A DNA stretch of 64,000 nucleotides from a virus, in the IMG/VR virus record IMGVR_UViG_3300021168_000355, positions 1 to 64,000 of that record; one strand, given 5' to 3'. The notes beneath the pieces were generated by a model. The model saw only the letters and a program-made list of their open reading frames with translations. It was not told the DNA's origin and did no database searches. Of the stretch, positions 1 through 64,000 are shown in pieces (the first letter of the stretch is position 1; each line of letters begins with the position of its first letter). The position numbers were made by a program, and so were the translations under genes.

Positions 1-12
1 TAACGCACTTTT

Positions 13-48
13 TAGGGTCGGGTGTAACAAACCCGACCCTATTTTTTT
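13..48 (+). terminator. Intrinsic terminator upstream of queD
   Basis: An 11-bp perfect stem (TAGGGTCGGGT at 13-23 with ACCCGACCCTA at 31-41) encloses a 7-nt loop and is followed by seven T residues. It would end plus-strand transcription from a gene left of the window, separating it from the modification cassette. Confidence 0.9.
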
Positions 49-62
49 GGAAGGAAACGCTT

Positions 63-506
63 GTGACATACCTCACCGTAAAGACCTTTCCTCCTATCTC
101 CTGCTGCTATCGCAATTGGAAAGCTGCATCCCACTGCCGGTTTCTTCATGGATACGCACTTGAGATTTCCGTATATTTTTCCGCCGCCTCACTAGACGAG
201 ACCCACTGGGGTGTGGACTTCGGGAAATTGAAAACCCTCAGAGAAAAACTCGAAGATACGTTCGACCACAAAACTCTGATCGAATCCGACGACCCCCATC
301 TGGAATTGTTTCGTGCTATGTCCCAACAAGGGATTATCGACCTTCGGATCCTGCCGGGCATATCCTGCGAGAAATTTGCCCAATATGTCTTTACTCTGGC
401 AGAGGGTTGGCTAACGGATAATGACTATAATGCCAGAGTTTGGGTCAATAAGGTCACGGTCAAAGAACATCACCACAATGCCGCGTCATTCCAGCAAATA
501 TTATAA
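63..506 (+). CDS. queD: QueD-like 6-carboxytetrahydropterin synthase (phage subgroup)
   Basis: 147 aa. It resembles the T-fold QueD/6-pyruvoyl-tetrahydropterin synthase family, which makes 6-carboxytetrahydropterin from dihydroneopterin triphosphate on the preQ0 path. Visible family marks are HCRFLHG near residues 24-30, the VDFGKLK stretch, FDHKTL near 67, a SCEKFA motif matching the family's SENIA glutamate, and a VTVKEH C-terminal strand. The usual HGH zinc motif reads HGY, so one classical zinc ligand is replaced; from memory this occurs in other phage QueD proteins. Start is GTG at 63 behind GGAAGG. Nearby queF, dpdA and queE support a role in DNA modification. A promoter follows directly. 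Confidence 0.8.
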   Translation: MTYLTVKTFPPISCCYRNWKAASHCRFLHGYALEISVYFSAASLDETHWGVDFGKLKTLREKLEDTFDHKTLIESDDPHLELFRAMSQQGIIDLRILPGISCEKFAQYVFTLAEGWLTDNDYNARVWVNKVTVKEHHHNAASFQQIL

Positions 507-535
507 TTGCAAAGGGATGCGAAATGTGTTATATT
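507..535 (+). promoter_or_regulatory. Sigma70-like promoter for the 571 gene and downstream cassette
   Basis: TTGCAA at 507-512, a 17-bp spacer, and TATATT at 530-535 preceded by TGTG. It lies immediately after the queD stop and predicts transcription starting near 542. Confidence 0.6.
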
Positions 536-570
536 ATAGAACGGTTTCCCACCCGTTCTTGAGAAAACTC

Positions 571-1056
571 ATGTCCATTCCCGAGTTAACTGTTGCCCGT
601 ATGCTCGAACTGGCACACGGGCAGGCGCAGAACCTTATTGTTGGGAATAAAGAACAGATTATGCCAGTTTTTATGGTCTTGGCTGGTGATGATAGTATCG
701 TTTTCGTGGGTACTCCCTGGCACGGCGACGATCAAAAGGACATGGCAATCGTCATGCTCAGGGAATTGATGAGGGAGCACAAAGCCACAGCTTACAGCTT
801 CCTCACCGAAGCTTGGGTTGCACGACAGCCAAAAGGTTGGAGACCGGGACGAGACCCTCGAGGTATAGCGCCTATGGATCGGCCGGATCGCAAGGAGGTT
901 GTTCTTGCGATGGCTACGGACGGAACTACCACCCAATACAAATCTTGGGATATCGTGCGTGATGCGGACGGTAACTGTGCCGAATTAGTGGAAGTAAAAA
1001 TGGCTAAGTTCGCATTTGGGCGTTTTGAAGGGCTGTTGCCAACATCCACACACTAA
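571..1056 (+). CDS. Conserved hypothetical protein in the modification cassette
   Basis: 161 aa from the ATG at 571, which lies just downstream of the promoter at 507-535; longer upstream reading would overlap queD and the promoter. No domain is recognised. It has a central AYSFLTEAW segment and an Arg/Pro-rich loop around residues 90-110, suggesting a small soluble alpha/beta protein. It lies between queD and queF, 12 bp before queF, so it may be co-transcribed with the pathway, but nothing in the sequence shows a pathway role. It is not FolE, which one might expect here. Confidence 0.7.
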   Translation: MSIPELTVARMLELAHGQAQNLIVGNKEQIMPVFMVLAGDDSIVFVGTPWHGDDQKDMAIVMLRELMREHKATAYSFLTEAWVARQPKGWRPGRDPRGIAPMDRPDRKEVVLAMATDGTTTQYKSWDIVRDADGNCAELVEVKMAKFAFGRFEGLLPTSTH

Positions 1057-1067
1057 GGAAGAAGAAA

Positions 1068-1496
1068 ATGAACGACAACCTGCGATCTTTAGGCAAAACG
1101 GTTCCACATATTTACGTTGGAGCCGACGCGACACTATTGGAGCGAGTCGAGAATCCGATGCGCCTTGAAGATATTACCTCTACAATTACCTTGACCACTG
1201 ACGAATTTACCTCGATCTGCCCCGTCACTGGGGGACCAGACTTTGGCACCATTATCATTGAATATGGACCCGATAGTTGGATTGTTGAATCCAAGAGCCT
1301 GAAATTATATTTGGAGAGCTTTCGCATGGAGCCAACGTTCCATGAGAAAGTGGTCGCGAAGATTTGTCATGACCTGAGAGAACTGATCCAACCAATGTGG
1401 ATGGAGATATCTGGCAAGTTTAAGCCTCGGGGTGGTGTTGCAATCGAGCCTCACTGCTCCTATAATTGGGAGGAAAGCGCGAACAAGGACCAGTAA
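1068..1496 (+). CDS. queF: QueF-like 7-cyano-7-deazaguanine (preQ0) reductase
   Basis: 142 aa, unimodular QueF of the T-fold superfamily, reducing preQ0 to preQ1 with NADPH. All catalytic positions known from Bacillus QueF are present with matching spacing: Cys51 in ICPVTGGPDFG, Asp58 seven residues later, the QueF signature ESKSLKLY at 74-81, and His92-Glu93. A PRGG motif follows near the C-terminus. Start ATG has a strong AAGGAAG site. The stop overlaps the dpdA start (TAATG), implying coupled translation. In a phage with a DpdA-like enzyme, QueF suggests that preQ1 rather than preQ0 ends up in the DNA (inference). Confidence 0.9.
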   Translation: MNDNLRSLGKTVPHIYVGADATLLERVENPMRLEDITSTITLTTDEFTSICPVTGGPDFGTIIIEYGPDSWIVESKSLKLYLESFRMEPTFHEKVVAKICHDLRELIQPMWMEISGKFKPRGGVAIEPHCSYNWEESANKDQ

Positions 1497-2443
1497 TGTC
1501 TATTGCCCTATATCATTCAGGGTCATTAGGGGCTGCCTCTCATAGGCAGACCCTAATGAAATTGATCGATTTCCGCCTACTTTCGTTCCACGAAAAATAT
1601 GTGGTGACAGCTAGGAACTATATTAGACAAGTCCAAAATGTAAGAGACACTTCCAATATAACCATAATGTTTGACTCCGGAGCGTTCACGGCGTGGAAGC
1701 GTAAGGAAAAGGATATCGAAGTCACGGATCTGCTATCCAGATTGAAGAGGGCTTTTAGATACTGTGAGGGACGCTTTAAAGAGGTTTATGCAATCTCTCT
1801 GGACAAGATTCCTGGCGAATCTGGTCGAACCCCCAGTGCTGAGGAAGTACGAGAGGCAATCCGAATATCCGATCAAAATCACCATATACTGTCCAACGAA
1901 CTGGGGGATCATGTTCTGCCCGTCTTTCATCAAGGCGAACCCGAATCCAGACTTGATGAAGTGTTGGGCCTCAATGGATCCTATATTTGTGTCTCACCCA
2001 GAAATGATGTCCATGAAGCTGCCCGACGAGGATGGGCTCAGAGAACCCATAAACTAATTCCAAAGAAAGTTCGGACACACGGTCTGGCGGCGACTGGTGG
2101 TGAAATGCTTTTGAACGTTCCCTGGTCCTCGGTTGACTCGGCAGCAATCATCCAAGCCGCAGCGTTCGGTAAAGTATTCATTCCAAACAAGAATACATTA
2201 CTCCTAATCAATGTCTCCAAGCATTCGTCTTTTCGGCGTCATTACGAAAAGCACTATGACCATTGGCCTGACTACAAGGTAAAAAAAACTTTGGAGTCCT
2301 ACCTCTTCCAGGTAGGAGTGACATTGGAAGATATTCGGTCAGAAGGTGGAGCTAGGGAATTGATTAATGCCGCAGTTCTAGTGGAAGCATCTAAAAGAGA
2401 CCATCAAGAGGTTCTTGTAGAACAGGGATTATTTGCATTGTGA
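1496..2443 (+). CDS. dpdA: DpdA-like 7-deazaguanine DNA transglycosylase (TGT superfamily)
   Basis: 315 aa from ATG 1496, which overlaps the queF stop; an upstream start at 1466 would lie inside queF. Motifs match phage DpdA relatives of tRNA-guanine transglycosylase: FDSGAFTAW near residue 60 (equivalent to the TGT DSGGFQ active-site segment), VLPVFHQGE, ICVSPRND, THGLAATG and VPWSSVDSAA. In characterised phages DpdA swaps guanine in DNA for a 7-deazaguanine base and so shields DNA from restriction. Neighbouring queD, queF and queE would supply the substrate. tRNA modification is the alternative role but is less likely in this setting. Confidence 0.85.
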   Translation: MSIALYHSGSLGAASHRQTLMKLIDFRLLSFHEKYVVTARNYIRQVQNVRDTSNITIMFDSGAFTAWKRKEKDIEVTDLLSRLKRAFRYCEGRFKEVYAISLDKIPGESGRTPSAEEVREAIRISDQNHHILSNELGDHVLPVFHQGEPESRLDEVLGLNGSYICVSPRNDVHEAARRGWAQRTHKLIPKKVRTHGLAATGGEMLLNVPWSSVDSAAIIQAAAFGKVFIPNKNTLLLINVSKHSSFRRHYEKHYDHWPDYKVKKTLESYLFQVGVTLEDIRSEGGARELINAAVLVEASKRDHQEVLVEQGLFAL

Positions 2444-2769
2444 GCAAGAGCAATAGGAATAGACTCTATGTGGGTAGATCAATTCGCCATGAAGGGTCAC
2501 CATGTTTGGGTTGCGGTAAGATATTGGATGCAGGAGCTGGGGTCGGTCATAGAAAGAAACCTCATCCTGGTGCTATTTCAATATGCCTTGCATGTGGGCA
2601 TATTCAAGCTTATGGAGCTGGACTAAAGCTTCGGGAGCTTAATGATGAGGAGATATTGGCTATAGCTGGTGATAAGAAAATTCTTACCATTGTGAAGGCG
2701 GCGGGTTATGCCAGAGAGTTCTCTGACAAGGGTGGGTATCCTTATTACCAATGGAAGCGTATGCATTAG
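2440..2769 (+). CDS. Zinc-ribbon-like hypothetical protein
   Basis: 109 aa starting at GTG 2440, overlapping the dpdA stop by 4 bp. Two CxxC pairs (CLGC near residue 22 and CLAC near residue 49) look like a four-cysteine zinc site. The rest has no recognised domain. Tight coupling with dpdA makes an accessory role in modification possible but unproven. Confidence 0.75.
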   Translation: MSKSNRNRLYVGRSIRHEGSPCLGCGKILDAGAGVGHRKKPHPGAISICLACGHIQAYGAGLKLRELNDEEILAIAGDKKILTIVKAAGYAREFSDKGGYPYYQWKRMH

Positions 2770-2804
2770 TCCCGTGTCAACTGAGCTAAAAGGAATGCGC
2801 TAAA

Positions 2805-2909
2805 ATGACGTTTCCTCTGGATCGTAAACGTTTCTGCACACGGGTCTGGAGCACAGCTAGGGCTCGATTGCAGAAACGTTTAGCGAGCGTTTATGGCACA
2901 CCAAAGTAG
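2805..2909 (+). CDS. Small basic hypothetical protein
   Basis: 34 aa from ATG 2805, with an AAAGGA site about 11 bases upstream. It is Arg/Lys-rich and has no recognised motif. It overlaps the next small gene by 17 bp. The case rests on its ribosome binding site and its filling of an otherwise empty 120-bp gap, so it may not be a gene. Confidence 0.35.
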   Translation: MTFPLDRKRFCTRVWSTARARLQKRLASVYGTPK

Positions 2910-3063
2910 ACGGCAACGGACTAAAGTAGCACACACCAAAATCAAGTGCCTAACATGCGGAAAAGAGGTTATAAAGCGCGTAGAGCGGCAAAGGTTCTGT
3001 TGTCCCAAACATAGAAACACCTGGCATAATCAACAAAAGAAACTGGCAGATGACCCTAAATGA
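2893..3063 (+). CDS. Small zinc-finger-like protein
   Basis: 56 aa, very basic. It contains a CLTCGKE knuckle near residues 19-25 and FCCPKHRN near 38, a CxxC...CxxxH arrangement that could bind one zinc ion. Its end overlaps the start of the clamp-like gene at 3050, suggesting coupled translation. Function unknown; nucleic-acid binding is plausible from charge. Confidence 0.65.
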   Translation: MAHQSRRQRTKVAHTKIKCLTCGKEVIKRVERQRFCCPKHRNTWHNQQKKLADDPK

Positions 3064-3982
3064 TGCCCTCATTGTTTGTGCTCCAGCACTTGAACCAACT
3101 CCTCGTTTCTCCGATGTTACGGTGCTGTTGAAAGATGGCGAGCTTTCAGCCTTCAATGGTAATCTAGCGTGCTGGGCGCCGATTCCGTCTCACTACGGTC
3201 CTGTTGCTTTGTCTGCTCCACGACTTAAAACTGTCTGGGCTGCTCATGCCACTATGAGTGTAGCCACCGCTTTCACGACCATAACTCGAGGAAAGACTCG
3301 GTATCGTCTTGCCCAGAAGCCAATCAACGAAATCATTATGCCACCACAAATTGAAGGTGGAGTTATCTTTCCAGATAACTTGCGTCGAGCGGTTAAGTAT
3401 GCCATGACTTTTATGTCAAGCAATGCTATCCACTTGTGGGCGAATGCTGTGACGATAACCTTTAGAGGCGTCATTACAACCAACAATCAAATATTGGCAA
3501 AGATTCCAATTGAATCTCCTTTCTCTGTCCAACTTCCCCCATGGGCTTTGACCGTGCTATTCTCCCGCGATGAACTGCCCCTGTTTGCGTATACCGAGAA
3601 CACCATTAAATTTGAATATTCGGATGGCGCTATCATCCAAGCCCAGAAGCTTGATGTGGAGATGCCTGATAAATTCTTTGATCTTGCCGATAGTCTAACC
3701 CCAGCGTTAGTTCCGATCGGGAATGTGTTGGCTGATTTGCAAGAGGTCAATAACATCGGTGGACGGTTCTGCAAGTTTGACCAAGGCCTGTTATCAGTAG
3801 ATGGAGAGAATGGAGAACTAGCAGAAACGACCACTGAAATTATGGGCCAATTCAAGATGAACTTAGGTACTGCGGAGTTAGTGTTTGGCGTTGCTACCCA
3901 TGTTGGGTTCGATGATCCCACGAAACTCAAATTCTATGACGCCAAGACAGGGCTCATAGGTATCGCTGTAGGTGCGACGTGA
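3050..3982 (+). CDS. Probable DNA sliding clamp (DnaN-like)
   Basis: 310 aa. The pattern resembles a divergent beta-clamp: an N-terminal segment with alternating strands and an AFNGNLACWAPIP stretch near residue 35, a second repeat beginning near residue 105 (IFPDNLRRAVKYA), and a third near residue 200. It is shorter than bacterial DnaN (about 370 aa), as many phage clamps are. It lies between modification genes and a family A polymerase, consistent with a processivity factor. No catalytic motif is present. The call is by fold-like pattern and context, so a structure prediction would be needed to confirm it. Confidence 0.5.
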   Translation: MTLNDALIVCAPALEPTPRFSDVTVLLKDGELSAFNGNLACWAPIPSHYGPVALSAPRLKTVWAAHATMSVATAFTTITRGKTRYRLAQKPINEIIMPPQIEGGVIFPDNLRRAVKYAMTFMSSNAIHLWANAVTITFRGVITTNNQILAKIPIESPFSVQLPPWALTVLFSRDELPLFAYTENTIKFEYSDGAIIQAQKLDVEMPDKFFDLADSLTPALVPIGNVLADLQEVNNIGGRFCKFDQGLLSVDGENGELAETTTEIMGQFKMNLGTAELVFGVATHVGFDDPTKLKFYDAKTGLIGIAVGAT

Positions 3983-4197
3983 AACAGCCAAAGCTTAAAA
4001 AAGGTAAATACAAGTGTGCTGGGTGCAAAGGAATCTTCAACAAGGGGTGGTCTGACAAAGAGGCAGCAGAAGAATTCCATGAAAACTTTCCCGATCAACC
4101 ATTGGATGAACAAACTGACCTTATTTGTGACGTTTGTTATGACCTGATTATGGCAGACATGAAAGCCAATCCCTGGAAGTATGAAGGACTAGAGTGA
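3979..4197 (+). CDS. Small zinc-binding hypothetical protein
   Basis: 72 aa from GTG 3979, overlapping the previous stop by 4 bp. It has CAGC near residue 13 and CDVC near residue 50, two CxxC pairs that could form one zinc site around an acidic middle. Its stop overlaps queE. Function unknown. Confidence 0.7.
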   Translation: MKQPKLKKGKYKCAGCKGIFNKGWSDKEAAEEFHENFPDQPLDEQTDLICDVCYDLIMADMKANPWKYEGLE

Positions 4198-4901
4198 TGC
4201 TTGGAACCAATGCTGTTGCCCATGCTACCGACCTCGCGACATGGGACCAAAAGTATTCGGTCTCCGAGATATTTCCCACCATACAAGGTGAAGGACCGTT
4301 TAGTGGATATCCATCAGTCTTTGTCCGTATGGCGACTTGCAATCTCCGATGCCACTTCTGCGATACCGATTTTGACAAGAAAATGGAAATGACTTCCGAA
4401 GATATAATTAGGGAGATTAAAATCCACAAGCCACAACCTCTAGTAGTGATAACTGGCGGAGAGCCACTACTACAACCCATAAAACAATTGATCGACCTTA
4501 TTCACCACAGATTAAAATATAAAATGGTACAAATTGAGACGGCAGGGACTGTCTGGTTAGAATCATTAAACCAAACCAATATCCGCATCGTTGTTTCTCC
4601 CAAAACTCCAGAAATCAACCATAACGTTAAGACCGTCGCACATTACTGGAAATATGTTATCTCCGCTAAAGATGAACATTGCCCAGATACAGGCGTTCCC
4701 ATAACTGCCACACAACCTGGGGGAAACAAGGCTCGCCTTGCATTGCCACCACCCTGGCTTAGACCTGTCGATGTATTCTTGATGCCACAAGAGGGTGCAG
4801 GTGAGGATATGGTGGCAAATTATAAAAAAATAGCCGAATTATCAATGAAGCATGGCTATCGGGCATCTGTGAGAATCCACACGATAATGGGATTACGATA
4901 A
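4194..4901 (+). CDS. queE: QueE, 7-carboxy-7-deazaguanine synthase (radical SAM)
   Basis: 235 aa. The radical-SAM cluster motif CxxxCxxC is at residues 49-56 (CNLRCHFC), preceded by the QueE mark FPTIQGEGPFSG and followed by TGGEPLLQ near residue 85, the SAM-binding GGE motif. QueE converts 6-carboxytetrahydropterin to 7-carboxy-7-deazaguanine. Start is GTG 4194 (4-bp overlap) or ATG 4197. No QueC is visible in the window, so the host or another part of the phage genome must make preQ0 from this product. Confidence 0.92.
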   Translation: MMLGTNAVAHATDLATWDQKYSVSEIFPTIQGEGPFSGYPSVFVRMATCNLRCHFCDTDFDKKMEMTSEDIIREIKIHKPQPLVVITGGEPLLQPIKQLIDLIHHRLKYKMVQIETAGTVWLESLNQTNIRIVVSPKTPEINHNVKTVAHYWKYVISAKDEHCPDTGVPITATQPGGNKARLALPPPWLRPVDVFLMPQEGAGEDMVANYKKIAELSMKHGYRASVRIHTIMGLR

Positions 4902-5167
4902 TGGCTGAAACAGAAGTTGGACGGTTAGCCCTGAGAGTTGAAGGCGATTGGTGGAGAGCATATTGGGCTCCCCACCAGTATGATTTTGATGGTGCGGTTC
5001 TATTGGGATCGATCCGCATGTCCTTGACGAAAGGAGCAGTAAAGGAGCACTTTATCAAGGTCATGTGTGAAGCCTTTAATGTGGTAGTTAAAGATACGAC
5101 TGGACAAGAACCAACATGGGGCGAACCACATTCTGCTCCAGAAAACGAGAGGAGCGGACGTGGCTGA
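4901..5167 (+). CDS. Hypothetical protein between queE and DNA polymerase
   Basis: 88 aa. Start ATG shares a base with the queE stop and its end overlaps the polymerase start, so it lies in a coupled operon. It is rich in Trp and aromatic residues in the first 30 positions and has a charged C-terminal tail. No domain recognised. Confidence 0.7.
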   Translation: MAETEVGRLALRVEGDWWRAYWAPHQYDFDGAVLLGSIRMSLTKGAVKEHFIKVMCEAFNVVVKDTTGQEPTWGEPHSAPENERSGRG

Positions 5168-7211
5168 ATATTGGGATGACGCTAGTGGAATGTTTTGGGA
5201 GGATGAACAATGGCAGCGTCGGGGTCATGGTCCTAAAGAGGATCCAATCGTTCAACTTCGGAAGAGGTTGATTGGATTTACATTTAATGATACCTACGAT
5301 AATCCCCCTCTCCTCGATCCCCCCGCGAATGCTGTCATGGCGTTCGATACTGAAACCGACGATCCAGACCTGTTGACGAGAGGATCGAGTTGGGCATTTG
5401 GCATAGGAGAGATCATTGGGTTTTCAGTCGCTTGGACCGGACACAAAGCTTATTATCCTCTGCGCCATTGCAGCGGTAATATTGACGCTGATGCACCACT
5501 TCGATGGCTGGCATCCCAAGTAAGGCGACAAGACCTAACTTGGGTCATGGCTCATGCCAACTATGACGTAGGCTGGTTATTCAGAGAGACAGGACAATAT
5601 CCTGTAGGTAAGATTATCGATGTCCAACACATGTCGGCACTCCTAAATGAGAATGAGTTTAGCTATTCCCTAGAAGCCATATCCATGCGATGCTTGGGTG
5701 CGGGCAAGGAGACTGATCGCCTCAAACAGCTAGAGGGACAGTTTGCCTGTAAACATACCACGATGATGGCAAGCCTGAAATACCTTCCCGGCCCTGTGGT
5801 TGCTGGATATGCGGAGACAGACGCCGAGCGGACTCTCCAGTGTTATTATGCCATGCTGCCAAGGATCCAGGAAGAGGGTCTCACTACCATATTTGATTTG
5901 GAGTGTGATCTTATCACCGCAGCAGTGGATATGAAGCGGTTAGGTCTCAGGGTTAATGTCGATCGGGCTCAATGGCTATCAGAGGATATTCAGAAGCGTA
6001 GAATGCCAGAAACCGTTGACGAGATAAAACGGTTGACTGGCATCACAGTCTCGCCCTGGCAGGCCGATTCCTGTTATGCCGCTCTCACTGAGGCTGGGGT
6101 ACAAGGGATTAAAAAGACCGCCAAAGGAGCGTGGCAAATCAATACAGAACTATTGGCGGTGCAATCTAAAACCAGCCCGGTGGCTAAATATATCTTTGAC
6201 CTTCGGAAAATGTCTAAAATTTCTGGAACCTTTATCGAAGGCCATATCCTCTATTACGAGAATCATGGCAGACTTCACGCCTCTTTTAACCAGTTGCGGA
6301 GTGAGAGTGACGCCGAACAGGGATCAAGTGTTGGCACAGTCACTGGTCGATGGTCAGCCTCTGATCCCGCCCTACAACAAATTCCAGTGCGAGACCCAGA
6401 ATGGGGGCCAGAGATACGCTCCCTATTTCTACCAGAGGAGGGTGAAGAATTTGCATCCCTCGACTATTCGTCCCAAGAGCCACGAATGGCTGTTCATTTT
6501 GCTTACAAAGCGGGGATACGTGGATCAAGGGATGCTGTTGAGCAGTTTCGGAAAGACCCACGTACCGATTATCATCAAATGGTTGCCGACTTCTCAGGTC
6601 TTAAACGAGACAGGGCTAAGACACTGAATCTGGGTTTAGCGTATGGAATGAAACAAGCCAAGATGGCTCGCGCTCTGGGACTACCAACACAATGGATGAG
6701 GCTAGAGAAGATAAACGGGAGTCGAACGAATTGGATCCCAATATCATATTCCGAGATTAATCGATGGCGATCTGAGGGCCAACAATGCGTTGAGGTCGCT
6801 GGCGATGAAGCAAAGGCAATCTTAAAGAAATGGAAAGAAGGTGCTCCGTTCTTAACAGGTCTATTTGAGGAGTGTGAAGATATAGCCAAGGAGCGGGGCT
6901 ATATCTGCACCCTTCTCAAACGCCGATGCCGATTTGATAATGCTGGCATGGGAGTCATCATTGATACCTATAAGGCAATGAATAGGTTGTGCCAATCATC
7001 TTCGGCAGACCAGACCAAAAAAGCCATGTCTTTATTGAAAGCAGAGAAGATTCCAATGAGATTGACTCTCCATGACGAACTCCTGTTTAGTATCTCGGAC
7101 AGAACGATAACGGAGCGCGTCAAAGAGATAATGGAGCACGCCGTTGAATTGGTTATACCCTCAGTCGTGGATGTAAAGTTTGGTCCTACATGGGGCGCTA
7201 TACCAAAATAA
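5160..7211 (+). CDS. polA: Family A DNA polymerase with 3'-5' exonuclease domain
   Basis: 683 aa. The N-terminal exonuclease shows ExoI FDTET at residue 62, ExoII around AHANYD near 130, and ExoIII YAETDAERT near 219. The polymerase domain shows motif A DYSSQEPR (Asp435), motif B near 485-497 with Lys and YG, and motif C LHDE near residue 638. All three catalytic acidic sites are intact. No 5'-3' nuclease domain is present, as in T7-type phage polymerases. Start is GTG 5160, overlapping the previous stop. It is the likely replicative polymerase, working with the clamp-like, VirE-type helicase-primase and SSB-like proteins. The operon ends before a new promoter at 7217. Confidence 0.95.
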   Translation: MAEYWDDASGMFWEDEQWQRRGHGPKEDPIVQLRKRLIGFTFNDTYDNPPLLDPPANAVMAFDTETDDPDLLTRGSSWAFGIGEIIGFSVAWTGHKAYYPLRHCSGNIDADAPLRWLASQVRRQDLTWVMAHANYDVGWLFRETGQYPVGKIIDVQHMSALLNENEFSYSLEAISMRCLGAGKETDRLKQLEGQFACKHTTMMASLKYLPGPVVAGYAETDAERTLQCYYAMLPRIQEEGLTTIFDLECDLITAAVDMKRLGLRVNVDRAQWLSEDIQKRRMPETVDEIKRLTGITVSPWQADSCYAALTEAGVQGIKKTAKGAWQINTELLAVQSKTSPVAKYIFDLRKMSKISGTFIEGHILYYENHGRLHASFNQLRSESDAEQGSSVGTVTGRWSASDPALQQIPVRDPEWGPEIRSLFLPEEGEEFASLDYSSQEPRMAVHFAYKAGIRGSRDAVEQFRKDPRTDYHQMVADFSGLKRDRAKTLNLGLAYGMKQAKMARALGLPTQWMRLEKINGSRTNWIPISYSEINRWRSEGQQCVEVAGDEAKAILKKWKEGAPFLTGLFEECEDIAKERGYICTLLKRRCRFDNAGMGVIIDTYKAMNRLCQSSSADQTKKAMSLLKAEKIPMRLTLHDELLFSISDRTITERVKEIMEHAVELVIPSVVDVKFGPTWGAIPK

Positions 7212-7216
7212 AATGC

Positions 7217-7245
7217 TTGATATGGTCAGACTTCTATGCTATAAT
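7217..7245 (+). promoter_or_regulatory. Phage sigma70-like promoter (TTGATA-17-TATAAT)
   Basis: TTGATA at 7217-7222, a 17-bp spacer, and a perfect TATAAT at 7240-7245 with the upstream TATGC extension. It lies right after polA and drives the 7259-8848 group. This is one of the best examples of the promoter form repeated in this genome. Confidence 0.85.
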
Positions 7246-7258
7246 GTAGGAGTAATGA

Positions 7259-7408
7259 ATGATGCCTGCACCTGATCTAATCATCGACATAGATTATGTG
7301 GTGATTGAGGGAGTCCGAATAAATCGACCGAGTAGAATGAGTATCCTGCAATGGTTAGAGTTATGGGAAAGAACTCAGGTTACATGGGACAGGAGTCGTC
7401 GTCATTAA
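7259..7408 (+). CDS. Small hypothetical protein
   Basis: 49 aa, start ATG 7259 (a second ATG follows directly) behind TAGGAG. It lies just downstream of the 7217 promoter and before the DNA-binding candidate at 7434. It has an acidic N-terminal half and a Trp/Arg-rich C-terminal half. No domain recognised. Confidence 0.65.
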   Translation: MMPAPDLIIDIDYVVIEGVRINRPSRMSILQWLELWERTQVTWDRSRRH

Positions 7409-7433
7409 CATGTTAAATGAACTGGAGACATAA

Positions 7434-8345
7434 ATGACGGATATCACGGTAGCCCAGGAAACTGGGATTGTTATAAGGACTGCGGAGCAGTGGCGACAAT
7501 ACGTCCAGGAAGCTTCATTCTTGGAACTTGATGCCATCCTTGAGAAAGGACGACGGATTCGGGAATTTCATTCCGAGTTCTTTCGGGACAAAGAGAAGTG
7601 GGGTGGCACGTGGACGGTCGCGTGCAAAAACATCCTTTTCCTTAGTCAATCAAGCTGTTCCCTTTACGAAACAATCAACCGTGTTTTCGATCCGCTTTTA
7701 TTGCAAAGGGTTCGTCATCTTTTGCCCTGCGATATCATGTCCCTATCATTGATCGCTAGAGCGGTCGAATTGGATCGGGGCGTTGTCAATGAGGCAGCCG
7801 CCACTAACATTCTGTCTCCTGAAATGAATCGGGAAGCTGCGACAAAGGTCCTCAAAGCCGCCGAACAAGTTGCTGAGGAGCATGTGATAAACCTCATCAG
7901 GGAGGGTAAAACTGATGAGGAGATATTTAAATCCACAGCATTGACTTACCAGAAAGTGACCGACCTCAAGAAACAGGTCGGCGACAGAGCAACGGAATTG
8001 AATCCAGAAGATGTTGGTCCAGATGTTGCGCGCGAGATACCAACTCCACCTCCCTCAGCGCCGGCTGCTGCGCCGAAGAAGGTGACTGTAACGGCGCCAC
8101 AGCAGCAAGTTGTTCCGCCACCACCGGCCTTATCACCTTTCAATGCGATACGGTTCGAGGTACAGAACTTAACCAATGTGATCATGGAGGATACGCTTAA
8201 AGTGATCCTCGAGTTCCGTTCCGAGTTCCCAGAAGTGTTCGCAACCATAGCTCAATGGGACGCGAAATTTGGTCCTCTGGCTGTGACAACCGTCCTCAAG
8301 CAACTCCAGCCAGACTTTAATGACGGAGAAGCAAGCCCAAAATGA
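7434..8345 (+). CDS. DUF3102/ParB-HTH-like DNA-binding candidate, paralogue A
   Basis: 303 aa. Residues about 15-145 match two other genes in the window (62734 and 63543): an EQWRQYV start, an EKGRRIREFH helix, a short loop, a segment resembling the DUF3102 or ParB-type helix-turn-helix, then an LIARAVELDRG helix. A proline/alanine linker (about 200-240) joins a helical C-terminal domain near 245-295, which paralogue B also shares in shorter form. Role is inferred only: transcription control or partition. It is more GC-rich than paralogue B. Its end overlaps the GcrA-like gene by 4 bp. Confidence 0.8.
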   Translation: MTDITVAQETGIVIRTAEQWRQYVQEASFLELDAILEKGRRIREFHSEFFRDKEKWGGTWTVACKNILFLSQSSCSLYETINRVFDPLLLQRVRHLLPCDIMSLSLIARAVELDRGVVNEAAATNILSPEMNREAATKVLKAAEQVAEEHVINLIREGKTDEEIFKSTALTYQKVTDLKKQVGDRATELNPEDVGPDVAREIPTPPPSAPAAAPKKVTVTAPQQQVVPPPPALSPFNAIRFEVQNLTNVIMEDTLKVILEFRSEFPEVFATIAQWDAKFGPLAVTTVLKQLQPDFNDGEASPK

Positions 8346-8848
8346 GTAAGCCTTCTGTTGTCCTTTCTCCCGAGGAGCATGATCGAGTTGTGGAGTTGGT
8401 AAAGTCGGGGCGTACAATCAAGGGGATCGCGGACGAGTTCGGTTTCACTGCTAAGGGCGTTTCAAGTTACCTTAGGCGGAATAACATCGAACGCCCTGAG
8501 TCTCTTGATGGGGAAAAGGATACGCAGAAGGCTGCCCTCCAAGAACTACTCGACCGATCTAAAGAGGTAAGAGAAAAAGAAAGGGAGAAAAGAGCGTCCC
8601 AGCCAGAGCCACCTAGAGAAATTTTTGATCCAACTCCATCCGACTTTAAAATGCGCCTTATCACCCTAGCGGAGAAAAAGCAATACGACTGCTCTTGGAT
8701 CATTGGTGATCCCAAGAAATATTATCGGTATTGTGGTAATTCGACGATTGGAGTTATTGGTGTGTACTGTGAATACCACAAGAATATATCTCGGAACAAA
8801 CAACAGGTATCTTCGCCAAAACCCTATGTACCCGTAAATCACAAATAA
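8342..8848 (+). CDS. GcrA-like transcriptional regulator
   Basis: 168 aa. The N-terminus is a helix-turn-helix (SGRTIKGIADEFGFTAKGVSSYL, about residues 20-42), followed by a charged linker. The C-terminal region carries the cysteine/histidine pattern of GcrA: DCSWIIGDP, YCGNS, then YCEYH. In Caulobacter and relatives GcrA binds RNA polymerase sigma70 and activates promoters according to GANTC methylation. A phage copy could redirect host transcription to the many sigma70-like phage promoters seen here (inference). Its ATG overlaps the previous stop. No CcrM-like methyltransferase is visible. Confidence 0.75.
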   Translation: MSKPSVVLSPEEHDRVVELVKSGRTIKGIADEFGFTAKGVSSYLRRNNIERPESLDGEKDTQKAALQELLDRSKEVREKEREKRASQPEPPREIFDPTPSDFKMRLITLAEKKQYDCSWIIGDPKKYYRYCGNSTIGVIGVYCEYHKNISRNKQQVSSPKPYVPVNHK

Positions 8849-8872
8849 CTAGCAGTGGACAGCGTTCTGTGC

Positions 8873-8878
8873 TATTAT
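8873..8878 (+). promoter_or_regulatory. Extended -10 promoter of the structured RNA
   Basis: TATTAT at 8873-8878 preceded by TGTGC, matching the extended -10 of the other phage promoters. A good -35 at 17 bp is absent; a TGGACA lies only 11 bp upstream. Predicted transcription start is near 8885. Confidence 0.45.
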
Positions 8879-8884
8879 ACAGAA

Positions 8885-9110
8885 TGAAAGGTGATACTTG
8901 CTCGGGGAATCTCATACCGCAGCGGAACCTAGACTACCGGCGAGGGTACGTGGAGATTGTTGCATGTTAATCTCCATCAGTCCACTACAAGGCATTGTTC
9001 GGGCTCCCGAGCAAGGAGTCGCTTCGGCGACAAGGTCATTGAGCCCGTGAAACGATGCAACGTCTAGGATACTCGCCCCCGATGACTCCCGTCGTCGGGG
9101 GCGGTATTTA
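8885..9110 (+). ncRNA. Candidate structured RNA with several pseudoknots
   Basis: About 225 nt with no credible reading frame. Pairings read directly: CTTGCTCGG 8897-8905 with CCGAGCAAG 9007-9015; TGGAGATT 8951-8958 with AATCTCCA 8969-8976; CGGGCTC 9000-9006 with GAGCCCG 9041-9047, crossing the first helix and abutting it; a GTCGC-TTCG-GCGAC hairpin 9018-9031; hairpin-loop GTTGCAT 8959-8965 with ATGCAAC 9055-9061; CCTAGAC 8928-8934 with GTCTAGG 9062-9068; and TACC/GGTA 8935-8948. A strong terminator follows. It matches no RNA class I can name. It could be a stand-alone RNA or a leader/riboswitch for the secreted protein at 9125. Confidence 0.7.
9074..9110 (+). terminator. Terminator-like hairpin at the end of the structured RNA
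   Basis: A 13-bp stem with one G-T pair (9074-9086 with 9091-9103), TCCC loop, followed by a weak T-rich tract GTATTTATT. The ribosome binding site of the next gene (GAGGAGG) comes directly after, so read-through control is possible. Confidence 0.7.
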
Positions 9111-9124
9111 TTGAGGAGGGAAAA

Positions 9125-9436
9125 ATGAAAGCGGTATTGATTGGGGCATTCTTACTCTCACTGGGGGCTACCAATGCGGAAGCTTGTCACCGATTTAGTC
9201 GATGGTATTACCCCTACCCCCAGCGGTGTGATACGCGGCCCCTAAAGCACGATCTGGTTTATCGGGTGACCTCAGATCCGCCCGTACCGACTCCTCGCGA
9301 GGACGATGTTACTACCGACCCAGAGATTCCATTGCCCGATATGGCAGCGGTGTGGGAACCCCAAAGTGATTTTAAGGAATTGCAAGAAGGTCTGGAGCGA
9401 AAGAAAGCCTTAATTCTTTTGCTCAGTCGTCCCTAA
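9125..9436 (+). CDS. Small secreted cysteine-containing protein
   Basis: 103 aa with a clear signal peptide: MK, a hydrophobic core VLIGAFLLSLGA, and a probable cleavage site after NAEA near residue 20. The mature part begins CHRFSRWYYPYPQRC and ends in an acidic, proline-rich and then helical segment. Start ATG has GAGGAGGG. It may act in the periplasm or cell wall, but no enzyme motif is seen. It is the last plus-strand gene before the late operon and overlaps the convergent gene at 9410 by 27 bp. Confidence 0.75.
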   Translation: MKAVLIGAFLLSLGATNAEACHRFSRWYYPYPQRCDTRPLKHDLVYRVTSDPPVPTPREDDVTTDPEIPLPDMAAVWEPQSDFKELQEGLERKKALILLLSRP

Positions 9437-9634
9437 TTCTTTGTTCGCCGCATCAAGCGCCGCCATGATAATATTGCCGATCGGGGATGGATCAACGAAG
9501 GGATGCATTGATCCATCACTCGCCTTAGCGAGAATGGTTGGCGTGCTTAGGGCGATAATGATTTGATTAACCGCCTCTCCTGACAGATAGATATCAGGAG
9601 TAGCAGTGCCGGGTGGCTTAAAGGGTGTGTTCAT
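9410..9634 (-). CDS. Hypothetical protein, predicted leaderless mRNA
   Basis: 74 aa on the minus strand. A promoter at 9641-9669 puts the expected +1 at or beside the ATG, so it may be translated without a leader. No domain recognised. It lies downstream of the lysis genes and converges with 9125-9436. Confidence 0.65.
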   Translation of the reverse strand: MNTPFKPPGTATPDIYLSGEAVNQIIIALSTPTILAKASDGSMHPFVDPSPIGNIIMAALDAANKELGTTEQKN

Positions 9635-9640
9635 TTGACC

Positions 9641-9669
9641 ACGCTATCATAAATGCCCGAGGGTGTCAA
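9641..9669 (-). promoter_or_regulatory. Minus-strand promoter of the 9410-9634 gene
   Basis: Minus-strand TTGACA (9664-9669), 17-bp spacer, TAGCGT (9641-9646), with the ATG starting 7 bases after the -10. It follows the phage promoter form. Confidence 0.6.
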
Positions 9670-9673
9670 GTCC

Positions 9674-9982
9674 TTATTTGTCACTTTTTCTACTAATCCA
9701 ATAAGCTATTACTGTGGAAAATGCCGCGATGAGACCACCAATTACATTGGATGTGGTCTCATTATTTGGTACCACAAAAAATACACTAAAAACAACCAAT
9801 CCCATAAACGTTAATATAACCAAAATAGATATGGTTAACATTCCATGTGTTGGATCAAATCTGGCTGAGGCGATTAATAATATAATGGTGAATGCGATGG
9901 CAAGTGCAATACCCATAGTTGCAGGATAATCAAGAAGTTTAGGTACTGGAGGCAAGTTCCCAACATATTCACTCGGGCTCAT
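9674..9982 (-). CDS. Three-segment membrane protein, possible holin
   Basis: 102 aa with three hydrophobic stretches (about residues 22-42, 48-70 and 78-95) and a short basic C-terminal tail (SRKSDK). Size, topology and position just after the endolysin and another membrane protein fit a holin or pinholin. Its start overlaps the previous stop by 4 bp. No family signature recognised. Confidence 0.65.
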   Translation of the reverse strand: MSPSEYVGNLPPVPKLLDYPATMGIALAIAFTIILLIASARFDPTHGMLTISILVILTFMGLVVFSVFFVVPNNETTSNVIGGLIAAFSTVIAYWISRKSDK

Positions 9983-10215
9983 TTCCCTAAGACTTTCGCG
10001 ACACCATAGACGCCGTATAGCCCAATTGCCATCCCAGCTATTTCAAGAGAAGTCCGAAACAAATGTTCGGGCGAACACAAATCGCTTGCCGCTATTCCTG
10101 TATGGGCTAAAGCAAAACACTGGCTCACCGCATAAAAGTCCATGAGCGCGAATATCGTTAAGATTAGTAACGCACCACATAGAGCGATTAGGCTGGTGAG
10201 CGGAGTTGGGTTCAT
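9979..10215 (-). CDS. Two-segment membrane protein in lysis cluster
   Basis: 78 aa with hydrophobic segments near residues 6-28 and 55-75 and a central loop with two cysteines. It overlaps both neighbours by 4 bp, so the four lysis-cluster genes are translationally coupled. It could be an antiholin or accessory membrane protein; this is by position only. Confidence 0.65.
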   Translation of the reverse strand: MNPTPLTSLIALCGALLILTIFALMDFYAVSQCFALAHTGIAASDLCSPEHLFRTSLEIAGMAIGLYGVYGVAKVLGK

Positions 10216-10565
10216 TTCAGCAGCTTCAACAACCCAGCTGGGGGAAAGAAGGTGGCAGCAGCACCGATGATCATATCCTTGATATCAGTGGTATTGTAAT
10301 CCTCAGCTTTCACCGCCGGAAGTAGGTCAGATATAACTTTGGTTGCGGATTCCAGAACTGCTTCGGGATTGTCGATCTTTCCTTGTAGGACAAGTTTCCC
10401 TGCTTCCGTAAGCGCAGCACGGCGGATTTCTCCCTCGTTACTATCGCTTTCCTGAATAGCAAGTTTCGTCCGAAGCCAGTTGAACACATAGGCACAGAGG
10501 GCTGTCCCAGCAGCCCCCAGGCATGTGATCGCAAGGGATTGGAGTTCGCTGAGAATACTATCCAT
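10212..10565 (-). CDS. Holin-like protein (LLH type)
   Basis: 117 aa with one N-terminal membrane segment (about residues 11-30), then an amphipathic charged helix, an AALTEAGKLVLQG segment and a hydrophobic C-terminus. This layout resembles phage LLH-type holins. Its start overlaps the endolysin stop by 8 bp, strengthening a lysis role. Confidence 0.65.
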   Translation of the reverse strand: MDSILSELQSLAITCLGAAGTALCAYVFNWLRTKLAIQESDSNEGEIRRAALTEAGKLVLQGKIDNPEAVLESATKVISDLLPAVKAEDYNTTDIKDMIIGAAATFFPPAGLLKLLK

Positions 10566-11253
10566 CGTCCTGCTCCAGCGTCGAGGGGTCTGGCATTGGG
10601 GCGTTCTGGGGCAATCCCGGCAACTCTGCTTCCGCCACCGTCGTTATTGATTGGGTAGCTGGAATCTGTTTTAGGGCGCCTTTGAATTTCCAGTAGTAAC
10701 CCGCAATTGTTGACGCTTTGTCGGTTCCGTTAACGATGCGTCGAGCGTTGACTGGATCTTCAATTCCTTTCGATTTAGACAGATATTTGGGTAGTCCAAC
10801 ACCTGTGAACCACCCATAGATCATTCCATCATAGGAAATGAGTGCGGATGTTTCAGCATCCAAAGCATTGTTGGCAACAGGGTGAATCTGGCAATCCTTG
10901 CCATAACGTTCTTTGAGGAATTTCTGCCCGTTCTTGTAGTTTTCTTCCCATGTTAACTGGACATAGCCTCGTCCATAATAACACTGGTTATAAGGACCGG
11001 CGGGCTTGCCATAGCTCTTGCCGGACCCGCGCCCATATTCTTCAATGGGCTGCATAGTGTAGGCAGTTTCATGGTAGAATGTTGCCAGAGCATAGGCAAG
11101 CCACATCGTACCATCATTGGGATTGTTGGCCTCGAACGCCCATTCCCAAACCTCAAGGAGGTAGTTCATACCATCGACTTGAGATTGGGTCAACGTGCCA
11201 CTGAACAGGTCTTTCCGCACAGTGTCAAAAAAGAATTTCCGATCGTAAGGCAT
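10558..11253 (-). CDS. Endolysin, glycoside hydrolase 19 (chitinase-like) domain
   Basis: 231 aa. The segment from about residue 45 to 190 matches phage GH19 lysozymes: TFYHETAYTMQPIEEYG around the catalytic glutamate Glu62, YYGRGYVQLTWEENY near 92-106, and PVNARRIVNGTD near 165. It would cleave peptidoglycan glycan strands. There is no signal peptide, so export depends on the holin-like products next to it. The C-terminal 35 residues are a low-complexity acidic tail. Confidence 0.9.
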   Translation of the reverse strand: MPYDRKFFFDTVRKDLFSGTLTQSQVDGMNYLLEVWEWAFEANNPNDGTMWLAYALATFYHETAYTMQPIEEYGRGSGKSYGKPAGPYNQCYYGRGYVQLTWEENYKNGQKFLKERYGKDCQIHPVANNALDAETSALISYDGMIYGWFTGVGLPKYLSKSKGIEDPVNARRIVNGTDKASTIAGYYWKFKGALKQIPATQSITTVAEAELPGLPQNAPMPDPSTLEQDDG

Positions 11254-11469
11254 TTATTCCTCCTCAGGTGATGGAAGCGTCGAGTTCTCTGCTGGGGGAG
11301 CAGGTTGTTGAGCAGCAGCGGGTTGATTGCCCTCATCGAGCCATGCGAGATATTCCTGATAGTCGATGTTATCGGGATCAAATGGAATGAATGCACCATC
11401 CTCGTCTCGCACGATGATGGTTTTGTGGACATCATTCGACATGTGATCCCAGATTTGGGTGTAGGACAT
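11254..11469 (-). CDS. Small hypothetical protein at end of tail-fibre cluster
   Basis: 71 aa. It has a DPDNIDYQEYLAWLDEGN segment followed by a proline/alanine-rich acidic tail. The DYxxYLAWL pattern is common in short proteins beside phage tail-fibre genes, but its role is not known. It lies between a fibre gene and the endolysin. Confidence 0.7.
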   Translation of the reverse strand: MSYTQIWDHMSNDVHKTIIVRDEDGAFIPFDPDNIDYQEYLAWLDEGNQPAAAQQPAPPAENSTLPSPEEE

Positions 11470-11470
11470 G

Positions 11471-12649
11471 TTAAAGCTCCGCGGTTGCAGTTATTACGGT
11501 TGCGAATATTCCAGCAGTCGTTGTTGTGGAACAAACACGGTTATCACACACAAAGGTATTGGAACTGGGTCCACCTGATAAAACTCCGATCGCATTCGCA
11601 AATGCAGGAGCACCGAGTAGAGAAACACCTGTTAAAGTAGGTGCTGCTCTTGGAGTAACAGGAAGCCATCCAAGACCATAATAGCCACTGCCGCTGGTAG
11701 CATTGCCATTCCAGTATGCTGAAACACTTTGATAATACCGCTGGCAATCTGCCAAACTCTTGGCTGGTGATTGATGATTAAATCGTGAGGCGACAGAACC
11801 AATTTCTAACTTGACACCAGTAAATCCCATGGCAGCGCCATTAGTTCCCATTAAATTAATTGCACCAGGACCGCTGAGGAAATTACCACTTTGCCATGCA
11901 TTAAGGGTAGAAGTAACTCGGGTTGATCCCATACCTGAACTGAAAAAGACATAGACGCCGGCACCATTACCACTCAATGTCCAAGTCCCGTTCGGATCAC
12001 CGAGAATAGGAATAATAAATCGTGTCCATGTGTTAGCGGTTGTAATTGAATAAGTAAAGGGAAAAGATCGATTGGCAGCACTGTTTTGAATGGAACCAGA
12101 GTATGTACCAACTATGCTGGCATAAGCCCAAAATGATAAAGTAGCAGGTTGAGCATTTGCCGTACCCCAAGCAAAATCGCTAACCATATCAGCTTCGATC
12201 ATTTGGGAAATGCCAAAATAATCTGCTGCCAAAAGTGTATACGCTGTGGTAGAAGCTATTTGAAGTTGATAAGGGAATCCTGGATTATTGCTGGCAACCC
12301 TTTGAACTCCACCCTTTCCAGTTTGACTTGCATTCCATACCCAACGATCAATACAGTAACCCGCTACGGTAACAAGAGCACCATTATTGCGTTGGTCAAT
12401 CCGCATGTCACCATTGATGATCTTATTCTCACCAGGAGTACGGGCATCGACCTGTTGTTTCGTTGCTGCTCCAAGAGGATCGGTAGGTTCAGCAGAAAGG
12501 ATCAATGGTCCCGTCATTGTGCCGCCAGACACGGGCACATAGCCAGAGCCTACACCATTAGCGACCCATTTCGTGCCGTCCCAAATCCATTGTATTCCAC
12601 CCCCAGTGTAGATTTGGTTGAGGGTTGGACTAGCGGGGAAGTCAAGCAT
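11471..12649 (-). CDS. Tail fibre / receptor-binding protein, copy 3
   Basis: 392 aa. It starts with the fibre-head motif DFPASPTLNQIYTGGG and WDGTKW, then a GGTMTGPLILS repeat, then a long carbohydrate-binding-like domain beginning KIINGDMRIDQR with conserved MIEADMVSDFAWGTANAQPATL, GVKLEIGSVA and SLADCQRYYQ. The last two-thirds align with genes 12652 and 14004. The variable C-terminus suggests receptor choice. Confidence 0.85.
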   Translation of the reverse strand: MLDFPASPTLNQIYTGGGIQWIWDGTKWVANGVGSGYVPVSGGTMTGPLILSAEPTDPLGAATKQQVDARTPGENKIINGDMRIDQRNNGALVTVAGYCIDRWVWNASQTGKGGVQRVASNNPGFPYQLQIASTTAYTLLAADYFGISQMIEADMVSDFAWGTANAQPATLSFWAYASIVGTYSGSIQNSAANRSFPFTYSITTANTWTRFIIPILGDPNGTWTLSGNGAGVYVFFSSGMGSTRVTSTLNAWQSGNFLSGPGAINLMGTNGAAMGFTGVKLEIGSVASRFNHQSPAKSLADCQRYYQSVSAYWNGNATSGSGYYGLGWLPVTPRAAPTLTGVSLLGAPAFANAIGVLSGGPSSNTFVCDNRVCSTTTTAGIFATVITATAEL

Positions 12650-12651
12650 AG

Positions 12652-14007
12652 TTAAAACTCCGCGCTTATGGTTGCACTAAAATTACAGTTTGTACCAGCA
12701 CCACTCGCAGTAACTACCATATTGGATCTGAATCCATATGGATCCGTTTGAGGGATACCTAAAGTGGATCCATTGGAATAAATTTGATTGGAAGGTGTTA
12801 CTGTTGGTGCTGCCCGCATTGTTGTGGGAAATGTATATGAGGTATAAATCATACCACCTGCAATATTATAACCAGCCGTTAAAAACGCAAAGGTGGGTTG
12901 TTGATAGTATCGCTGGCAATCAAGCAAACTTTCGGCTAATGATTTCCGGTTAAAAGGTGTGGCGACGGAGCCAATTTCCAATTTGACGCCTGTTATAAAG
13001 AAGGCTGAACTAGCAACGGAGACGATGCTATACGCACCCGTTGCACCAAGAAAATTGCCATTTTGCCATTGTCCTGGTATACCGCGCCAATTTGTACCAC
13101 AGCCAAGGTCAAATGATAAAGATAATCCGCCACCGTTGCCACTCATTATCCACGTTCCAGAAGCATCTGGTGGAATAGGAATAGTAATTTTAGTCCACGT
13201 GCTGGCCCCTGGGAGTGCAAAGGTAAACGGATATGATCGTGTTGGTGTACTGGCTGATGTATTACGAATTGATCCACTATATGTTCCAGCATTGATTGAC
13301 GCCGCCCAAAACGACAAAGTGGCTGGTTGTGCGTTGGCTGTTCCCCAACAAAAGTCGCTGACCATGTCAGCTTCAATCACTTGGTAAACGTAGAAAAAAT
13401 CCGTTGCTAGAGAGGTATATGGTGTAGTTGGGCATAACCACGATGTATAATTAGGAAATCCAATAGCCACCGAACCCGGACCACTTCCTTGACCCCAATT
13501 AATTTTAGCGGCTTGTGCTGCGCCAAAACCAATACGATCAACGGTATAACCTGAGGCGGATCCACTAGCGACTCCTCGTTGGTTGATCCGCATGTCGCCA
13601 TTGATGATACGGTTGGAACCAATCATTGGATATTGATTGAAATACCTCAGAGTAACAGGATTGAATATGTTGACAGGATCACCATTGAGGACAAGTGGAC
13701 CGGTTAAATTGCCACCAGACAGGGGCAGATAAGCTCCGCCTTGTTGATTGGTGGCTGGCACCCACTGGGACGAATTACCGTCATAAAACCAAATATACAT
13801 TTGACCTTTGACACTATCCCACCACATTGATCCTATTGCAGGGGATGAGGGTGGAGTATCGCCGATGGATATTGATGCGCCGCCACCGCCGCCTCCCCCA
13901 GAGCCGGGTGTGAGGGTCCACTTGACGCCATCCCACGTCCAGGTGATTCCGCCCGACGTGAAAGTTTGACCATTTGTTGGATTGGCGGGGAAGTCAATCA
14001 TGGTCAA
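12652..14007 (-). CDS. Tail fibre / receptor-binding protein, copy 2
   Basis: 451 aa. It has the same N-terminal DFPANPTNGQTFTSGG head, then a glycine linker and a GDTPPSSPAIGSMWWDS beta module also found twice in gene 15071, then the shared RIINGDMRINQRG receptor-type domain with YYQ motif and a variable C-terminal 80 residues. Start overlaps copy 1 by 4 bp. The family resembles phage tail fibre proteins that bind surface sugars. Confidence 0.85.
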   Translation of the reverse strand: MTMIDFPANPTNGQTFTSGGITWTWDGVKWTLTPGSGGGGGGGASISIGDTPPSSPAIGSMWWDSVKGQMYIWFYDGNSSQWVPATNQQGGAYLPLSGGNLTGPLVLNGDPVNIFNPVTLRYFNQYPMIGSNRIINGDMRINQRGVASGSASGYTVDRIGFGAAQAAKINWGQGSGPGSVAIGFPNYTSWLCPTTPYTSLATDFFYVYQVIEADMVSDFCWGTANAQPATLSFWAASINAGTYSGSIRNTSASTPTRSYPFTFALPGASTWTKITIPIPPDASGTWIMSGNGGGLSLSFDLGCGTNWRGIPGQWQNGNFLGATGAYSIVSVASSAFFITGVKLEIGSVATPFNRKSLAESLLDCQRYYQQPTFAFLTAGYNIAGGMIYTSYTFPTTMRAAPTVTPSNQIYSNGSTLGIPQTDPYGFRSNMVVTASGAGTNCNFSATISAEF

Positions 14008-15074
14008 ATCTCCGAATTAAACGTTGCTGTGGATGATGACCATCCACCACCCGTCGCTGTTATAGTGGCTTGTACGGTAATAGAATTAGGTTGTGCATTG
14101 TTAAGGGAAATTGCCCCCATATTGCTTACACTTGAATTGGTAAATGCTACAGTGGGTGCAACTCTCATTTGAACTGGGAAATAATAACTAGACCACATTA
14201 CTCCGGGCGCCACATTATAACCTCCAATAAATGTGTTGGCTGTCTGATAATACCGCTGGCAATCTCGCAGAACTTTTCCTGGCGTCTCACGATTGAATGG
14301 TGTTGGAACATTTCCAATTTCCAGTTTGACACCAGAAAGTTGAAAGATTGCACCATTGGTGGCAACAATACCCGCTGCTCCCGCTACACCGTTTACATTG
14401 CCATTTTGCCATTGATTTGGTACAGCAGATCGGACACTAGATCCAGAGCCAAGATCAAAGGTAACATAGACCGATCCACCACTACCAGAGTTGACCCATG
14501 TGCCACCAACATCACCTGGAATAGTTACAACAACCTTCGACCAACCAGCTGAAACAGAAAAGGTGAATGGATAGCATCGATTAACTGGTGGACCATAGTT
14601 ACTGATACAACCGGAATATGTTCCTTGAGCACTGACATTAACCCAGAAAGATAATGTAACAGGTTGAGCGCCAGGTGTGCCCCACGCGAAGTCATTGACC
14701 ATGTTGGCTTCGATGGGCTGGAAATAGCAAAAACTATCTGCCGCTGCTGCTGTATAGGCAGATAATGAAGTAATGGACATGCAACGTGGAAAACCATTTG
14801 GAGTTCCAGCAACGCTGTTCGATGTAGCCCAATTCATTTTACCGGCCACAGACATACCAAGTTTCCACCGGTCTGCTGTTATACCTGTCAGTGTTCCACT
14901 TGATCCATATTGATTGACTAAAAAATCACCATTGATAATACGGTTGGATCCTGTTGACAATGGGGGCTGAACAGCGGTGCCAGTAGCCAGCCACTTCTTT
15001 CCATCCCAAGTCCAGGATTGTGGACCCGAAGTGAAAGCTTGACCAACGGTGGGCGAGTCAGGGAAATTAATCAT
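14004..15074 (-). CDS. Tail fibre / receptor-binding protein, copy 1
   Basis: 356 aa. It is the shortest of the three tandem copies: DFPDSPTVGQAFTSG head directly joined to the RIINGDFLVNQYG domain, without the beta-module insert of copy 2. It shares the VNDFAWGTPGAQPVTLSFW, GVKLEIGNV and LRDCQRYYQ motifs. Overlaps the 15071 and 12652 genes by 4 bp at each end. The tandem array looks like gene duplication followed by divergence. Confidence 0.85.
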   Translation of the reverse strand: MINFPDSPTVGQAFTSGPQSWTWDGKKWLATGTAVQPPLSTGSNRIINGDFLVNQYGSSGTLTGITADRWKLGMSVAGKMNWATSNSVAGTPNGFPRCMSITSLSAYTAAAADSFCYFQPIEANMVNDFAWGTPGAQPVTLSFWVNVSAQGTYSGCISNYGPPVNRCYPFTFSVSAGWSKVVVTIPGDVGGTWVNSGSGGSVYVTFDLGSGSSVRSAVPNQWQNGNVNGVAGAAGIVATNGAIFQLSGVKLEIGNVPTPFNRETPGKVLRDCQRYYQTANTFIGGYNVAPGVMWSSYYFPVQMRVAPTVAFTNSSVSNMGAISLNNAQPNSITVQATITATGGGWSSSTATFNSEI

Positions 15075-16582
15075 TGTGCTGCCTCCAGTTGGGCAACTCT
15101 AACCCTGAGTGCCTTAATCTCTTGAAGTAGGAGTGGCACAAATTTGGAATAATCGACACCCCACGAGTCGTCTGGTTCATGGTGATAGACAGCATCGGGG
15201 AATACTTCATTCACCTCTTGTGCCATAACCCCATAAGCGCGAGTACCGCTCTCAATCCACTCAAAATCATAAACCATGATTGCGTCAAGGATTGGTCCAG
15301 CATCGAAGCTTTGTTCATTGGTCTTGGAACGCGCGTCCGATCCTGTGTTAAAGGACACTACGCCCCCAGCTGCTTGGCTGATCGATCCGCCTGCACCACC
15401 CCCGTAATAAAAACTTATTGCCTGTCCGGCGGCGGAGCGATTGGTCGAAATGGAGTTAAAAGCAGCAGTGCCAGTTTCAACAACCAAACCATTGCTAGGA
15501 GCCCAACTAACACCATTTCCAGAACCCAGAGCAGCAGCGCCTCTCGCTCCACCAAGGATAATAGTGCCGTCTTGGCGCTGTAGTTTAAATGGCGTGTCTA
15601 TGTATGCACCTGTATCACTGTAGCGGCTGAAGGTGCAATTTGACCCAACGCTTCCACCGCTTTCAGTAGAGGTGTCACCAAGTTGAATATTCCATCGTAT
15701 GGTTGTCCCTCCCGGTGTTCCAGTATAACCAAGAATTTGATTGGCAAAGGCGCCGGGGGCTTTTGCCATAGTTAAATTTGAGCCAGTTGCAGCTGGAGCT
15801 AATAAGTAAACAGTCCCTCCATTGCTCTGGAGGAATTGTGCGCCAAGGCTACCACTCAACGTCCCACCAGTCAGGGGCAAATTTAGGGCATCACCTGCCT
15901 GCATCTGGGCTAAGGTAACTGCGCCAAAGGAAGCGGTCGCATTACCACTTAAAGTCAACAGACCAGTCATTGTTCCCCCAGTCAGGGGGAGGTAGCCGCC
16001 TCCAAATTGATTGGTCGTTGGCGCCCATTGACTTGAGGTGCCATCATTATACCAAATATATAATTGACCTGCCGTACTATCCCACCATAATGAGCCAACA
16101 GTGGGATTAGTGGGCGCAGTATCACCTACCGAAACTGTTGTTCCACCTCCACCGCCTCCAGAACTACCAGGTGGAATGTTGACTGCGATCACCCACTGGG
16201 ATGAATTACCGTCGTTGTAGAAAACGTAAAGCTGACCACCAACACTATCGAACCACAACTGCCCATTCTGGGGGTTGGTTGGCGGTGTGTCCGAGACAGT
16301 AACCGATCCACCAATAGGCGACCAATTTGCTGAAACAAAGGCTCCTGCATTCGAGGGCGCCAAAGCCCGATACATAATACCCTGATAAATGGCATGATCG
16401 CCAACAAAATAATTTGCCGTCGTTGAGAAATACCGAACTGCGATAAGGTCTAGGGCTGCATTGGCTGGGTTAATAACGCCGAGTTGATTATCGGCGTAAT
16501 TAACATAAAGTTCTCCTGGCAATCGACCAGTTGGTCGATTTTGCGTTGTGGAGCTACGAAGTGCTTGGACTTGATTTGGCAT
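15071..16582 (-). CDS. Tail fibre with C-terminal S74 intramolecular chaperone
   Basis: 503 aa. The N-terminus contains a short adhesin-like domain, then two GDTxPTNPxxGxLWxDS modules, two LTGGT(M/L)(T/S) repeats, and a beta-rich shaft. The last 85 residues match the peptidase S74 (intramolecular chaperone) domain: SDARSKTNE, then YGVMAQEVNEVFPDAV and a C-terminal coiled coil. Such domains trimerise the fibre and then cut themselves off. Serine at SDARSK is the predicted cleavage site. Confidence 0.9.
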   Translation of the reverse strand: MPNQVQALRSSTTQNRPTGRLPGELYVNYADNQLGVINPANAALDLIAVRYFSTTANYFVGDHAIYQGIMYRALAPSNAGAFVSANWSPIGGSVTVSDTPPTNPQNGQLWFDSVGGQLYVFYNDGNSSQWVIAVNIPPGSSGGGGGGTTVSVGDTAPTNPTVGSLWWDSTAGQLYIWYNDGTSSQWAPTTNQFGGGYLPLTGGTMTGLLTLSGNATASFGAVTLAQMQAGDALNLPLTGGTLSGSLGAQFLQSNGGTVYLLAPAATGSNLTMAKAPGAFANQILGYTGTPGGTTIRWNIQLGDTSTESGGSVGSNCTFSRYSDTGAYIDTPFKLQRQDGTIILGGARGAAALGSGNGVSWAPSNGLVVETGTAAFNSISTNRSAAGQAISFYYGGGAGGSISQAAGGVVSFNTGSDARSKTNEQSFDAGPILDAIMVYDFEWIESGTRAYGVMAQEVNEVFPDAVYHHEPDDSWGVDYSKFVPLLLQEIKALRVRVAQLEAAQ

Positions 16583-16583
16583 G

Positions 16584-16620
16584 GCTATATAGCCTCTCGC
16601 TTAACCCTATATAGGGCGAG
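16584..16620 (-). repeat. Inverted repeat between two tail-fibre genes
   Basis: CTCGC and GCGAG arms (near 16597 and 16616) flank the palindrome CCCTATATAGGG. A further GGCTATATAGCC palindrome lies at the start of the gap. There is no T-run, so an RNA-processing or spacing hairpin is more likely than a terminator. Confidence 0.4.
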
Positions 16621-17259
16621 TTAATAAGTTCCGCAGTCGATTATACCAGACCAGAACCCACCTTTACGACCATAAGTTACTCCGTCTGTTGGAGCATCAG
16701 AGATACCAATGCCAGGAGCTCCTTGAGCACCTGCTGGACCAGTCGGACCAGGAATGCCTTGAGTACCCTGTATACCCTGAGGACCAGGTGGTCCCTGAAT
16801 AAGACCACCATCGATCCATCCCGCTGCATTGACAGTCGTTCCAACATAGACCCACACATGACCGGTGACGGTATAAATCAATCCCTGTCCAGAAGTCGCT
16901 TGAACAGGAGCCGGGGGATTACCGGTACTATCCCAATCCTCTGGAATTAACCCTGATGGGGGAAGGTTCGCAGGGGTATTGGTTGAGAAATCACCGATGA
17001 GTGTTCCAACTTCACCAGCTGGACCCTGAGGTCCTGCTGTGCCTTGAGGACCCGCAGGACCTTGAGGTCCTGGCGCTCCAGTCGGGCCAGGCGATCCTGG
17101 ACCCCCAGCGATGCCTTGAGGGCCGAGTGGACCCGGCGGACCTTGGGGACCAGCAGGCCCAGTGATGCCTTGAGGACCCGAGGGTCCTAGAGGTCCGGGC
17201 CCTCCAACTACTCCGTCACTACTTAGCCCAAATAGCGATGGCTTGAGAGGTGCGTTCAT
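16621..17259 (-). CDS. Collagen-like tail-fibre protein
   Basis: 212 aa. Two blocks of Gly-X-Y repeats (about residues 20-85 and 155-190) surround a globular segment with a [20 protein letters not shown] stretch, typical of phage fibre proteins. The C-terminus ends [15 protein letters not shown], a motif also found in phage collagen-like fibres. It should form a trimeric shaft. Confidence 0.8.
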
Positions 17260-17262
17260 GAG

Positions 17263-17547
17263 TTATGGCCATTGGACAGAGACAAAGTTGTGGTTTGGAA
17301 AGTCACTCGCCACAGATATGGGAAGCGTTGACTGCGGGATTACATAGTAGGGTTGACCTGGTGGCAATGCAATCGTTGTCCCATTCGCAACATTAGATGC
17401 AGGGCCTGTGGGATCAACATACAAAGGGCCAGGAGCGTTGAAGGGGTTAGACACATAGCCCCCTGACATATTAGCGCCTATGGCATTGATTGGTTGTCCA
17501 GCAGTATCTGGAGTCTGCCAAGCAAGACCTGGAACTGGAGTTGCCAT
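17263..17547 (-). CDS. Small baseplate or fibre protein sharing a domain with gene 18791
   Basis: 94 aa. The order GGYVSNP, LYVDPTGPAS, ALPPGQPYYVIP and SDFPNHNFVSVQW closely follows the N-terminal region (about residues 45-115) of the 378-aa protein at 18791-19927. It therefore looks like a detached copy of that domain. It lies between two collagen-like fibre genes, so it is probably structural. Confidence 0.7.
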   Translation of the reverse strand: MATPVPGLAWQTPDTAGQPINAIGANMSGGYVSNPFNAPGPLYVDPTGPASNVANGTTIALPPGQPYYVIPQSTLPISVASDFPNHNFVSVQWP

Positions 17548-17810
17548 TATCTTGTCTCCTCAGCAATGGAGTCTATGAGTTGAGGTTCAGGCTCAGGCAC
17601 ATATTCTCCAATGGGACCATAGGCCCCTTCAATTGCTTTGGCGTAGATCATTCGCCCATATTCCATGCCGTCAGTTGGACTAGCATAGAACGAAAGTGGC
17701 ATATTATGAAACACGCCATCAAAAAGTATTGCTCCTGTATGCTCAGGATTAATGTAACGGGGATTGTGGAGAGTCTTTAAATATATCTCCACCTGACCTG
17801 CTGTCAACAT
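17547..17810 (-). CDS. Hypothetical protein in tail-fibre cluster
   Basis: 87 aa, overlapping its neighbours by one base at each end. It has a PTDGMEYGRMIYAK segment, similar in style to the VTYGRKGG ending of the collagen-like protein. It is otherwise unrecognised. It could be a fibre connector or assembly protein. Confidence 0.65.
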   Translation of the reverse strand: MLTAGQVEIYLKTLHNPRYINPEHTGAILFDGVFHNMPLSFYASPTDGMEYGRMIYAKAIEGAYGPIGEYVPEPEPQLIDSIAEETR

Positions 17811-18784
17811 TATGCAACCCTCTGATACATGTTAATCCACTCAACGCTTCCGTTGACATTGGATATAGCTGCATAGGATAAGATTTGTAGCCAAGAGCCA
17901 CCATAGTCGCTCATTTGGGTTCCTGTAAAGTTGACGGTACCCATAGTGAGTTGAGGCCACCCAGAAGTGTTTCGTACCACATAGATTGAGCCTGGTTGCC
18001 CATAAGCACTGAACACGCCATGAGGACCCTGAGCGCCTTGTGGGCCTTGTGGACCACCGGGGCCACCCGGTCCTTGAGGTCCTTGTGGTCCTGCAGGACC
18101 TGTTAAACCCTGAGCGCCTTGATTACCTGTGGCACCTGTCGGACCAGGGGGACCCGAGACAGATTGAACGGGGTGAACTGGTATCACGAAATTGTTATTG
18201 TTGTAATGGAATTGCATCTCAATTCCAGCAATCAACTCATTGGCAGTTAATGACGTGCCATCAAGATTGATAACAGGATAACGAGCTAATCCATCAAAGG
18301 CTGCGGTCGTGGGTCCGGTGTTATTGTGCTGGATATAAATGTCATACTGGGCACCCTGCACATACGAGGTCGATGGGGGAAACGTATTGGATGTAACTAC
18401 ATTGGGAGTGCCTGTATCAACACCGCAATGGATAAGAGACCCGTCCCCTAGTTCAGCGAATTGGACCATTGCATTCATGGCGCCCGCAGTATGCAAATGG
18501 GCGAAAATATCTCCCGCTGTCCATGCCTGCGCCTGTGTGTTCTCTTGGGCACGAACAATGGTTGCAGTATTACCGTCACTCGATATATTGGTGACATGGA
18601 CAATCTCTCGTTGGGTCCCTGTCGCTTGATCAATGAAGGTGGCAATGAATGCCTGTCCTGCCTGAGGCTGGGGGAACTGCGCCCCCGACCCCGCAGCTAG
18701 ATTGACCGAGGTACTCGTTGGAGTAATCGATCCTGAAATCGTGGTGGAGTCATTATTGCCGAAGATGAGGATTGTGCCGGCCAT
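17810..18784 (-). CDS. Tail-fibre protein with central collagen-like stretch
   Basis: 324 aa. N-terminal 60 residues form a beta domain with GGTGS-like strands, followed by a globular part containing [13 protein letters not shown] near residue 90, a collagen-like Gly-X-Y block near residues 215-255 and a C-terminal beta domain. It is probably a fibre base joining the baseplate gene upstream with the distal fibres downstream. Confidence 0.8.
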
Positions 18785-18790
18785 TGTCTT

Positions 18791-19927
18791 TTATCCTATA
18801 ACTACATCATAGGTAAACTGGAACGGTAGCTCAAGTACACCAGATGCAACTGCCTCTGCGAATGTGGTCATATTAGGTAAGTTCTCGTAGGCAAAATAAG
18901 TTGAATCCAATTCATTGTAGGTTACCGAATTATAGGTAAAATCATTCTGGTTATACATAGCTCCGCCAGTTATAGTCCTAATACCTAAAACAAATCGGAT
19001 CGTTACTTCGGAGTTAGGTCCAAAGGTAACGCTGATTTGATAGGTCTGATCAATGTTGGGATTTTTACCGTTATCCCCAATCAAGAACTTCATCACCCGC
19101 TTTTTAAGCCATTGGATGCTGAAATTCTTGCCAGATCCTTTAGAAAAATGCCATGTTAAGATACGGCGAAAAATATCGTCGTTGGTCGCTACGATTTGGT
19201 CAGGGAATAATTTTTCGTAACCATTATAAACTAAGGTATTGTATTCCGCAGTATTGTAGGGACCCAATGTCTTAAAAATACCTGATGATAAACTGGGTCT
19301 GATCATTCCATAAAGTCCAGCCGCTACCCAATCAAGTAGCAATCCGGAAATTGGATATTGAGTATAGTTGGGAAGATTAAGTCCGTTGAACGTATCCACA
19401 ATATCATTTTGCATGGAGTTTTGCGAGGCAACGAATGCCTGCAAATCATCATCCATTGAATATTCTTGGTAAAGATATGAGGGGATTGTTGTTAGGCGCC
19501 CCGTTGGTCCCCCAGGTGGAAAGGCGCCTTGTTGGTAATTGGGTAGCGGTGTATTCTCCCCGTCTATCGTGGCTTGTGTCTTTACCAGGACAGCAGAGAA
19601 CTTATGTCCATTCGACGCGGAGTTAACCCAAATACCTTGAGGAGCGGCAGGAAGGTTATAAAAGCCTCCCGGTTCCAAAAGAGTGGTTGTATTGGTTTGG
19701 TACGTTGCAGCAGGACCTGTTGGGTCCACGAAAAGATTGGATAGGGTCGATATACCCTGATCCTTTGTCGTCACTGGATTGACAATATAGCCACCAGCAA
19801 TATCTTTGGTGGCAACGAGAACAGATTGTCCAGCAATAAGAACTTGGGACGCCAATGCTCGTACAGGAACCAAAGCATTGGCGTTATAAGGCGTTGGTAC
19901 AGGCGTCGATTTAACTAGGGCGTTCAT
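18791..19927 (-). CDS. Baseplate protein (tail protein I-like position)
   Basis: 378 aa. Residues 45-115 share a domain with the 17263 gene. The middle (about 150-300) has the mark DDDLQAFVASQNSMQNDIVDTF and a GLLLDWVAAGLYG segment, which suits a P2 gpI/YmfQ-like baseplate wedge protein. It follows the baseplate J-like gene with a 4-bp overlap, the usual order J then I then fibres. Confidence 0.65.
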   Translation of the reverse strand: MNALVKSTPVPTPYNANALVPVRALASQVLIAGQSVLVATKDIAGGYIVNPVTTKDQGISTLSNLFVDPTGPAATYQTNTTTLLEPGGFYNLPAAPQGIWVNSASNGHKFSAVLVKTQATIDGENTPLPNYQQGAFPPGGPTGRLTTIPSYLYQEYSMDDDLQAFVASQNSMQNDIVDTFNGLNLPNYTQYPISGLLLDWVAAGLYGMIRPSLSSGIFKTLGPYNTAEYNTLVYNGYEKLFPDQIVATNDDIFRRILTWHFSKGSGKNFSIQWLKKRVMKFLIGDNGKNPNIDQTYQISVTFGPNSEVTIRFVLGIRTITGGAMYNQNDFTYNSVTYNELDSTYFAYENLPNMTTFAEAVASGVLELPFQFTYDVVIG

Positions 19928-21399
19928 CCCGTTATTGTACCCTGTTGGACTATGGATATATTGTCTACTGTGGTATAGAAATAACTATTGGGATCGCCGT
20001 ATATAACTCCTGTGCCTGGCGTTGGAAGATGACCTGATCCATCGAAATCAACGGAGAACTGTAGGACGGTTACATTCTCTGCTGGAAGAACATTGACAGT
20101 GGCATTAATAAATACAGCCTCCATATTGTATATGTTAAGGGGTGCTACACCCACATAAAGGCTATTGATGTAATCCGCAAGAGCGGGAGCGGCAGCCTGC
20201 TGCACAGCATCCGGCGACACATAGTTTGGAGAGTCAGTATTCCATGTAACAACCATTGTTACTAGTTGTTGTGGAGGAATGATAAATGGAATAACATAAT
20301 TGTCGGGGTAGCTGTTAAGGTTAACCTTTTGTAAAATAGGATTAGGGCTCATAAAGCCGCCACTAATATATTGTGGGAAAGTTGTCGTGTTCGTGGTGTC
20401 CAATGGAGTAGCAAATAATGAATCCAAAAACAATGTTGCCGTTTTAGGGCCGGTAACATTGACATAAAATCCTTGACCATTTAATGGACCCATACCTTGT
20501 AAGCCATTAAACTTCTCCAACATTCCAGTAGACAAATTATGATTATTGGTCGTTGTTACCAATGCAGGATTTGAATTGGTGATATTAGCGACTTGAATTT
20601 CTGGACTATCTAGGGTCTGGATATCAAACAGGGCATAATAAATTGCCCATGCAACTTGGTAGGGATCACCACCACCAACCAATACTATCCATCGACCTGA
20701 GGTAATGTTCTGGCGAACAGAAACAAGCCTTTGCACAACACCGGGAATATTCCAAAGCAATGTCTTAAGGAATCGATCCATTCCAGTTGCTGATGCTAGA
20801 CCAGCAACGAGCGTCCGAGTTCGGAATGAGGTCTCATCTTCCGATGCAATCGAGGGAATACCATTAGCAGTATTAACCACTGTTAAAGTAATGTCTTGAG
20901 GCACAGAAGTAACCAATTGTGTTACAGTCCCTGCAGGTACTGCCCAAGTTCCTGCTACCGTTGCTATAGCATGAATTGGCAAGGACTCACGATTAGTGCC
21001 AACCACTCCACCATCGGTACAAATATATTGATAAGTTCCATCTCCAACAACAAAGCCTGGAATAATAACGAAACCGGGATCACCAATGAATATCACATCC
21101 ACTGCGGTATTGGTAGCTTGAGCAGGTTGAATACCATAAACGTCAATGCCTAAATAATTCAATAGAAAGGCATTCGCTCCATATGGAGTTACTGAATTAA
21201 GTAGGTCAAGAAAGAATTGGTTGGAAACAATAAGTGCGCCAACGTCGGTTGAGGATACGTCCTCAATTAGAGAGGAGGGAAGATTTGCCGTATATCCTGG
21301 ATTCGTCGCCGATACTAAGGTAAGCAACTGCTGCCTCAGCGTAGCTGGGGGCGTCGCTATTGGTCCCGAGGGACCCATTACAATTGGCAACTGAGCCAT
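19924..21399 (-). CDS. Baseplate J-like wedge protein
   Basis: 491 aa. N-terminal LIEDVSSTDVGALIVSNQFFLDLLNSV near residue 45 and a SEDETSFRTRTLVAGLASATG segment near 187-206 match baseplate assembly protein J. An extra beta module at about residues 270-348, with NNHNLSTGM and LNGQGFYV, interrupts it. Similar modules occur in the sheath and plug proteins. The C-terminal third resumes the J fold. Confidence 0.8.
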   Translation of the reverse strand: MAQLPIVMGPSGPIATPPATLRQQLLTLVSATNPGYTANLPSSLIEDVSSTDVGALIVSNQFFLDLLNSVTPYGANAFLLNYLGIDVYGIQPAQATNTAVDVIFIGDPGFVIIPGFVVGDGTYQYICTDGGVVGTNRESLPIHAIATVAGTWAVPAGTVTQLVTSVPQDITLTVVNTANGIPSIASEDETSFRTRTLVAGLASATGMDRFLKTLLWNIPGVVQRLVSVRQNITSGRWIVLVGGGDPYQVAWAIYYALFDIQTLDSPEIQVANITNSNPALVTTTNNHNLSTGMLEKFNGLQGMGPLNGQGFYVNVTGPKTATLFLDSLFATPLDTTNTTTFPQYISGGFMSPNPILQKVNLNSYPDNYVIPFIIPPQQLVTMVVTWNTDSPNYVSPDAVQQAAAPALADYINSLYVGVAPLNIYNMEAVFINATVNVLPAENVTVLQFSVDFDGSGHLPTPGTGVIYGDPNSYFYTTVDNISIVQQGTITG

Positions 21400-21453
21400 T
21401 TATCTATCCTTGAAGACCGTATTCTAGCACGAACACAAAATTGACGCAAACGA

Positions 21454-21828
21454 TTAATAGGGAACTTGGGCCGAGAGAAACGCTCCATACTTGGTTATGA
21501 CCGTTACTAAATAACAAGGTGAAGGTATGCCCCGTTCATCCAAAGCATCAGGTTGCCTCGATATAATCAGGGACAAAAAATACTGGGAAAACTGCTGCTG
21601 GATTCGTGACAAATAGGAATCCGGAGCAATTTGCGACATTACCGATGCATGAGCAGGTATTCCAAAGTTCGCATAGAAGGGACTCTCTCCCAAATTAAGT
21701 TTAATGGTCTGAACGACAGTGGTTAGCCAGACCATGTCATCAAATCCATTTGCATCTGTTTCCACCATAACCCATATCTTTTCGTCGGGGAAAAGAGGGT
21801 CAGGAACTATGCGACCATATGTTCTCAT
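21454..21828 (-). CDS. Baseplate wedge protein, gp25/W-like
   Basis: 124 aa. It contains NLGESPFYANFGIPAHASV and a C-terminal beta-hairpin with YLVTVITKYG, in agreement with gp25/W-like baseplate wedge proteins that join the sheath to the wedges. Size and position between spike and J-like gene also agree. Start overlaps the spike stop by 4 bp. Confidence 0.75.
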   Translation of the reverse strand: MRTYGRIVPDPLFPDEKIWVMVETDANGFDDMVWLTTVVQTIKLNLGESPFYANFGIPAHASVMSQIAPDSYLSRIQQQFSQYFLSLIISRQPDALDERGIPSPCYLVTVITKYGAFLSAQVPY

Positions 21829-22733
21829 GCCGTTGTATGATCCACTATTAGACCCATTGTCACAAGGGCAGCCAACAACGAAGCAAGCGCCGTATTACCA
21901 CCCTTCGCTCCAGTTATGGTTGCGGGAAGGGTGCCTTGTATTGGAGCACCAGGAGGTCCTTGAGGCCCTTGCGGTCCCGCTGATCCCCCAGGTCCGACAG
22001 ATCCTGTCGGTGTCGTTATCATTCCAGTTGCGTGCAAATCTCCAATAATTTGAACCACAGTCTTTTCAACTGGAGTTGGAATTGTTGGAATTGTGGGTGG
22101 ACTTACAGTATCATCCATCGTCGTGACGGTGCTTGGAGCACCGAAAGCGAAGTTCTGGGCAACGTGGTTAATCGTGCTGGCAGCATTAGTTAAAGTTTGT
22201 CCAGCAATATGAGCAAGTGCCTGTGTTGCCTGATGGATGATATTAGCGGAAGATGTATGAAGGATATTGTTTAAGGCATCTATGATCTGGGTAGTCTTGC
22301 CATCCGCAGATTGAGTGGTATGACCTGAAGGACCTCCAGTCACAAGGAACATGTTGGGGTCGCGCTTTGGCCACTTTGTATTGCTGATGGGTTGGAATAT
22401 TGCATTTGTCAGATTGCCTCTAATATGTAAAGAGGCAGTTCCACCAGGATTTGCACTGGGTCCAGCCAGCGAGAAATCACCCATAAGAACGAAGCCTGGA
22501 TCACCAATTTGAGTGGGTTCCCGATGATACTTGGAAAAGCTTTGAGGAACAACAATCTTGGGTAGAGTGTATGGACCTGTTACATCGAAGGTCAGTTCAA
22601 TGAGGTCATTTTCCTTAATTGCCGAGACATGGCAGGGAAGTCTCTTGGGCTGAACCTGATGACCATTCTGCACCTGCGTCTTGACGTAGGCGTGGATATT
22701 CCTAGTAAATGAAACCTTCTGGACGTCATCCAT
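21825..22733 (-). CDS. Baseplate spike protein (gpV-like)
   Basis: 302 aa. The N-terminal 110 residues look like an OB-fold hub-binding domain including QIGDPGFVLMGDFSLAG. The middle is an Ala/Asn/Thr-rich helical or beta region, then a short collagen-like run near residue 245-260 and a final ATITGAKGGNTALASLLAALV segment, a phage-spike C-terminal motif. It should sit at the tip of the tube and puncture the outer membrane. Confidence 0.75.
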   Translation of the reverse strand: MDDVQKVSFTRNIHAYVKTQVQNGHQVQPKRLPCHVSAIKENDLIELTFDVTGPYTLPKIVVPQSFSKYHREPTQIGDPGFVLMGDFSLAGPSANPGGTASLHIRGNLTNAIFQPISNTKWPKRDPNMFLVTGGPSGHTTQSADGKTTQIIDALNNILHTSSANIIHQATQALAHIAGQTLTNAASTINHVAQNFAFGAPSTVTTMDDTVSPPTIPTIPTPVEKTVVQIIGDLHATGMITTPTGSVGPGGSAGPQGPQGPPGAPIQGTLPATITGAKGGNTALASLLAALVTMGLIVDHTTA

Positions 22734-23221
22734 TAGGGAGACACCTCAAACGTCTGATTCCTATATACTAAAGTGGATTTGAAATAGGGAGCAACCATAT
22801 TGATAAGGTAATCAACGACACCCATAACTGTCACTTCACCTGGATCAACTGAAACTGGATAACACATCTCGGTCTTACTAAGAGGCAATACAAATCCTGA
22901 CCCATTATAACCATTCGGACTCATACTGCTAATGGTTACTTTTACCGGAGCACCAATGATAAAAGGATGCGGAGCATTTGTCGTTATCACAGCCCTCATA
23001 TTTTGTGGGTCCCAAAACGCACCTGATATAGGCATAGAGGTAGGACTCTCGATCAAAGGAACCGCAGCAATTAATATGCCTCCCATTGTAACCACATTAA
23101 CATAATACCGTCTAGCGGATATATTCCAAGTGATGGTGACATTATATTGATTTCCATCCAAAGTGGGAGTAAATACTGGAGCACTAACTCTGGATGGAAT
23201 GAATTGATAATAGGTTGTCAT
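22733..23221 (-). CDS. Baseplate plug family protein with inserted beta module
   Basis: 162 aa. The start (YQFIPS, then LDGNQYNVTITWN and YYVNVV) and end resemble the phage baseplate plug family known from cyanophage Pam3. Residues about 70-125 carry an inserted module with PHPFIIGAPVKVTI and GYNGSGF, also seen in the sheath. It would close the tube channel under the hub before infection. Confidence 0.7.
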   Translation of the reverse strand: MTTYYQFIPSRVSAPVFTPTLDGNQYNVTITWNISARRYYVNVVTMGGILIAAVPLIESPTSMPISGAFWDPQNMRAVITTNAPHPFIIGAPVKVTISSMSPNGYNGSGFVLPLSKTEMCYPVSVDPGEVTVMGVVDYLINMVAPYFKSTLVYRNQTFEVSP

Positions 23222-23994
23222 GAGAAGGGACTTGTGACCACAGTGGGTTGACCAGTGAAAGGATTGAAAGTAGCAGTGGAAGAAGTTGTATTATTAAACG
23301 GTGTTTGACTGATTGTGGGTGCAGAAGCCGCTGCTCCTGGTCCTGTGTTAACAACGCTAGGTGGATTACCTCCAGCTGTTCCTGCTCCAGATGGATCGCC
23401 TGATGATGGGACTCCTGAATTGATCTGGTTCATAAGGTTGCTTAATGCTCCTGATGCATCTTCCAATGAGACCAAAGGTCGTGTAAAATCCCATTTCCAT
23501 GCATTCTGCGGAATGGGAGATTGAGGCATAGAGCAATCGGACAAATTAAGCATAAGCATATTGGTATAGGTATATGCAGGGGTGTAAACCGTATATGTTC
23601 CCCCTGCATTGTTGTGGGAGTCTAGGGTAGCTTTGAGCGCCTGCATTGTCTGGAGTTTAACTGACCACGCCGATTGTTGTTTCATTGGCGTAATCATAAT
23701 CAGGGAGACATTGATTGGGTTCCTGATAATAGCATTGGCAGCTACAGTCAAATTGGCAAAGGGATATTCAGCAGGTTGCTGTTCAATCAAACTTCCACCT
23801 GCTGCGGGTGAAAATATAGCAAAGGCATCTTCCAATTGAAAGTCTGGATCACCTGTTAACAGATTTTGAGAAAAGGCATTTGGATTCGTCAATGCTACAA
23901 GGGGTAGCATTCCACCCGTAATATTGGTTGCGATTCCACCTGTCAATACGATAGGCGAAATCTGGAAGTTGAGTTGTTGTTGGCTAAGGCTCAT
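23218..23994 (-). CDS. Baseplate/tail protein of unknown fold
   Basis: 258 aa between hub and plug genes, overlapping both by 4 bp. Residues 80-180 contain QSAWSVKLQTMQALKATLDS followed by beta strands ending in KWDFTRPLVS, a pattern of tail proteins in this gene position. The last 70 residues are low-complexity Ser/Thr/Pro/Gly. Probably a hub-associated component. Confidence 0.65.
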   Translation of the reverse strand: MSLSQQQLNFQISPIVLTGGIATNITGGMLPLVALTNPNAFSQNLLTGDPDFQLEDAFAIFSPAAGGSLIEQQPAEYPFANLTVAANAIIRNPINVSLIMITPMKQQSAWSVKLQTMQALKATLDSHNNAGGTYTVYTPAYTYTNMLMLNLSDCSMPQSPIPQNAWKWDFTRPLVSLEDASGALSNLMNQINSGVPSSGDPSGAGTAGGNPPSVVNTGPGAAASAPTISQTPFNNTTSSTATFNPFTGQPTVVTSPFS

Positions 23995-25463
23995 GTTGAA
24001 CTACCTGTACCACTTCCTTCACCTGTTTGACTAAAAGGTAATTTACCACCTTCTGCCGTTGGACCCGTTGGAGCATCGGTAGCGGTATTTGTACCACCTC
24101 CTCCAGATCCACCTGTAACAGCCTCAATGATCGTAACCCAAGAATCCATAGATGGAGACCGAAACTTTCCTATATGACGAACACTTGTAACAGTCCACGA
24201 TCCCTGGAATGCTAGGACATTGTTATTTTGACCGATCTTAGCTTGATCGGGACTACTCACCGTTGCCAATGTATTTGCTGGAAGTGTTATATCTACTGTG
24301 TTACCTGAGGTAGGACTTATATCTCCTCTCAACAGACATTTAATGGAAATCTTATTAGCACCAATCCATGTGGGTTGACCAACGAAATCTGTGTATTGGA
24401 GAGCAATAGGTCCACCACTCGATTGAGTGTCATCCTTAACCGTTATATCATTCCCTTGAGAATGAATCCGTACTCCTTGATATCCTGACGTTTGCGGAGT
24501 TCCCAACAGATCATGGCTCAGGGATTTAAGATAAGTGGAATACTGTTCTATGGATTGGTAAAATCCATGATCATCGTATGCCAATTTGATCTTATCGGAT
24601 ATATTGACAATAACATTGGCTTGTGGGAATGCTGTCTGGAGCGTGTTCTTAATGGCTTGAGAGAAAGGCTGGTTTGCTGGAACATTGTGGACAATGTTCT
24701 TGGGATTGGTCGGTCCACCCACTCCCCCAGGTGAGCCTGGGGTGACGAAGAACTCTAAGGATAGGTCATTATACACCCAATTCCCGAGAGCAGGCCAGAT
24801 ATTGCCATCCAGTATCAACCCCTGATGGGGGACCTGTAGATTGGCTAAAGGTAATCCATTTGTGTAGCCTGCCCACATTTGCAATCGGCAGTTGTTAAAT
24901 TTGGAAGATTGAGTAACCATGCTAAATGGAATACCGCGTATCTTTATCCACGCAGAGTTTGGAGCTCCAGAGTCGCCTACTGGAGTTTCTATGTTAAATT
25001 CAATATCCAGGGCTCCAGGATCATTCTGGCCATTCACCACTGAAATGAATTGAGCGCCTTGAGGTCCTCCCCCTGATCCACCCGATCCAGACCCTTGCTG
25101 TATACCTGATCCACCAATCGGTGCTGTTTTAACAGGTTGAACAGATGCGGGTGGAGTAGGTAGGGAGAAATCGACATTGTAATGGGTGATATCGGGGTTG
25201 AGGGCTGTATCCCAAGGCTGAGTAGCATTGGGAGACATGGTAACAGAACCACCTAATACGTCATCGTCTCCAGGAGCGGTAACGGTTAGGAGTTCTGCAC
25301 TTCGGAATCCTAATTGCCTAGCATTTCTGGAAGCGGCTAATTGAGCTAAAACTGTACTTGCTACCGTACCATTTGAAGCCACAGGGGATCCTGCCGATCC
25401 GCTGGTGTTTCCAGCGTTCGCAGGGGACTCTCCCGCTGCTATTTTAATGGCGTAATATCTCAT
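23991..25463 (-). CDS. Baseplate hub protein
   Basis: 490 aa. Order in the operon (after tape measure, before plug and spike) and the central domains with SKFNNCRLQMWAGY, QYSTYLKSLSHDLLG and NDITVKDD suggest a gpD/gp44-type hub. The last 40 residues are a Gly/Ser/Thr linker-like tail. The N-terminal 150 residues are also low-complexity, more than is usual for the family. Confidence 0.65.
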   Translation of the reverse strand: MRYYAIKIAAGESPANAGNTSGSAGSPVASNGTVASTVLAQLAASRNARQLGFRSAELLTVTAPGDDDVLGGSVTMSPNATQPWDTALNPDITHYNVDFSLPTPPASVQPVKTAPIGGSGIQQGSGSGGSGGGPQGAQFISVVNGQNDPGALDIEFNIETPVGDSGAPNSAWIKIRGIPFSMVTQSSKFNNCRLQMWAGYTNGLPLANLQVPHQGLILDGNIWPALGNWVYNDLSLEFFVTPGSPGGVGGPTNPKNIVHNVPANQPFSQAIKNTLQTAFPQANVIVNISDKIKLAYDDHGFYQSIEQYSTYLKSLSHDLLGTPQTSGYQGVRIHSQGNDITVKDDTQSSGGPIALQYTDFVGQPTWIGANKISIKCLLRGDISPTSGNTVDITLPANTLATVSSPDQAKIGQNNNVLAFQGSWTVTSVRHIGKFRSPSMDSWVTIIEAVTGGSGGGGTNTATDAPTGPTAEGGKLPFSQTGEGSGTGSST

Positions 25464-25654
25464 TGACCAATCTTGACTTGAGCCTGTATAACAGTGGGTT
25501 GAAGACCGCTATTTGGTACCGGGATAGTTACTCTAGCGGACATAATCCGTCCATGAACGCTAGGACCTAAGCCACCTTGAACACCTGGGGGAAGATGAAG
25601 AGGACCAGGTCTCAATTGGTTCAGGATCATTCGTTGTCGTGTCGTAGGTAACAT
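25460..25654 (-). CDS. Small tail protein between tape measure and hub
   Basis: 64 aa, overlapping the hub start by 4 bp and 8 bp after the tape measure stop. Proline/glycine-rich with a VTIPVPNSG strand. No domain recognised. Its coupling in the tail operon supports expression. Confidence 0.6.
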   Translation of the reverse strand: MLPTTRQRMILNQLRPGPLHLPPGVQGGLGPSVHGRIMSARVTIPVPNSGLQPTVIQAQVKIGQ

Positions 25655-25662
25655 GATATCTC

Positions 25663-27669
25663 CTATGCAACTTGGAATTGACCAGAGCCAGCACCAAGCA
25701 TACCACCTTGGACTATGACATTGGCTCCAGCTTGGTTATTCACATTCAACTTGACGAAGTGAGCAGGATGGGCACCCTGGAAATTACCCAAATCATTCAT
25801 TGAGGTTTTCTCAGAAGTCTTTTTTGGCGGTGCAGGAGTTTCGGATGTTTTAGGTGTCGTTGTTCGACCCTTCTCACCTTCTAGTGCTTTCCTGAAGGTA
25901 GCTCCTGTTTCTTCACTCCATACACCATGCCAAGTGGGACCAAGAATGCCCCTTAAGATCGAGGGATTCTTTTGTGCTTCTTCCCACCGATTACCGATTA
26001 GTTTTTTGGCTAGGTGTAATGCCACTTTATCTTGATTTTCAGGTGAAAGGTTCTTTGGATCTAAGCCAAGTTCCCGAGCATTTGAGGCCCAAGTAGCTCC
26101 CAAGAATTGATATCTATTACCCTGAAAAGCTGCGCCTCGATCAGGATCTCCACTTAAATAAGACTTGGCTCCAGACTCATGCAAAGCCAGAATATCCAAC
26201 AAGGCTCGATCTTCTGGTGCCATATTCGTACTGGCTGCAAACGTCATTCCGCCAGTTCCAGGGCTTCCGCCCCCAGTTGTGTTCGCTCCGTAAGTTCCGC
26301 CAGACCCTCGCATCCTTATACCGAGTGGCACATGAGTACCGCCAAATCCTGCTCCACCACCACCAACCACACTATCTGTGGAAATATCGGCAGCTTTGAG
26401 GAGGTCGATGAGCGTCTTGTCCTGAACAATGAGTGGACTTCCAGAAGTACCCGCAGGAAGTTCACCCGCATGAGCAGAACTGATAGGGGAAAATTCACCA
26501 GGAATTGCATCCTTGAACTTCTTCCACCAGTCTCCCCAAGGGATCGGCGTCGCTTCTCCTGGATGATCCTTATCTGGTTCCTTAGGCATTCCAGGAATAA
26601 TATCAAAGAAATGGGTTACACTAGATTTCCATCCCTCAATAGCTTTAATGAGGTTTTCTATCGCGGTAATCACACCCGTAAGTTTGGGCAGCATCTCCGC
26701 AGTCCATCGTTGCATTTCGGTAATGAAGGTCGCCTCGAGGCTCTGCATTGCATGGATAAGTGCTTCTTCCTTCTCAATCTGATCCTTAGTTAATTCGTAT
26801 TGGCTTTTCCTGCTCTCTGCTTCCTTGATATAAGCTGCCAATTGTTTCTCATCAGCATTCCGAAGCTTAATCAACTCCTCATCTGAAAATAAGCTACCGA
26901 GCCCTCTCGCATGGGCGATTGATAGGGCCGTGCGATCGGAACCCTGATGCATCTGGGCGGCGGCTCTTTGGATCATTTCCCTTGATAGCGCGCCAGTTTC
27001 TCGACCCTCAAAACTACCCTTCATTCCAAGCCCAGCACGCATTGCGACATACTGGGGTGACGTGATATCGTATCGACCCTGAGCCGCATTTGCCATAGCA
27101 GCGTCAGGATTAACCCAACGATCTAGCCATGTTTCATTGGCGGTCATTGATCCAATAGAGGCACCAAAGCCCGCTGCGCGTCGTCCTCTACCTGCTCCCT
27201 CTTTAGCTAAGGCATAAAGACCTGTCGCAGCAGCAACGGCGGCAGTTGCTAGTCCAACAATTGCTAATCCAGCAACACCAAATGCCTTAGCAGCAGTTCC
27301 AGCTGCCATAGCTAGAGCGCCAACTTCTTCTCCAGCCACCATCGATCCGCCGGTCTTGATAAGAGCGGAAGATCCAGACTTCACTAATCGTTGGAGATTA
27401 TTCCATTGACCACCAATAGAGGTCAAGTTTTTGGCGACATTCTCAAGTTCTCCAGCCCACCCTTTAGTGGATTTAGATAATTTGGACACAGAAGATTCCA
27501 TCCGGCTCATACCGCCGGACATGTTTTTCCAAATATCCATTTTTGCGCGCCAGATACCCTCTGTCGCTTTTAATTGTTCGGCATATTGATTGAAGGACTC
27601 CGCAAATTCATCAAAGGAGATTTTAACTTCCTTGAAAACTTGAGCGGCGCCATCACCCTCAGCCATCAT
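25663..27669 (-). CDS. Tape measure protein with C-terminal lysozyme-like domain
   Basis: 668 aa, short for a tape measure. It has N-terminal coiled-coil helices (1-90), a hydrophobic Ala/Gly-rich segment near 120-155, further helices to about 400, a low-complexity part, then a lysozyme-like domain at about 485-580. That domain has an ALHESG motif, with its catalytic-type glutamate, and RYQFLGATWASNARELGL. Such a domain could help the tube through peptidoglycan. The ATG overlaps the stop of the frameshifted chaperone (ATGATG/TGA), tying its translation to that product. Confidence 0.85.
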   Translation of the reverse strand: MMAEGDGAAQVFKEVKISFDEFAESFNQYAEQLKATEGIWRAKMDIWKNMSGGMSRMESSVSKLSKSTKGWAGELENVAKNLTSIGGQWNNLQRLVKSGSSALIKTGGSMVAGEEVGALAMAAGTAAKAFGVAGLAIVGLATAAVAAATGLYALAKEGAGRGRRAAGFGASIGSMTANETWLDRWVNPDAAMANAAQGRYDITSPQYVAMRAGLGMKGSFEGRETGALSREMIQRAAAQMHQGSDRTALSIAHARGLGSLFSDEELIKLRNADEKQLAAYIKEAESRKSQYELTKDQIEKEEALIHAMQSLEATFITEMQRWTAEMLPKLTGVITAIENLIKAIEGWKSSVTHFFDIIPGMPKEPDKDHPGEATPIPWGDWWKKFKDAIPGEFSPISSAHAGELPAGTSGSPLIVQDKTLIDLLKAADISTDSVVGGGGAGFGGTHVPLGIRMRGSGGTYGANTTGGGSPGTGGMTFAASTNMAPEDRALLDILALHESGAKSYLSGDPDRGAAFQGNRYQFLGATWASNARELGLDPKNLSPENQDKVALHLAKKLIGNRWEEAQKNPSILRGILGPTWHGVWSEETGATFRKALEGEKGRTTTPKTSETPAPPKKTSEKTSMNDLGNFQGAHPAHFVKLNVNNQAGANVIVQGGMLGAGSGQFQVA

Positions 27670-28384
27670 GTTCTCCAGAGATTAATTATGTGGCGCTGGC
27701 GCCATTCCAGTGCGGACTCAAACCTTCTATTACCTATCTGAGCGTAGAACTGTGCGAAGCCTTCTCCTGTTGCCCAATCTAAGATGGTACCGACGATGCT
27801 CTCTGAACCGGGGGCTTGGGTGTCTCCGGAACCTTCTCTCCAGTATTCCCTTCCCCAGTCGAGGTCGTTAAAGAATTGCTGAACACCGTAACATTGGATG
27901 ACATAATTTGCGCATTCCAGATTGACTTCAAACCCTGATACGCCATCGGCAGTTCCTTCTTTATATGGACCGCCGAGGCAACAATAAAATAGACGATGGC
28001 ATTTTCCGCCTCCGCCAAAGACTCCTCGTCAACCATCTTCTTCATCTTCACCTCACCAAACGGCACCGTTTCCCAACCCCCAGAGGGCTTGGGCATCAGA
28101 ACGTTGGTGAGACGATAAATCTCTTGGAATAAATTATTTTGTACCGTTTCCTCAATCTCCATTTCTTTAGCGGTATCTCTTAGTAACATAGCGGAGACAC
28201 GTGGAGCCATTGCAGGTCCAAGACCATTTGAGTAAATGGCCGATAGAGTTCGGGTCAGGACCAGATAATTGGATTCAAACACCTCTCTCGATAAAGGCAC
28301 AGAATGAACCCAAATTTTACCCATGTCAGTATCCAGAGGTACCGCCAGATTAAGTTTCTTGTTTATGGACACAACATTAGCCAT
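27666..28384 (-). CDS. Tail assembly chaperone, -1 frameshift long form
   Basis: Predicted 239-aa product made when ribosomes slip -1 at GGGTTTG (27929-27935). The new frame stays open for about 90 codons and encodes an aromatic-rich sequence including QQFFNDLDWGREYW and ILDWATGEGFAQFYAQ, ending at the TGA 27666-27668 that overlaps the tape measure start. This is the lambda gpG/gpGT arrangement, in which both forms chaperone the tape measure during tail assembly. Confidence 0.8.
27779..28384 (-). CDS. Tail assembly chaperone, short form
   Basis: 201 aa if no frameshift occurs. N-terminal strands are followed by helices with SREVFESNYLVLTRTLSAIY and EETVQNNLFQEIYRLTNVLM; the C-terminus is Ser/Thr/Pro-rich. 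Position between tube protein and tape measure identifies it, since the sequence itself is not conserved in this family. It shares its first 150 residues with the frameshifted form. Confidence 0.75.
   Translation of the reverse strand: MANVVSINKKLNLAVPLDTDMGKIWVHSVPLSREVFESNYLVLTRTLSAIYSNGLGPAMAPRVSAMLLRDTAKEMEIEETVQNNLFQEIYRLTNVLMPKPSGGWETVPFGEVKMKKMVDEESLAEAENAIVYFIVASAVHIKKELPMAYQGLKSIWNAQIMSSNVTVFSNSLTTSTGEGNTGEKVPETPKPPVQRASSVPS
27929..27935 (-). promoter_or_regulatory. Programmed -1 frameshift slippery site GGGTTTG
   Basis: On the minus strand G-GGT-TTG lies in the 0 frame of the chaperone gene exactly as X-XXY-YYZ requires. Both tRNAs can re-pair after a one-base slip to GGG-TTT. The resulting frame runs without stop to the tape measure start. 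Confidence 0.75.
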
Positions 28385-28406
28385 GTATCACCTCCCAGTG
28401 ATATCC

Positions 28407-28847
28407 TCAAGTATTGAATAGGAACGCATTGACGAGGTAGTAACCTTTTGCCGTCACGACCCAAGAGGGATCCTCACCGGCGAACGACATTTCCCTGACA
28501 CTTTCAAGGACCATGTTGTTCAGGCTATAGAGCCCAAGCGTCGTGGAGTCAGGACGAACGGTGGCGGCGCCAACGACACAATTACTCTCAAATTGTGCCT
28601 TATATACGGCAGCCAGTGGCTGTGACTTGACGAGCGCCATCGTCAAGGTCACGATTTGATAGGGTGCAGGAGATGGAACTGCGCCTGTCATTGTTGGAAG
28701 GTAATCAGAGGCATTGCCTTCCAGTGCGAGCCTCAACCCCTCTTTCGCGAGATAAGAGGAGACGAGATTAAGTTGAGGGTTATCAGGCCACACCACACTC
28801 GCACGAATGCGGTTCAATTGGCCTTGGTCTACGAGTGGGGTCGCCAT
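28407..28847 (-). CDS. Tail tube protein
   Basis: 146 aa. Size, beta-rich pattern and position directly after the sheath and before the tail chaperones fit the major tube protein of a contractile tail. The strands TGAVPSPAPYQIVTLTMALV and SWVVTAKGYYLVN would form the barrel. Strong ribosome binding site (GGAGC) before ATG 28847. Confidence 0.75.
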   Translation of the reverse strand: MATPLVDQGQLNRIRASVVWPDNPQLNLVSSYLAKEGLRLALEGNASDYLPTMTGAVPSPAPYQIVTLTMALVKSQPLAAVYKAQFESNCVVGAATVRPDSTTLGLYSLNNMVLESVREMSFAGEDPSWVVTAKGYYLVNAFLFNT

Positions 28848-28871
28848 TGTTGAGGCTCCTTAAGTTTCCGA

Positions 28872-30326
28872 TTAAAGGGTCACAATGTCGGTGGCTACAA
28901 CAACCACGAGAATGTGAACGAAACCTCGGGCAGGAATGAAAATGGTCGATAGCCCATCGTATTCCCCGATCCCATAGTGAGTGGGGTTAGCCTGGGAATA
29001 GGGGATAAACGGAACCGCGTTCACATTGCATTGACCTGTAAACGTACCACTGTTAATGGCAGTTGACAAATCAGCCGAGTTGTATTCGGTCTGGACAACT
29101 TGGCCGTTGACAAGACCAAATTGTCCACCTCGCGTCATCGTGCCAGCAAGCACGGACTCCAGATAGTTGATACCTGGTTGATCGTAATACAGAGGAGCCA
29201 ACGGATTGTTGCTACCATTGATGATAGCATTGGTCAGGTCCACATTGACACTGAGTTGGACCCAATCGATAGTCCACCACCAGTTGAAGTAATCCTTTCC
29301 ATCTGCCGTGACGCCCTGATAAACGTTGGTGAACGCGATACCGCCTTCTGCCCCTGTCTGGATGTAATTGACAAAATTGTTCTTGAAGGAGACAAGGCGT
29401 GGCCCATTGCCCTGCGAGGGGTAGGGCGTGACACCATAGACGTATTTGAAGCACATAGGCGAGATGCGGGTGACTGAGGTCGCCTTGTACTGCATTGCCC
29501 AGAAGAACATGGAGGCCAGAGTGAACTCGGAATAGTTCCCTGGAAGCGTGGCATTTCTCGCCGCCTGAACGCCAGGAGCCTCAATCATCTGGATGACGCA
29601 TTTAACGGTGGGCGGAATCAATCCAACCGCCGCCAGTTCAATCGTCGTCCAGAAATAGGTCATTGCTTCTGGATCAGTGAACTGCTGGTAAAGGGCAAGA
29701 GCAGCAGGGATATTTGCAGCAGTGCCCCAATAGTCGGGCAATAAATATCCGTAGTAAGATAGAGGATTGAGATTGAGCCAATCTTCCATAGCTGAAATCT
29801 CAGCCGAGAACAGAGGCTGATAACCCAACTCCAAAACAAGACAAGTGGTTCCAGTTCCTTGCCTAAAGAATGTGGAAGCCATTGAATTAAGTTGGGAGAC
29901 AGAGTACAGCTGGAATTGGCCACCGCCTGCTGATCCCCCAGGACCACCTGGATCAGTGGTCAGTGGATAAGTGAACTCGTTGGCACCCGTGACAGTGCAG
30001 GTGAACGCTCCGTTGTATCCTGGAGGAATGATCCCAGTGATCACCATCTGGACAACAGAACCTGTCGTCACGTTGGCAGGTAGGGGATCAGTGGTCGTGC
30101 AAGTTGCAACCCCGGTCAACCAAGTGATACCCTCAATAGCGCCTGAGGGTTGAAGCAAAGGCTTCAAATCGTTGAACTGGGTTAACAACGACACACTGTT
30201 GGGGGTGATTGTCGTACCACCAAACGACACCAGCACCCCAGACTGTTGATAGTTCTGAGGAGCAGGCGCTAGGATAGTTGTGACTTGTACCGTAACGATG
30301 GCATTTGGATCTTGGTAGACGCTCAT
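28872..30326 (-). CDS. Tail sheath protein
   Basis: 484 aa. N-terminal VTVQVTTILAPAPQNYQQSGVLVSFGGT and the C-terminal region with FVNYIQTGAEGGIAFTNVYQG and YFNWWWTIDWVQL match sheath proteins of Pam3-like myoviruses. Residues about 69-130 hold an inserted beta module with PPGYNGAF and NEFTYPLTTDP, as in the plug and J-like proteins. The protein contracts to drive the tube into the host. Confidence 0.8.
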   Translation of the reverse strand: MSVYQDPNAIVTVQVTTILAPAPQNYQQSGVLVSFGGTTITPNSVSLLTQFNDLKPLLQPSGAIEGITWLTGVATCTTTDPLPANVTTGSVVQMVITGIIPPGYNGAFTCTVTGANEFTYPLTTDPGGPGGSAGGGQFQLYSVSQLNSMASTFFRQGTGTTCLVLELGYQPLFSAEISAMEDWLNLNPLSYYGYLLPDYWGTAANIPAALALYQQFTDPEAMTYFWTTIELAAVGLIPPTVKCVIQMIEAPGVQAARNATLPGNYSEFTLASMFFWAMQYKATSVTRISPMCFKYVYGVTPYPSQGNGPRLVSFKNNFVNYIQTGAEGGIAFTNVYQGVTADGKDYFNWWWTIDWVQLSVNVDLTNAIINGSNNPLAPLYYDQPGINYLESVLAGTMTRGGQFGLVNGQVVQTEYNSADLSTAINSGTFTGQCNVNAVPFIPYSQANPTHYGIGEYDGLSTIFIPARGFVHILVVVVATDIVTL

Positions 30327-31369
30327 GTTCCTGCTCCTACAGTTGCGCGGGTTCGGGCTGAGATATGGCCACTAATTCCTGGAGGCTCGATCTTAGCCTC
30401 GTTCTGCACCACACAATGTTTAATAAACTGGCGTGCGACATTTCGGACGCTCTTTTGGAGATAGGCAATCTTAAACTCGATGGTTTTCTTCTGGGCAAGA
30501 ACACCGAGTTCGGGGCTGGTTCTCTTTTCATCCATGATGATTGGCATATTCATCATTCCGATGTAATTCCAATCATATGAATATTGGATAACGAAATTAA
30601 GGAAAGTGATTATGGTATCGTTATTCACACCATATGTTGTCACCCGAACAGTTTCGGCAGCCAATTGTTGACTGGTCAACGTTGGGCCCAAGAAAGCTGT
30701 TTCCACGAGTGAACGGGTATCCTCAATATGGACAGCTCCATAAGGAGGTTGTAAATTATCAGGTACGAGGAACGATGGGTATAAATCAATTGGACATGTA
30801 AACCCAGGATATGGTGGAACATAGGATCTCATCGCCAACCAAATCGGAAGGGAGTTGGATACAATTGGTTCCAGAGCGTCGAGTTCTGCCTGAGTATCAA
30901 TAACCTGGGTTTCGTCAATCGCCGATACGGCAGTGCCCATATAATGATACAAGTTGGCTTGTTCGTAAAATTTACCTCGACTACTAAAAGAAAACCGAAT
31001 TCCTTCAAAATTCGCCAAATACATAGTTTGGGGATTAATGTCCTTAAATGTATCAACTTCCGAAAGGGCGGTAAAGACAATGGTGTTATAAGCGATGGTA
31101 GCATCTTCATGTTGCCCAACATCAGTGGAATAGTGAAGTGATCCTTTGATGCTTAGGGTACCAGGCAGCGTGGGGTCAATACCGCCACTAGCCAAATCCC
31201 ATTTAACCCAAAATACAAATCCATCGACTGGAAGAATGACTTTCTTATATAGGGTAAAATTAACTCTTTGGTTATAGGATATGTTTTCAACACCTGCCGC
31301 AAGACTTGCAGCAAGTGGTGTTTTGGCAGAGGCGGCTGCTTCGTTAATTCTTACCATTAATCTACCCAC
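30323..31369 (-). CDS. Structural protein upstream of sheath (tail completion or neck)
   Basis: 348 aa, overlapping the sheath start by 4 bp. Mixed alpha/beta with IVIQYSYDWNYIGMM-like strands near residue 270 and a basic C-terminus. No family recognised. Between the connector genes and sheath, so probably neck, terminator or sheath-initiator. Confidence 0.6.
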   Translation of the reverse strand: MGRLMVRINEAAASAKTPLAASLAAGVENISYNQRVNFTLYKKVILPVDGFVFWVKWDLASGGIDPTLPGTLSIKGSLHYSTDVGQHEDATIAYNTIVFTALSEVDTFKDINPQTMYLANFEGIRFSFSSRGKFYEQANLYHYMGTAVSAIDETQVIDTQAELDALEPIVSNSLPIWLAMRSYVPPYPGFTCPIDLYPSFLVPDNLQPPYGAVHIEDTRSLVETAFLGPTLTSQQLAAETVRVTTYGVNNDTIITFLNFVIQYSYDWNYIGMMNMPIIMDEKRTSPELGVLAQKKTIEFKIAYLQKSVRNVARQFIKHCVVQNEAKIEPPGISGHISARTRATVGAGT

Positions 31370-31863
31370 GCCCTAAAGGAAGCTCGATAGATACCTGTGT
31401 CGATAAACGAGGGCCGTTGCGTACCTTGCATTGTCTTGGAACCTCGCCCATGTCTTACTCCAGCAAGAGCAGCTTTTGTTGGGACTCCAGGAACCCGACC
31501 ATTCATTTCCTCTGTATCTAGGAATTTCTTAAACAACGCCTCTATTTCTTTGGTAGCAGGTTTGAGCAAGGCTCCCAGATTAGTTGCGCGACGACCACCT
31601 GTCATCACGTCACCTGCTACCTTTTCAAATTGACTAAGTATGGAGAGTTGGATATCCGCCGCATGTAATTTGGTAAATTCATCGACAATTTGGTATTTGG
31701 CTTCAAGGATTGCAGCCACATCCTCTGCTGTCATGGTCTTAGAAAAACTGCGGCGACGCGGGCGTCGAGATTCCGCTCTTGCGGCAGTGACTGGACGAGC
31801 AATCGATTCCGCAGTGTAAGGGGTATTGATAAAGCCCATTTTCAGGGAAATGGAATCAGCCAT
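31357..31863 (-). CDS. Minor head / tail-completion protein (gp10-like)
   Basis: 168 aa from ATG 31863, which overlaps the previous stop (TAATG); an upstream start would lie inside that gene. An Arg-rich segment near residue 30-40 is followed by helices with AAILEAKYQIVDEFTKLH and a C-terminal GIYRASFRAWVD strand. The RPSFIDTGIYRASF ending resembles HK97 gp10-type neck proteins. Confidence 0.65.
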   Translation of the reverse strand: MADSISLKMGFINTPYTAESIARPVTAARAESRRPRRRSFSKTMTAEDVAAILEAKYQIVDEFTKLHAADIQLSILSQFEKVAGDVMTGGRRATNLGALLKPATKEIEALFKKFLDTEEMNGRVPGVPTKAALAGVRHGRGSKTMQGTQRPSFIDTGIYRASFRAWVD

Positions 31864-32339
31864 TATGATATCCCCCAAAGCGTGCCGATGTTCTGTGCAA
31901 TGGAGAGATACATTCGGCCCCAAGGCGTTTTCAAGTTTTGGAGATCGCCTAAGGTCATATTCTTTAAGAAATCCGAAACCGCAATACCTTGCGACGTGCT
32001 TTGGTCAGAGGAGAAGTTAATCACTCCACCCACAAAATTGTTAATGTTAAAGGAGTCCCGTAGATCCGACCAATAGGTCGGATCACTGGATCCTGGTATA
32101 TCAGGTGCGTAATTGATGAGCGTATCCGCACCCAGACTATAGACAGCGGTCGCATATACACTGGGTGATGTTATCTGTGATGGAACAGCCAGCAACCACC
32201 AATAGGTCATATTCAGGGAGAAATCGTAAGAGAATTGGACAGCATTTGGATCCACATCCGTAGGCATCTGATCCGCGGGAACGCCCACGATATTAGTCAG
32301 GAACGCCTGATAGCCTACGAATGTTGGATCGTCAGTCAC
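31863..32339 (-). CDS. Head-tail connector protein
   Basis: 158 aa with aromatic/Asp-rich sequence including NMTYWWLLAVPSQITSPSVY near residue 45 and a C-terminal PWGRMYLSIAQNIG helix. Resembles adaptor/connector proteins encoded after the capsid in contractile phages. Its start overlaps the previous stop by one base. Confidence 0.65.
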   Translation of the reverse strand: MTDDPTFVGYQAFLTNIVGVPADQMPTDVDPNAVQFSYDFSLNMTYWWLLAVPSQITSPSVYATAVYSLGADTLINYAPDIPGSSDPTYWSDLRDSFNINNFVGGVINFSSDQSTSQGIAVSDFLKNMTLGDLQNLKTPWGRMYLSIAQNIGTLWGIS

Positions 32340-32878
32340 TACCGACTCCTCAACCCTCTGACATTCGAGCCCTCAGATGGGGGAACACGCAGGACCTGAA
32401 TGCCCTCTGAGAACAGGTCTGGATGCCCCTCTTTAGAACCCTCTTTGGGAGGATCCTCTTCAACGGACATTTCAAGATTGGTGAGCTTCATGGCATTGTT
32501 ATCTGGGCCAATAATCTCATTCTCGATGGTGCTGGAAGCAGCGACGGCGCTCTCCTTCCGAATAACTTTACCCATTTCATCCTTTAGTTCTTGGTATTTA
32601 AGAATGGCCTTTTTCAATACATTCTCGGAGATAGGGGCACCGAGAGAATACATAATCCCACCAAACCTTGGCGAGTCATACCTACCAACTTCCATAAACC
32701 CATAGGGTTCATGCTGGAGTATGATGCCTTGAATATCATCAGGTGTTGGGCTACCGGCTATTTTAACCTGAGTCCCAATCGGAATCTCTTGAGCAGTTGG
32801 ACTAGAACGTCCTGACGCTCGATATAGGAACGTGTAGTGTTGTTTGGTTGCGTTTGCCACATACATATCGGTCATCAT
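32339..32878 (-). CDS. Head-associated hypothetical protein
   Basis: 179 aa. N-terminal beta segment with IPIGTQVKIAGSPT, central helix rich in Lys/Glu (LKKAILKYQELKDEMGKVI) and acidic C-terminal part. First gene after the major capsid; may be a head stabiliser. ATG 32878 with a GGGAGAA ribosome site. Confidence 0.6.
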   Translation of the reverse strand: MMTDMYVANATKQHYTFLYRASGRSSPTAQEIPIGTQVKIAGSPTPDDIQGIILQHEPYGFMEVGRYDSPRFGGIMYSLGAPISENVLKKAILKYQELKDEMGKVIRKESAVAASSTIENEIIGPDNNAMKLTNLEMSVEEDPPKEGSKEGHPDLFSEGIQVLRVPPSEGSNVRGLRSR

Positions 32879-32898
32879 AATTCTCCCTTTTATGATGC

Positions 32899-32955
32899 GG
32901 GCAGTCTGACATGGCTAAAGATGGGAGGTAATCCTTAACCTATGTCAAACTGCCC
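32899..32955 (-). repeat. Hairpin between major capsid gene and connector genes
   Basis: GGGCAGTCTGACAT (32899-32912) is complementary to ATGTCAAACTGCCC (32942-32955) except for one central pair. The spacer is about 29 nt. No T-run follows, so it may mark RNA processing or partial attenuation, giving the capsid gene a different mRNA level from genes after it. Confidence 0.6.
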
Positions 32956-32989
32956 TATCCGCCCAAGCTTGAGGAGGCCCCGTGCGGAA

Positions 32990-34012
32990 TTACGAGTTCT
33001 GGACGCTCAGGATCGTAATGGCTTCGGGACGAATGCCCCAGCCAGGTGAGATCCTGAACTCCGACAAAATGTCAGTTGCACCACCCGGAAGCGGAGTTGG
33101 AATCTCAGTCGGCGCCGCTTTGTCACAATACATGGCGGTGCAGGCTTCGAGGCCAGGGGCAATCTTTGCCCATTCGTTGGTGTTCCACTTCGTGCCAGTG
33201 GGCTTCTCGACCTCTGTCATAACAAAGACAATGGCGTCAGTGCCGCCCTGTCCCTTGCCGATCAGGGTGTCATCATAGCCCCAATCAATGGTGTCGCCGT
33301 TCATTTCCATGACCGACTTCACCATTTGAGCAGAGGTTGCAGAACCAGCGCCGGCGCGTTGGAACTGAACCAACTGGACGATGTTCACCATCTCCATCAT
33401 GCCCAGATCACGCTGCGGGCCAATGATGGTGAACTTCCGACCAATACCGAACTGATATGTCCGGGTCTTGATCGCCGCCATAATCGTCAGGAAGAACAAC
33501 GCGAGTTCACCATTGTCATAGGTGACCATCGTATCGTTTCCATTGGAATCAGGCGGTAGTGTCGTCGCCGTCGCGCCATTCGTATTGAGCAACCCCTCAC
33601 CATTCTGGGGGTTGAAGCCATAAAGCAACCCGTTACGAGCGAGTTGGAAATGGCCCTGACGCATACCAAGGCGTTGAGCCTCCATCATCGGCATCCCCCA
33701 GCGTGCGAGGGCGGCGGTGTCGTGGTGATCAAATTCACCGCGTACTCGGAGCAAATAAGTCGGCACCGAGATTTGCGACATGACGATGGTGACTGAGGGC
33801 AACTGGTTGTAAGCGGATTGACCCGCCGCAACCTTCGTGCGAATATCGGCCCTCTTTGCATAAACCCACAGATCACCCTCGCCAAGCTTCGGCATCGGAC
33901 CACCCGACGGAAGCAGGTCGAAGGCGTTGGACGCCTGTGAATACTGGAGGATAACACCAGGCTCGACAAATGACGGATGAGCCTGAATAAAGGCCGGTGC
34001 AATAACTGGCAT
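32990..34012 (-). CDS. Major capsid protein
   Basis: 340 aa. Sequence suits the DUF2184-like major capsid family: PSVTIVMSQISVPTYLLRVR near residue 70, RWGMPMMEAQRLGMRQGHF near 105, FGIGRKFTIIGPQRDLGM near 185, and a C-terminal RPEAITILSVQ. Position after decoration protein and protease-scaffold supports it. Strong AAGGAG site before ATG 34012. Confidence 0.85.
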   Translation of the reverse strand: MPVIAPAFIQAHPSFVEPGVILQYSQASNAFDLLPSGGPMPKLGEGDLWVYAKRADIRTKVAAGQSAYNQLPSVTIVMSQISVPTYLLRVRGEFDHHDTAALARWGMPMMEAQRLGMRQGHFQLARNGLLYGFNPQNGEGLLNTNGATATTLPPDSNGNDTMVTYDNGELALFFLTIMAAIKTRTYQFGIGRKFTIIGPQRDLGMMEMVNIVQLVQFQRAGAGSATSAQMVKSVMEMNGDTIDWGYDDTLIGKGQGGTDAIVFVMTEVEKPTGTKWNTNEWAKIAPGLEACTAMYCDKAAPTEIPTPLPGGATDILSEFRISPGWGIRPEAITILSVQNS

Positions 34013-34071
34013 TGAAGTTCTCCTTTACATGGCCGGTTATGCCGGCGTGTTCCTGAGTTTGGGTCCTTGTT

Positions 34072-34668
34072 TTAGATTTTAACGACGGCGACACTTCCCG
34101 CGCGATTCCAGGTTAACGCGCCGGTTGTCGCGTTGTAAACTGGAACCATGCTGTTCCCGATGTTGAAGGATAGGATTTCGACACCGAGGCCAGTACCCGC
34201 AATCAGCATGTTGTTGGTAAAATCCCAAGCAACAGCCGAATTGATTGGAGTCCCAACGAGGCTCGCGAGAGCAGGATCGCAGGGTAGAACGATGCGGGCT
34301 CTACTGCCGATAAGATAGTAGGCAACCATCATACCCGGCGCTGCCTGAGGCGCAGGAGACGAGGTCGAACTGATCATGGAGTGGTCTTGATTGAAGACCG
34401 ACCATCCCAAGATTGTTGCGTTGGACGTCGCCCGAGTGATGATATTACCCAGCGAATCCTGGCTGTCAGGCGAGGGCGGCGGGATAGACACCATCACCGG
34501 AATACCACCCCACATGGGAAGCGTCTCGGCTGGACCCAGTGGACCCCCACGCAATTCGTTGCGAATGTGGGGGTCGTCGAGGGCAAAGCCTGCAACATAC
34601 CCATTCGACTGGGCATTGAAACCACCCGCAGCGTTGGTGACAACGTTGGGGTTAAACGGAATAGTCAT
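34072..34668 (-). CDS. Head decoration / structural cement protein
   Basis: 198 aa, beta-rich. It contains NGYVAGFALDDPHIRNELRG and GWSVFNQDHSM strands and is encoded just before the major capsid gene, the usual place for a capsid cement protein. Its N-terminus is low in charge. No enzyme motif. Confidence 0.65.
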   Translation of the reverse strand: MTIPFNPNVVTNAAGGFNAQSNGYVAGFALDDPHIRNELRGGPLGPAETLPMWGGIPVMVSIPPPSPDSQDSLGNIITRATSNATILGWSVFNQDHSMISSTSSPAPQAAPGMMVAYYLIGSRARIVLPCDPALASLVGTPINSAVAWDFTNNMLIAGTGLGVEILSFNIGNSMVPVYNATTGALTWNRAGSVAVVKI

Positions 34669-34710
34669 GGCTCATCCTTTCTTTTAGGTTATCCCGTTCA
34701 ATGAACGAGA

Positions 34711-35589
34711 TTAATGGGACCGTCGGTCAGGCAATCCCATTCGACTCACAATCTGGCGGGGACGAGCCATCTGGTGGATGAACGTCTTTTTGCCATGGTA
34801 GGTGGTGATGTTTCGACCCGCTTCATCCCGCTTGGAGGTGGCGCGGATTTCGTTGTCCTCCAAATCAGTTGGATTCAGAGAGGCTTCGATGGCATCGGCA
34901 TAAACCCGACGTTCAATGCTGTCGAAGAAGGCGCCCTCGGGAATGATGGAGAGGTCAGCGTCCTTGTTGTCGGCGCTGAACTCCTTCAACCCATTGGCAA
35001 GGCGGCGGCGATAATTCATCTTGGTTTCGCCGTCAAGCGGACGTGGAGCCTTCTTGTTGAAGCCCTGATAGACAGAATCCGCTTTGGATTGGATATCTGC
35101 CATCGCATTGAAGTCCTCGTCGGACAACTGCTTTGGAATCATCGCCCTGATTTCAGGCAATGCAGCTTCCAATTCCGCAAGCTTCTTCTTGGTCGCTGCG
35201 AGTTCGACCGCAGTTGCATCGGCGCGGGCGTCGGCAGCCGCATCCTTCTTATGAAGGAGGTGAAGGTCGCCGTCGTCCTTCTTGGCGTCGGGCTTGGAGG
35301 CATCGCCCTTTGCAGCGTCGGCAGCCGCAGCAGCGTCGGCAGCAGCTTTGTCAGCCTTCTCTTTCGCATCAGCGGCGGCATCGGCATCAGCCTTCGCGGC
35401 ATCCTCCTTCTTCTTTTTCTCCTCCTCCTTCTCGTTGTCCCAAGCGTCCATTCGGCTCTTGAGGGAGTCACAAGACTTGGAAACCTCTTTCAAGGCGTCC
35501 ATAATCTTTTCGGAGTCGGAACGAGTATCTGCCTTCGCAGCATCGCCCTTTGCAGTCGCGTCCTCTTTCTTGTCCTTGTCCTCGGCCAT
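34711..35589 (-). CDS. Nested scaffold protein, in-frame internal start
   Basis: 292 aa beginning at an internal ATG (codon 337 of the long gene). A strong AAGGAGTT site lies 7-8 bases upstream (35596-35603), inside coding sequence where none is needed. The product would be a highly charged coiled-coil scaffold without protease, as lambda Nu3 is nested in gene C. The prediction rests on the ribosome site and domain border. Confidence 0.6.
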   Translation of the reverse strand: MAEDKDKKEDATAKGDAAKADTRSDSEKIMDALKEVSKSCDSLKSRMDAWDNEKEEEKKKKEDAAKADADAAADAKEKADKAAADAAAAADAAKGDASKPDAKKDDGDLHLLHKKDAAADARADATAVELAATKKKLAELEAALPEIRAMIPKQLSDEDFNAMADIQSKADSVYQGFNKKAPRPLDGETKMNYRRRLANGLKEFSADNKDADLSIIPEGAFFDSIERRVYADAIEASLNPTDLEDNEIRATSKRDEAGRNITTYHGKKTFIHQMARPRQIVSRMGLPDRRSH

Positions 35590-36597
35590 ATCTGTAACTC
35601 CTTTTGAGGTTGACACTCCTGTGGGAATATGCTCTTGTGTTCCCTCAGGCTCTTTTACAATTGAATCCGCTCGAACCATATCTGCTCGGATTCCTTCTGC
35701 TGGTCCGCCTTTATCCCAAACACCTGTTTTACAGATCGCTAAATGATCCACATACGTGGGCTTACCTTCAATCAATAAAGTGGATCCGTCCGAAAGCTTT
35801 AGAGTTGTGTTTTCGGTCGGGTCTCCGAACACCACAGTGGGTGACGTAGATAAGGTATGATCGGCCAAACGTTGATTTGCCTCATCATCATAAATCCGTG
35901 CTACCACATTGATTTGATCATCCTCAATCCATGAATAGCCAGTGGTACCTACCACTCGCTTGCGATGCTCCTCACTATCTAAAGTGGCTCCAGGCGGGTG
36001 CCACCAGATCACAGGTATTCCGGACATTCTCTCCATCAGACCAGGAGTCAACCAAATCTGAGGATCGCGGTAGACATATTCATCCAATGAGGGACGATGC
36101 GAGAACCCTGTCCCAGTTGCCCTCATCACATAAAAGGTTGCATTCTCAACCCTTTGGGGAGAACTTAATCCTTCGTGCGCCATCGCACGCGAAATCTCCA
36201 TTTCGTCCATTTTCGGTCGCCGGAGCGCCAACTCAACACCTGGATGAAGGTTGAGCGACTGGGCTTCATCGGCTGTGAACCATCCATAAGCGGTGTGTTC
36301 GTCATCAAGCTTGCATCGGAATTGGTCATCGACCTTTTTGACGAATGTGGTAAAGTCCACACCGTTAAAGAGGTAGCGGCATAGCTCACCGTCCATTGGT
36401 CCAGGGTTGAACCCTGTTTCCTCAATAGCCTCTCGTATAGCTGTAATTTCAGCGGTTTCATTATTCTCTGTCTTACCACCAGGGATACCCCAATAGCCTC
36501 CCATATCTCCTTTATTGGAGCGAAGCATAAAGAGGAATTTATCCTTTGGAGCTATAAAAAGGATACCTGCCGCTTTTATGATATCATCCGGTGGCAA
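34711..36597 (-). CDS. Fusion: NUDIX hydrolase + DUF2213 prohead protease + scaffold
   Basis: 628 aa. Residues 10-125 form a NUDIX domain with a complete NUDIX box (GGKTENNETAEITAIREAIEETGF pattern at 40-63, all glutamates present). Residues about 150-315 match the DUF2213 prohead protease, including EYVYRDPQIWLTPGLMERM and TSPTVVFGD. From about 337 the protein is Ala/Asp/Lys-rich coiled coil (scaffold-like) with a conserved ending near RMGLPDRRSH. The scaffold part can also be made on its own (see nested entry). NUDIX fused to the protease might hydrolyse nucleotides or only be structural. Confidence 0.85.
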   Translation of the reverse strand: MPPDDIIKAAGILFIAPKDKFLFMLRSNKGDMGGYWGIPGGKTENNETAEITAIREAIEETGFNPGPMDGELCRYLFNGVDFTTFVKKVDDQFRCKLDDEHTAYGWFTADEAQSLNLHPGVELALRRPKMDEMEISRAMAHEGLSSPQRVENATFYVMRATGTGFSHRPSLDEYVYRDPQIWLTPGLMERMSGIPVIWWHPPGATLDSEEHRKRVVGTTGYSWIEDDQINVVARIYDDEANQRLADHTLSTSPTVVFGDPTENTTLKLSDGSTLLIEGKPTYVDHLAICKTGVWDKGGPAEGIRADMVRADSIVKEPEGTQEHIPTGVSTSKGVTDMAEDKDKKEDATAKGDAAKADTRSDSEKIMDALKEVSKSCDSLKSRMDAWDNEKEEEKKKKEDAAKADADAAADAKEKADKAAADAAAAADAAKGDASKPDAKKDDGDLHLLHKKDAAADARADATAVELAATKKKLAELEAALPEIRAMIPKQLSDEDFNAMADIQSKADSVYQGFNKKAPRPLDGETKMNYRRRLANGLKEFSADNKDADLSIIPEGAFFDSIERRVYADAIEASLNPTDLEDNEIRATSKRDEAGRNITTYHGKKTFIHQMARPRQIVSRMGLPDRRSH

Positions 36598-38214
36598 TCA
36601 CTCTCTCCTTAATGCCACAATGTTTTCAAACAATTCCAACGCATCTGCGGTGGATAGTTTCACCTTTGCTCGTCCAGGGGTTCCTTGGGGTCCTTTCTCA
36701 ACTCCTGGGGGAAGTCCATCAGGTCCTTTGAGGGCAGGAGGGCTAGGTTTACCAGCAGTCTTACCGCCGACTTGTGCGCCTCCCTTCGTTCCCTCTCCCT
36801 GTTCCACACCCTGTTGACCCGCCAACACAGCCATTGCTTCTGGCGGTATATAGTCCTTAAGTGTTTCCCAATTAAACTTGATTCCGTTGGAAAACATCTT
36901 GGTATCTTCGGTAATCGCATCGACACCCCATTTGATAAGCTCCATGCGATTTTCGGGGTCGATGACTGGCAACAAGACCTGCATAATGGCAATAATAGCC
37001 TTTAGCTTTGTGTCCGATATCTTAATCTTCTCGGATTCTGGCTCAACGAGAAGTGAGGGCCACGTGGCAACAAAGCTATTTTTCCAATCATAGAAAGCCT
37101 TAGTATAGGTCACGTTCTTGTAGGCTTCGGGATATTTCTTGCGTTGAGCCTCAAAGAACTCAGGGGTCCATGCCCGATACATACAGACCCGATCCATAAA
37201 CTCATAGAGAGGATTCATATCCTTTCGGACACCATCCACATACTTGGCAATGGCTTTAGCATCCTCTTTACCCTCAGCGAAGCCCCCAGCGAAGGGTAGG
37301 GAGTTGAGCAACTTGGAGGGCATATCTGCCGCAGAAGCAATGTTCTCCAGAATATGGTTCCGAGCCATTTCGGCTGGACCTTCCAAATTCTGGAGATTAA
37401 GGCTTTCTATGGACTCATCCACAGTTATAGATATGACGTTATCGGTAGAAGCCTCCCGAAGCAGGACACGCTTCATGCTGGCCATTACAGCCATTGCATT
37501 GTTGACAATTGGACCAATTATCTTGAGCTTGGCAACAATGACGCCTGCTTTACGGGCAATCATCGCATCCATCTTCAAGGTGTCAATATAACTCTTGAGC
37601 GGGTAGAGCGACCTCTGATAGCAAGAACGACCCACATAGCCAAAAGCTGAGGTCGTCCAAGCAATATAAATGGGCTGTTCGTTTAAGGTAATAACTGTCC
37701 GCGAGGGATGATATTGTGTCCCTGCAACCCGAACAACGTCATCAATGGGTTTCTGGAACCGCATTGAATTGGGGTCTTGTTCCATCGACAAGGACCCCGA
37801 CGTATTCAGTGGATCAAATACGTTAAAGCCGATTTTCAGGTCTTTGATGGTCTTATAATCGATTGGGCGATTGGGAGGAACACCCTGAGCAAGTAATCCC
37901 AAAGTCGATATGCCATAAACGCGCGATATGGTTTTAGCCGCATGAATGATCTTGTCCGCATTCAATGCTTCCCATTCCGATATGAATTGGTCCGCAACGT
38001 CATCGGTCTGACAAGAGCGAACCTTAATCTCTCGGGGCTGGGATTGAGCCAATGTAATGGGGTTCTCAGCTACCCTAGCACCTAAAGGGTGATAAAGGTA
38101 TATGAGTTTGCACATTTCATAGGACGACTCATCTCCGGGTTGAATGTCCTCGGAGTTGATAATTCGTCCTAAAAAATTGCCCGTTGTTGGGGCGTTGACA
38201 ACAATATCAGCCAA
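36598..38214 (-). CDS. Portal protein (DUF1073 type)
   Basis: 538 aa. Matches DUF1073 portal proteins: SRVYGISTLGLLAQG near 95, FNVFDPLNTSGSL near 125, YIAWTTSAFGYVGRSCYQ near 195 and AADMPSKLLNSLPFAGGFAEG near 300. The last 60 residues are Gly/Pro-rich. Adjacent to protease-scaffold on one side and the terminase region on the other. It forms the dodecameric DNA entry ring. Confidence 0.85.
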   Translation of the reverse strand: MADIVVNAPTTGNFLGRIINSEDIQPGDESSYEMCKLIYLYHPLGARVAENPITLAQSQPREIKVRSCQTDDVADQFISEWEALNADKIIHAAKTISRVYGISTLGLLAQGVPPNRPIDYKTIKDLKIGFNVFDPLNTSGSLSMEQDPNSMRFQKPIDDVVRVAGTQYHPSRTVITLNEQPIYIAWTTSAFGYVGRSCYQRSLYPLKSYIDTLKMDAMIARKAGVIVAKLKIIGPIVNNAMAVMASMKRVLLREASTDNVISITVDESIESLNLQNLEGPAEMARNHILENIASAADMPSKLLNSLPFAGGFAEGKEDAKAIAKYVDGVRKDMNPLYEFMDRVCMYRAWTPEFFEAQRKKYPEAYKNVTYTKAFYDWKNSFVATWPSLLVEPESEKIKISDTKLKAIIAIMQVLLPVIDPENRMELIKWGVDAITEDTKMFSNGIKFNWETLKDYIPPEAMAVLAGQQGVEQGEGTKGGAQVGGKTAGKPSPPALKGPDGLPPGVEKGPQGTPGRAKVKLSTADALELFENIVALRRE

Positions 38215-38542
38215 CTAAGTTCCCCTCTCCATCAATGGCGGGTGGCTGACCCTGGGGTTGAACATTTGGGAATATAGGTGGTATGTTACCACCTGTACGA
38301 ATTATCTCCACTTGCCCCAGAAGCGGATCCTGTTCGACAGTGGGTAGATCAGGATCGATAGGGGGATCCAAATCAATCGCGATGGGATCAGGATCAGGCG
38401 TTATCTCGATTTGAGGCGGATCAACGGTAAGTTGTTGATACGCGAGTTTGGCTTGTGTTCCAAAAGGCAATGTGTTATCGATCACAAAGCCATAGAAACT
38501 TTTGGCATATTCAGGAGTAATGATTTTTACATTCTGGGGCAT
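38207..38542 (-). CDS. Hypothetical proline/aspartate-rich protein
   Basis: 111 aa. The start YAKSFYGFVIDN resembles the start of the next gene (WAKKFWGVEVVD), suggesting a common N-terminal motif. The rest is Pro/Asp-rich and probably disordered. Overlaps the portal start by 8 bp. Confidence 0.65.
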   Translation of the reverse strand: MPQNVKIITPEYAKSFYGFVIDNTLPFGTQAKLAYQQLTVDPPQIEITPDPDPIAIDLDPPIDPDLPTVEQDPLLGQVEIIRTGGNIPPIFPNVQPQGQPPAIDGEGNLVG

Positions 38543-38552
38543 TCATTCCTCC

Positions 38553-38918
38553 TTACGGAACAGCATAACCATTTGCTGATGACGCGGTGGCTGAGCCTGT
38601 GACATTTGTGGCTGTAACATCACAGGTGAGAGTAGTTCCCAAATCAGCGGAAGCGATGATATAGGGATTGGCTGCTCCATTTGCACCAGTTATATTGGTA
38701 CCATTGCGTTGCCACCGATAAGCATAGGAGTCAGGGACACCATGCCAATTCCCAACAGTGCTCTCGACCGCATCGCCAGGAACCCCTGTTCCCCCAGTCT
38801 CAAGCATCACAACAGGGGGATCAAAATTAACAGGCACCTCAGGTGTTGGATCAACGACCTCAACGCCCCAAAACTTCTTGGCCCAACCTGCACCTACTAC
38901 CATTGGATACTGGGGCAT
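38553..38918 (-). CDS. Ig-like domain protein
   Basis: 121 aa. After the WAKKFWGVEVVD motif, residues 35-120 form one Ig-like domain with VGNWHGVPDSYAYRWQRNG and TCDVTATNVTGSATA, matching the repeats of the 38929 protein. Phage Ig-like domains often decorate capsids and bind surface sugars. Confidence 0.75.
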   Translation of the reverse strand: MPQYPMVVGAGWAKKFWGVEVVDPTPEVPVNFDPPVVMLETGGTGVPGDAVESTVGNWHGVPDSYAYRWQRNGTNITGANGAANPYIIASADLGTTLTCDVTATNVTGSATASSANGYAVP

Positions 38919-38928
38919 CTAAAAGCTC

Positions 38929-40032
38929 CTATGTCACGTTGATGGTGCAGGTGCTTGGAACACCTATACCTATATCATTCTGTGCGTAAAGGGTATAAGT
39001 ATAGGTACCAGCTATTATGGCTGCGGCATTTGCTACCGTAACCACACCTGAACTATCTATGGTAAACATTCCTGAAGGAGTACCACCAGTTTCGACAAGG
39101 GCCCAAGCATTTGGATTATTTGTTGCGACACATGTACCAATAATTTGACCCTGCGTTACTGGGAGAGAAACATCAAAATTAGCTGGGGTAATGGCTGGCT
39201 CTGGAGGATTTACAGAAACCTGATTAGATGTGGAAACAGCAATGCCGCCACCCACAGCATTCGAGGCTTGAGCGACTCCAGAAATTACTCCATTGGCATC
39301 AGCCTCTGTGGTTGTATATTGGTTTGTATTAGCACCAGAAATAGACGAACCATTTCGTTGCCAACCATAAAAATAGTTAGTTGGATTATTAGTCCAAGCT
39401 CCAGTGCTCATCGATAATGTTGTACCAAAATCAACAGGTCCAACAGGATTAATTGATGGTGCAACGACATTGACAGGGGGTCCAGCGATAGCCACAACAT
39501 TGCTAGATGGCTCAGGTAAACTCTTGCCCCCTTCATTGTCCGCAGCTACAGTCAAACCAATATTATTATTTCGGTCCACTATGGTAGTCGTATAGGTACT
39601 GGCATTTTGTCCAGCAATTGGAGTACCATTTCTAGTCCATTGATAATCGAACCCAATTGGAGTATTCGTCCAAATACCTGGATTCGCTGTTAAAAGTGTA
39701 CCTGAGGTAACTGTACCTGTCGGCGTGATGGATGGTGGAGTTGTATTTACAGGTATTGGCGGCGGAGCGGGGGCTACATCCCATACCGGCATCGCATCTC
39801 CTGCACCTGAGATATAAACTGGAATAGCGTTATTTGGGTTCCCTTGATCACTCCCAATCGGAGGCGCTCCCGGTCCCCCAGTCACGTAGACTGGGATAGG
39901 CCCAGACGCAGGGGATCCTGCTCCCGCTATGAAATTGACTGGAATTGCACCACCTCCAGGACCCGCAACAACGTACACTGGAATTGCTCCAGCTGCGTTG
40001 GTGCGATCATTTGGGTACATAATGGCGTTCAT
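38929..40032 (-). CDS. Multi-domain Ig-like / cadherin-like surface protein
   Basis: 367 aa. The first 95 residues repeat the pattern AIPVYV in several short units. Two Ig-like domains follow (about 98-180 and 185-270), each with a YxWxRNGxxIxGxN motif, and a C-terminal cadherin-like domain (about 280-367) with VTVANAAAIIAGTYTYTLYAQN. Probably a head decoration or weak adhesion protein. Confidence 0.75.
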   Translation of the reverse strand: MNAIMYPNDRTNAAGAIPVYVVAGPGGGAIPVNFIAGAGSPASGPIPVYVTGGPGAPPIGSDQGNPNNAIPVYISGAGDAMPVWDVAPAPPPIPVNTTPPSITPTGTVTSGTLLTANPGIWTNTPIGFDYQWTRNGTPIAGQNASTYTTTIVDRNNNIGLTVAADNEGGKSLPEPSSNVVAIAGPPVNVVAPSINPVGPVDFGTTLSMSTGAWTNNPTNYFYGWQRNGSSISGANTNQYTTTEADANGVISGVAQASNAVGGGIAVSTSNQVSVNPPEPAITPANFDVSLPVTQGQIIGTCVATNNPNAWALVETGGTPSGMFTIDSSGVVTVANAAAIIAGTYTYTLYAQNDIGIGVPSTCTINVT

Positions 40033-40223
40033 AGGTAAGCTAAATTACCTCCACCAAACAATAGCCAGATGACAATGATGATCAGGAGAATACCAACTAG
40101 ACCGATGCCAGTATGACCATAACCATAGCCGTAGCGCCAATTAGGATTAATATTAGGTCCAGCTACCCCTCCAAGCAAAACGATAATGAGGATAACGACG
40201 AGGATTATACTAAGTGGTCTCAT
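40029..40223 (-). CDS. Small membrane protein (DUF3309-like)
   Basis: 64 aa with two hydrophobic stretches (about 4-22 and 40-58) around a GYGYGHTGIGL loop, like the DUF3309 family of short membrane proteins found in many Proteobacteria. Overlaps both neighbours by 4 bp. Odd to find inside a packaging module. Confidence 0.65.
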   Translation of the reverse strand: MRPLSIILVVILIIVLLGGVAGPNINPNWRYGYGYGHTGIGLVGILLIIIVIWLLFGGGNLAYL

Positions 40224-40489
40224 TTTATCGCCGCTCCAAATTCGCCATGATACCGAACACGTTGGCGCTTCTCGATGGCTTCTTCCTTCATAAAGATAAC
40301 ACCATAAGTGATCGCTAGGGCTACTGCATGGGGTAAGTTAACCGCATCAAGCTTATACCTCGCTTGATCAAGGTACGTTTTAACTGATCCGTATGATACA
40401 CCTGTAAGCATACTAATTTCCCGATAGGTCTTCCCTTGAGCGGCCCATGATAAACATTCAGTTTCCCTACTCGAAAGGGGTGTACGCAT
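40220..40489 (-). CDS. LuxR/GerE-type helix-turn-helix protein
   Basis: 89 aa from the ATG at 40489; a start at 40540 would overlap the terminase end by 41 bp and has no better ribosome site. The GerE domain is nearly complete: LSSRETECLSWAAQGKTYREI, VKTYLDQARYKLDA and NLPHAVALAI. No autoinducer or receiver domain is present. It may regulate phage late genes or host quorum-response promoters. Confidence 0.75.
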   Translation of the reverse strand: MRTPLSSRETECLSWAAQGKTYREISMLTGVSYGSVKTYLDQARYKLDAVNLPHAVALAITYGVIFMKEEAIEKRQRVRYHGEFGAAIK

Positions 40490-40499
40490 CGCGAACCAC

Positions 40500-41786
40500 T
40501 TAGAACCCCTCCATGTTGCCGCATCCAATGCTAACCCCATAGGTGAACGTGTCTAAAAGGTCATCGGCGCGGTCTTTTGCGTCCTTGTCACCTACGCGGA
40601 ACCCTGTGACTTGATGGATGAAATGATTCTGGAGTTGATCCTTAAAGTCCGTCTCCTTGTAGAAAGCCTCTTCGCTCATCTTGACCTTGTGAGACCACAC
40701 ATACCCCGAAACATTCATTGCCCTCTCATCTTTACCAATCGATGTCAACTTACCCTCGATTGGTTGAGCGGGCAATCCATTGTTCTGTGCTTGCTGAATA
40801 AGCACCGTTCCTGAACCTTTATCCTCAATGAAGGCGGCAACCTTGCGGTTCATCGCTCCACATTTTTTGGACAATTCTTCCAGTCTCGCAAAAACAGAAG
40901 GAAGCCAACCTTCCAACATAGCTCCATCAATCGAGAGGATATCCCAATCAAGAATAACAAGAGGATGACCCACTCCAAGCTGCCATGAAGAAGCGTAGTA
41001 GGTGACAGCGGTACCGTCATGCTCTTTGCCTGACTTCATCCCGGTGTCTATAACCGCATAGACGAAATCACATAGGAAGGGATAGGGAACAGGTTTTCCG
41101 TTGACAAGGAAGTTGTCGATGGAAAAGAAGGCGACACCACGCCAGTCAATGAACTCGGCTTCAATCTCCTGACGAAAGAACAAAGGATGAAGGCTTTTCC
41201 TCAGCTTCTCTATTTCGTCGGCGGGAATATAGGGGTTCTTCCAAGTGGGAGCATGAAAGGTGTTAAACTCGAATTTTGGATCGTTACAAATACGCCAGAA
41301 GAAATTGTCAGTGTCTACTCCGTTTGGGGTCGAAAAGACCCACGCATTGCCTCGATAGTCTAGGAGTGTGGGACGAATAGCTCCCTCCCACGTTTTCAGC
41401 ATATAATCGGGAGTGAATGCCGCCTCATCGATAATGACGGTATGATACTTCCTCGACCGACCTGCTGCCTTATTCTCTAAGCTCCAGAAGTCTGCCCGTC
41501 CCCCAGTGATCAGGCGAATGACTCCAGATGTTTGATTTGATACCTCAATCAGAGGGTGTAAGACATGGCGAACGGAAACGAATACTTCGGATAAGAGCTT
41601 ATAGGACGGAGCGAAATATCCAACCGCCTTGCCCCGTATTGTCCCATCTTCGATGATTGTTTGGGCAAATTCTGTCTTACCGAAACGCCGACCACACCTT
41701 CCCGCCCGGAACCTGCCTGGCATTTTGAAAGCTTCTACCTGCCCCGCATGAAGCTCTGGCATATGTATTTGGAACGGCGCGTTCAT
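40500..41786 (-). CDS. terL: Terminase large subunit
   Basis: 428 aa. ATPase: Walker A GRRFGKT at 32-38, Walker B VIIDEA at 117-122, coupling motif FSTPNG near 150. The C-terminal nuclease has an acidic site VIDTGMKSG near residue 240 and further acidic groups (EDKGSG near 312). It pumps and cuts concatemeric DNA into proheads. The upstream gap holds palindromic repeats instead of a promoter. Confidence 0.95.
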   Translation of the reverse strand: MNAPFQIHMPELHAGQVEAFKMPGRFRAGRCGRRFGKTEFAQTIIEDGTIRGKAVGYFAPSYKLLSEVFVSVRHVLHPLIEVSNQTSGVIRLITGGRADFWSLENKAAGRSRKYHTVIIDEAAFTPDYMLKTWEGAIRPTLLDYRGNAWVFSTPNGVDTDNFFWRICNDPKFEFNTFHAPTWKNPYIPADEIEKLRKSLHPLFFRQEIEAEFIDWRGVAFFSIDNFLVNGKPVPYPFLCDFVYAVIDTGMKSGKEHDGTAVTYYASSWQLGVGHPLVILDWDILSIDGAMLEGWLPSVFARLEELSKKCGAMNRKVAAFIEDKGSGTVLIQQAQNNGLPAQPIEGKLTSIGKDERAMNVSGYVWSHKVKMSEEAFYKETDFKDQLQNHFIHQVTGFRVGDKDAKDRADDLLDTFTYGVSIGCGNMEGF

Positions 41787-41837
41787 GGTATGTTTTTAGG
41801 TTGTCACCGTGCGTTCTACTTTTGTTCACGTAGATAA

Positions 41838-41905
41838 CAGGGATGCCCCTTTTAGCACTACTAAAAAAGGACATCCCTGAACTGTAAGTTTTTAGTATAC
41901 TAAAA
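41838..41905. repeat. Palindromic element: CAGGGAT inverted repeat and TTTTAGTATACTAAAA
   Basis: CAGGGATG (41838-41845) and CATCCCTG (41872-41879) flank TTTTAGCACTACTAAAA (41850-41866). A perfect 16-bp palindrome TTTTAGTATACTAAAA follows at 41890-41905. The same parts occur at 63423-63501, and the 16-mer core at 54028-54042. Lies in the gap before terL; candidate operator. Confidence 0.8.
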
Positions 41906-41915
41906 TGCGATCGGA

Positions 41916-42647
41916 CTAACGCTTGGGCTGTGCCGTCGGTGGTGTTCCGCCTGGCGCGATGGGCTGAGTCGGAGTACCTGGCGCTGCACCACCCGGTAGA
42001 CCCTGATCAGGCGCCGGCGGCTTCTCGGACGGTGGCTTGTTCGGGGGAAGTCCCTGATCGGGATGCGGGGGAACCGTAATCACCGCATAACGATAGCCGA
42101 CGCCTGAGATTGCCACAAGAACAATGGCCTTGCCTTCCGGAACGCTTGGGGGAAGCGGAGGCCAAATCGTGCCCGGCGGCGGGTTGGTCGGGGGCAAGGG
42201 CTGGCCGGGAACCGGCGGAAGACCCTGATCGGGACCAATCGGCCAAACCGGAATATGACCTTCATCGACGCCGTAGTCAGGATCGGTGGGACGACCCGGA
42301 CGAGGGGGACGATTACCGACGTGAGGCGGACGACCGCCGCCAGGAAGTCCCTGATCGGGTCCTGCACCTTCATCGACGCCCCAATCGGGATCCGTTGGGC
42401 GCCCACCAAACGAGGGAAGATGACCAGGACGCGGAGGACGACCGCCGCCAGGAAGACCTTGATCGGGATGACCCGGCCAACCGCCCGGAAGTCCCTGATC
42501 GGGACGCGGGGGACGACCGCCCGGACGACCGCCCGGAAGTTCATGATCGGGATGACCGCCTTCATCGACGCCATAGTCAGGGTCGATGGGTCGCCCCGAA
42601 CTGTCAAAACGCACCGGAGTAACCCACATCAATTGTCCTCTAGGCAT
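41916..42647 (-). CDS. Proline/glycine-rich repeat protein (PDQGLPGG repeats)
   Basis: 243 aa with at least eight copies of a P-D-Q-G-L-P-G/P motif and related DPDxGVDEG units, then a short folded part near 175-200 (GKAIVLVAISGVGYRYAVI). Probably extended. Encoded between small and large terminase genes, but no packaging motif is seen. Confidence 0.75.
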   Translation of the reverse strand: MPRGQLMWVTPVRFDSSGRPIDPDYGVDEGGHPDHELPGGRPGGRPPRPDQGLPGGWPGHPDQGLPGGGRPPRPGHLPSFGGRPTDPDWGVDEGAGPDQGLPGGGRPPHVGNRPPRPGRPTDPDYGVDEGHIPVWPIGPDQGLPPVPGQPLPPTNPPPGTIWPPLPPSVPEGKAIVLVAISGVGYRYAVITVPPHPDQGLPPNKPPSEKPPAPDQGLPGGAAPGTPTQPIAPGGTPPTAQPKR

Positions 42648-42726
42648 ATGCTTTCCTTCCGTTGTAGAACCGTGTTACTTGGGTAATGCTCTTTAAATGC
42701 CTTGCATCCATTACCTAAAAGCGAGG

Positions 42727-42960
42727 CTACTCAGGCGCCCTCTCGGGCGGATACTCCTGATCCGCTTGGGGCGGATTATCAATAGAGCCCGCATGAGGAG
42801 CCCCTGGATTGGGATCATTCTTCGGACGACCATGATCCGAGTAGCCAGGGTTGTAAATAAGTTCCTGATCAGGAGTGGGAGTCGTAAGATCCTCTCCTTC
42901 ACCAGGTCCCTGAGGGCCAGGGGGACGAATTTTGGTCTCTCGCGGTGGTTCTTTAGGCAT
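42727..42960 (-). CDS. Small proline-rich protein
   Basis: 77 aa, Pro/Gly/Asp-rich, no folded domain apparent. ATG 42960 follows the previous stop by 15 bp with AGGAAG. Similar in style to the PDQGLPGG protein but without its repeat. Confidence 0.6.
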   Translation of the reverse strand: MPKEPPRETKIRPPGPQGPGEGEDLTTPTPDQELIYNPGYSDHGRPKNDPNPGAPHAGSIDNPPQADQEYPPERAPE

Positions 42961-42975
42961 GATGCTTCCTTTACG

Positions 42976-43302
42976 TTACCCCGCCCCTTGCTCATCCTGG
43001 GGTAGGCCCCCAGTGATACTGATTCTGATACCTTGCTCATCGGTAAGGGAGGCAGGGGCTAAACGGACATTTCGATAGGGCATTGCTGCCTTTGCTGCGT
43101 CCATACGTCGATCCATCGGCTGATTTGGATCGCGCATGACCGCCATAAGAAAGTCCAAAGGTTCCGCGTCCGGCTCAATCTGAGGCGGGGGAGGGCGTCC
43201 ATTACCGTAGTGAGTGTTTTGCGGGAAAGGTAGAATGGCACCCGGAAGCGGAAACCTCGAGGGTGGTCCATAATTCCCCGGCCCGTTATATCCAGCCGAC
43301 AT
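42976..43302 (-). CDS. Probable terminase small subunit
   Basis: 108 aa from ATG 43302; longer reading would cross the promoter region. After a Pro/Gly/Asn-rich start, DFLMAVMRDPNQPMDRRMDAAKAAMPY near residues 48-75 matches short phage proteins usually annotated as small terminase. First gene of the late operon, 18 bp from the predicted transcription start. Confidence 0.6.
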   Translation of the reverse strand: MSAGYNGPGNYGPPSRFPLPGAILPFPQNTHYGNGRPPPPQIEPDAEPLDFLMAVMRDPNQPMDRRMDAAKAAMPYRNVRLAPASLTDEQGIRISITGGLPQDEQGAG

Positions 43303-43326
43303 AGCGTACCCTTTTGCCCCGCAAAC

Positions 43327-43355
43327 ATCATGCGCGCAAGGGAATAGCTTGTCAA
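43327..43355 (-). promoter_or_regulatory. Main late promoter, minus strand
   Basis: Minus-strand TTGACA (43350-43355), 17-bp spacer, CATGAT (43327-43332). It lies directly before the first late gene and could drive the whole 33-kb structural operon, since few other minus-strand promoters are seen. Confidence 0.7.
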
Positions 43356-43386
43356 GAGGGTTTTTGTCCACAAACACATTTTTTTG

Positions 43387-43415
43387 TTGTGTGGAATAAA
43401 AAAATGTGCTAGATA
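43387..43415 (+). promoter_or_regulatory. Divergent plus-strand promoter for the helicase gene
   Basis: TTGTGT (43387-43392), 17-bp spacer, TAGATA (43410-43415) with TGTGC before it. The -35 is poor. About 30 bp separate it from the late promoter -35, so a regulator could act on both. Confidence 0.5.
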
Positions 43416-43433
43416 TAGTAGTGAGGATGAGAA

Positions 43434-45179
43434 ATGACCGAGAATAACCAACCAGAGGCACGTCGTGGACAAGTCACCGTCAAACATGCCTCTCCGCAAT
43501 TATTTCGGTTCCTATCTAGTCTGCCGTCATACCACAAGTTTCTTGATGATGGTGGCGCCATATTCGAGGCGACTCGCCACTCAATAGATGCCTACGAGGC
43601 TGCATTCCCCGACGCTCCCATCCACGACGCTGATGGAACTATAGCTCGGGTCAAAATAAAGGTAGCTGAGGTCGAACACCACGAACGACTCGCTCCTCAA
43701 GACCCCGACAAAAAGCAACCCTTCAATCATCAGGAATCAGCCATCGATATAGGGTTATCTCGACCCTATTATGCCTTCTTCGATGATATGGGGACAGCAA
43801 AATCCGCAACTATATGCCTTTTGATCGCCGAGCTTTTCGCCCGTAAGATCATTGATCGGGCATTAGTTATTACCACAAAACGGGGTCGCCCCCAGTTCAT
43901 GAATGAGCAGCTTCCCCAATGGATGCCACCTTCCATCAAATACCTTAAGGGTGAATTGCCTGCTACTGCTAAGAAGCGGGTGATGAAATATCCTGATGAA
44001 AAGGTAATGATTGGCTTCTCTACTCCTGGAGCCTTCCAATCAAAGCGTCAGGTCGTTGACATATTGGAGTTTGTAACAGGGGGACAGAGACAGGGACGAA
44101 CAGCCCTCTTCATTGACGAAAGCCAAAACTTCAAGGGCTGGGACAATGAACGAGATAGGAATATGACTAATCTCCTGAAACAAGCAGGAGAATGTATCGT
44201 CAAGAAATTCCTCTTCTCCGGCGAACCTCAACCCAAAGGTTATGAGGATTTACTAGCCCAATTCTCTATCATGGACCCCAATATCATCGGGCATAGCACG
44301 ATGCAATCCTTCACCAATCAATATTGCGTGCTGGGTGGATACCAGATCAAAGAGATCGTGGATTACAAGAACATTGGTGAGTTGACCGCCCGTATCGCTC
44401 CTCACTGTCGGTACATCAAAATCACCGACGTTATGGATATGCCGCCTCAAATCTGGGAAGAACGGAAGTTTGAGCCCAATGATCTCCAGCGTGACCAATA
44501 CGCGCGAGTGAAAAGAGAGTTGGTCGCCGAACTCCAGATCGCCCTAGAATCAGGTGATTATGAGACTGTTCGCCGTACATGTGCCAACGCTGCCAGCAAG
44601 TTTACCGTTCTAGCCCAGATATCAAACGGGTTCTTCTACACCGATTTGATGCCCGGAGCAGAAGAGGGTTCACCACGAAACATCCAACGCCTGTCTATGG
44701 AGCGTCCAGAATATGTTCTGGAAGAACTCGTAAGTCGCCACCAGAAAACCATCATCTATTGCCGTTTCCATGAGGATCTCCAGATGCTTAAGGAGACTAT
44801 GGAAAAGATGAAGTTGAATGGAGTTGAGTTTTCAGGGCGGCTATCGGATAAGCAGTGCGAGGTCAATAAGCTCGCTTTCCAAAGCGCCGATGCCTCTAGC
44901 CCCTCTATCCTCTATGCAACAACAGGTTCTGGGGGAGAAGCCTTAAATCTCCAAATTGCCAATCGAACCATATATTACTCCAATTCATACAATTATGGGC
45001 ATCGAGTGCAATCCACTCGCCGTACATGGAGAGCGGGTCAACATGAAACCTGTTATTACTTCGATATCTTCGGATTCCCAATTGACCGATTGATATGGAG
45101 AAACCTGATCGATAAACGCGATTTATCCGCACAGTTGAAACTGGCTACTGAAATGGCAAAGCTAGTGGATCAAATATAG
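43434..45179 (+). CDS. SNF2-like superfamily 2 helicase
   Basis: 581 aa. ATPase motifs: I DDMGTAKSA (about 116-124; the usual GTGKS reads GTAKS), II FIDES (about 227), III-like FLFSGEPQPKG near 263, a helicase C domain with YCRFHEDLQML, V-like TGSGGEALNLQ near 503 and VI STRRTWRAGQ near 526. Similar to phage DNA helicases of the SNF2 group used in replication, recombination or restriction defence. First gene of the plus-strand block from the divergent promoter. Confidence 0.85.
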   Translation: MTENNQPEARRGQVTVKHASPQLFRFLSSLPSYHKFLDDGGAIFEATRHSIDAYEAAFPDAPIHDADGTIARVKIKVAEVEHHERLAPQDPDKKQPFNHQESAIDIGLSRPYYAFFDDMGTAKSATICLLIAELFARKIIDRALVITTKRGRPQFMNEQLPQWMPPSIKYLKGELPATAKKRVMKYPDEKVMIGFSTPGAFQSKRQVVDILEFVTGGQRQGRTALFIDESQNFKGWDNERDRNMTNLLKQAGECIVKKFLFSGEPQPKGYEDLLAQFSIMDPNIIGHSTMQSFTNQYCVLGGYQIKEIVDYKNIGELTARIAPHCRYIKITDVMDMPPQIWEERKFEPNDLQRDQYARVKRELVAELQIALESGDYETVRRTCANAASKFTVLAQISNGFFYTDLMPGAEEGSPRNIQRLSMERPEYVLEELVSRHQKTIIYCRFHEDLQMLKETMEKMKLNGVEFSGRLSDKQCEVNKLAFQSADASSPSILYATTGSGGEALNLQIANRTIYYSNSYNYGHRVQSTRRTWRAGQHETCYYFDIFGFPIDRLIWRNLIDKRDLSAQLKLATEMAKLVDQI

Positions 45180-45185
45180 AGGAAT

Positions 45186-45214
45186 TTGACAAGGAACCTC
45201 AACTGTGCTAACAT
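45186..45214 (+). promoter_or_regulatory. Phage promoter TTGACA-17-TAACAT
   Basis: TTGACA 45186-45191, 17-bp spacer, TAACAT 45209-45214 with TGTGC before it, directly after the helicase stop. Confidence 0.75.
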
Positions 45215-45243
45215 AAACCCATGTACGGGAGAAAGTGAAGCAC

Positions 45244-45741
45244 ATGCCAGGAATCACCTACAAATCCTATAACTTCGTCACTAAGGATCCAATAATCGAT
45301 CAAATACGGACAGTTATACAGGATAGTGGTGTCACCTTTAAATGGATTGAAGAAAGGTCAGGTGTAACATCACAGACATTGGCTAAATGGATTTATGGCG
45401 ATACCAAGAAACCACAAGCTGCCACAATCAATGCGGTATTGCGTGTCTTAGGCAAAAAACTAATTATCGCCGATATTAATGCCTTTGAGGATGTTGCCGC
45501 AACACCTTGGCGCGCTCCCCCAGTGCATGAGAGGACGCCTACTAATAAGGTGGCGAAATACCGCGCTCCGAAAATGCAATATGATCCCAACGATGAATCC
45601 ACTTGGAGCAGAGTAGGTGGCGCACCAATAGTTGGTAGACCCACTCGTACATTGCCACCTGAGCCTGAGACCTTCAAAGATAAAGGGAAAGTCGTTTCCC
45701 GCAGCTTCAATGCCATTCCATCTATCGAGACCAAGAAATGA
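45244..45741 (+). CDS. HTH (Cro/XRE-like) DNA-binding protein
   Basis: 165 aa. Residues about 15-75 form a Cro/XRE-type helix-turn-helix with TFKWIEERSGVTSQTLAKWI and a second helix NAVLRVLGKKLI. The C-terminal half is Pro/Lys-rich and probably unfolded. Start ATG 45244 is preferred (GGGAG at a suitable distance); an in-frame GTG lies at 45235. Likely transcription regulator; placed right behind a phage promoter. Confidence 0.7.
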   Translation: MPGITYKSYNFVTKDPIIDQIRTVIQDSGVTFKWIEERSGVTSQTLAKWIYGDTKKPQAATINAVLRVLGKKLIIADINAFEDVAATPWRAPPVHERTPTNKVAKYRAPKMQYDPNDESTWSRVGGAPIVGRPTRTLPPEPETFKDKGKVVSRSFNAIPSIETKK

Positions 45742-45992
45742 CCTTTAAGGTCATGTCGCGGCGGTGTGCGACCTGCATATACCGCAAAGATTTGCAATGG
45801 GACCTAAAAAAGTTCGAGGATCAGGTACGCGACGAACATATGGGGTACAAAAGCTACCGAGCTTGTCACCACCAAAAACGGAATAAAAGCGCGTGTTGTC
45901 GAGGATTCTGGGACCATCATAAGGATGAATTTCAACTAGGACAGCTTGCCCAAAGACTAAACATGGTCGAATATGTGGAGCCAGATCCATGA
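45738..45992 (+). CDS. Small Cys/His-rich protein
   Basis: 84 aa, overlapping the previous stop by 4 bp. CATC near residue 10, CHHQ near 43 and a CC pair near 53 suggest zinc binding. Unknown function. Confidence 0.65.
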   Translation: MTFKVMSRRCATCIYRKDLQWDLKKFEDQVRDEHMGYKSYRACHHQKRNKSACCRGFWDHHKDEFQLGQLAQRLNMVEYVEPDP

Positions 45993-46070
45993 CCAATTTT
46001 TCTCAATGTCGTCATCCCTGTTGTGCGTTTGATGGGAAATGCTGCGGGTGTTGTTATAGGAGACCAGGCT

Positions 46071-46622
46071 ATGGGAACACAAGAACTGAATCGGGCTTAT
46101 CCTCGCCTCAAAAGGGATTGGAGTGCTGTGGGCGGCTATATTTTGAGGCTAACGAATCCAAATCTCAAGGGTGTCCCAGACTTCCTAATATCTCACCCCA
46201 GCGTGGGGTCAGGACTTGCGGAAGTGAAATGCGTCGATGATCCCAGAGATATCATCGGTTTAGAGGAACATCAAGCCAAAACCCTTGATGAAGCCTCTCT
46301 TGGTGGAGCAAAGGGTAGAGTTTTAGTTTATTGCCTGATGAAAGAGGAATGGGGATTGTTCTTTGGTGGAACGCTCCGCCAGCATTATCGGGTTCTAAGG
46401 TATCAGATGGCACCTCTCTTTTCTCCTAAAGTCACTCCAGAATGGGCTCTAGGGACTGGATCAAGTGTTGAAATGGGTTTAATAACGGCTGCTGAGGAGC
46501 AACGTATTAAAGCCATGCAAACACATGTAGAGGAAGTGGAGCGTAAACGATGGGTTAAGGACCTCGTTATCAGCCACGATGACGAAATGGGCGCAAAAAT
46601 GAGCCAAATTCGGGGCGACTGA
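46071..46622 (+). CDS. PD-(D/E)XK nuclease candidate (VRR-NUC/resolvase-like)
   Basis: 183 aa from ATG 46071 with AGGAG 9 bases before. KGVPDFLIS near residue 37 and SGLAEVKC near 51 give the D...ExK pattern, with EEHQAKTLDEA giving the following Gln. This arrangement fits VRR-NUC and phage resolvase-like nucleases acting on branched DNA. C-terminal 50 residues are charged helix. It could also protect or process ends at packaging. Confidence 0.65.
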   Translation: MGTQELNRAYPRLKRDWSAVGGYILRLTNPNLKGVPDFLISHPSVGSGLAEVKCVDDPRDIIGLEEHQAKTLDEASLGGAKGRVLVYCLMKEEWGLFFGGTLRQHYRVLRYQMAPLFSPKVTPEWALGTGSSVEMGLITAAEEQRIKAMQTHVEEVERKRWVKDLVISHDDEMGAKMSQIRGD

Positions 46623-46624
46623 AT

Positions 46625-46653
46625 TTGACAGGATAAACTGTGTGTGCTATAAT
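46625..46653 (+). promoter_or_regulatory. Phage promoter TTGACA-17-TATAAT (consensus)
   Basis: TTGACA 46625-46630, 17-bp spacer, perfect TATAAT 46648-46653 with TGTGC before it. The best consensus match in the window. Confidence 0.9.
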
Positions 46654-46679
46654 ATCCGTTAGTTAAACGGAGTTATGTT

Positions 46680-47198
46680 ATGCCTAAATCACTCACATTC
46701 CTCGGTAATGAGGACAGAGGACCACGGTGGGAAGTTCCAACTTTCACCGTTACAATTAACGTGCTAAATAGTTCGGTACTCCAAGAGGTCCTAAAATTCC
46801 CTGGAGTCGAACTGGTAGACCTGAATAAGTTCCCACCTCGTCCCCCAGTGATCGAGGATGAGATGCCTACAATGGCGGAGCGAATGAGAAAGGCTAAGAA
46901 AGAGGAGAAAAGGGCAAAGCCTAAAGGCAATGTGACTCCGTATCACGATCGATTCCAACATCCCTCCGGCAAGCCTGCTCATTGGTTCCTGACCGAGTAT
47001 CTGGCGAAAAATGGGGGACAAGCTGGACTCGCCGAGTTGAAACGTCATCTTAAGGTCCAGGGGTTCTCGACTGGGACCGCTATGGGGGCCATGACTAAGA
47101 TGGTCGCCAGGGGAGAGGCTATCAGCAAAAAGCCTCACGGCTACGTCCTAACAGACTCGGGAAAAGCAAAGGCAGAGAAGGAATTGGCAAGCGGATAA
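46680..47198 (+). CDS. Hypothetical protein with C-terminal winged-helix-like region
   Basis: 172 aa. N-terminal 55 residues contain beta strands (FTVTINVLNSSVLQEVL); the middle is basic and disordered; residues about 105-165 have helices with AELKRHLKVQGFSTGTAMGA and GEAISKKPHGYVLTDSGK, the form of a small winged helix. Possibly DNA-binding. Single gene after a strong promoter. Confidence 0.7.
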   Translation: MPKSLTFLGNEDRGPRWEVPTFTVTINVLNSSVLQEVLKFPGVELVDLNKFPPRPPVIEDEMPTMAERMRKAKKEEKRAKPKGNVTPYHDRFQHPSGKPAHWFLTEYLAKNGGQAGLAELKRHLKVQGFSTGTAMGAMTKMVARGEAISKKPHGYVLTDSGKAKAEKELASG

Positions 47199-47217
47199 TT
47201 ATGACGAAATTATGTTC

Positions 47218-47246
47218 TTGACTGGAACATTAAATTATGTTAATGT
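47218..47246 (+). promoter_or_regulatory. Promoter of the PEP-CTERM gene (TTGACT-17-TAATGT)
   Basis: TTGACT 47218-47223, 17-bp spacer, TAATGT 47241-47246. It lacks the TGC extension of the other phage promoters, consistent with a separate origin for this gene. Confidence 0.6.
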
Positions 47247-47265
47247 TTTGTTGATGGGGGTGGTT

Positions 47266-47301
47266 ATGTCTACTCCTTCAGCGGCGAAAGGTCTACTATG
47301 A
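47266..47301 (+). CDS. Possible 11-aa leader peptide
   Basis: A short frame from ATG 47266 behind GGGGG ends in a TGA overlapping the PEP-CTERM start (ATGA). May couple translation or be chance. Confidence 0.3.
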   Translation: MSTPSAAKGLL

Positions 47302-47885
47302 ATAAGGTCGTCACTACTCTACTTGCTGCAACGGCGCTTATTGGGGTCGCGAGTTCCGCTCGCGCAGTAACCCTGATTAGCGTCGAGAATATTGGGTCGA
47401 TCCTCAACGAGAGCCTCGCGCTCCCCGCCGAGGACACCCCCGGCTCCAGTATCGGGTTCCAGCAGTTCTTCGAGTTCTCCTTGCCCGTGCGTGAGGTCGT
47501 CACCTTGTCGGTGTCTGACAGCGGGTTCGGCAGCGAGAAGATTATTGGGGGAACGTTCTCGGTCAACAACCACGAAACGACTGGCGGTGGACCGTTGTTC
47601 ATCCCCGCCGGCTCGACCATTGAAAGCGTTGGTCTCTCCGATTTCGTCGGCGGCCAGAGCGCGGAACTGGGTCCCAATACTCTCAGCGCAGGGAACTACT
47701 TTGCGTTGGTGGAGGGCACCAGCGGCGCGTCCCCTATTCACCTTGCAATCGACGGAACGGTGACTGCGACGGCGGCAGTTCCTGAGCCCTCGACTTGGGC
47801 GATGATGGGTCTTGGCTTTGGTCTTCTCACGTTCTTCGGCGCCAAGCGTCGGCGTAATACCGATCGCTTGGCGATGATTGCGTAA
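47298..47885 (+). CDS. PEP-CTERM sorting-signal exported protein
   Basis: 195 aa. Signal peptide (NKVVTTLLAATALIGVASSARA), a beta-rich body of about 135 residues, then a textbook PEP-CTERM: VPEPSTWAMMG, a hydrophobic helix, and a basic end AKRRR. In bacteria an exosortase cuts such proteins and anchors them, often with exopolysaccharide production. No exosortase is in the window, so a host one would be needed. The gene is clearly more GC-rich than its neighbours and has its own promoter, pointing to transfer from a host. Possible roles: changing the host surface or superinfection exclusion. Confidence 0.85.
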   Translation: MNKVVTTLLAATALIGVASSARAVTLISVENIGSILNESLALPAEDTPGSSIGFQQFFEFSLPVREVVTLSVSDSGFGSEKIIGGTFSVNNHETTGGGPLFIPAGSTIESVGLSDFVGGQSAELGPNTLSAGNYFALVEGTSGASPIHLAIDGTVTATAAVPEPSTWAMMGLGFGLLTFFGAKRRRNTDRLAMIA

Positions 47886-47992
47886 ATTCGGTTAAGGTGC
47901 AGTCATCGGTTCGCCCGACACGGCACCTTACCGATATCACGTCCCTAATTGTTAGGAGTTCCCCCTCTTAGCACCGCACATGGGATGTGATT

Positions 47993-48031
47993 GGGGTCGA
48001 GGTCATGCGCCCCCCGTAAAACCTCGACCCC
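47993..48031 (+). terminator. Hairpin, probable terminator after PEP-CTERM gene
   Basis: GGGGTCGAGGT (47993-48003) pairs perfectly with ACCTCGACCCC (48021-48031), followed by a weak TCCCTTT. Another stem (TAAGGTGC/GCACCTTA) lies near 47893-47930. Confidence 0.6.
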
Positions 48032-48051
48032 TCCCTTTCCGGGGAAATTCC

Positions 48052-48219
48052 ATGTTTGAGAGACCTGGCGTTTCCCAGCTAGTTCTGGGGTTGTTTGTAC
48101 TATGTTTGGCTTACATTATGTGGGAGATTACTGGTAATTCATGGGCATATGAGGTTCTTTACATACCTGCCGGAGTCATGATTTTTTATGGTATTTATAT
48201 AGCTTGGCGAGACGGTTAA
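48052..48219 (+). CDS. Small membrane protein
   Basis: 55 aa from ATG 48052 behind GGGGA; longer reading would include the hairpin before it. Two hydrophobic segments (about 9-25 and 33-51) and a short basic end. Unknown role. Confidence 0.65.
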   Translation: MFERPGVSQLVLGLFVLCLAYIMWEITGNSWAYEVLYIPAGVMIFYGIYIAWRDG

Positions 48220-48229
48220 GGGAGGGGAC

Positions 48230-48592
48230 GTGAAGGACTTAACCACAATTGATAATTATCGGATGAAAACACGCGAGGTCATCGAGCAATTTGGCTCTTA
48301 TGGTGACTCTGGCTGTGGTGCTTTCCTCGTTCCCTATCCCCGAACTGGCGTTACACTCAAATGTGTCGCCAGCTCCGGCATGGGGTGGGATCACGTCTCG
48401 GTGTCATTGATGAATAGGTGTCCCAACTGGTTTGAAATGGATTTTATCAAACGGATGTTCTTTAAGCCCGATGAAGTGGCAATGCAGTTGCATGTTGGTG
48501 AGAAGGATCACATCAACATTCACCCCTATGTTCTCCATATCTGGCGTCCTCATCTTGGAATGATACCGCTCCCACCAAAGGAGTTTGTATGA
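48230..48592 (+). CDS. Conserved hypothetical protein (DUF7694-like)
   Basis: 120 aa with GVTLKCVASSGMGWDHVSVSL near 40-60 and HVGEKDHINIHPYVLHIWRP near 88-107, as in a family of phage and bacterial proteins seen near modification and replication genes. No catalytic role known. Starts at GTG 48230. Confidence 0.65.
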   Translation: MKDLTTIDNYRMKTREVIEQFGSYGDSGCGAFLVPYPRTGVTLKCVASSGMGWDHVSVSLMNRCPNWFEMDFIKRMFFKPDEVAMQLHVGEKDHINIHPYVLHIWRPHLGMIPLPPKEFV

Positions 48593-48900
48593 CACACCGC
48601 CTTTACGATGAAACGTGCCTAGAGCGATGGCAGAGGATCAAGAGACGCGAGGAAGCTGAGGCAGTAATCAGACGGCGGCGGAGGGAACATGAGGAGTCCT
48701 CACGGAGACCAAATAAACAACGATCCGATCGTAACGAGGATAAGACGGATACTCCTCGTCGCGATGATGACCCAATTGTTGGCATGTCTAATCCTTTCTC
48801 TCAATGGGATCCAGCCCCTTCAACAGTCGATCCTACTCCTAGCACTATCGATCCAGGCGGGGGTTCTTCTGGGGGCGGCGGTGCAACAGGGGACTATTAG
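48589..48900 (+). CDS. Small charged protein with Gly/Ser-rich end
   Basis: 103 aa, overlapping the previous stop (ATGA). N-terminal basic helix (EEAEAVIRRRRREHEES), then Pro/Thr repeat DPAPSTVDPTPSTIDP and a poly-Gly/Ser end finishing GDY. Common style among short phage proteins. Its last codons lie in a 21-bp tandem repeat. Confidence 0.6.
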   Translation: MTHRLYDETCLERWQRIKRREEAEAVIRRRRREHEESSRRPNKQRSDRNEDKTDTPRRDDDPIVGMSNPFSQWDPAPSTVDPTPSTIDPGGGSSGGGGATGDY

Positions 48901-48923
48901 AATGCAACAGGGGACTATTAGAA
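48882..48923. repeat. Perfect 2 x 21-bp tandem repeat at a stop codon
   Basis: TGCAACAGGGGACTATTAGA (+A) occurs at 48882-48902 and again at 48903-48923. The first copy holds the stop of the 48589 gene. Unit length is a codon multiple, so replication slippage could add or remove it without changing frames. Confidence 0.85.
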
Positions 48924-48934
48924 GGCTCATTGCA

Positions 48935-49375
48935 ATGGCTAAATCAAAAGTGGTCACCAAGAAAAAGTTCAAGGCGGCTATGGGGCGTGATCCCATTCAA
49001 GATGAACTGGAGCGGTGCAATTGCGCTCTGGGCGGGAGTACAGGTCATTGGGGGTGTGGATGGTGCGAAGAATGCAACAAACCACGCTATGTTTGCTCCC
49101 ATCTGCCCCGTCCCCCATTGCGAGATATCGTGACGGTCAATTTGACTGTGGCTCCAGTGCGAATGGGTGCTGATGCTCCCAGGGGTCCGGAGGGTCCCAA
49201 AGTTGTGCGCCCTATGACTGAGGTCGAGAAGGAGATTGCCAGAGCAGATATGGCCTTTCTGATTGCAAAGGAGAAGGAGTCTGGGGACTGGGATAAGTGG
49301 CAGGAGAGCCAGAAGCATTGGACTGGTGCTGGAGTGCAACGTGATCTTAGGACGGGGAGATTCCGAGCGCGATGA
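48935..49375 (+). CDS. Zinc-ribbon-like hypothetical protein
   Basis: 146 aa from ATG 48935 behind GAAGG. CNCALGG and CGWCEECNKPRYVC (about 28-53) provide a cysteine cluster. C-terminal half is charged helix with WDKWQESQKHW. Unknown. Confidence 0.6.
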   Translation: MAKSKVVTKKKFKAAMGRDPIQDELERCNCALGGSTGHWGCGWCEECNKPRYVCSHLPRPPLRDIVTVNLTVAPVRMGADAPRGPEGPKVVRPMTEVEKEIARADMAFLIAKEKESGDWDKWQESQKHWTGAGVQRDLRTGRFRAR

Positions 49376-49614
49376 CCCATGTCGTTGGATGTATGAGGAT
49401 CACCAAGCATGACCCCAAAGTCAAGTCGCGGTTGGATTGGTGCGCCAAATGCAAATTTCCGATCGCTGTTGCCCTGAGCACTCCAGTCTTTGATGATGCG
49501 GTCTATATGTGCATGTCTTGCATTCCGTGGGACGAGGTAAATGAGATTAGTCCAATAACGCTTGAACAAATCGCCGATATCAAGCAGGTACTGGAGAGGG
49601 AGAATGGCAACTAA
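49372..49614 (+). CDS. Small zinc-ribbon protein
   Basis: 80 aa, overlapping the previous stop by 4 bp. WCAKCK near residue 23 and CMSC near 47 make two CxxC pairs. Helical C-terminus. Unknown. Confidence 0.65.
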   Translation: MTHVVGCMRITKHDPKVKSRLDWCAKCKFPIAVALSTPVFDDAVYMCMSCIPWDEVNEISPITLEQIADIKQVLERENGN

Positions 49615-49768
49615 GGTTAGATATGCTCCCTGTTCAGAAAAGGATTGGTATAAGTTGCCTTTAAAGCTCCGACAACGGTGGTGGGATGAAACGAACTATA
49701 GCCGGAATAAACCCAGTCCTGAATTAAGGAAGGCAATAAAGGAGGCTTTAAATGGCAACCGTCACTAA
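49604..49768 (+). CDS. Small basic hypothetical protein
   Basis: 54 aa from ATG 49604 behind GAGGGAG, overlapping its neighbours at both ends. Aromatic/Arg-rich with LPLKLRQRWWDETNY. Unknown. Confidence 0.6.
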   Translation: MATKVRYAPCSEKDWYKLPLKLRQRWWDETNYSRNKPSPELRKAIKEALNGNRH

Positions 49769-49949
49769 GAAGGAATTAAGTGAGGCGGGTTGTGGAACTC
49801 CCGGCTGCACCCACGACCATTCGGTTATTTATCTAACACAGGGCTGTCATCCAGGTAAAGGACTTGAGGTTCGGTACGACAAGCAAAAGGAACAATTGCT
49901 TGTCACCTGCTTTGCCTGCGATGCGGACGTGACAACCATTCAACTCTAA
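49752..49949 (+). CDS. Small Cys/His metal-binding protein
   Basis: 65 aa. CGTPGCTHDHS near 14-24, CHPGKGLEVRYDK near 32 and CFACDADV near 53 give a regular cysteine/histidine set, probably one zinc site. Similar small proteins occur in rhizobial genomes and phages as I recall. Overlaps previous gene by 17 bp. Confidence 0.7.
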   Translation: MATVTKKELSEAGCGTPGCTHDHSVIYLTQGCHPGKGLEVRYDKQKEQLLVTCFACDADVTTIQL

Positions 49950-50170
49950 TGGGGGCATCTTTGGATCCAAAGGAATTTGATTGCGAGGATTGTGGGTGCC
50001 ACGTTTATTCATGGGCCGATGACGATGCCGTAACCTGTCTTGTCTGCACATGGATTCGCTCTATGCCAGATTTGACAGAGGCCGAGATTGCCGAGATTCG
50101 GATGATGACAGCTACACCCGTCAAAGTTAAATGGAGAGGAGGAGACGATGGCGAAGCAAATGGCCTATGA
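49949..50170 (+). CDS. Small zinc-ribbon protein
   Basis: 73 aa, start ATG shares a base with the previous stop. CEDCGCHVYSW near 12 and CLVC near 30 form a zinc ribbon; AEIAEIRMM helix follows. Unknown. Confidence 0.65.
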   Translation: MGASLDPKEFDCEDCGCHVYSWADDDAVTCLVCTWIRSMPDLTEAEIAEIRMMTATPVKVKWRGGDDGEANGL

Positions 50171-50357
50171 CAGCGAGTGTTGGAATCTCGCCGAACACTT
50201 TCTGACAGGCGAACCCATTCCCCCAGAGCGTGAGCGGGAGATAACGGAGTTGCTCGCACAGGAGATCCAGGACTGTGTGGAATCGTTCTGTACGTCCTCA
50301 CTGCCCCATTTGCTTGCACCAAAACCTGCGATTCCAGATGATGGGGGTATTCGTTAG
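50148..50357 (+). CDS. Small acidic hypothetical protein
   Basis: 69 aa, ATG 50148 behind GGAGGAGA, overlapping the previous gene by 23 bp. Helical, with EREREITELLAQEI near 28. Unknown. Confidence 0.6.
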   Translation: MAKQMAYDSECWNLAEHFLTGEPIPPEREREITELLAQEIQDCVESFCTSSLPHLLAPKPAIPDDGGIR

Positions 50358-50554
50358 TGGCTTGTACCCCGCAGCTTGTGTTGTTGGTCCGTCAAGCTAT
50401 TGCGGCGGCGGTGGACAACGACTACGATGTCACCACATATTCGGATGAGGATCTGGCCGGAGACCTCGCAGCCTATGAGTACACGGTCGAAACCGAGGCA
50501 TATGAAGATATCCTCGAGGCGGTGAAGATTGTGCGGGGGAGGACTGTAACATGA
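50357..50554 (+). CDS. Small acidic hypothetical protein
   Basis: 65 aa, GTG start sharing a base with the previous stop. Asp/Glu/Tyr-rich second half. Could be an acidic inhibitor or DNA mimic by charge only; no evidence beyond that. Confidence 0.55.
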   Translation: MACTPQLVLLVRQAIAAAVDNDYDVTTYSDEDLAGDLAAYEYTVETEAYEDILEAVKIVRGRTVT

Positions 50555-50787
50555 AAGCACCAACAAACGCCGAGGTATCACGGAAAAGTGAACTGGTTCG
50601 GGTCAAGTATGGCAATATGACCTTTACGGATGCGAACCTCGAGTTCGCCTACGAATTACAGGGGTTCATCAAAGCAATGGTCGTTGACCATCACCAAGAT
50701 ATGAACAATGCACTGGCGAAGGTCGGCGAACTCCTGTTTATGATCGATGAGGCTCAAAAGCCAGGCAAGGTTAATAGGTGGAAATGA
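50551..50787 (+). CDS. Small hypothetical protein
   Basis: 78 aa, 4-bp overlap with the previous gene. Helical with AYELQGFIKAMVVDHHQDM and LFMIDEAQKPGK. Last gene before a new promoter at 50792. Confidence 0.6.
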   Translation: MKAPTNAEVSRKSELVRVKYGNMTFTDANLEFAYELQGFIKAMVVDHHQDMNNALAKVGELLFMIDEAQKPGKVNRWK

Positions 50788-50791
50788 TCGC

Positions 50792-50820
50792 TTGACAGGG
50801 ATGACTCCTTCTGCTATAGT
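50792..50820 (+). promoter_or_regulatory. Phage promoter TTGACA-17-TATAGT
   Basis: TTGACA 50792-50797, 17-bp spacer, TATAGT 50815-50820 with TGC before it. Confidence 0.85.
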
Positions 50821-50856
50821 GTAACCATTAACGAGCCAGAGAGGAGGCAAAATGCT

Positions 50857-51021
50857 ATGTCAAAGCGATACCTCCGGGCGGTCTGGATCGCGATGTTCCA
50901 TGTTGTGATCCTGACGGCAGCCCACAACGTCGCCGAGGTGTTGGCAGATGTTGGCAAGGAACTGGCGGTACTGGTCAGGGACGAGTTGGCACTTGATGCA
51001 GTGGTGGCAGTGACTAAGTAG
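50857..51021 (+). CDS. Small helical hypothetical protein
   Basis: 54 aa from ATG 50857 behind GAGGAGG, between a promoter and a strong terminator, so a one-gene transcript. First half hydrophobic (VWIAMFHVVILTAA), second half acidic helix. Possibly membrane-associated. Confidence 0.7.
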   Translation: MSKRYLRAVWIAMFHVVILTAAHNVAEVLADVGKELAVLVRDELALDAVVAVTK

Positions 51022-51023
51022 GA

Positions 51024-51054
51024 AGTAGGGCTCGGGGACGAGCCCTACTTTTTT
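51024..51054 (+). terminator. Strong intrinsic terminator
   Basis: 11-bp perfect stem AGTAGGGCTCG / CGAGCCCTACT, GGGA loop, then a run of T. Ends the 50857 transcript. Confidence 0.92.
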
Positions 51055-51071
51055 GGAGAGGGAGGCTGAGC

Positions 51072-51284
51072 ATGGGTAAAGGTAAAGACAAGAAAAAAGC
51101 GAAGAAAAAGGCAGAGAAGCGGATGCAAAAGGAAGCCCGAGCCTCGTTCCACCGCGCCCACCAGATTGTAGCTACCGTAATTCTGGCTAAGGAGCTTGGC
51201 TCCATCATGCGCCGCGAACGGGACAAGCCATCGCCTGTGCAAACGGACGCTCATAAGTCCCCCGACCCTTCCCCGGCCAAATGA
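51072..51284 (+). CDS. Small basic lysine-rich protein
   Basis: 70 aa. The first 25 residues are mostly Lys/Glu (KDKKKAKKKAEKR), then a hydrophobic helix VATVILAKELGSIM and a Pro-rich tail. Good GGAGGGAGG site. It may bind nucleic acid by charge. Confidence 0.6.
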   Translation: MGKGKDKKKAKKKAEKRMQKEARASFHRAHQIVATVILAKELGSIMRRERDKPSPVQTDAHKSPDPSPAK

Positions 51285-51309
51285 TAATAATCCCCCAGCT
51301 TAGACTTGC

Positions 51310-51537
51310 GTGAGCAAAGGCATGATGGCAATAGTGGGTATATGGGAGTTTATGAGGTCTGGTTGGAGTTGGTTGTATGATCTGGGCTGGGGTGGTTTAT
51401 TGGGGTTGGTGGCTGTTGTGTGCGTGTTGTTGCCTTGTAAGTGGGACCCAGCTATAAGGCTGAAGGAATGGTTCGAGGGTTGGGATAGGGAGGGGCCGGA
51501 TGATCATGAGGAGGAATTGGAAGCAGACGATCATTGA
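51310..51537 (+). CDS. Small single-pass membrane protein
   Basis: 75 aa from GTG 51310 (start uncertain; ATG at 51322 also possible, neither with a good ribosome site). Hydrophobic segment GLLGLVAVVCVLLP about 28-42, acidic C-terminus. Unknown. Confidence 0.5.
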   Translation: MSKGMMAIVGIWEFMRSGWSWLYDLGWGGLLGLVAVVCVLLPCKWDPAIRLKEWFEGWDREGPDDHEEELEADDH

Positions 51538-51709
51538 CGGCGGGGTGAATTATACATAAATAAGGGGTGGTTATTATTTTTTCTGGTGGGGTTGGGAGGG
51601 GTGCAGGCCCCCCCTTCGGCAAAACCACGGCAATCGTAAACTTTTTCGGGGTATCCCAAGGCCCACCGTGAACGCACCATGAACACCACATAGCAATCCG
51701 CCAAAGAAA

Positions 51710-51739
51710 AGCCCTGCGCTCAACTGGTGAGGCAGGGCT
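51710..51739 (-). terminator. Minus-strand terminator
   Basis: Minus strand AGCCCTGC and GCAGGGCT (8-bp stem, 14-nt loop) followed by TTTTCTTT. Ends the small minus-strand gene group 51766-52487. The stretch 51540-51700 shows no gene. Confidence 0.7.
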
Positions 51740-51765
51740 GGTCAATGGGAGGCGACGGTGCTATC

Positions 51766-51837
51766 CTACACCCAGCCCCTCATTAGAGCGGTGGTGAGAA
51801 GGACAACCGCGATGGTGTTGGCAATGACCGGGCCCAT
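51766..51837 (-). CDS. Possible 23-aa membrane microprotein
   Basis: ATG 51837 starts one base after the stop of the 51839 gene (TAAaATG) and encodes a short hydrophobic helix (IANTIAVVLLTTALM). Size gives little statistical support. Confidence 0.3.
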   Translation of the reverse strand: MGPVIANTIAVVLLTTALMRGWV

Positions 51838-51838
51838 T

Positions 51839-52216
51839 TTATTCGCCCGACAATGCATGGTCAGTGCCTCGCGTAGAGGCGGCGGCGAACAGGCGGGCCT
51901 GGCGTGCCCGTATGCTCCCGTCAAGGCATGTCCTCTGGCCCACATGCTGATGGAGGTGTCCAGCGCATACCAGGGCCTGGCAGCGTGGGCACTCTGCCAC
52001 CACACGGCGATTAGGGCGACCGTCCTTCCCCTTGAGACGCTGGGGAAGGACCAGGACCAGGACCTCGCCGATGCGATGGACGCTAACGTGGTCGGGGGGA
52101 ATGGCGACCCCAGGCCTCAAGCCCAGCGCGGTGAGCAGGTCGCGGCTGTCCATTGGATAGCCATGCTGGTCCTTGAGGTAAGTGGTGCGGACCATGTTGC
52201 GGTAGGTAATACGCAT
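51839..52216 (-). CDS. Hypothetical protein with CxxC...H motif
   Basis: 125 aa from ATG 52216 behind GGAGG. CPRCQALVCAGHLHQH near 80-95 could bind zinc. N-terminal half has strands around VSVHRIGEVLVLVLP. GC-rich compared with the rest of the window. Unknown. Confidence 0.65.
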   Translation of the reverse strand: MRITYRNMVRTTYLKDQHGYPMDSRDLLTALGLRPGVAIPPDHVSVHRIGEVLVLVLPQRLKGKDGRPNRRVVAECPRCQALVCAGHLHQHVGQRTCLDGSIRARQARLFAAASTRGTDHALSGE

Positions 52217-52226
52217 TGGAGCCTCC

Positions 52227-52487
52227 TTAGTGGCAAGAGCAGTGGTGAACGCGATGGGCGTGGACGACAGGCGCAGGCACTGTGACCACGTGGACCTCAA
52301 CTACCACCCGTTGCACGGGAGGCAGGGGAGGCGACGCAATGCCTGCCTGAGCGGTGTCGGTGGGCAGGTAGGCGTAGGCAAGGCAGCCAAGGACAAAGGC
52401 GATGATTAGGGCGAGGACAAGGCGGGGATCAAGGCGGCGATCGGTGGCGGCGGTGGCGGGAGCAGACTTGGCAGTGGACTTGGTCAT
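52227..52487 (-). CDS. Single-pass membrane protein with His/Cys-rich end
   Basis: 86 aa. Cytoplasmic basic N-terminus, membrane helix LVLALIIAFVLGCLAYAYL (about 23-41), then a Pro/Val part and an unusual C-terminal HRVHHCSCH cluster likely to bind metal. Could be anchored and facing the periplasm. Confidence 0.65.
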   Translation of the reverse strand: MTKSTAKSAPATAATDRRLDPRLVLALIIAFVLGCLAYAYLPTDTAQAGIASPPLPPVQRVVVEVHVVTVPAPVVHAHRVHHCSCH

Positions 52488-52512
52488 GAGAGGGACTCCA
52501 GTTTGGGGATTG

Positions 52513-52540
52513 AAAAAAGGGGCGCCTGAGAGGCGCCCCT
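52513..52540 (-). terminator. Minus-strand terminator
   Basis: Minus strand AGGGGCGCC CTCTCA-type loop GGCGCCCCT, then TTTTTTC. It ends the 52552-53022 transcript. Confidence 0.9.
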
Positions 52541-52551
52541 CGTTGCGTGAA

Positions 52552-53022
52552 TTACGCCTTCACCTCCTGCGCGACTGGCGCGACGGGCGCCAGCTTGTAT
52601 CGCTTGAGGTCGCCCTTGTCGCAACGGACAAGCTTGCGCTGGGTGATCTTGGCGATATCATGCAGGTCGGTGTGGATCGAGGACAGCTGGCGCAATTTGC
52701 CCCCTCGCTCCTGCGTTGCGGCACTCGCCTCTTGCAAGCTTACGCCCTCCTCACGCTGAAGGAGGGGATAAAGCACGAAGCGATTGGTGCCCTCGCGGAA
52801 GGCGCCAGTTTTGGCGAATGAAGCTTGCGCCTTCTTCATTGTGTCCTCCCACTTCACCTTCTCAGGCGCAGCGGCAGGAGCAGGCGTCTCGGCGACAGGC
52901 GCCGGAGCAGGCGTCTCAACAATCGGCGCCGGAGCAGGCGTCTCGATTGCAGGCGTTTCGGCGACGTTCGAGGTCTTCGAGGACTTGCGAGCGGCGGCGC
53001 GTTGGGCTTTAGTCAAGGACAT
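52552..53022 (-). CDS. Hypothetical protein with Pro/Ala repeats
   Basis: 156 aa. Three copies of ETPAPAPxxxETPAP (about 22-52) precede a helical domain with WEDTMKKAQASFAKTGAFREGTN and LVRCDKGDLKRYKLAP. The fold of the C-terminal half is not recognised. Likely single-gene transcript ended by the terminator at 52513. Confidence 0.65.
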   Translation of the reverse strand: MSLTKAQRAAARKSSKTSNVAETPAIETPAPAPIVETPAPAPVAETPAPAAAPEKVKWEDTMKKAQASFAKTGAFREGTNRFVLYPLLQREEGVSLQEASAATQERGGKLRQLSSIHTDLHDIAKITQRKLVRCDKGDLKRYKLAPVAPVAQEVKA

Positions 53023-53985
53023 TGTAGTATCTCACAGTTTGAGGTGGCGGCAGAGGCACTCAGGCTTGCCGGAGTCGATCAATCGACCCAACGCAAACAA
53101 TAGACCCGATCGGATTCCAGTGCAACAAAAAACCAAGCAGGAGTGGATATTAAATTTAGTTGGCCGTCATCTAAAAAACAGTTGGCTCGCGTATAACACT
53201 AACCAGCGTGCGGTCCAATGGCGGAACCATCACTTTTGGTGATATGCGTTTAAATCGGCACAGAGGCTCGCTGACGGCGTTCCTTTTCGCCTCCAGCGTG
53301 CTATGGGGGCACCGCCGACTTTGCCGTGTACGAGGAAATTCCGAAAAACCAAAACCGAAAGGCCCTCTTTCGGTTCTAATTTCCAGAACCCAACTGCCAG
53401 AGTTCTGGCGAAACCTGCGACGATTGGCACAGAGGCGGTCTACACTGGCGATAGGAAATTCCAGGTATTACTTAGTCCCTGGAAAAAAATTCCTGCCGTC
53501 AGCGGTGGGTCTGAGGCGGTTTTAATAGGCTAAAACAAGGTTTGCCAATACTTAGCCTTTACTTGGTTCAGGACAGCCTATACTTGACTATACTTGCGTT
53601 GGACAAAGTATTGTGTTAGTCTAGTAAATCGATAGAGGTTCTGAGGTAACGGATTCGGATTCTGGGAATGTGGGAATGAGGCATTGGGATAGGCAGAAGG
53701 TTCTGGAATCGGGAAACTGGCAACAGGGAGGCCCGCTTTCCAGAAGCTTTGGGATTTCCAGAAGGCGGGATCAGGACTTGGGATTTCCAACAGGAGGTCA
53801 CAGTGTGTCCCCAGCGCCACAGTGACAGGGAAAGCACACCGTTGCTCCTATGTCACACCTTCGGAATTCCAGAAGTTGACAGGTGTCAACATTCGGGATT
53901 CCAGTAGGAGGATAGGACAAGGCATTGGCACGCCTCTCGCCGCCAATTGAGGCGTGCTAATAGCCCATCGTATTAACGATTGGGT
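53023..53985. other. Gene-free region with dispersed GGGATTCCAG-type repeats
   Basis: No reading frame here has a ribosome site or protein-like composition. From about 53640 to 53910 a degenerate motif GGGATTTCCAGAAG recurs in both orientations (near 53701, 53735, 53750, 53778, 53863 and 53895). Near 53530-53605 TATACTTG/ATACTTAG units recur. Such iteron-like clusters next to the helicase-primase suggest part of an origin or control region. Confidence 0.5.
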
Positions 53986-53988
53986 ATA

Positions 53989-54027
53989 GGCTCGGGGACG
54001 ACCCACATTGTCCTCGAGCCTTTTTTA
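53989..54027 (+). terminator. Intrinsic terminator in gene-free region
   Basis: GGCTCGGGGAC (53989-53999) pairs with GTCCTCGAGCC (54010-54020) with one G-T pair, followed by TTTTTTATTTT. With no gene upstream on this strand, it may end an unseen small RNA from the 53640-53985 region or block read-through into the origin. Confidence 0.8.
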
Positions 54028-54042
54028 TTTTAGTATACTAAA
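54028..54042. repeat. TTTTAGTATACTAAA palindrome
   Basis: Same palindrome core as at 41890 and 63446/63486. It touches the T-tract of the terminator at 53989-54027. Confidence 0.8.
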
Positions 54043-54309
54043 CAGGCTAAGCGATGTGTAGCCACAATTCTGGTATTCCGAAAGAGGCAGAGCAACGCTC
54101 TGCCTCTACCTGTGCTGTGAACATGCTAATAGGTGCGGTATTCCGTGTCCCCCAGCGCCGAAGGCGCTGCCGAGCAGAGCGAGGCAATTCATTGTTCTCC
54201 CTTCATTATTCAGGTACCAGGGGTGGGTTTTTTCTGAGGGGTGGGGTGGTTTTTCCTGTAAAGTTTTCCGGCTTTTTGGTGCAGAGTTTTCCGCTTTCCT
54301 TCCCCCAGC

Positions 54310-54640
54310 GAGAGCAAAAGTGTATCGATGGTGTATCCAAGTACCGTATCTCTTGTAAGTTATTGATATCATTGAGCTTTTTAAATGAGGAAATACACTA
54401 ATACACTAAATACACTGGAATCTAACAAAGTTCCGTGTAACCATGATTGTGGGAAAAAATCCCTGTTCCGCAATCTACCACACACTTAACCTGTAACTAC
54501 TCACAGTTGTAAGGTATGACATACACAACTTTAACGACCATTTATTTATTTATTTAGTCCCATATAGAAATTTGTAAACCCCTTGTGTCTAGTGTATCGT
54601 GTGTATTCGCCTGTAAAAATAAATCATTTTTGTGGATATA
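54310..54640. other. AT-rich repeat region, candidate replication origin
   Basis: Contains tandem ATACACTA units (54393-54416), inverse TGTATC units (54320-54338 and 54585-54609), a TTTA x4 run (54541-54556) and one DnaA-box-like TGTGGATA (54631). It is clearly more AT-rich than neighbouring DNA and sits upstream of the primase-helicase. 54043-54309 shows no supported gene. Confidence 0.5.
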
Positions 54641-54647
54641 TACGGTA

Positions 54648-54676
54648 TTGACAAGGACAAGCTTCCATGCTACTAT
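54648..54676 (+). promoter_or_regulatory. Phage promoter TTGACA-17-TACTAT
   Basis: TTGACA 54648-54653, 17-bp spacer, TACTAT 54671-54676 with CATGC before it. Drives the replication block. Confidence 0.85.
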
Positions 54677-54705
54677 ACATAATAAAGGAAAACAGGAAAA
54701 TCCTG

Positions 54706-54939
54706 ATGAACGACGTATCCTTCCTCAAAGAAACCTTTATGACCAGAGCAGAAACAACTGCCTATATTCGCTCAAAAGGTCATCACATTAGTTCTTTTTC
54801 CTTATCATATCTTGCCACACAAAAGCAAGGTCCTCCTTATAAAATATTCGGCGTTAGTGCCATTTATTCAATTACCGATGTTGATGCTTGGATAGCATCT
54901 TACTTCCGAAAATCCGAAAAACTATCCGCTACCGCTTAA
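54706..54939 (+). CDS. Excisionase/MerR-like small HTH protein
   Basis: 77 aa from ATG 54706 (AGGAAAA upstream). TRAETTAYIRSKGHHISSFSL followed by GPPYKIFGVSAIYSITDVDAWI has the winged helix-turn-helix layout of AlpA/excisionase proteins. The second part resembles the 62238 product. Perhaps controls replication genes or marks the origin. Confidence 0.7.
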   Translation: MNDVSFLKETFMTRAETTAYIRSKGHHISSFSLSYLATQKQGPPYKIFGVSAIYSITDVDAWIASYFRKSEKLSATA

Positions 54940-54980
54940 AGCGCCATATCGCGTTATAACCATAGTCATGGATTATATCA

Positions 54981-57647
54981 ATGTCCGCCTATAAGCAAGA
55001 AATGACGCGGCATAGAGGAAGACCAAGGAAACAACAACCACCAAGAGTAATACCTCATGCAATAATGAGATTATACCATCCTGATGGCACTCCTCATGTT
55101 GAGGCATCACCGGGTGAAGAGGCACGTAGATTTGCTAATAGCCTACGCTTGAATTCTGGACCTGCCATTAAAGCGTTAGGCACACTCCTCAACCCTGAAC
55201 CTCCATTCAAGTTTGAACGTATTGATGCCGTAACTGAATTAACCTACAAAGACGGCTCAATTCCGTTTCTTGAAGTTCGTATCCTAAAGCAAAATTCGAC
55301 GGGATTTGTTTCAACCTCTAATCCTAATCTATTGTCATTCCCAGAATCTCCTAATAAAACAAATAAGGAATATAAACACATATACTTCGGAGATAAAATA
55401 TGGCCAACAGATCCAGAAACAGGCAACGAGCGGACTGATCGCAACACCTTTTGCAATACCACCAGTGCCCTCTTTCAAACAGGACTATTTATTCCTTCTA
55501 ATGCTCCGGCGGCGGTGGAATTATTAAAACGCTATCGAAGTGATCTGGATGAATACAATCGACGCCTCACAGCGTTTAAAGCCTCACAATCACCAGATTA
55601 TCAGGGATCAGACACGCCCCCAACATTTCCAGAGCAACAACCTCCAACACCAGTCTTTATATGGACTGAGGGAGATAAATCACGACGAGGTGTAGAATCA
55701 TATATAAATCCAGATGATCCAGCAATCCTCAGCCTTCTTGAAGAATACAATGTGGACATTGTTACTCTAGGCGTATTAGCGGGAGCGCCGGGAGCCGCTA
55801 ATACCAATTACACACTACGACCATACTCCAATGACTTCATTGTCAAAGGAGTAAATGATGAATTTCTGGAATTACCGCTCGCCTTACACATATACGCCCG
55901 CGATAACGATGATGACGGGAGAACAGAAGCAAATATAACCGCACAAGCCCTCGTCAAGCTGGGGGTGCCTGTGGAGCAGGTGCGAATAGCGAATCCACCT
56001 ATTAGTGCGCCTTTGAAATGGGATGATGGGGATCAATTACCTCCTGGCATATCTGCATATGACCGCTTGAAACAAATCCTTGATGCACCAGCAACAATTG
56101 GTCAATATGTTTTTCGTGCGAAAGGCAAGGAACAGGAAGTAGATCCAACTAACCGCAACAATAAGCGATTGGCTATTCAACGTATATCCACAGCCATTTT
56201 TGATGAGACCTCAACTGGTGAACGCCACTTTGTAATCTCTAAAACAGGAGAAACATTATCAGCATCCGATTATATGTATATGGCAGAATTGTGTCTTGAG
56301 GAGATGGGCCATCAACCCACAGATAACCTCCTTCGTGAAGGGGATTGGAAGCCTGTATTCGTTAGTCGATTTCCACATCAAATTGAAACCCGCAATTTTA
56401 TCTATGAAGAGGTAATGCAAACCATTGAGAGAGGGCAATTCGAGCTTGCCTCTGCACCAAATAAAGAGATATACAATCCAGAAACATATCTCCTTGATGG
56501 ATTTGGATTGCCTGACACAATTCGCAATCGCCTTATATCCAGAGTTATCATCCGAGACTTTGTTGCGGTTACATTACGCGCACATTTGGACAAAGGTCCT
56601 GTAATACCTCAAATGTTGCCAATCCTACATGCTGATGAAGGAGTAGGCAAATCGGAGTTCTGTAAAGTTCTAGCTGGGGGAACACCTGGTCCTGAATCCT
56701 TTCATTCACGATACTCCAATAACATTGATATTGGTGATCTTAAATCCTTAGCTGATAGGGGTCAGGCAGCATTTGCTAATAAAGCCAAATGTAAAACCAT
56801 ATTAGAATTCCAAGATAAAGCACTCGGCGATACCATAACAATAGCCCAGAATGGATTATTGAATGATATGGCAAACATGTCTCAGGTACAGTTTCGTGAA
56901 CCTTATAAAGTATATACCTCATTCCCTCGCCAATTCATAATCATCTTTACCACTAATCGTGAGGACTTGATTGGTCATAATATGGGACGGCGGCGGTGGA
57001 TCATTGTTGACCTAAACCAATCAATGAAGGGATTTGCTAAACGAGCGGCAGAATTACGAAAGAGGAAATTAGATCCAAATTCAGAGCCTCTAACATTGGA
57101 AGAGGAACTCATTGCTCAGGGACATAATCCTGGAATCCTTAAGAACTTCCAAAAGAGAGCAGCAACATTAGCCTATATGTATAATTCTGGAGAGTGGAGA
57201 GGAACATTGATAGTTCCCCCAGAGCTAACATCAGATATGGAAGAGGAAAGAGATAAATTCTCCCCAACACAAAATTGGGAATTGGTATTACAGGAAGAAT
57301 TATTGAGAGAACCCCATGATGAAGAAGAGGGAACATTGGCGACAGAGACTAGAATGGTATTATCAACCTCATTATATGCCGCTGTCAAAGAGAGAACAGG
57401 TCGTGAGCCTCCTGATGCGAACTTTGGGAAATTAATGAAAAGCTTAGGATACAAGAACTACAAAATCCACAAGAAGAATGCTCGAGGTTGGTCAAAGGCT
57501 AAAACTGTTGAGGATATCAAAGAGTTCTCCAGATTTAAGCCAGCAGCACATGGGTCAGCAGGTCATTGGTATTTCTGTATTGATCCTCTTGATGTATCAG
57601 GAGCACGGCCACCCCGTCGTCATGTTGACCCAGATGTATTCCAATAG
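54981..57647 (+). CDS. Primase-helicase: TOPRIM-like + VirE/SF3-type ATPase
   Basis: 888 aa. A TOPRIM-like segment near 300-335 (YARDNDDDGRTEAN, LGVPVEQVRI, then a DDGDQLP stretch) suggests primase activity. The ATPase domain from about 545 shows Walker A DEGVGKSEF (about 553-561), TILEFQDKAL, a TTNREDLIG sensor near 655 and GRRRWIIVD near 670, as in VirE/VapE and phage D5-like helicases. The N-terminal 290 residues are unassigned. It would unwind and prime DNA for PolA. Weak ribosome site; start ATG 54981. Confidence 0.85.
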   Translation: MSAYKQEMTRHRGRPRKQQPPRVIPHAIMRLYHPDGTPHVEASPGEEARRFANSLRLNSGPAIKALGTLLNPEPPFKFERIDAVTELTYKDGSIPFLEVRILKQNSTGFVSTSNPNLLSFPESPNKTNKEYKHIYFGDKIWPTDPETGNERTDRNTFCNTTSALFQTGLFIPSNAPAAVELLKRYRSDLDEYNRRLTAFKASQSPDYQGSDTPPTFPEQQPPTPVFIWTEGDKSRRGVESYINPDDPAILSLLEEYNVDIVTLGVLAGAPGAANTNYTLRPYSNDFIVKGVNDEFLELPLALHIYARDNDDDGRTEANITAQALVKLGVPVEQVRIANPPISAPLKWDDGDQLPPGISAYDRLKQILDAPATIGQYVFRAKGKEQEVDPTNRNNKRLAIQRISTAIFDETSTGERHFVISKTGETLSASDYMYMAELCLEEMGHQPTDNLLREGDWKPVFVSRFPHQIETRNFIYEEVMQTIERGQFELASAPNKEIYNPETYLLDGFGLPDTIRNRLISRVIIRDFVAVTLRAHLDKGPVIPQMLPILHADEGVGKSEFCKVLAGGTPGPESFHSRYSNNIDIGDLKSLADRGQAAFANKAKCKTILEFQDKALGDTITIAQNGLLNDMANMSQVQFREPYKVYTSFPRQFIIIFTTNREDLIGHNMGRRRWIIVDLNQSMKGFAKRAAELRKRKLDPNSEPLTLEEELIAQGHNPGILKNFQKRAATLAYMYNSGEWRGTLIVPPELTSDMEEERDKFSPTQNWELVLQEELLREPHDEEEGTLATETRMVLSTSLYAAVKERTGREPPDANFGKLMKSLGYKNYKIHKKNARGWSKAKTVEDIKEFSRFKPAAHGSAGHWYFCIDPLDVSGARPPRRHVDPDVFQ

Positions 57648-57657
57648 GGAGATAGAC

Positions 57658-57975
57658 ATGAGAGCACCTATACCTGTAGCCTATGTCACATCTGCTCCAT
57701 CTAATTGGTATAAACTTACTTTTGATGGATCAGGATACAATAAAGAACCAATATTAGCTTTTGCCATTACTGCTGAGGGGTATGCAGCACCTATAGTACC
57801 TTTTCAAACTGGTATACTAGATGATGATTATACCTTATTATATCCTGACGGGAGAGTTGATGATAGTTTTCGGATATATGATAATGTGGATGAATGGTTC
57901 GCAACAATGGTAATATCGCGTGAGGCAGAAATCCATTCTATCGCAACCAATATGGTAAAACATTCCAATGAATGA
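57658..57975 (+). CDS. Hypothetical protein after primase-helicase
   Basis: 105 aa from ATG 57658 behind GGGAGA. Beta-rich with DGSGYNKEPILAFAITAEGYAAPIV. No domain recognised. Ends 8 bp inside the next gene. Confidence 0.65.
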   Translation: MRAPIPVAYVTSAPSNWYKLTFDGSGYNKEPILAFAITAEGYAAPIVPFQTGILDDDYTLLYPDGRVDDSFRIYDNVDEWFATMVISREAEIHSIATNMVKHSNE

Positions 57976-58156
57976 TAAATCCCGTCTGCCACACATACAA
58001 CTTCAGCGTGCGTATTGGGAAATTCGGAAAAACAGGACAACACACAGGCATGTGCTGATGGGTTGTACTTCCAAATTCTCCTCTATCAAAAGAATAGGAC
58101 CATGGCGTCCAGCTGAGATAAATGAATGGTTTGGCGATACAAAGAAACCGGTGTGA
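57968..58156 (+). CDS. Small basic protein with HTH-like end
   Basis: 62 aa, coupled with both neighbours. Basic, with GPWRPAEINEWFGDTKKP at the end, recalling the IYGDTKKPQ helix end of the 45244 HTH protein. Unknown. Confidence 0.55.
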   Translation: MNDKSRLPHIQLQRAYWEIRKNRTTHRHVLMGCTSKFSSIKRIGPWRPAEINEWFGDTKKPV

Positions 58157-58157
58157 C

Positions 58158-58532
58158 ATGGCTGAGATCCTTCCATTATCAAATGGCAATTTAGCTAAAG
58201 CCACTCTCGCAGCACAGGAATGGCTAACTGAGACCTTTGCTGTGTTTCGTCCACCACCATCTCCTGATTACCCTGATCCTATGCCTTTGCAACTTGGCAT
58301 ATACGAACTCATCCTCTCTGTTGCGCCAGAAAATATATCCCCTGCTGGGGTGAAGAACTTCCTTATCCAATATACGACTAGGCCTGAATATTATCAAATG
58401 GTACTGGAATCGTCACGACGATTTGACCTCAACGCATTGCCTTTAATGCTTATCACAGATGAGGAACGAGAATATGCGAGACGATGCCTATATCCTAATG
58501 AATTTCAGGAAATACCAGACGATCAAGCTTGA
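58158..58532 (+). CDS. ProQ/FinO-family RNA chaperone
   Basis: 124 aa from ATG 58158, one base after the previous stop. The FinO domain pattern is visible: helix AAQEWLTETFAVF, then PMPLQLGIYELIL, a KNFLIQYTTRPEYYQMV helix (tyrosine and arginine at the RNA-binding positions), RFDLNAL and a C-terminal EREYARRCL helix. Members bind structured RNAs and promote pairing or stability. The phage makes at least one highly structured RNA (8885-9110), a possible target. It lacks long charged tails, like minimal ProQ proteins. Confidence 0.75.
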   Translation: MAEILPLSNGNLAKATLAAQEWLTETFAVFRPPPSPDYPDPMPLQLGIYELILSVAPENISPAGVKNFLIQYTTRPEYYQMVLESSRRFDLNALPLMLITDEEREYARRCLYPNEFQEIPDDQA

Positions 58533-58557
58533 CAGGAATCTCAATCTATGCTAGAGT
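58529..58557 (+). promoter_or_regulatory. Phage promoter TTGACA-17-TAGAGT
   Basis: TTGACA 58529-58534, 17-bp spacer, TAGAGT 58552-58557 with TATGC before it. Predicted +1 coincides with ATG 58565. Confidence 0.85.
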
Positions 58558-58564
58558 ACCTCAC

Positions 58565-59299
58565 ATGAATAACAAAATCCAGATCACCTCAGGGAAATAC
58601 AATGCTGCAACTGGACTCTACGAGAAGAACCCTTTTGCCGAAGCACCACCAGAGGCTGATGCTTTTGTTCCTGATTACCAATCGGAACGAGAACCTACAG
58701 TGGATCCAAGCGTGTTCGAGGAGGTGGCACCGCCAAGCGACCCGCCTCCTGAGACAGATAACAAAACCCCAATCGACCTCAAATATGTCCAAGACAAGGC
58801 TAAACGATTGGTTGCAATCGAAGACCGATTAGAGGAAATCGCTGCTGAGGAGAAAGTCCTCAAGGAAGAACAAAGGCAGATACGCATCTTCCAGCTTCCA
58901 GAAGCCATGTTTGAATTGGATATTAAGCCACCCGTCATTGGTGTTGGCAATCGATTAGTGGAGGTTGTGCCGCTTGTGACTGCTTCACTTCCAGCTAAGG
59001 AAGATCCAGATAAGCGTCAGAAAGCCATCAATGCGGTCATCGATCTGGGACTGGGTGGCAATGTTCGGCGCGCCTTAGAGATAGACTTTCCCAACGATGC
59101 AATAGTGGAACACAAAATCTTGGATGCGATTAGTGCTATTGACAAAGACCTCAAGCCTCGCATCAGTGCCACTATTCACCACGCGACCTATACCTCGATG
59201 ATTAGCAAGTTAATAGCCGCGGGAAAGGCCATCGACCGCGACCTGCTGGGGGTATGGGTTGGCAACATCGCAAGAGTTAAAAAGGTTAAGAATGATTAA
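58565..59299 (+). CDS. Hypothetical replication-block protein, predicted leaderless
   Basis: 244 aa from ATG 58565; an earlier in-frame ATG at 58529 would be inside the promoter. Acidic disordered N-terminus (1-70), coiled coil 70-105 with AIEDRLEEIAAEEKVLKEEQ, and an alpha/beta C-terminal part. No enzyme motif. Short distance to the -10 predicts leaderless translation. Confidence 0.7.
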   Translation: MNNKIQITSGKYNAATGLYEKNPFAEAPPEADAFVPDYQSEREPTVDPSVFEEVAPPSDPPPETDNKTPIDLKYVQDKAKRLVAIEDRLEEIAAEEKVLKEEQRQIRIFQLPEAMFELDIKPPVIGVGNRLVEVVPLVTASLPAKEDPDKRQKAINAVIDLGLGGNVRRALEIDFPNDAIVEHKILDAISAIDKDLKPRISATIHHATYTSMISKLIAAGKAIDRDLLGVWVGNIARVKKVKND

Positions 59300-59429
59300 C
59301 TGGCGCGATCCAGCACAGAGACTGGGTACAATGGTCTTTCCTAGCAGGCTAATACTTAAGGAGTGGGCATGGGACACTCCCGGGAGCGCGCCATCTAACA
59401 AGAGGAGGAGAGATAATGGCAAATCTTGA
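59292..59429 (+). CDS. Small basic hypothetical protein
   Basis: 45 aa from ATG 59292 overlapping the previous stop, with AAAGG upstream. Contains MVFPSRLILKEWAWDTPGS. The tight overlaps at both ends support a coupled gene. Confidence 0.5.
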   Translation: MINWRDPAQRLGTMVFPSRLILKEWAWDTPGSAPSNKRRRDNGKS

Positions 59430-59607
59430 TTTGGGCAATGATAATGTGTTTGAGGAAGCTTTAACCGTTGACGAAATCCGAGACGAGGACCCGGAGAAAA
59501 TGGATGCTCTCACGATCAAACTCCACGAATGGTTGGACAATGCTCAGGCTCCTGTGTTCACTGGTGATCACCGCGTTACCTACTTGGTTATTGAGATCAC
59601 CAAGTGA
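59416..59607 (+). CDS. Small acidic hypothetical protein
   Basis: 63 aa, strong GGAGGAGAG site. Acidic first half (DEIRDEDPEKMDAL). Unknown. Confidence 0.65.
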   Translation: MANLDLGNDNVFEEALTVDEIRDEDPEKMDALTIKLHEWLDNAQAPVFTGDHRVTYLVIEITK

Positions 59608-59812
59608 GGTCGCAGAGGGCTGGTTTATATATCGACGTGGACGTTGGCGCCTACAAAGAATCATGCGCGATCAGGTGCGATGGGACAAAGCGCATCATAT
59701 TCCCGTTTATAAATGGTCAGTCACATTTACGAATGGGGCAGATGTCCGATCTGGAATGAGTAAATGGCTTTGGCTCGCAATATGGCGAGCACGTTGGGGA
59801 ATAACCAGATGA
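59591..59812 (+). CDS. Small Trp/Arg-rich hypothetical protein
   Basis: Frame ends at TGA 59812 in an ATGA overlap with the next gene, showing it is translated. The start is unclear: TTG 59591 gives 73 aa with EGWFIYRRGRWRLQRIM, ATG 59663 gives 49 aa. No domain recognised. Confidence 0.5.
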   Translation: MRSPSEVAEGWFIYRRGRWRLQRIMRDQVRWDKAHHIPVYKWSVTFTNGADVRSGMSKWLWLAIWRARWGITR

Positions 59813-60375
59813 AGCGTGAGTGTGGTGAGTGCCAATTGTGCTGCAAACTATTACCTGTTGTCTCGCTCAATAAGGTAGCAAACCAGAAATGTGAATTCCA
59901 AAAGTTTCATAAAGGATGTACGGTATATCGTACCAAGAAAATGCCAATCGAATGTCATGTGTGGTCGTGTCGCTGGATTACAAGCCAGTTACCCGACAAC
60001 ATGGCTCGACCTGATCGTGTCCATTTCGTTGTGGATACTATGCCCGACAACATCGTTATCCAAGACCATGAAGCCGATACATCACATGCAATGGAATGCA
60101 TTGTTGTTTGGTGTGATCCAAAGCATCCCCTCGCCTATCGTAATCCAGACTTATACAATTGGGTTGCCGAACAAAACAAAGTCCTAATGGTACGAATGAA
60201 CTCGCGGGATTCCATCATCGTGTTTCCCCCAGCACTCAATTCGACGCATGAATGGGCGGAGGTTACTACCGAAGCCTCAGAACGTGATGTGGTAACAAAG
60301 GCAGTTGAGGATGCAATCAGAGAGGGATACGAACAAAGAAACGGGCCCGTCCAATTCAACCTTGCAGCACGATGA
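59809..60375 (+). CDS. YkgJ-type cysteine cluster protein
   Basis: 188 aa from ATG 59809 (ATGA overlap). CGECQLCCK near 5-13, C near 28 and 37, then ECHVWSCRW near 48-56 fit the CxxCxxCC cluster of YkgJ/UPF0153 proteins, which bind iron-sulfur or zinc. Exact role unknown in phages. Confidence 0.75.
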   Translation: MKRECGECQLCCKLLPVVSLNKVANQKCEFQKFHKGCTVYRTKKMPIECHVWSCRWITSQLPDNMARPDRVHFVVDTMPDNIVIQDHEADTSHAMECIVVWCDPKHPLAYRNPDLYNWVAEQNKVLMVRMNSRDSIIVFPPALNSTHEWAEVTTEASERDVVTKAVEDAIREGYEQRNGPVQFNLAAR

Positions 60376-60604
60376 CCACATATGGCTGACTGTTGGGGGA
60401 CGAGCGTGGGCTATCTATGCCAAAGATGGTGACCTCATAACTCTATGGCGGGGATACTATCCTTGGCTTGAATGGTCTTTCTTAGATATATCCAATGTTA
60501 ATTGGGAATCATATCACGAAAAGGCATTGGCACTTCTATATCCTCCTTTGGAGGCATTAAAGCAACCGTCGCCTCAGGTTACGCAAGGAGTTAACAATGA
60601 CTGA
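60311..60604 (+). CDS. Small hypothetical protein before SSB
   Basis: About 97 aa if it starts at ATG 60311; TTG 60362 is an alternative with less overlap. The supported core reads HIWLTVGGRAWAIYAK and GYYPWLEWSFLDISN. Its stop overlaps the SSB-like start by 8 bp. Confidence 0.5.
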   Translation: MQSERDTNKETGPSNSTLQHDDHIWLTVGGRAWAIYAKDGDLITLWRGYYPWLEWSFLDISNVNWESYHEKALALLYPPLEALKQPSPQVTQGVNND

Positions 60605-61568
60605 TACCCAGACTTCGCCTGCTGCCGCGCCTACAAACTCTCCTGTCGTTGAAATGCCATCCACTGAAACAGCGGGAGCTATGTCCGTTGTCGATGACCT
60701 CGACTTGAGAGGAGATGCTGGTTCTGGTTTCGAGGATGTTCGGTCTACTGATTTGGTGCTTCCCTTTTGGAAGCTCCTTCAGAGTGCGGGAAACGAAACC
60801 AAAAAGAGCGAACCGGAATACATCAAGGGAGCCACGGAAGGGATGTGGCTTGACACTGTTACTAAGCGCCTGTACCGTGATATCATTGTTGTTCCTTGTA
60901 AGATGGTGACCCACTATATCGAATGGCGTAAGCGTAACGAAGGCGGCGGTCTGATCAAGAACCACGGCACCGATCGAGCTATTCTCGACCAAACCCATCG
61001 TGACGAAAAGACAGGTAAGGATACGTTGCCAAACGGCCATGAGGTCATCACAACCGCTACATGGTTTTGTCTTGTGATTGGAGGAAAGGAGATCAACACC
61101 GCGGTAACCGATGATCCCGGCACCGAGATTGAATTGCTGACCAGAGCAGTAATCACATTCCAATCAACCGCTTTGAAAGCGTCTCGGGGATGGGTATCGT
61201 TGGCCCAAGCGTTGAAGTTACGGGATCCAAAAACCAATCAACAGTACCAACCGCCGATGTTCGCCATGACGTACATGCTGGGGGTCGTGGGTACCCGCAA
61301 CGATGCTGGCAGCTGGGTTTTGCCAGTTGTCAAGCAAGCTGGATGGACGACTGACTATCCCAATGCCCAAGCATTGATTAAGGAGGCTCGCGAATATACC
61401 AAACTTGCCAATGAACTGCACCTGATGGTCATCACGCCTCAAGGCAGCGGTGATGAGGATCGCCCCCAGCGGGATGCGAAGGCGGGTCGGTATGAGGATG
61501 ATCGGCGTCGTCAGCCTCAGCCTGCAGGTGGTCGGAATCCAGGAGAGGATGACGATATTCCTTTCTGA
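60597..61568 (+). CDS. Single-stranded DNA-binding protein (phage type)
   Basis: 323 aa. Core from about 50 to 275 with FWKLLQSAGNETKKSEPEYI, WFCLVIGGKE and MLGVVGTRNDAGSWVLPVV; a Gly/Arg/Gln linker; and an acidic end EDDDIPF identical in form to the SSB tip that recruits partners. Likely coats ssDNA during replication and recombination. The terminator-less end leads to a new promoter. Confidence 0.75.
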   Translation: MTDTQTSPAAAPTNSPVVEMPSTETAGAMSVVDDLDLRGDAGSGFEDVRSTDLVLPFWKLLQSAGNETKKSEPEYIKGATEGMWLDTVTKRLYRDIIVVPCKMVTHYIEWRKRNEGGGLIKNHGTDRAILDQTHRDEKTGKDTLPNGHEVITTATWFCLVIGGKEINTAVTDDPGTEIELLTRAVITFQSTALKASRGWVSLAQALKLRDPKTNQQYQPPMFAMTYMLGVVGTRNDAGSWVLPVVKQAGWTTDYPNAQALIKEAREYTKLANELHLMVITPQGSGDEDRPQRDAKAGRYEDDRRRQPQPAGGRNPGEDDDIPF

Positions 61569-61577
61569 AATCCCAAC

Positions 61578-61606
61578 TTGACAGGCTAGGTTCCTTATGC
61601 TATGAT
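61578..61606 (+). promoter_or_regulatory. Phage promoter TTGACA-17-TATGAT
   Basis: TTGACA 61578-61583, 17-bp spacer, TATGAT 61601-61606 with TATGC before it. Start expected near 61613. Confidence 0.88.
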
Positions 61607-61612
61607 GTAAAT

Positions 61613-61700
61613 ACTCCAGCCTCATCATTTCTTGCCCCCAAGCCCTGGTGGGGCTGGAGCTATCGCGAGACTGCCGGAGTTTATATAGCTCCGGCCTTTT
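61613..61700 (+). ncRNA. Candidate small RNA or leader (about 88 nt) with terminator
   Basis: Begins at the predicted +1. CTCCAGCC (61614-61621) pairs with GGCTGGAG (61652-61659), with an inner CCCC/GGGG stem; then GCCGGAG (61673-61679) pairs with CTCCGGC (61689-61695) followed by CTTTT. Promoter, compact structure and terminator in under 90 nt suggest a small RNA or an attenuator for the 61718 gene. Confidence 0.6.
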
Positions 61701-61717
61701 GCCTGAGGAGGCCCAAC

Positions 61718-61933
61718 ATGTATGATGAAGCAGTGGCGAGTGCGGGTGGCGTTGCGGTTGATCCTATTGTTGAGAAGCCCAAATCAAGGGCGGAGAAGGT
61801 CCAGGCCTGGAAAGATGCGAACCACGCCACATATGAAGTGGCGCGTCAGGCCTGCTGCACCTGCACGCCGACTCGTGCCCAGATGCTGCTAGTCCAGCAG
61901 TATGAGGGGGACGTGTCTCCTCCAGTTGATTGA
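61718..61933 (+). CDS. Small hypothetical protein
   Basis: 71 aa, GAGGAGG site, following the small RNA terminator. ARQACCTCTPTRAQM carries a Cys cluster (CCxC). Unknown. Confidence 0.65.
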   Translation: MYDEAVASAGGVAVDPIVEKPKSRAEKVQAWKDANHATYEVARQACCTCTPTRAQMLLVQQYEGDVSPPVD

Positions 61934-61940
61934 TTAAAGG

Positions 61941-61968
61941 TGGGCGAGAGCAATCTCGCCCATTTTTT
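61941..61968 (+). terminator. Intrinsic terminator
   Basis: TGGGCGAGA / TCTCGCCCA stem (9 bp), GCAA loop, six T residues. Ends the 61718 transcript. Confidence 0.92.
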
Positions 61969-61980
61969 ATGGAGTGTGAT

Positions 61981-62226
61981 ATGCCTAAAAATACTGGACC
62001 ATTTGGACCAACCGGCGACTATCCACATGGTAAGCTCGATAAGACGGATGAGGGTGGGCTTGTGATGGGCGTTACTGCCCACCAAGATAATGTCCGAGTT
62101 GACTTTGGTAAACCGGTAGCATGGTTCGCTGTCCCACCAGAACAGGCTCTGGCTCTTGCATCCTTGATCGTTAAACACGCGATGGCGATTAAGGCAAAGC
62201 AGAATAGGAATTTCGAGGACTCTTAA
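61981..62226 (+). CDS. Hypothetical protein
   Basis: 81 aa from ATG 61981 right after the terminator. DNVRVDFGKPVAWFAVPPEQALALASLIVKHAM resembles a small alpha/beta fold. Unknown. Confidence 0.65.
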   Translation: MPKNTGPFGPTGDYPHGKLDKTDEGGLVMGVTAHQDNVRVDFGKPVAWFAVPPEQALALASLIVKHAMAIKAKQNRNFEDS

Positions 62227-62237
62227 GGAGAAGTAAA

Positions 62238-62666
62238 ATGGTAAATGATCGATGGGATAGGTTGCTTGCTTTGGCTGAACGTCATTCAGCCATGATAGAA
62301 ATGTTGGTTCAGGAGTTAAAGAAACCTGAGGAAATAGCCCCAAATTTCGGTATAGGTGTTGCTGAACATAATGAGTCCTTATCTTATCGGCTCTTAGATA
62401 GGATAGAAGCCAATACATTTATCCAAAATAAATGTATGCAAGCAGGATATGAAGATTTAGGTGAAAATTTCCTAGCACGCATGGCTTCTCGAAAAATAGG
62501 TCCTCCATTTGAAAAGCATGGAGGAAAGACTTGGTATGATCCTTATAAAATAGAGGAATGGATAAGTAGTCCTGAAGGAAAGAGAGATATATTGGTGAGA
62601 GGGAGAAGGAAACTCTTAACACGAGTTAATTCCACAATGTCTAAGTCACTTAGGATTGTTGAATAA
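62238..62666 (+). CDS. HTH (excisionase-like) hypothetical protein
   Basis: 142 aa. Coiled N-terminal part, then FLARMASRKIGPPFEKHGGKTWYDPYKIEEWI (about 77-108), the same wing layout as the 54706 protein. AT-rich compared with its neighbours. A perfect 42-bp palindrome follows directly. Possible DNA-binding regulator. Confidence 0.65.
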   Translation: MVNDRWDRLLALAERHSAMIEMLVQELKKPEEIAPNFGIGVAEHNESLSYRLLDRIEANTFIQNKCMQAGYEDLGENFLARMASRKIGPPFEKHGGKTWYDPYKIEEWISSPEGKRDILVRGRRKLLTRVNSTMSKSLRIVE

Positions 62667-62675
62667 CTTTTTAGG

Positions 62676-62717
62676 AATGTATGTATTTCCGTAGTCAACT
62701 ACGGAAATACATACATT
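62676..62717. repeat. 42-bp perfect palindrome (20-bp arms, 2-bp centre)
   Basis: AATGTATGTATTTCCGTAGT (62676-62695), CA centre, then its exact reverse complement (62698-62717). No T-run follows. Could be a regulator site, a hairpin protecting mRNA, or a recombinase/resolvase site. Confidence 0.9.
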
Positions 62718-62733
62718 GTGGTAAGGTGAAATA

Positions 62734-63414
62734 ATGAATGAACAAGAAATAGTACGCACCGATGAACAATGGAGAACATATATCCATGAAGCCTCTATAA
62801 TGGAACTTGATGCCATCATAGAGAAAGGAAGAAGAATTTCGGAGTTCCATGATAATTATCGCCGAAGAAAAGCCAAGTATGGAGGACAAGGTAAAACATG
62901 GGATGATGAATGTAATAGGGTTATTGGTATAAATGAAAAAATGTGTGGTCAATATGAAAATATTTACCAGGGTTTTCACTCTAAATTACCTAGTGAATTA
63001 CGGGATCAATTGCCTATTAATATTTATTCCTTAAACTTTATTGCCCGAACACATGAACTAAACCCAGATTTTTTATTAAAAGCTCCTGTAAAAAATTTTA
63101 TTTCGCCTGATATGAAGGAAGAAACAGCTAAGGAACTTTACCAACAGGCTAAGGTATTTGTTGTCGAAAATGTTACGGAAATGGTTAAGGAGGAATGGAC
63201 AAACGAGCAAATACAAAAGGAATTTCCTATTATAAAATCAGAGGAAATAGAGGAGATACGAAATCCTGTAGAGATAATGACACCTTTTGATATTATTAGG
63301 AATGATATTGATGAACTGGAATTAAAGAAAGAGGTATTGGAAATAATGGTAAAATGGCATAAGGAATTCGGAGCAACCAAGATGATGGATGCAATAAAAC
63401 GACTCCTTAAATAG
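62734..63414 (+). CDS. DUF3102/ParB-HTH-like DNA-binding candidate, paralogue B
   Basis: 226 aa, aligning with paralogue A: EQWRTYIHEASIMELDAIIEKGRRISEFH, a GINEKMCGQYENI segment and SLNFIARTHEL. It lacks the Pro-rich linker but keeps the C-terminal TPFDIIRNDIDELELKKEVLEIM domain. Very AT-rich (Lys/Ile/Asn), unlike A and C, so probably of different origin. Flanked by the 42-bp palindrome and TTTTAGTATACTAAAA repeats. Confidence 0.8.
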   Translation: MNEQEIVRTDEQWRTYIHEASIMELDAIIEKGRRISEFHDNYRRRKAKYGGQGKTWDDECNRVIGINEKMCGQYENIYQGFHSKLPSELRDQLPINIYSLNFIARTHELNPDFLLKAPVKNFISPDMKEETAKELYQQAKVFVVENVTEMVKEEWTNEQIQKEFPIIKSEEIEEIRNPVEIMTPFDIIRNDIDELELKKEVLEIMVKWHKEFGATKMMDAIKRLLK

Positions 63415-63422
63415 GAATTAGA

Positions 63423-63501
63423 TTTTAGTGCTACTAAAACAGGGATTTTAGTATACTAACATATAGCCATAATCCCTGTTTTGCATTTTAGTATACTAAA
63501 A
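63423..63501. repeat. Cluster of TTTTAGTATACTAAAA palindromes and CAGGGAT repeats
   Basis: TTTTAGTGCTACTAAAA 63423-63439, TTTTAGTATACTAA 63446-63459 and TTTTAGTATACTAAAA 63486-63501, with AACAGGGAT (63438-63446) and ATCCCTGTT (63472-63480) as inverted arms. Same building blocks as 41838-41905. Directly before the promoter of paralogue C. Confidence 0.85.
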
Positions 63502-63508
63502 ACCTTGC

Positions 63509-63537
63509 TTGAACAGGGAGGTTTTTCACGCTATCGT
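63509..63537 (+). promoter_or_regulatory. Promoter of paralogue C (TTGAAC-17-TATCGT)
   Basis: TTGAAC 63509-63514, 17-bp spacer, TATCGT 63532-63537. ATG at 63543 falls at the expected +1, so leaderless. The palindrome at 63486-63501 ends 7 bp before the -35, well placed for a repressor or activator. Confidence 0.7.
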
Positions 63538-63542
63538 ACTAC

Positions 63543-64000
63543 ATGACCGACCTCATCCCCTATCCCGATAGATCGCCAGATGACTGGCGTAAAATATTCA
63601 CGGAATTGCGGCATCGAAGGATCGCCCATGCTATCATCATGGGAGGCGAGATTCGCCAATTCCACGACACCTTCAACGGGAACCCCCAGCTGTGGGGGAC
63701 GAACTGGAGAGCGGTGTGCCGAGAGATTATCGGCATGGACCACTCTGCTGCATCCCAATACGAAACGATCTGGCGAGTCCTTGGTGGCGATCTTGATCCT
63801 GTAGTCAGGAACGCACTGCCAGAACGTCCCTACACCTTATATCTTCTCGCGCGTGCGGTTGATACAGATCGCGAGCGAGTTGAAAAGGCGATCATTGAGG
63901 GCACCATCCACACTGCCATGAGTCAAAAGGAAGCGAAACACTTTCTTGACGAGACGCTGGACATTGAGGCAGAGGAAGAGGAAGTGCGAGAAGTTAAGGA
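63543..64000 (+). CDS. DUF3102/ParB-HTH-like DNA-binding candidate, paralogue C (partial)
   Basis: At least 152 aa, cut by the right edge. It aligns with A and B: DDWRKIFTELRHRRI, GGEIRQFHDTF, GMDHSAASQYETIWRV, LYLLARAVDTDR and a following EKAIIEGTI helix. GC-rich like A. It ends in an acidic stretch (DIEAEEEEVREV). Probably leaderless. Confidence 0.75.
   Translation, partial: MTDLIPYPDRSPDDWRKIFTELRHRRIAHAIIMGGEIRQFHDTFNGNPQLWGTNWRAVCREIIGMDHSAASQYETIWRVLGGDLDPVVRNALPERPYTLYLLARAVDTDRERVEKAIIEGTIHTAMSQKEAKHFLDETLDIEAEEEEVREVK

Follow-up and report, generated by a model that had tools for sequence, protein, structure and literature searches.

Comparative evidence for a pseudoknotted structured RNA in Caulobacter phage phiCbK and other phages

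Structured RNAs described in phages and bacteria

Several described classes of RNA resemble the one considered here. HDV-like (delta-like) ribozymes, theta included, do occur in phages (PMC10879173), and their 5' strand pairs into a loop closed by a second helix, thus forming a nested pseudoknot, as is also the case in the new RNA. The latter, however, is larger, has stacked helices b, c and d plus a side hairpin in place of P2/P3, differs in its conserved core sequences and gives no Rfam match. GOLLD and ROOL are likewise pseudoknotted structured RNAs of phages and prophages without assigned function (PMC12286853), but they are far larger (GOLLD often exceeds 800 nt) and often lie near tRNA islands, whereas ARAGORN finds no tRNA or tmRNA in the window, i.e., the whole stretch of 64,000 nucleotides analysed; their Rfam covariance models found no match there either. 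For the orphan structured RNA motifs of the Breaker/Weinberg type, the evidence is of the same kind, i.e., covariation, terminators and occurrence in metagenomic phages, but none of those in Rfam 15 matches the new RNA at gathering threshold. Finally, stand-alone and 3'-UTR-derived bacterial sRNAs are similar in size and in the layout of promoter and terminator. To our knowledge, a pseudoknotted rigid core is rarely kept across unrelated phages in base-pairing sRNAs.

A cmscan with Rfam 15 at gathering thresholds gave no match in the whole window or in three fragments carrying homologs (L082, L083, L084). Permissive scans yielded no credible match in the window and L082 (E ≤ 10) or in L084 (E ≤ 5), and for L083 sub-threshold matches only, mostly around its terminator hairpin. 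In the phiCbK genome paper, Rfam was reported to find no functional RNA except tRNAs (PMC3556154). We regard the RNA family and its fold as categorically new, phage structured RNAs without assigned function being already known as such.

The locus and the fold of the RNA

The window is taken from a 76,778-base (76.8 kb) IMG/VR virus record, that of an uncultured tailed phage of the contractile-tailed type, with tail sheath, portal and terminase genes and a gene for a Pol I-type DNA polymerase. GcrA is a cell-cycle regulator of alphaproteobacteria and, because a GcrA-family gene lies upstream of the RNA (Table 1) and homologs of the RNA occur in Caulobacter phages, an alphaproteobacterial host is probable. 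Another GcrA-like stretch, a partial one (19.3 bits), is located at G000:65635-65760, outside the window. The phage also encodes a radical SAM protein, QueE-like by inspection (window 4194-4901; L006:5288-6001 in a relative), which hints at a modified guanine (7-deazaguanine) in the phage DNA. A 628-aa head-region protein with a NUDIX domain (window 34711-36597) matches phrog_6216, and this protein and the major capsid protein are common to Klebsiella, Pantoea, Yersinia and Shewanella phages (51-54% identity).

No plausible gene is present at 8849-9124, as the earlier note on this DNA had said of the region, and the complementary segments that it had read by eye are indeed there. The plus strand folds at -97 kcal/mol vs -73.6 kcal/mol for dinucleotide shuffles (z -4.5; 0 of 200), and because the opposite strand would have A-C wherever the alignment shows a G-U pair, the plus strand is the RNA. 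Together with the comparative data below, this indicates that 8885-9112 is a real structured RNA; for the family, a size of about 160-230 nt is predicted.

Table 1. Features of the RNA locus in the window and of its counterparts in two Caulobacter phages
Feature	Position	Strand	Remarks
GcrA-family gene	8342-8848		just upstream of RNA; Pfam 27.3 bits, cut-off 26.9
Promoter-like element	8850-8878	+	TAGCAG (8850-8855), 17 nt, TATTAT (8873-8878), extended TG
Whole RNA gene, approximate transcript	8885-9112	+	fold z -4.5; matches of covariance models R1, R2 and R3
Pseudoknot helix a, 5' strand	8897-8907	+	CUUGCUCGGGG; pairs with 9005-9015
Conserved unpaired segment	8917-8927	+	CCGCAGCGGAA (family CCUGCAGC...); alignments A8/A9
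Closing helix b, 5' strand	8928-8934	+	both-side changes in 6 of 7 pairs
Junction b/P2	8935-8943	+	UACCGGCGA, consensus [UA]AC[CG]GGCRA; GGC invariant in 8 of 8 A9 sequences
Variable hairpin P2 (GnG...CnC)	8950-8985	+	GUGGA/UCCAC in the window; inner GGAGAUU/AAUCUCC
Junction P2/c	8986-8991	+	UACAAG, near-invariant; deviates in Colossus and PW only
Helix c, 5' strand (8 bp)	8992-8999	+	7 of 8 pairs changed on both sides; 100% of cells paired
Helix d, 5' strand	9000-9004	+	CGGGC; both-side changes in 2 of 4 modelled pairs
Pseudoknot helix a', 3' strand	9005-9015	+	directly 3' of helix d 5' strand
Variable hairpin between a' and d'	9018-9031	+	GUCGC/GCGAC; in MFE; sequence not conserved
Helix d, 3' strand	9043-9047	+	partner of 9000-9004
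Conserved bulge between d and c	9048-9050	+	UGA; CGA in Caulobacter phages; GA invariant in A9
Helix c, 3' strand	9051-9058	+	partner of 8992-8999
Junction c/b	9059-9061	+	AAC; AA invariant in A9
Closing helix b, 3' strand	9062-9068	+	partner of 8928-8934
Intrinsic terminator	9073-9112	+	14-pair stem 9073-9104, then TATTTATT
phiCbK RNA	NC_019405 complement(about 125,330-125,540)		
Hypothetical CDS D865_gp263, phiCbK	NC_019405 complement(125331-125534)		overlaps RNA, same strand
Hypothetical CDS gp157, Karma	JX100811 125890-126093		overlaps RNA, same strand

Across the family, the order of elements is a - n7-10 - CCUGCAGC - b - [UA]AC[CG]GGCRA - P2 - UACAAG - c - d - a' - variable hairpin - d' - (U/C)GA - c' - AA - b' - terminator. 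As read from the alignments, the fold is a three-way junction of b, P2 and c+d with a bulged NGA where d meets c, and the 5' end folds back as a pseudoknot of 7-15 bp into the apical loop past d, adjoining d. The sequences of the helices vary freely, whereas the unpaired core (CCUGC.., ACnGGCRA, UACAAG, the GA bulge and AA) is nearly fixed, also between unrelated phages. The base of P2 is GUG/CAC in L006 and L084 and GCG/CGC in L082, L083 and the Caulobacter phages, while its inner part is variable; in the phiCbK group, there is an extra stretch between b and GGGCAAG, which is clearly a hairpin in Rogue.

The -10 element that the earlier note had seen is present as TATTAT with an extended TG, and a similar TGCTA..TATA extended -10 motif is found upstream of the homologous RNA in L006, but a generic sigma-70 scan gives the element no score. 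On the plus strand of the window, TGCTA.T[AC]TA occurs at 8870 and 54668 only, and motifs of the TGCTA..TATA type may constitute a promoter class of this phage. The segment at 54638-54680 is strongly promoter-like (TTGACA ... TGCTACTATAC) and of the same type as the promoter of the RNA. In L006, a second sRNA-like element with the same TGCTACTATA promoter motif lies directly 3' of the polymerase gene (L006:8055-8200); it has a helix CACCTAG/CTAGGTG and a GC-rich terminator with a T-run, and it is not at the same place in the window. No promoter is recognisable in L082, L083 and L084. The terminator, too, had been noted before and is present; it is also visible in L006, L083 and the sequences of the phiCbK group and was predicted by the annotators in Colossus, while in L082 a U-tract is not present after the hairpin.

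Homologs and compensatory mutations

The GcrA-like protein and the polymerase led to near relatives of the window phage: L002 (99%), L003 (87% across the region) and L006, whose polymerase is 65% identical and in which most similarity around the RNA is gone, with three blocks kept. Three patterns derived from conserved blocks were scanned over IMG/VR, and the third, CTACAAGG-N3-8-TTCGG-N35-65-GTGAAAC, yielded L082, L083 and L084, which model R1 scores at 31-44 bits. In these three, the match also covers parts outside the search pattern: the pseudoknot, helices b and c, and the blocks CCUGCAGC and GGGCAAG. Among unrelated pattern hits, no such features are seen apart from a near-match in helix c of L081, which is due to chance. 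Caulobacter phages then came up in a blastn search with L083. Run on whole records of cultured phages of this host, model R2 gave 38.1 bits for Swift, 34.4 for Karma and Magneto, 33.9 for phiCbK and 30.5 for Rogue, with E-values per record from 5e-7 to 4e-5, and model R3 added weaker, syntenic copies in PW (22.9 bits, E 0.0025) and Colossus (20.2 bits, E 0.012). The Colossus match ends at the annotated terminator, upstream of the DUF1643 gene, and b (CCCAGGUC/GACCUGGG), c (GCAUCCCU/AGGGGUGC) and the pseudoknot (CGGAGCGCC/GGCGCUCCG) can be read in it directly. Colossus and PW are the most degenerate members and have no UACAAG. The two hypothetical genes annotated over the RNA in phiCbK and Karma (Table 1) are probably spurious annotations.

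At E ≤ 0.01, R2 matched none of 40 other phage records, and it found nothing in the capsid relatives among Klebsiella, Pantoea, Yersinia, Shewanella and E. coli phages. Its search of 399 Pseudomonadota genomes gave nothing as well, which is uninformative at the depth of 10 candidates scored per genome. Several candidates were discarded as chance: L091-L098 and L106, which are mostly coding and have no helix, and the polyketide-synthase-like hits L008, L009 and L011. The genome pattern scan that gave L091-L098 began with A and excluded GCTACAAGG members, making its negative outcome a weak one. A partial match in Vibrio phage MAR10 (10-13 bits) was rejected.

In the core alignment of six sequences, 97.6% of the cells are paired, and both partners have changed in 12 of 22 pairs. 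When phiCbK and Rogue are added (alignment A9, eight sequences), 97.1% of the pair cells are standard, compared with 69% in shuffles and 30-43% when the alignment is slid; both-side changes are found in 16 of 22 pairs (50 cells), and the covariation score is 0.80 as against 0.22 in shuffles and at most 0.11 when slid. On four of five measures, none of 500 shuffles did as well. In A8 and A9, variable loops were removed from the core sequences by hand and N was inserted to keep the columns in register, which biases the pair counts towards the structure. In L082-L084, CTACAAGG, TTCGG and GTGAAAC are no evidence, having been demanded by the search pattern; the covarying pairs fall outside them, and the Caulobacter phages, whose discovery did not depend on that pattern, show that neither TTCGG nor GTGAAAC is needed. 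The sequences of the window group are closely related and were, therefore, counted as one lineage. Helix c is intact in phiCbK (GUCGAACU/AGUUCGAC) and Rogue (ACCAGACU/AGUCUGGU) despite several differing positions, and helix d changes in these phages from CGGK/KCCG to CCGA/UCGG. At least seven phage types, phiCbK among them, have preserved the base pairs through matched mutations.

Helix a does not fit covariance models and was tested by duplex folding instead. In the window, a/a' has 10 Watson-Crick pairs and one G-U. Its placement is the same in all seven sequences tested, with a ending 7-10 nt 5' of CnGCA and a' starting 0-3 nt 3' of GUUCGG, while its sequences differ between lineages (L006, L082, L083 and L084 included). 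Sequence shuffling gave p-values of 0.0005-0.05 in six of the seven and 0.39 in L083, the latter because of its high GC content; L083 has 10 perfect pairs (CCUGUCGACC/GGUCGACAGG). In phiCbK and Rogue, a/a' reads GACCGCC/GGCGGUC, close 5' of CCUGC.

With these data, the contacts proposed in the earlier note can be judged. It had claimed a crossing helix, and a/a' is such a pseudoknot, recurring with different sequence across lineages; the pairing of 8928-8934 with 9062-9068 is the strongly covarying closing helix b. What it took for an abutting and crossing helix (9000-9006/9041-9047) is real as helix d, of which 4-5 bp are conserved, but it extends helix c and is not a separate tertiary contact. 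The proposed loop contact 8959-8965/9055-9061 is complementary in the window but not conserved: the loop is deleted in L003 and missing in other lineages, and the contact competes with the 3' strand of helix c (9055-9058). Its complementarity is probably due to chance. Such non-conserved contacts are what could be said for chance structure in an intergenic region as an explanation of the whole, a reading that is hardly conceivable, being refuted by the core alignments, the conservation across phages and the silence of R2 on the 40 other records. The note had named homologs without compensatory changes as the finding that would speak against its proposal; the homologs do carry such changes, and a new pseudoknotted RNA, as it had suggested, agrees with both the covariation across unrelated phages and the Rfam results.

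Genomic context and possible function

The window phage has only two protein pairs in common with the L082 and L084 fragments, both about 36% identical, and none with L083. The neighbours of the RNA differ by lineage: L083 has lysis genes and a polymerase on the opposite strand, L082 and L084 have small genes of unassigned function, and in the Caulobacter phages a DUF1643 gene follows on the same strand. PADLOC defence models found nothing among the neighbours. The gene for a small CxxC/CxxC protein (window 2440-2769; L084:6196-6483; 36% identical) lies just downstream of the RNA in L084 and 6 kb upstream of it in the window. A GcrA gene accompanies the RNA in the window phage, phiCbK, Swift, Karma, Magneto and Rogue; a strict link is discounted by Colossus and PW, which carry the RNA without GcrA, and by L006, which shows none in 57.6 kb.

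We favor, with a probability of roughly 0.55, the view that this is a new family of phage RNAs, structured and free-standing, that act in trans on a conserved partner, most likely of the host. The common factor among the carriers is the RNA, in nearly all of them with a terminator, which favors a trans-acting RNA. Transcription would start at its own promoter in the window group and, in L082, L083 and L084, would run on from the gene upstream; the transcript would end at the intrinsic terminator, and the rigid unpaired core would be presented in trans to one conserved partner. The missing U-tract of L082 and the lack of a recognisable promoter in L082, L083 and L084, where the RNA starts close to a stop codon, speak against this view to some extent, so that some members may not be free-standing. 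As the carriers share almost no proteins, this partner would most likely be a molecule that alphaproteobacterial hosts have in common, i.e., a protein, the ribosome or RNA polymerase.

Alternatively, the RNA could act in cis on a neighbouring gene, as a leader, a riboswitch or a 3'-UTR element for processing or stability, which we consider unlikely though not negligible. The 5' strand of the RNA begins a few bases past the upstream stop codon in L082, L083 and L084, and the position of the DUF1643 gene in the Caulobacter phages would also fit, but the terminator 3' of the RNA would normally cut off a downstream gene, and no conserved alternative terminator/antiterminator pairing is seen. A further point against a cis role is that, in L006 and L083, the gene downstream runs opposite to the RNA; the neighbours are also different in every lineage, so that the RNA is not in the 5' UTR of a consistent same-strand gene. 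The leader for a secreted protein that the earlier note had considered is disfavored by the same opposite-strand genes and intervening terminators. A new self-cleaving or otherwise catalytic ribozyme, with the nested pseudoknot and the invariant unpaired junction as the active site, appears quite improbable. The dense invariant unpaired core at a pseudoknot-locked junction would suit it, and the topology a-b-hairpin-a'-hairpin-b' resembles the nested pseudoknots of HDV-like ribozymes; yet, their layout P1-P2-P3-P1'-P4-P2' is not found, since b is separated from a' by c and d, and a' follows d without an intervening hairpin. In addition, no Rfam ribozyme model matches at permissive thresholds, and no constant flanking cleavage position is apparent. 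Still less probable is a signal for replication, packaging or recombination, e.g., an R-loop primer or a virion RNA: a DNA polymerase gene is nearby in the window, L006 and L083, but none adjoins the RNA in the stretches read of the Caulobacter phages, GC skew shows no switch at the RNA, and the carriers have few genes in common.

Beyond the preferred trans-acting RNA, the family could, tentatively and with considerable doubt, represent a new class of catalytic RNA, or an RNA machine hijacking RNA polymerase, the ribosome or a cell-cycle factor of the host, horizontally spread among alphaproteobacterial phages including phiCbK. With hardly any proteins common to its carriers, the RNA itself must be under strong selection. 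Structured phage RNAs of unassigned class seldom occur in an easily handled laboratory phage, and this one is present in phiCbK, a classic, long-used Caulobacter phage for which an RNA-seq series of the infection is published (PMC10688885). With a covariance model and a laboratory phage at hand, the function of the RNA is directly testable.
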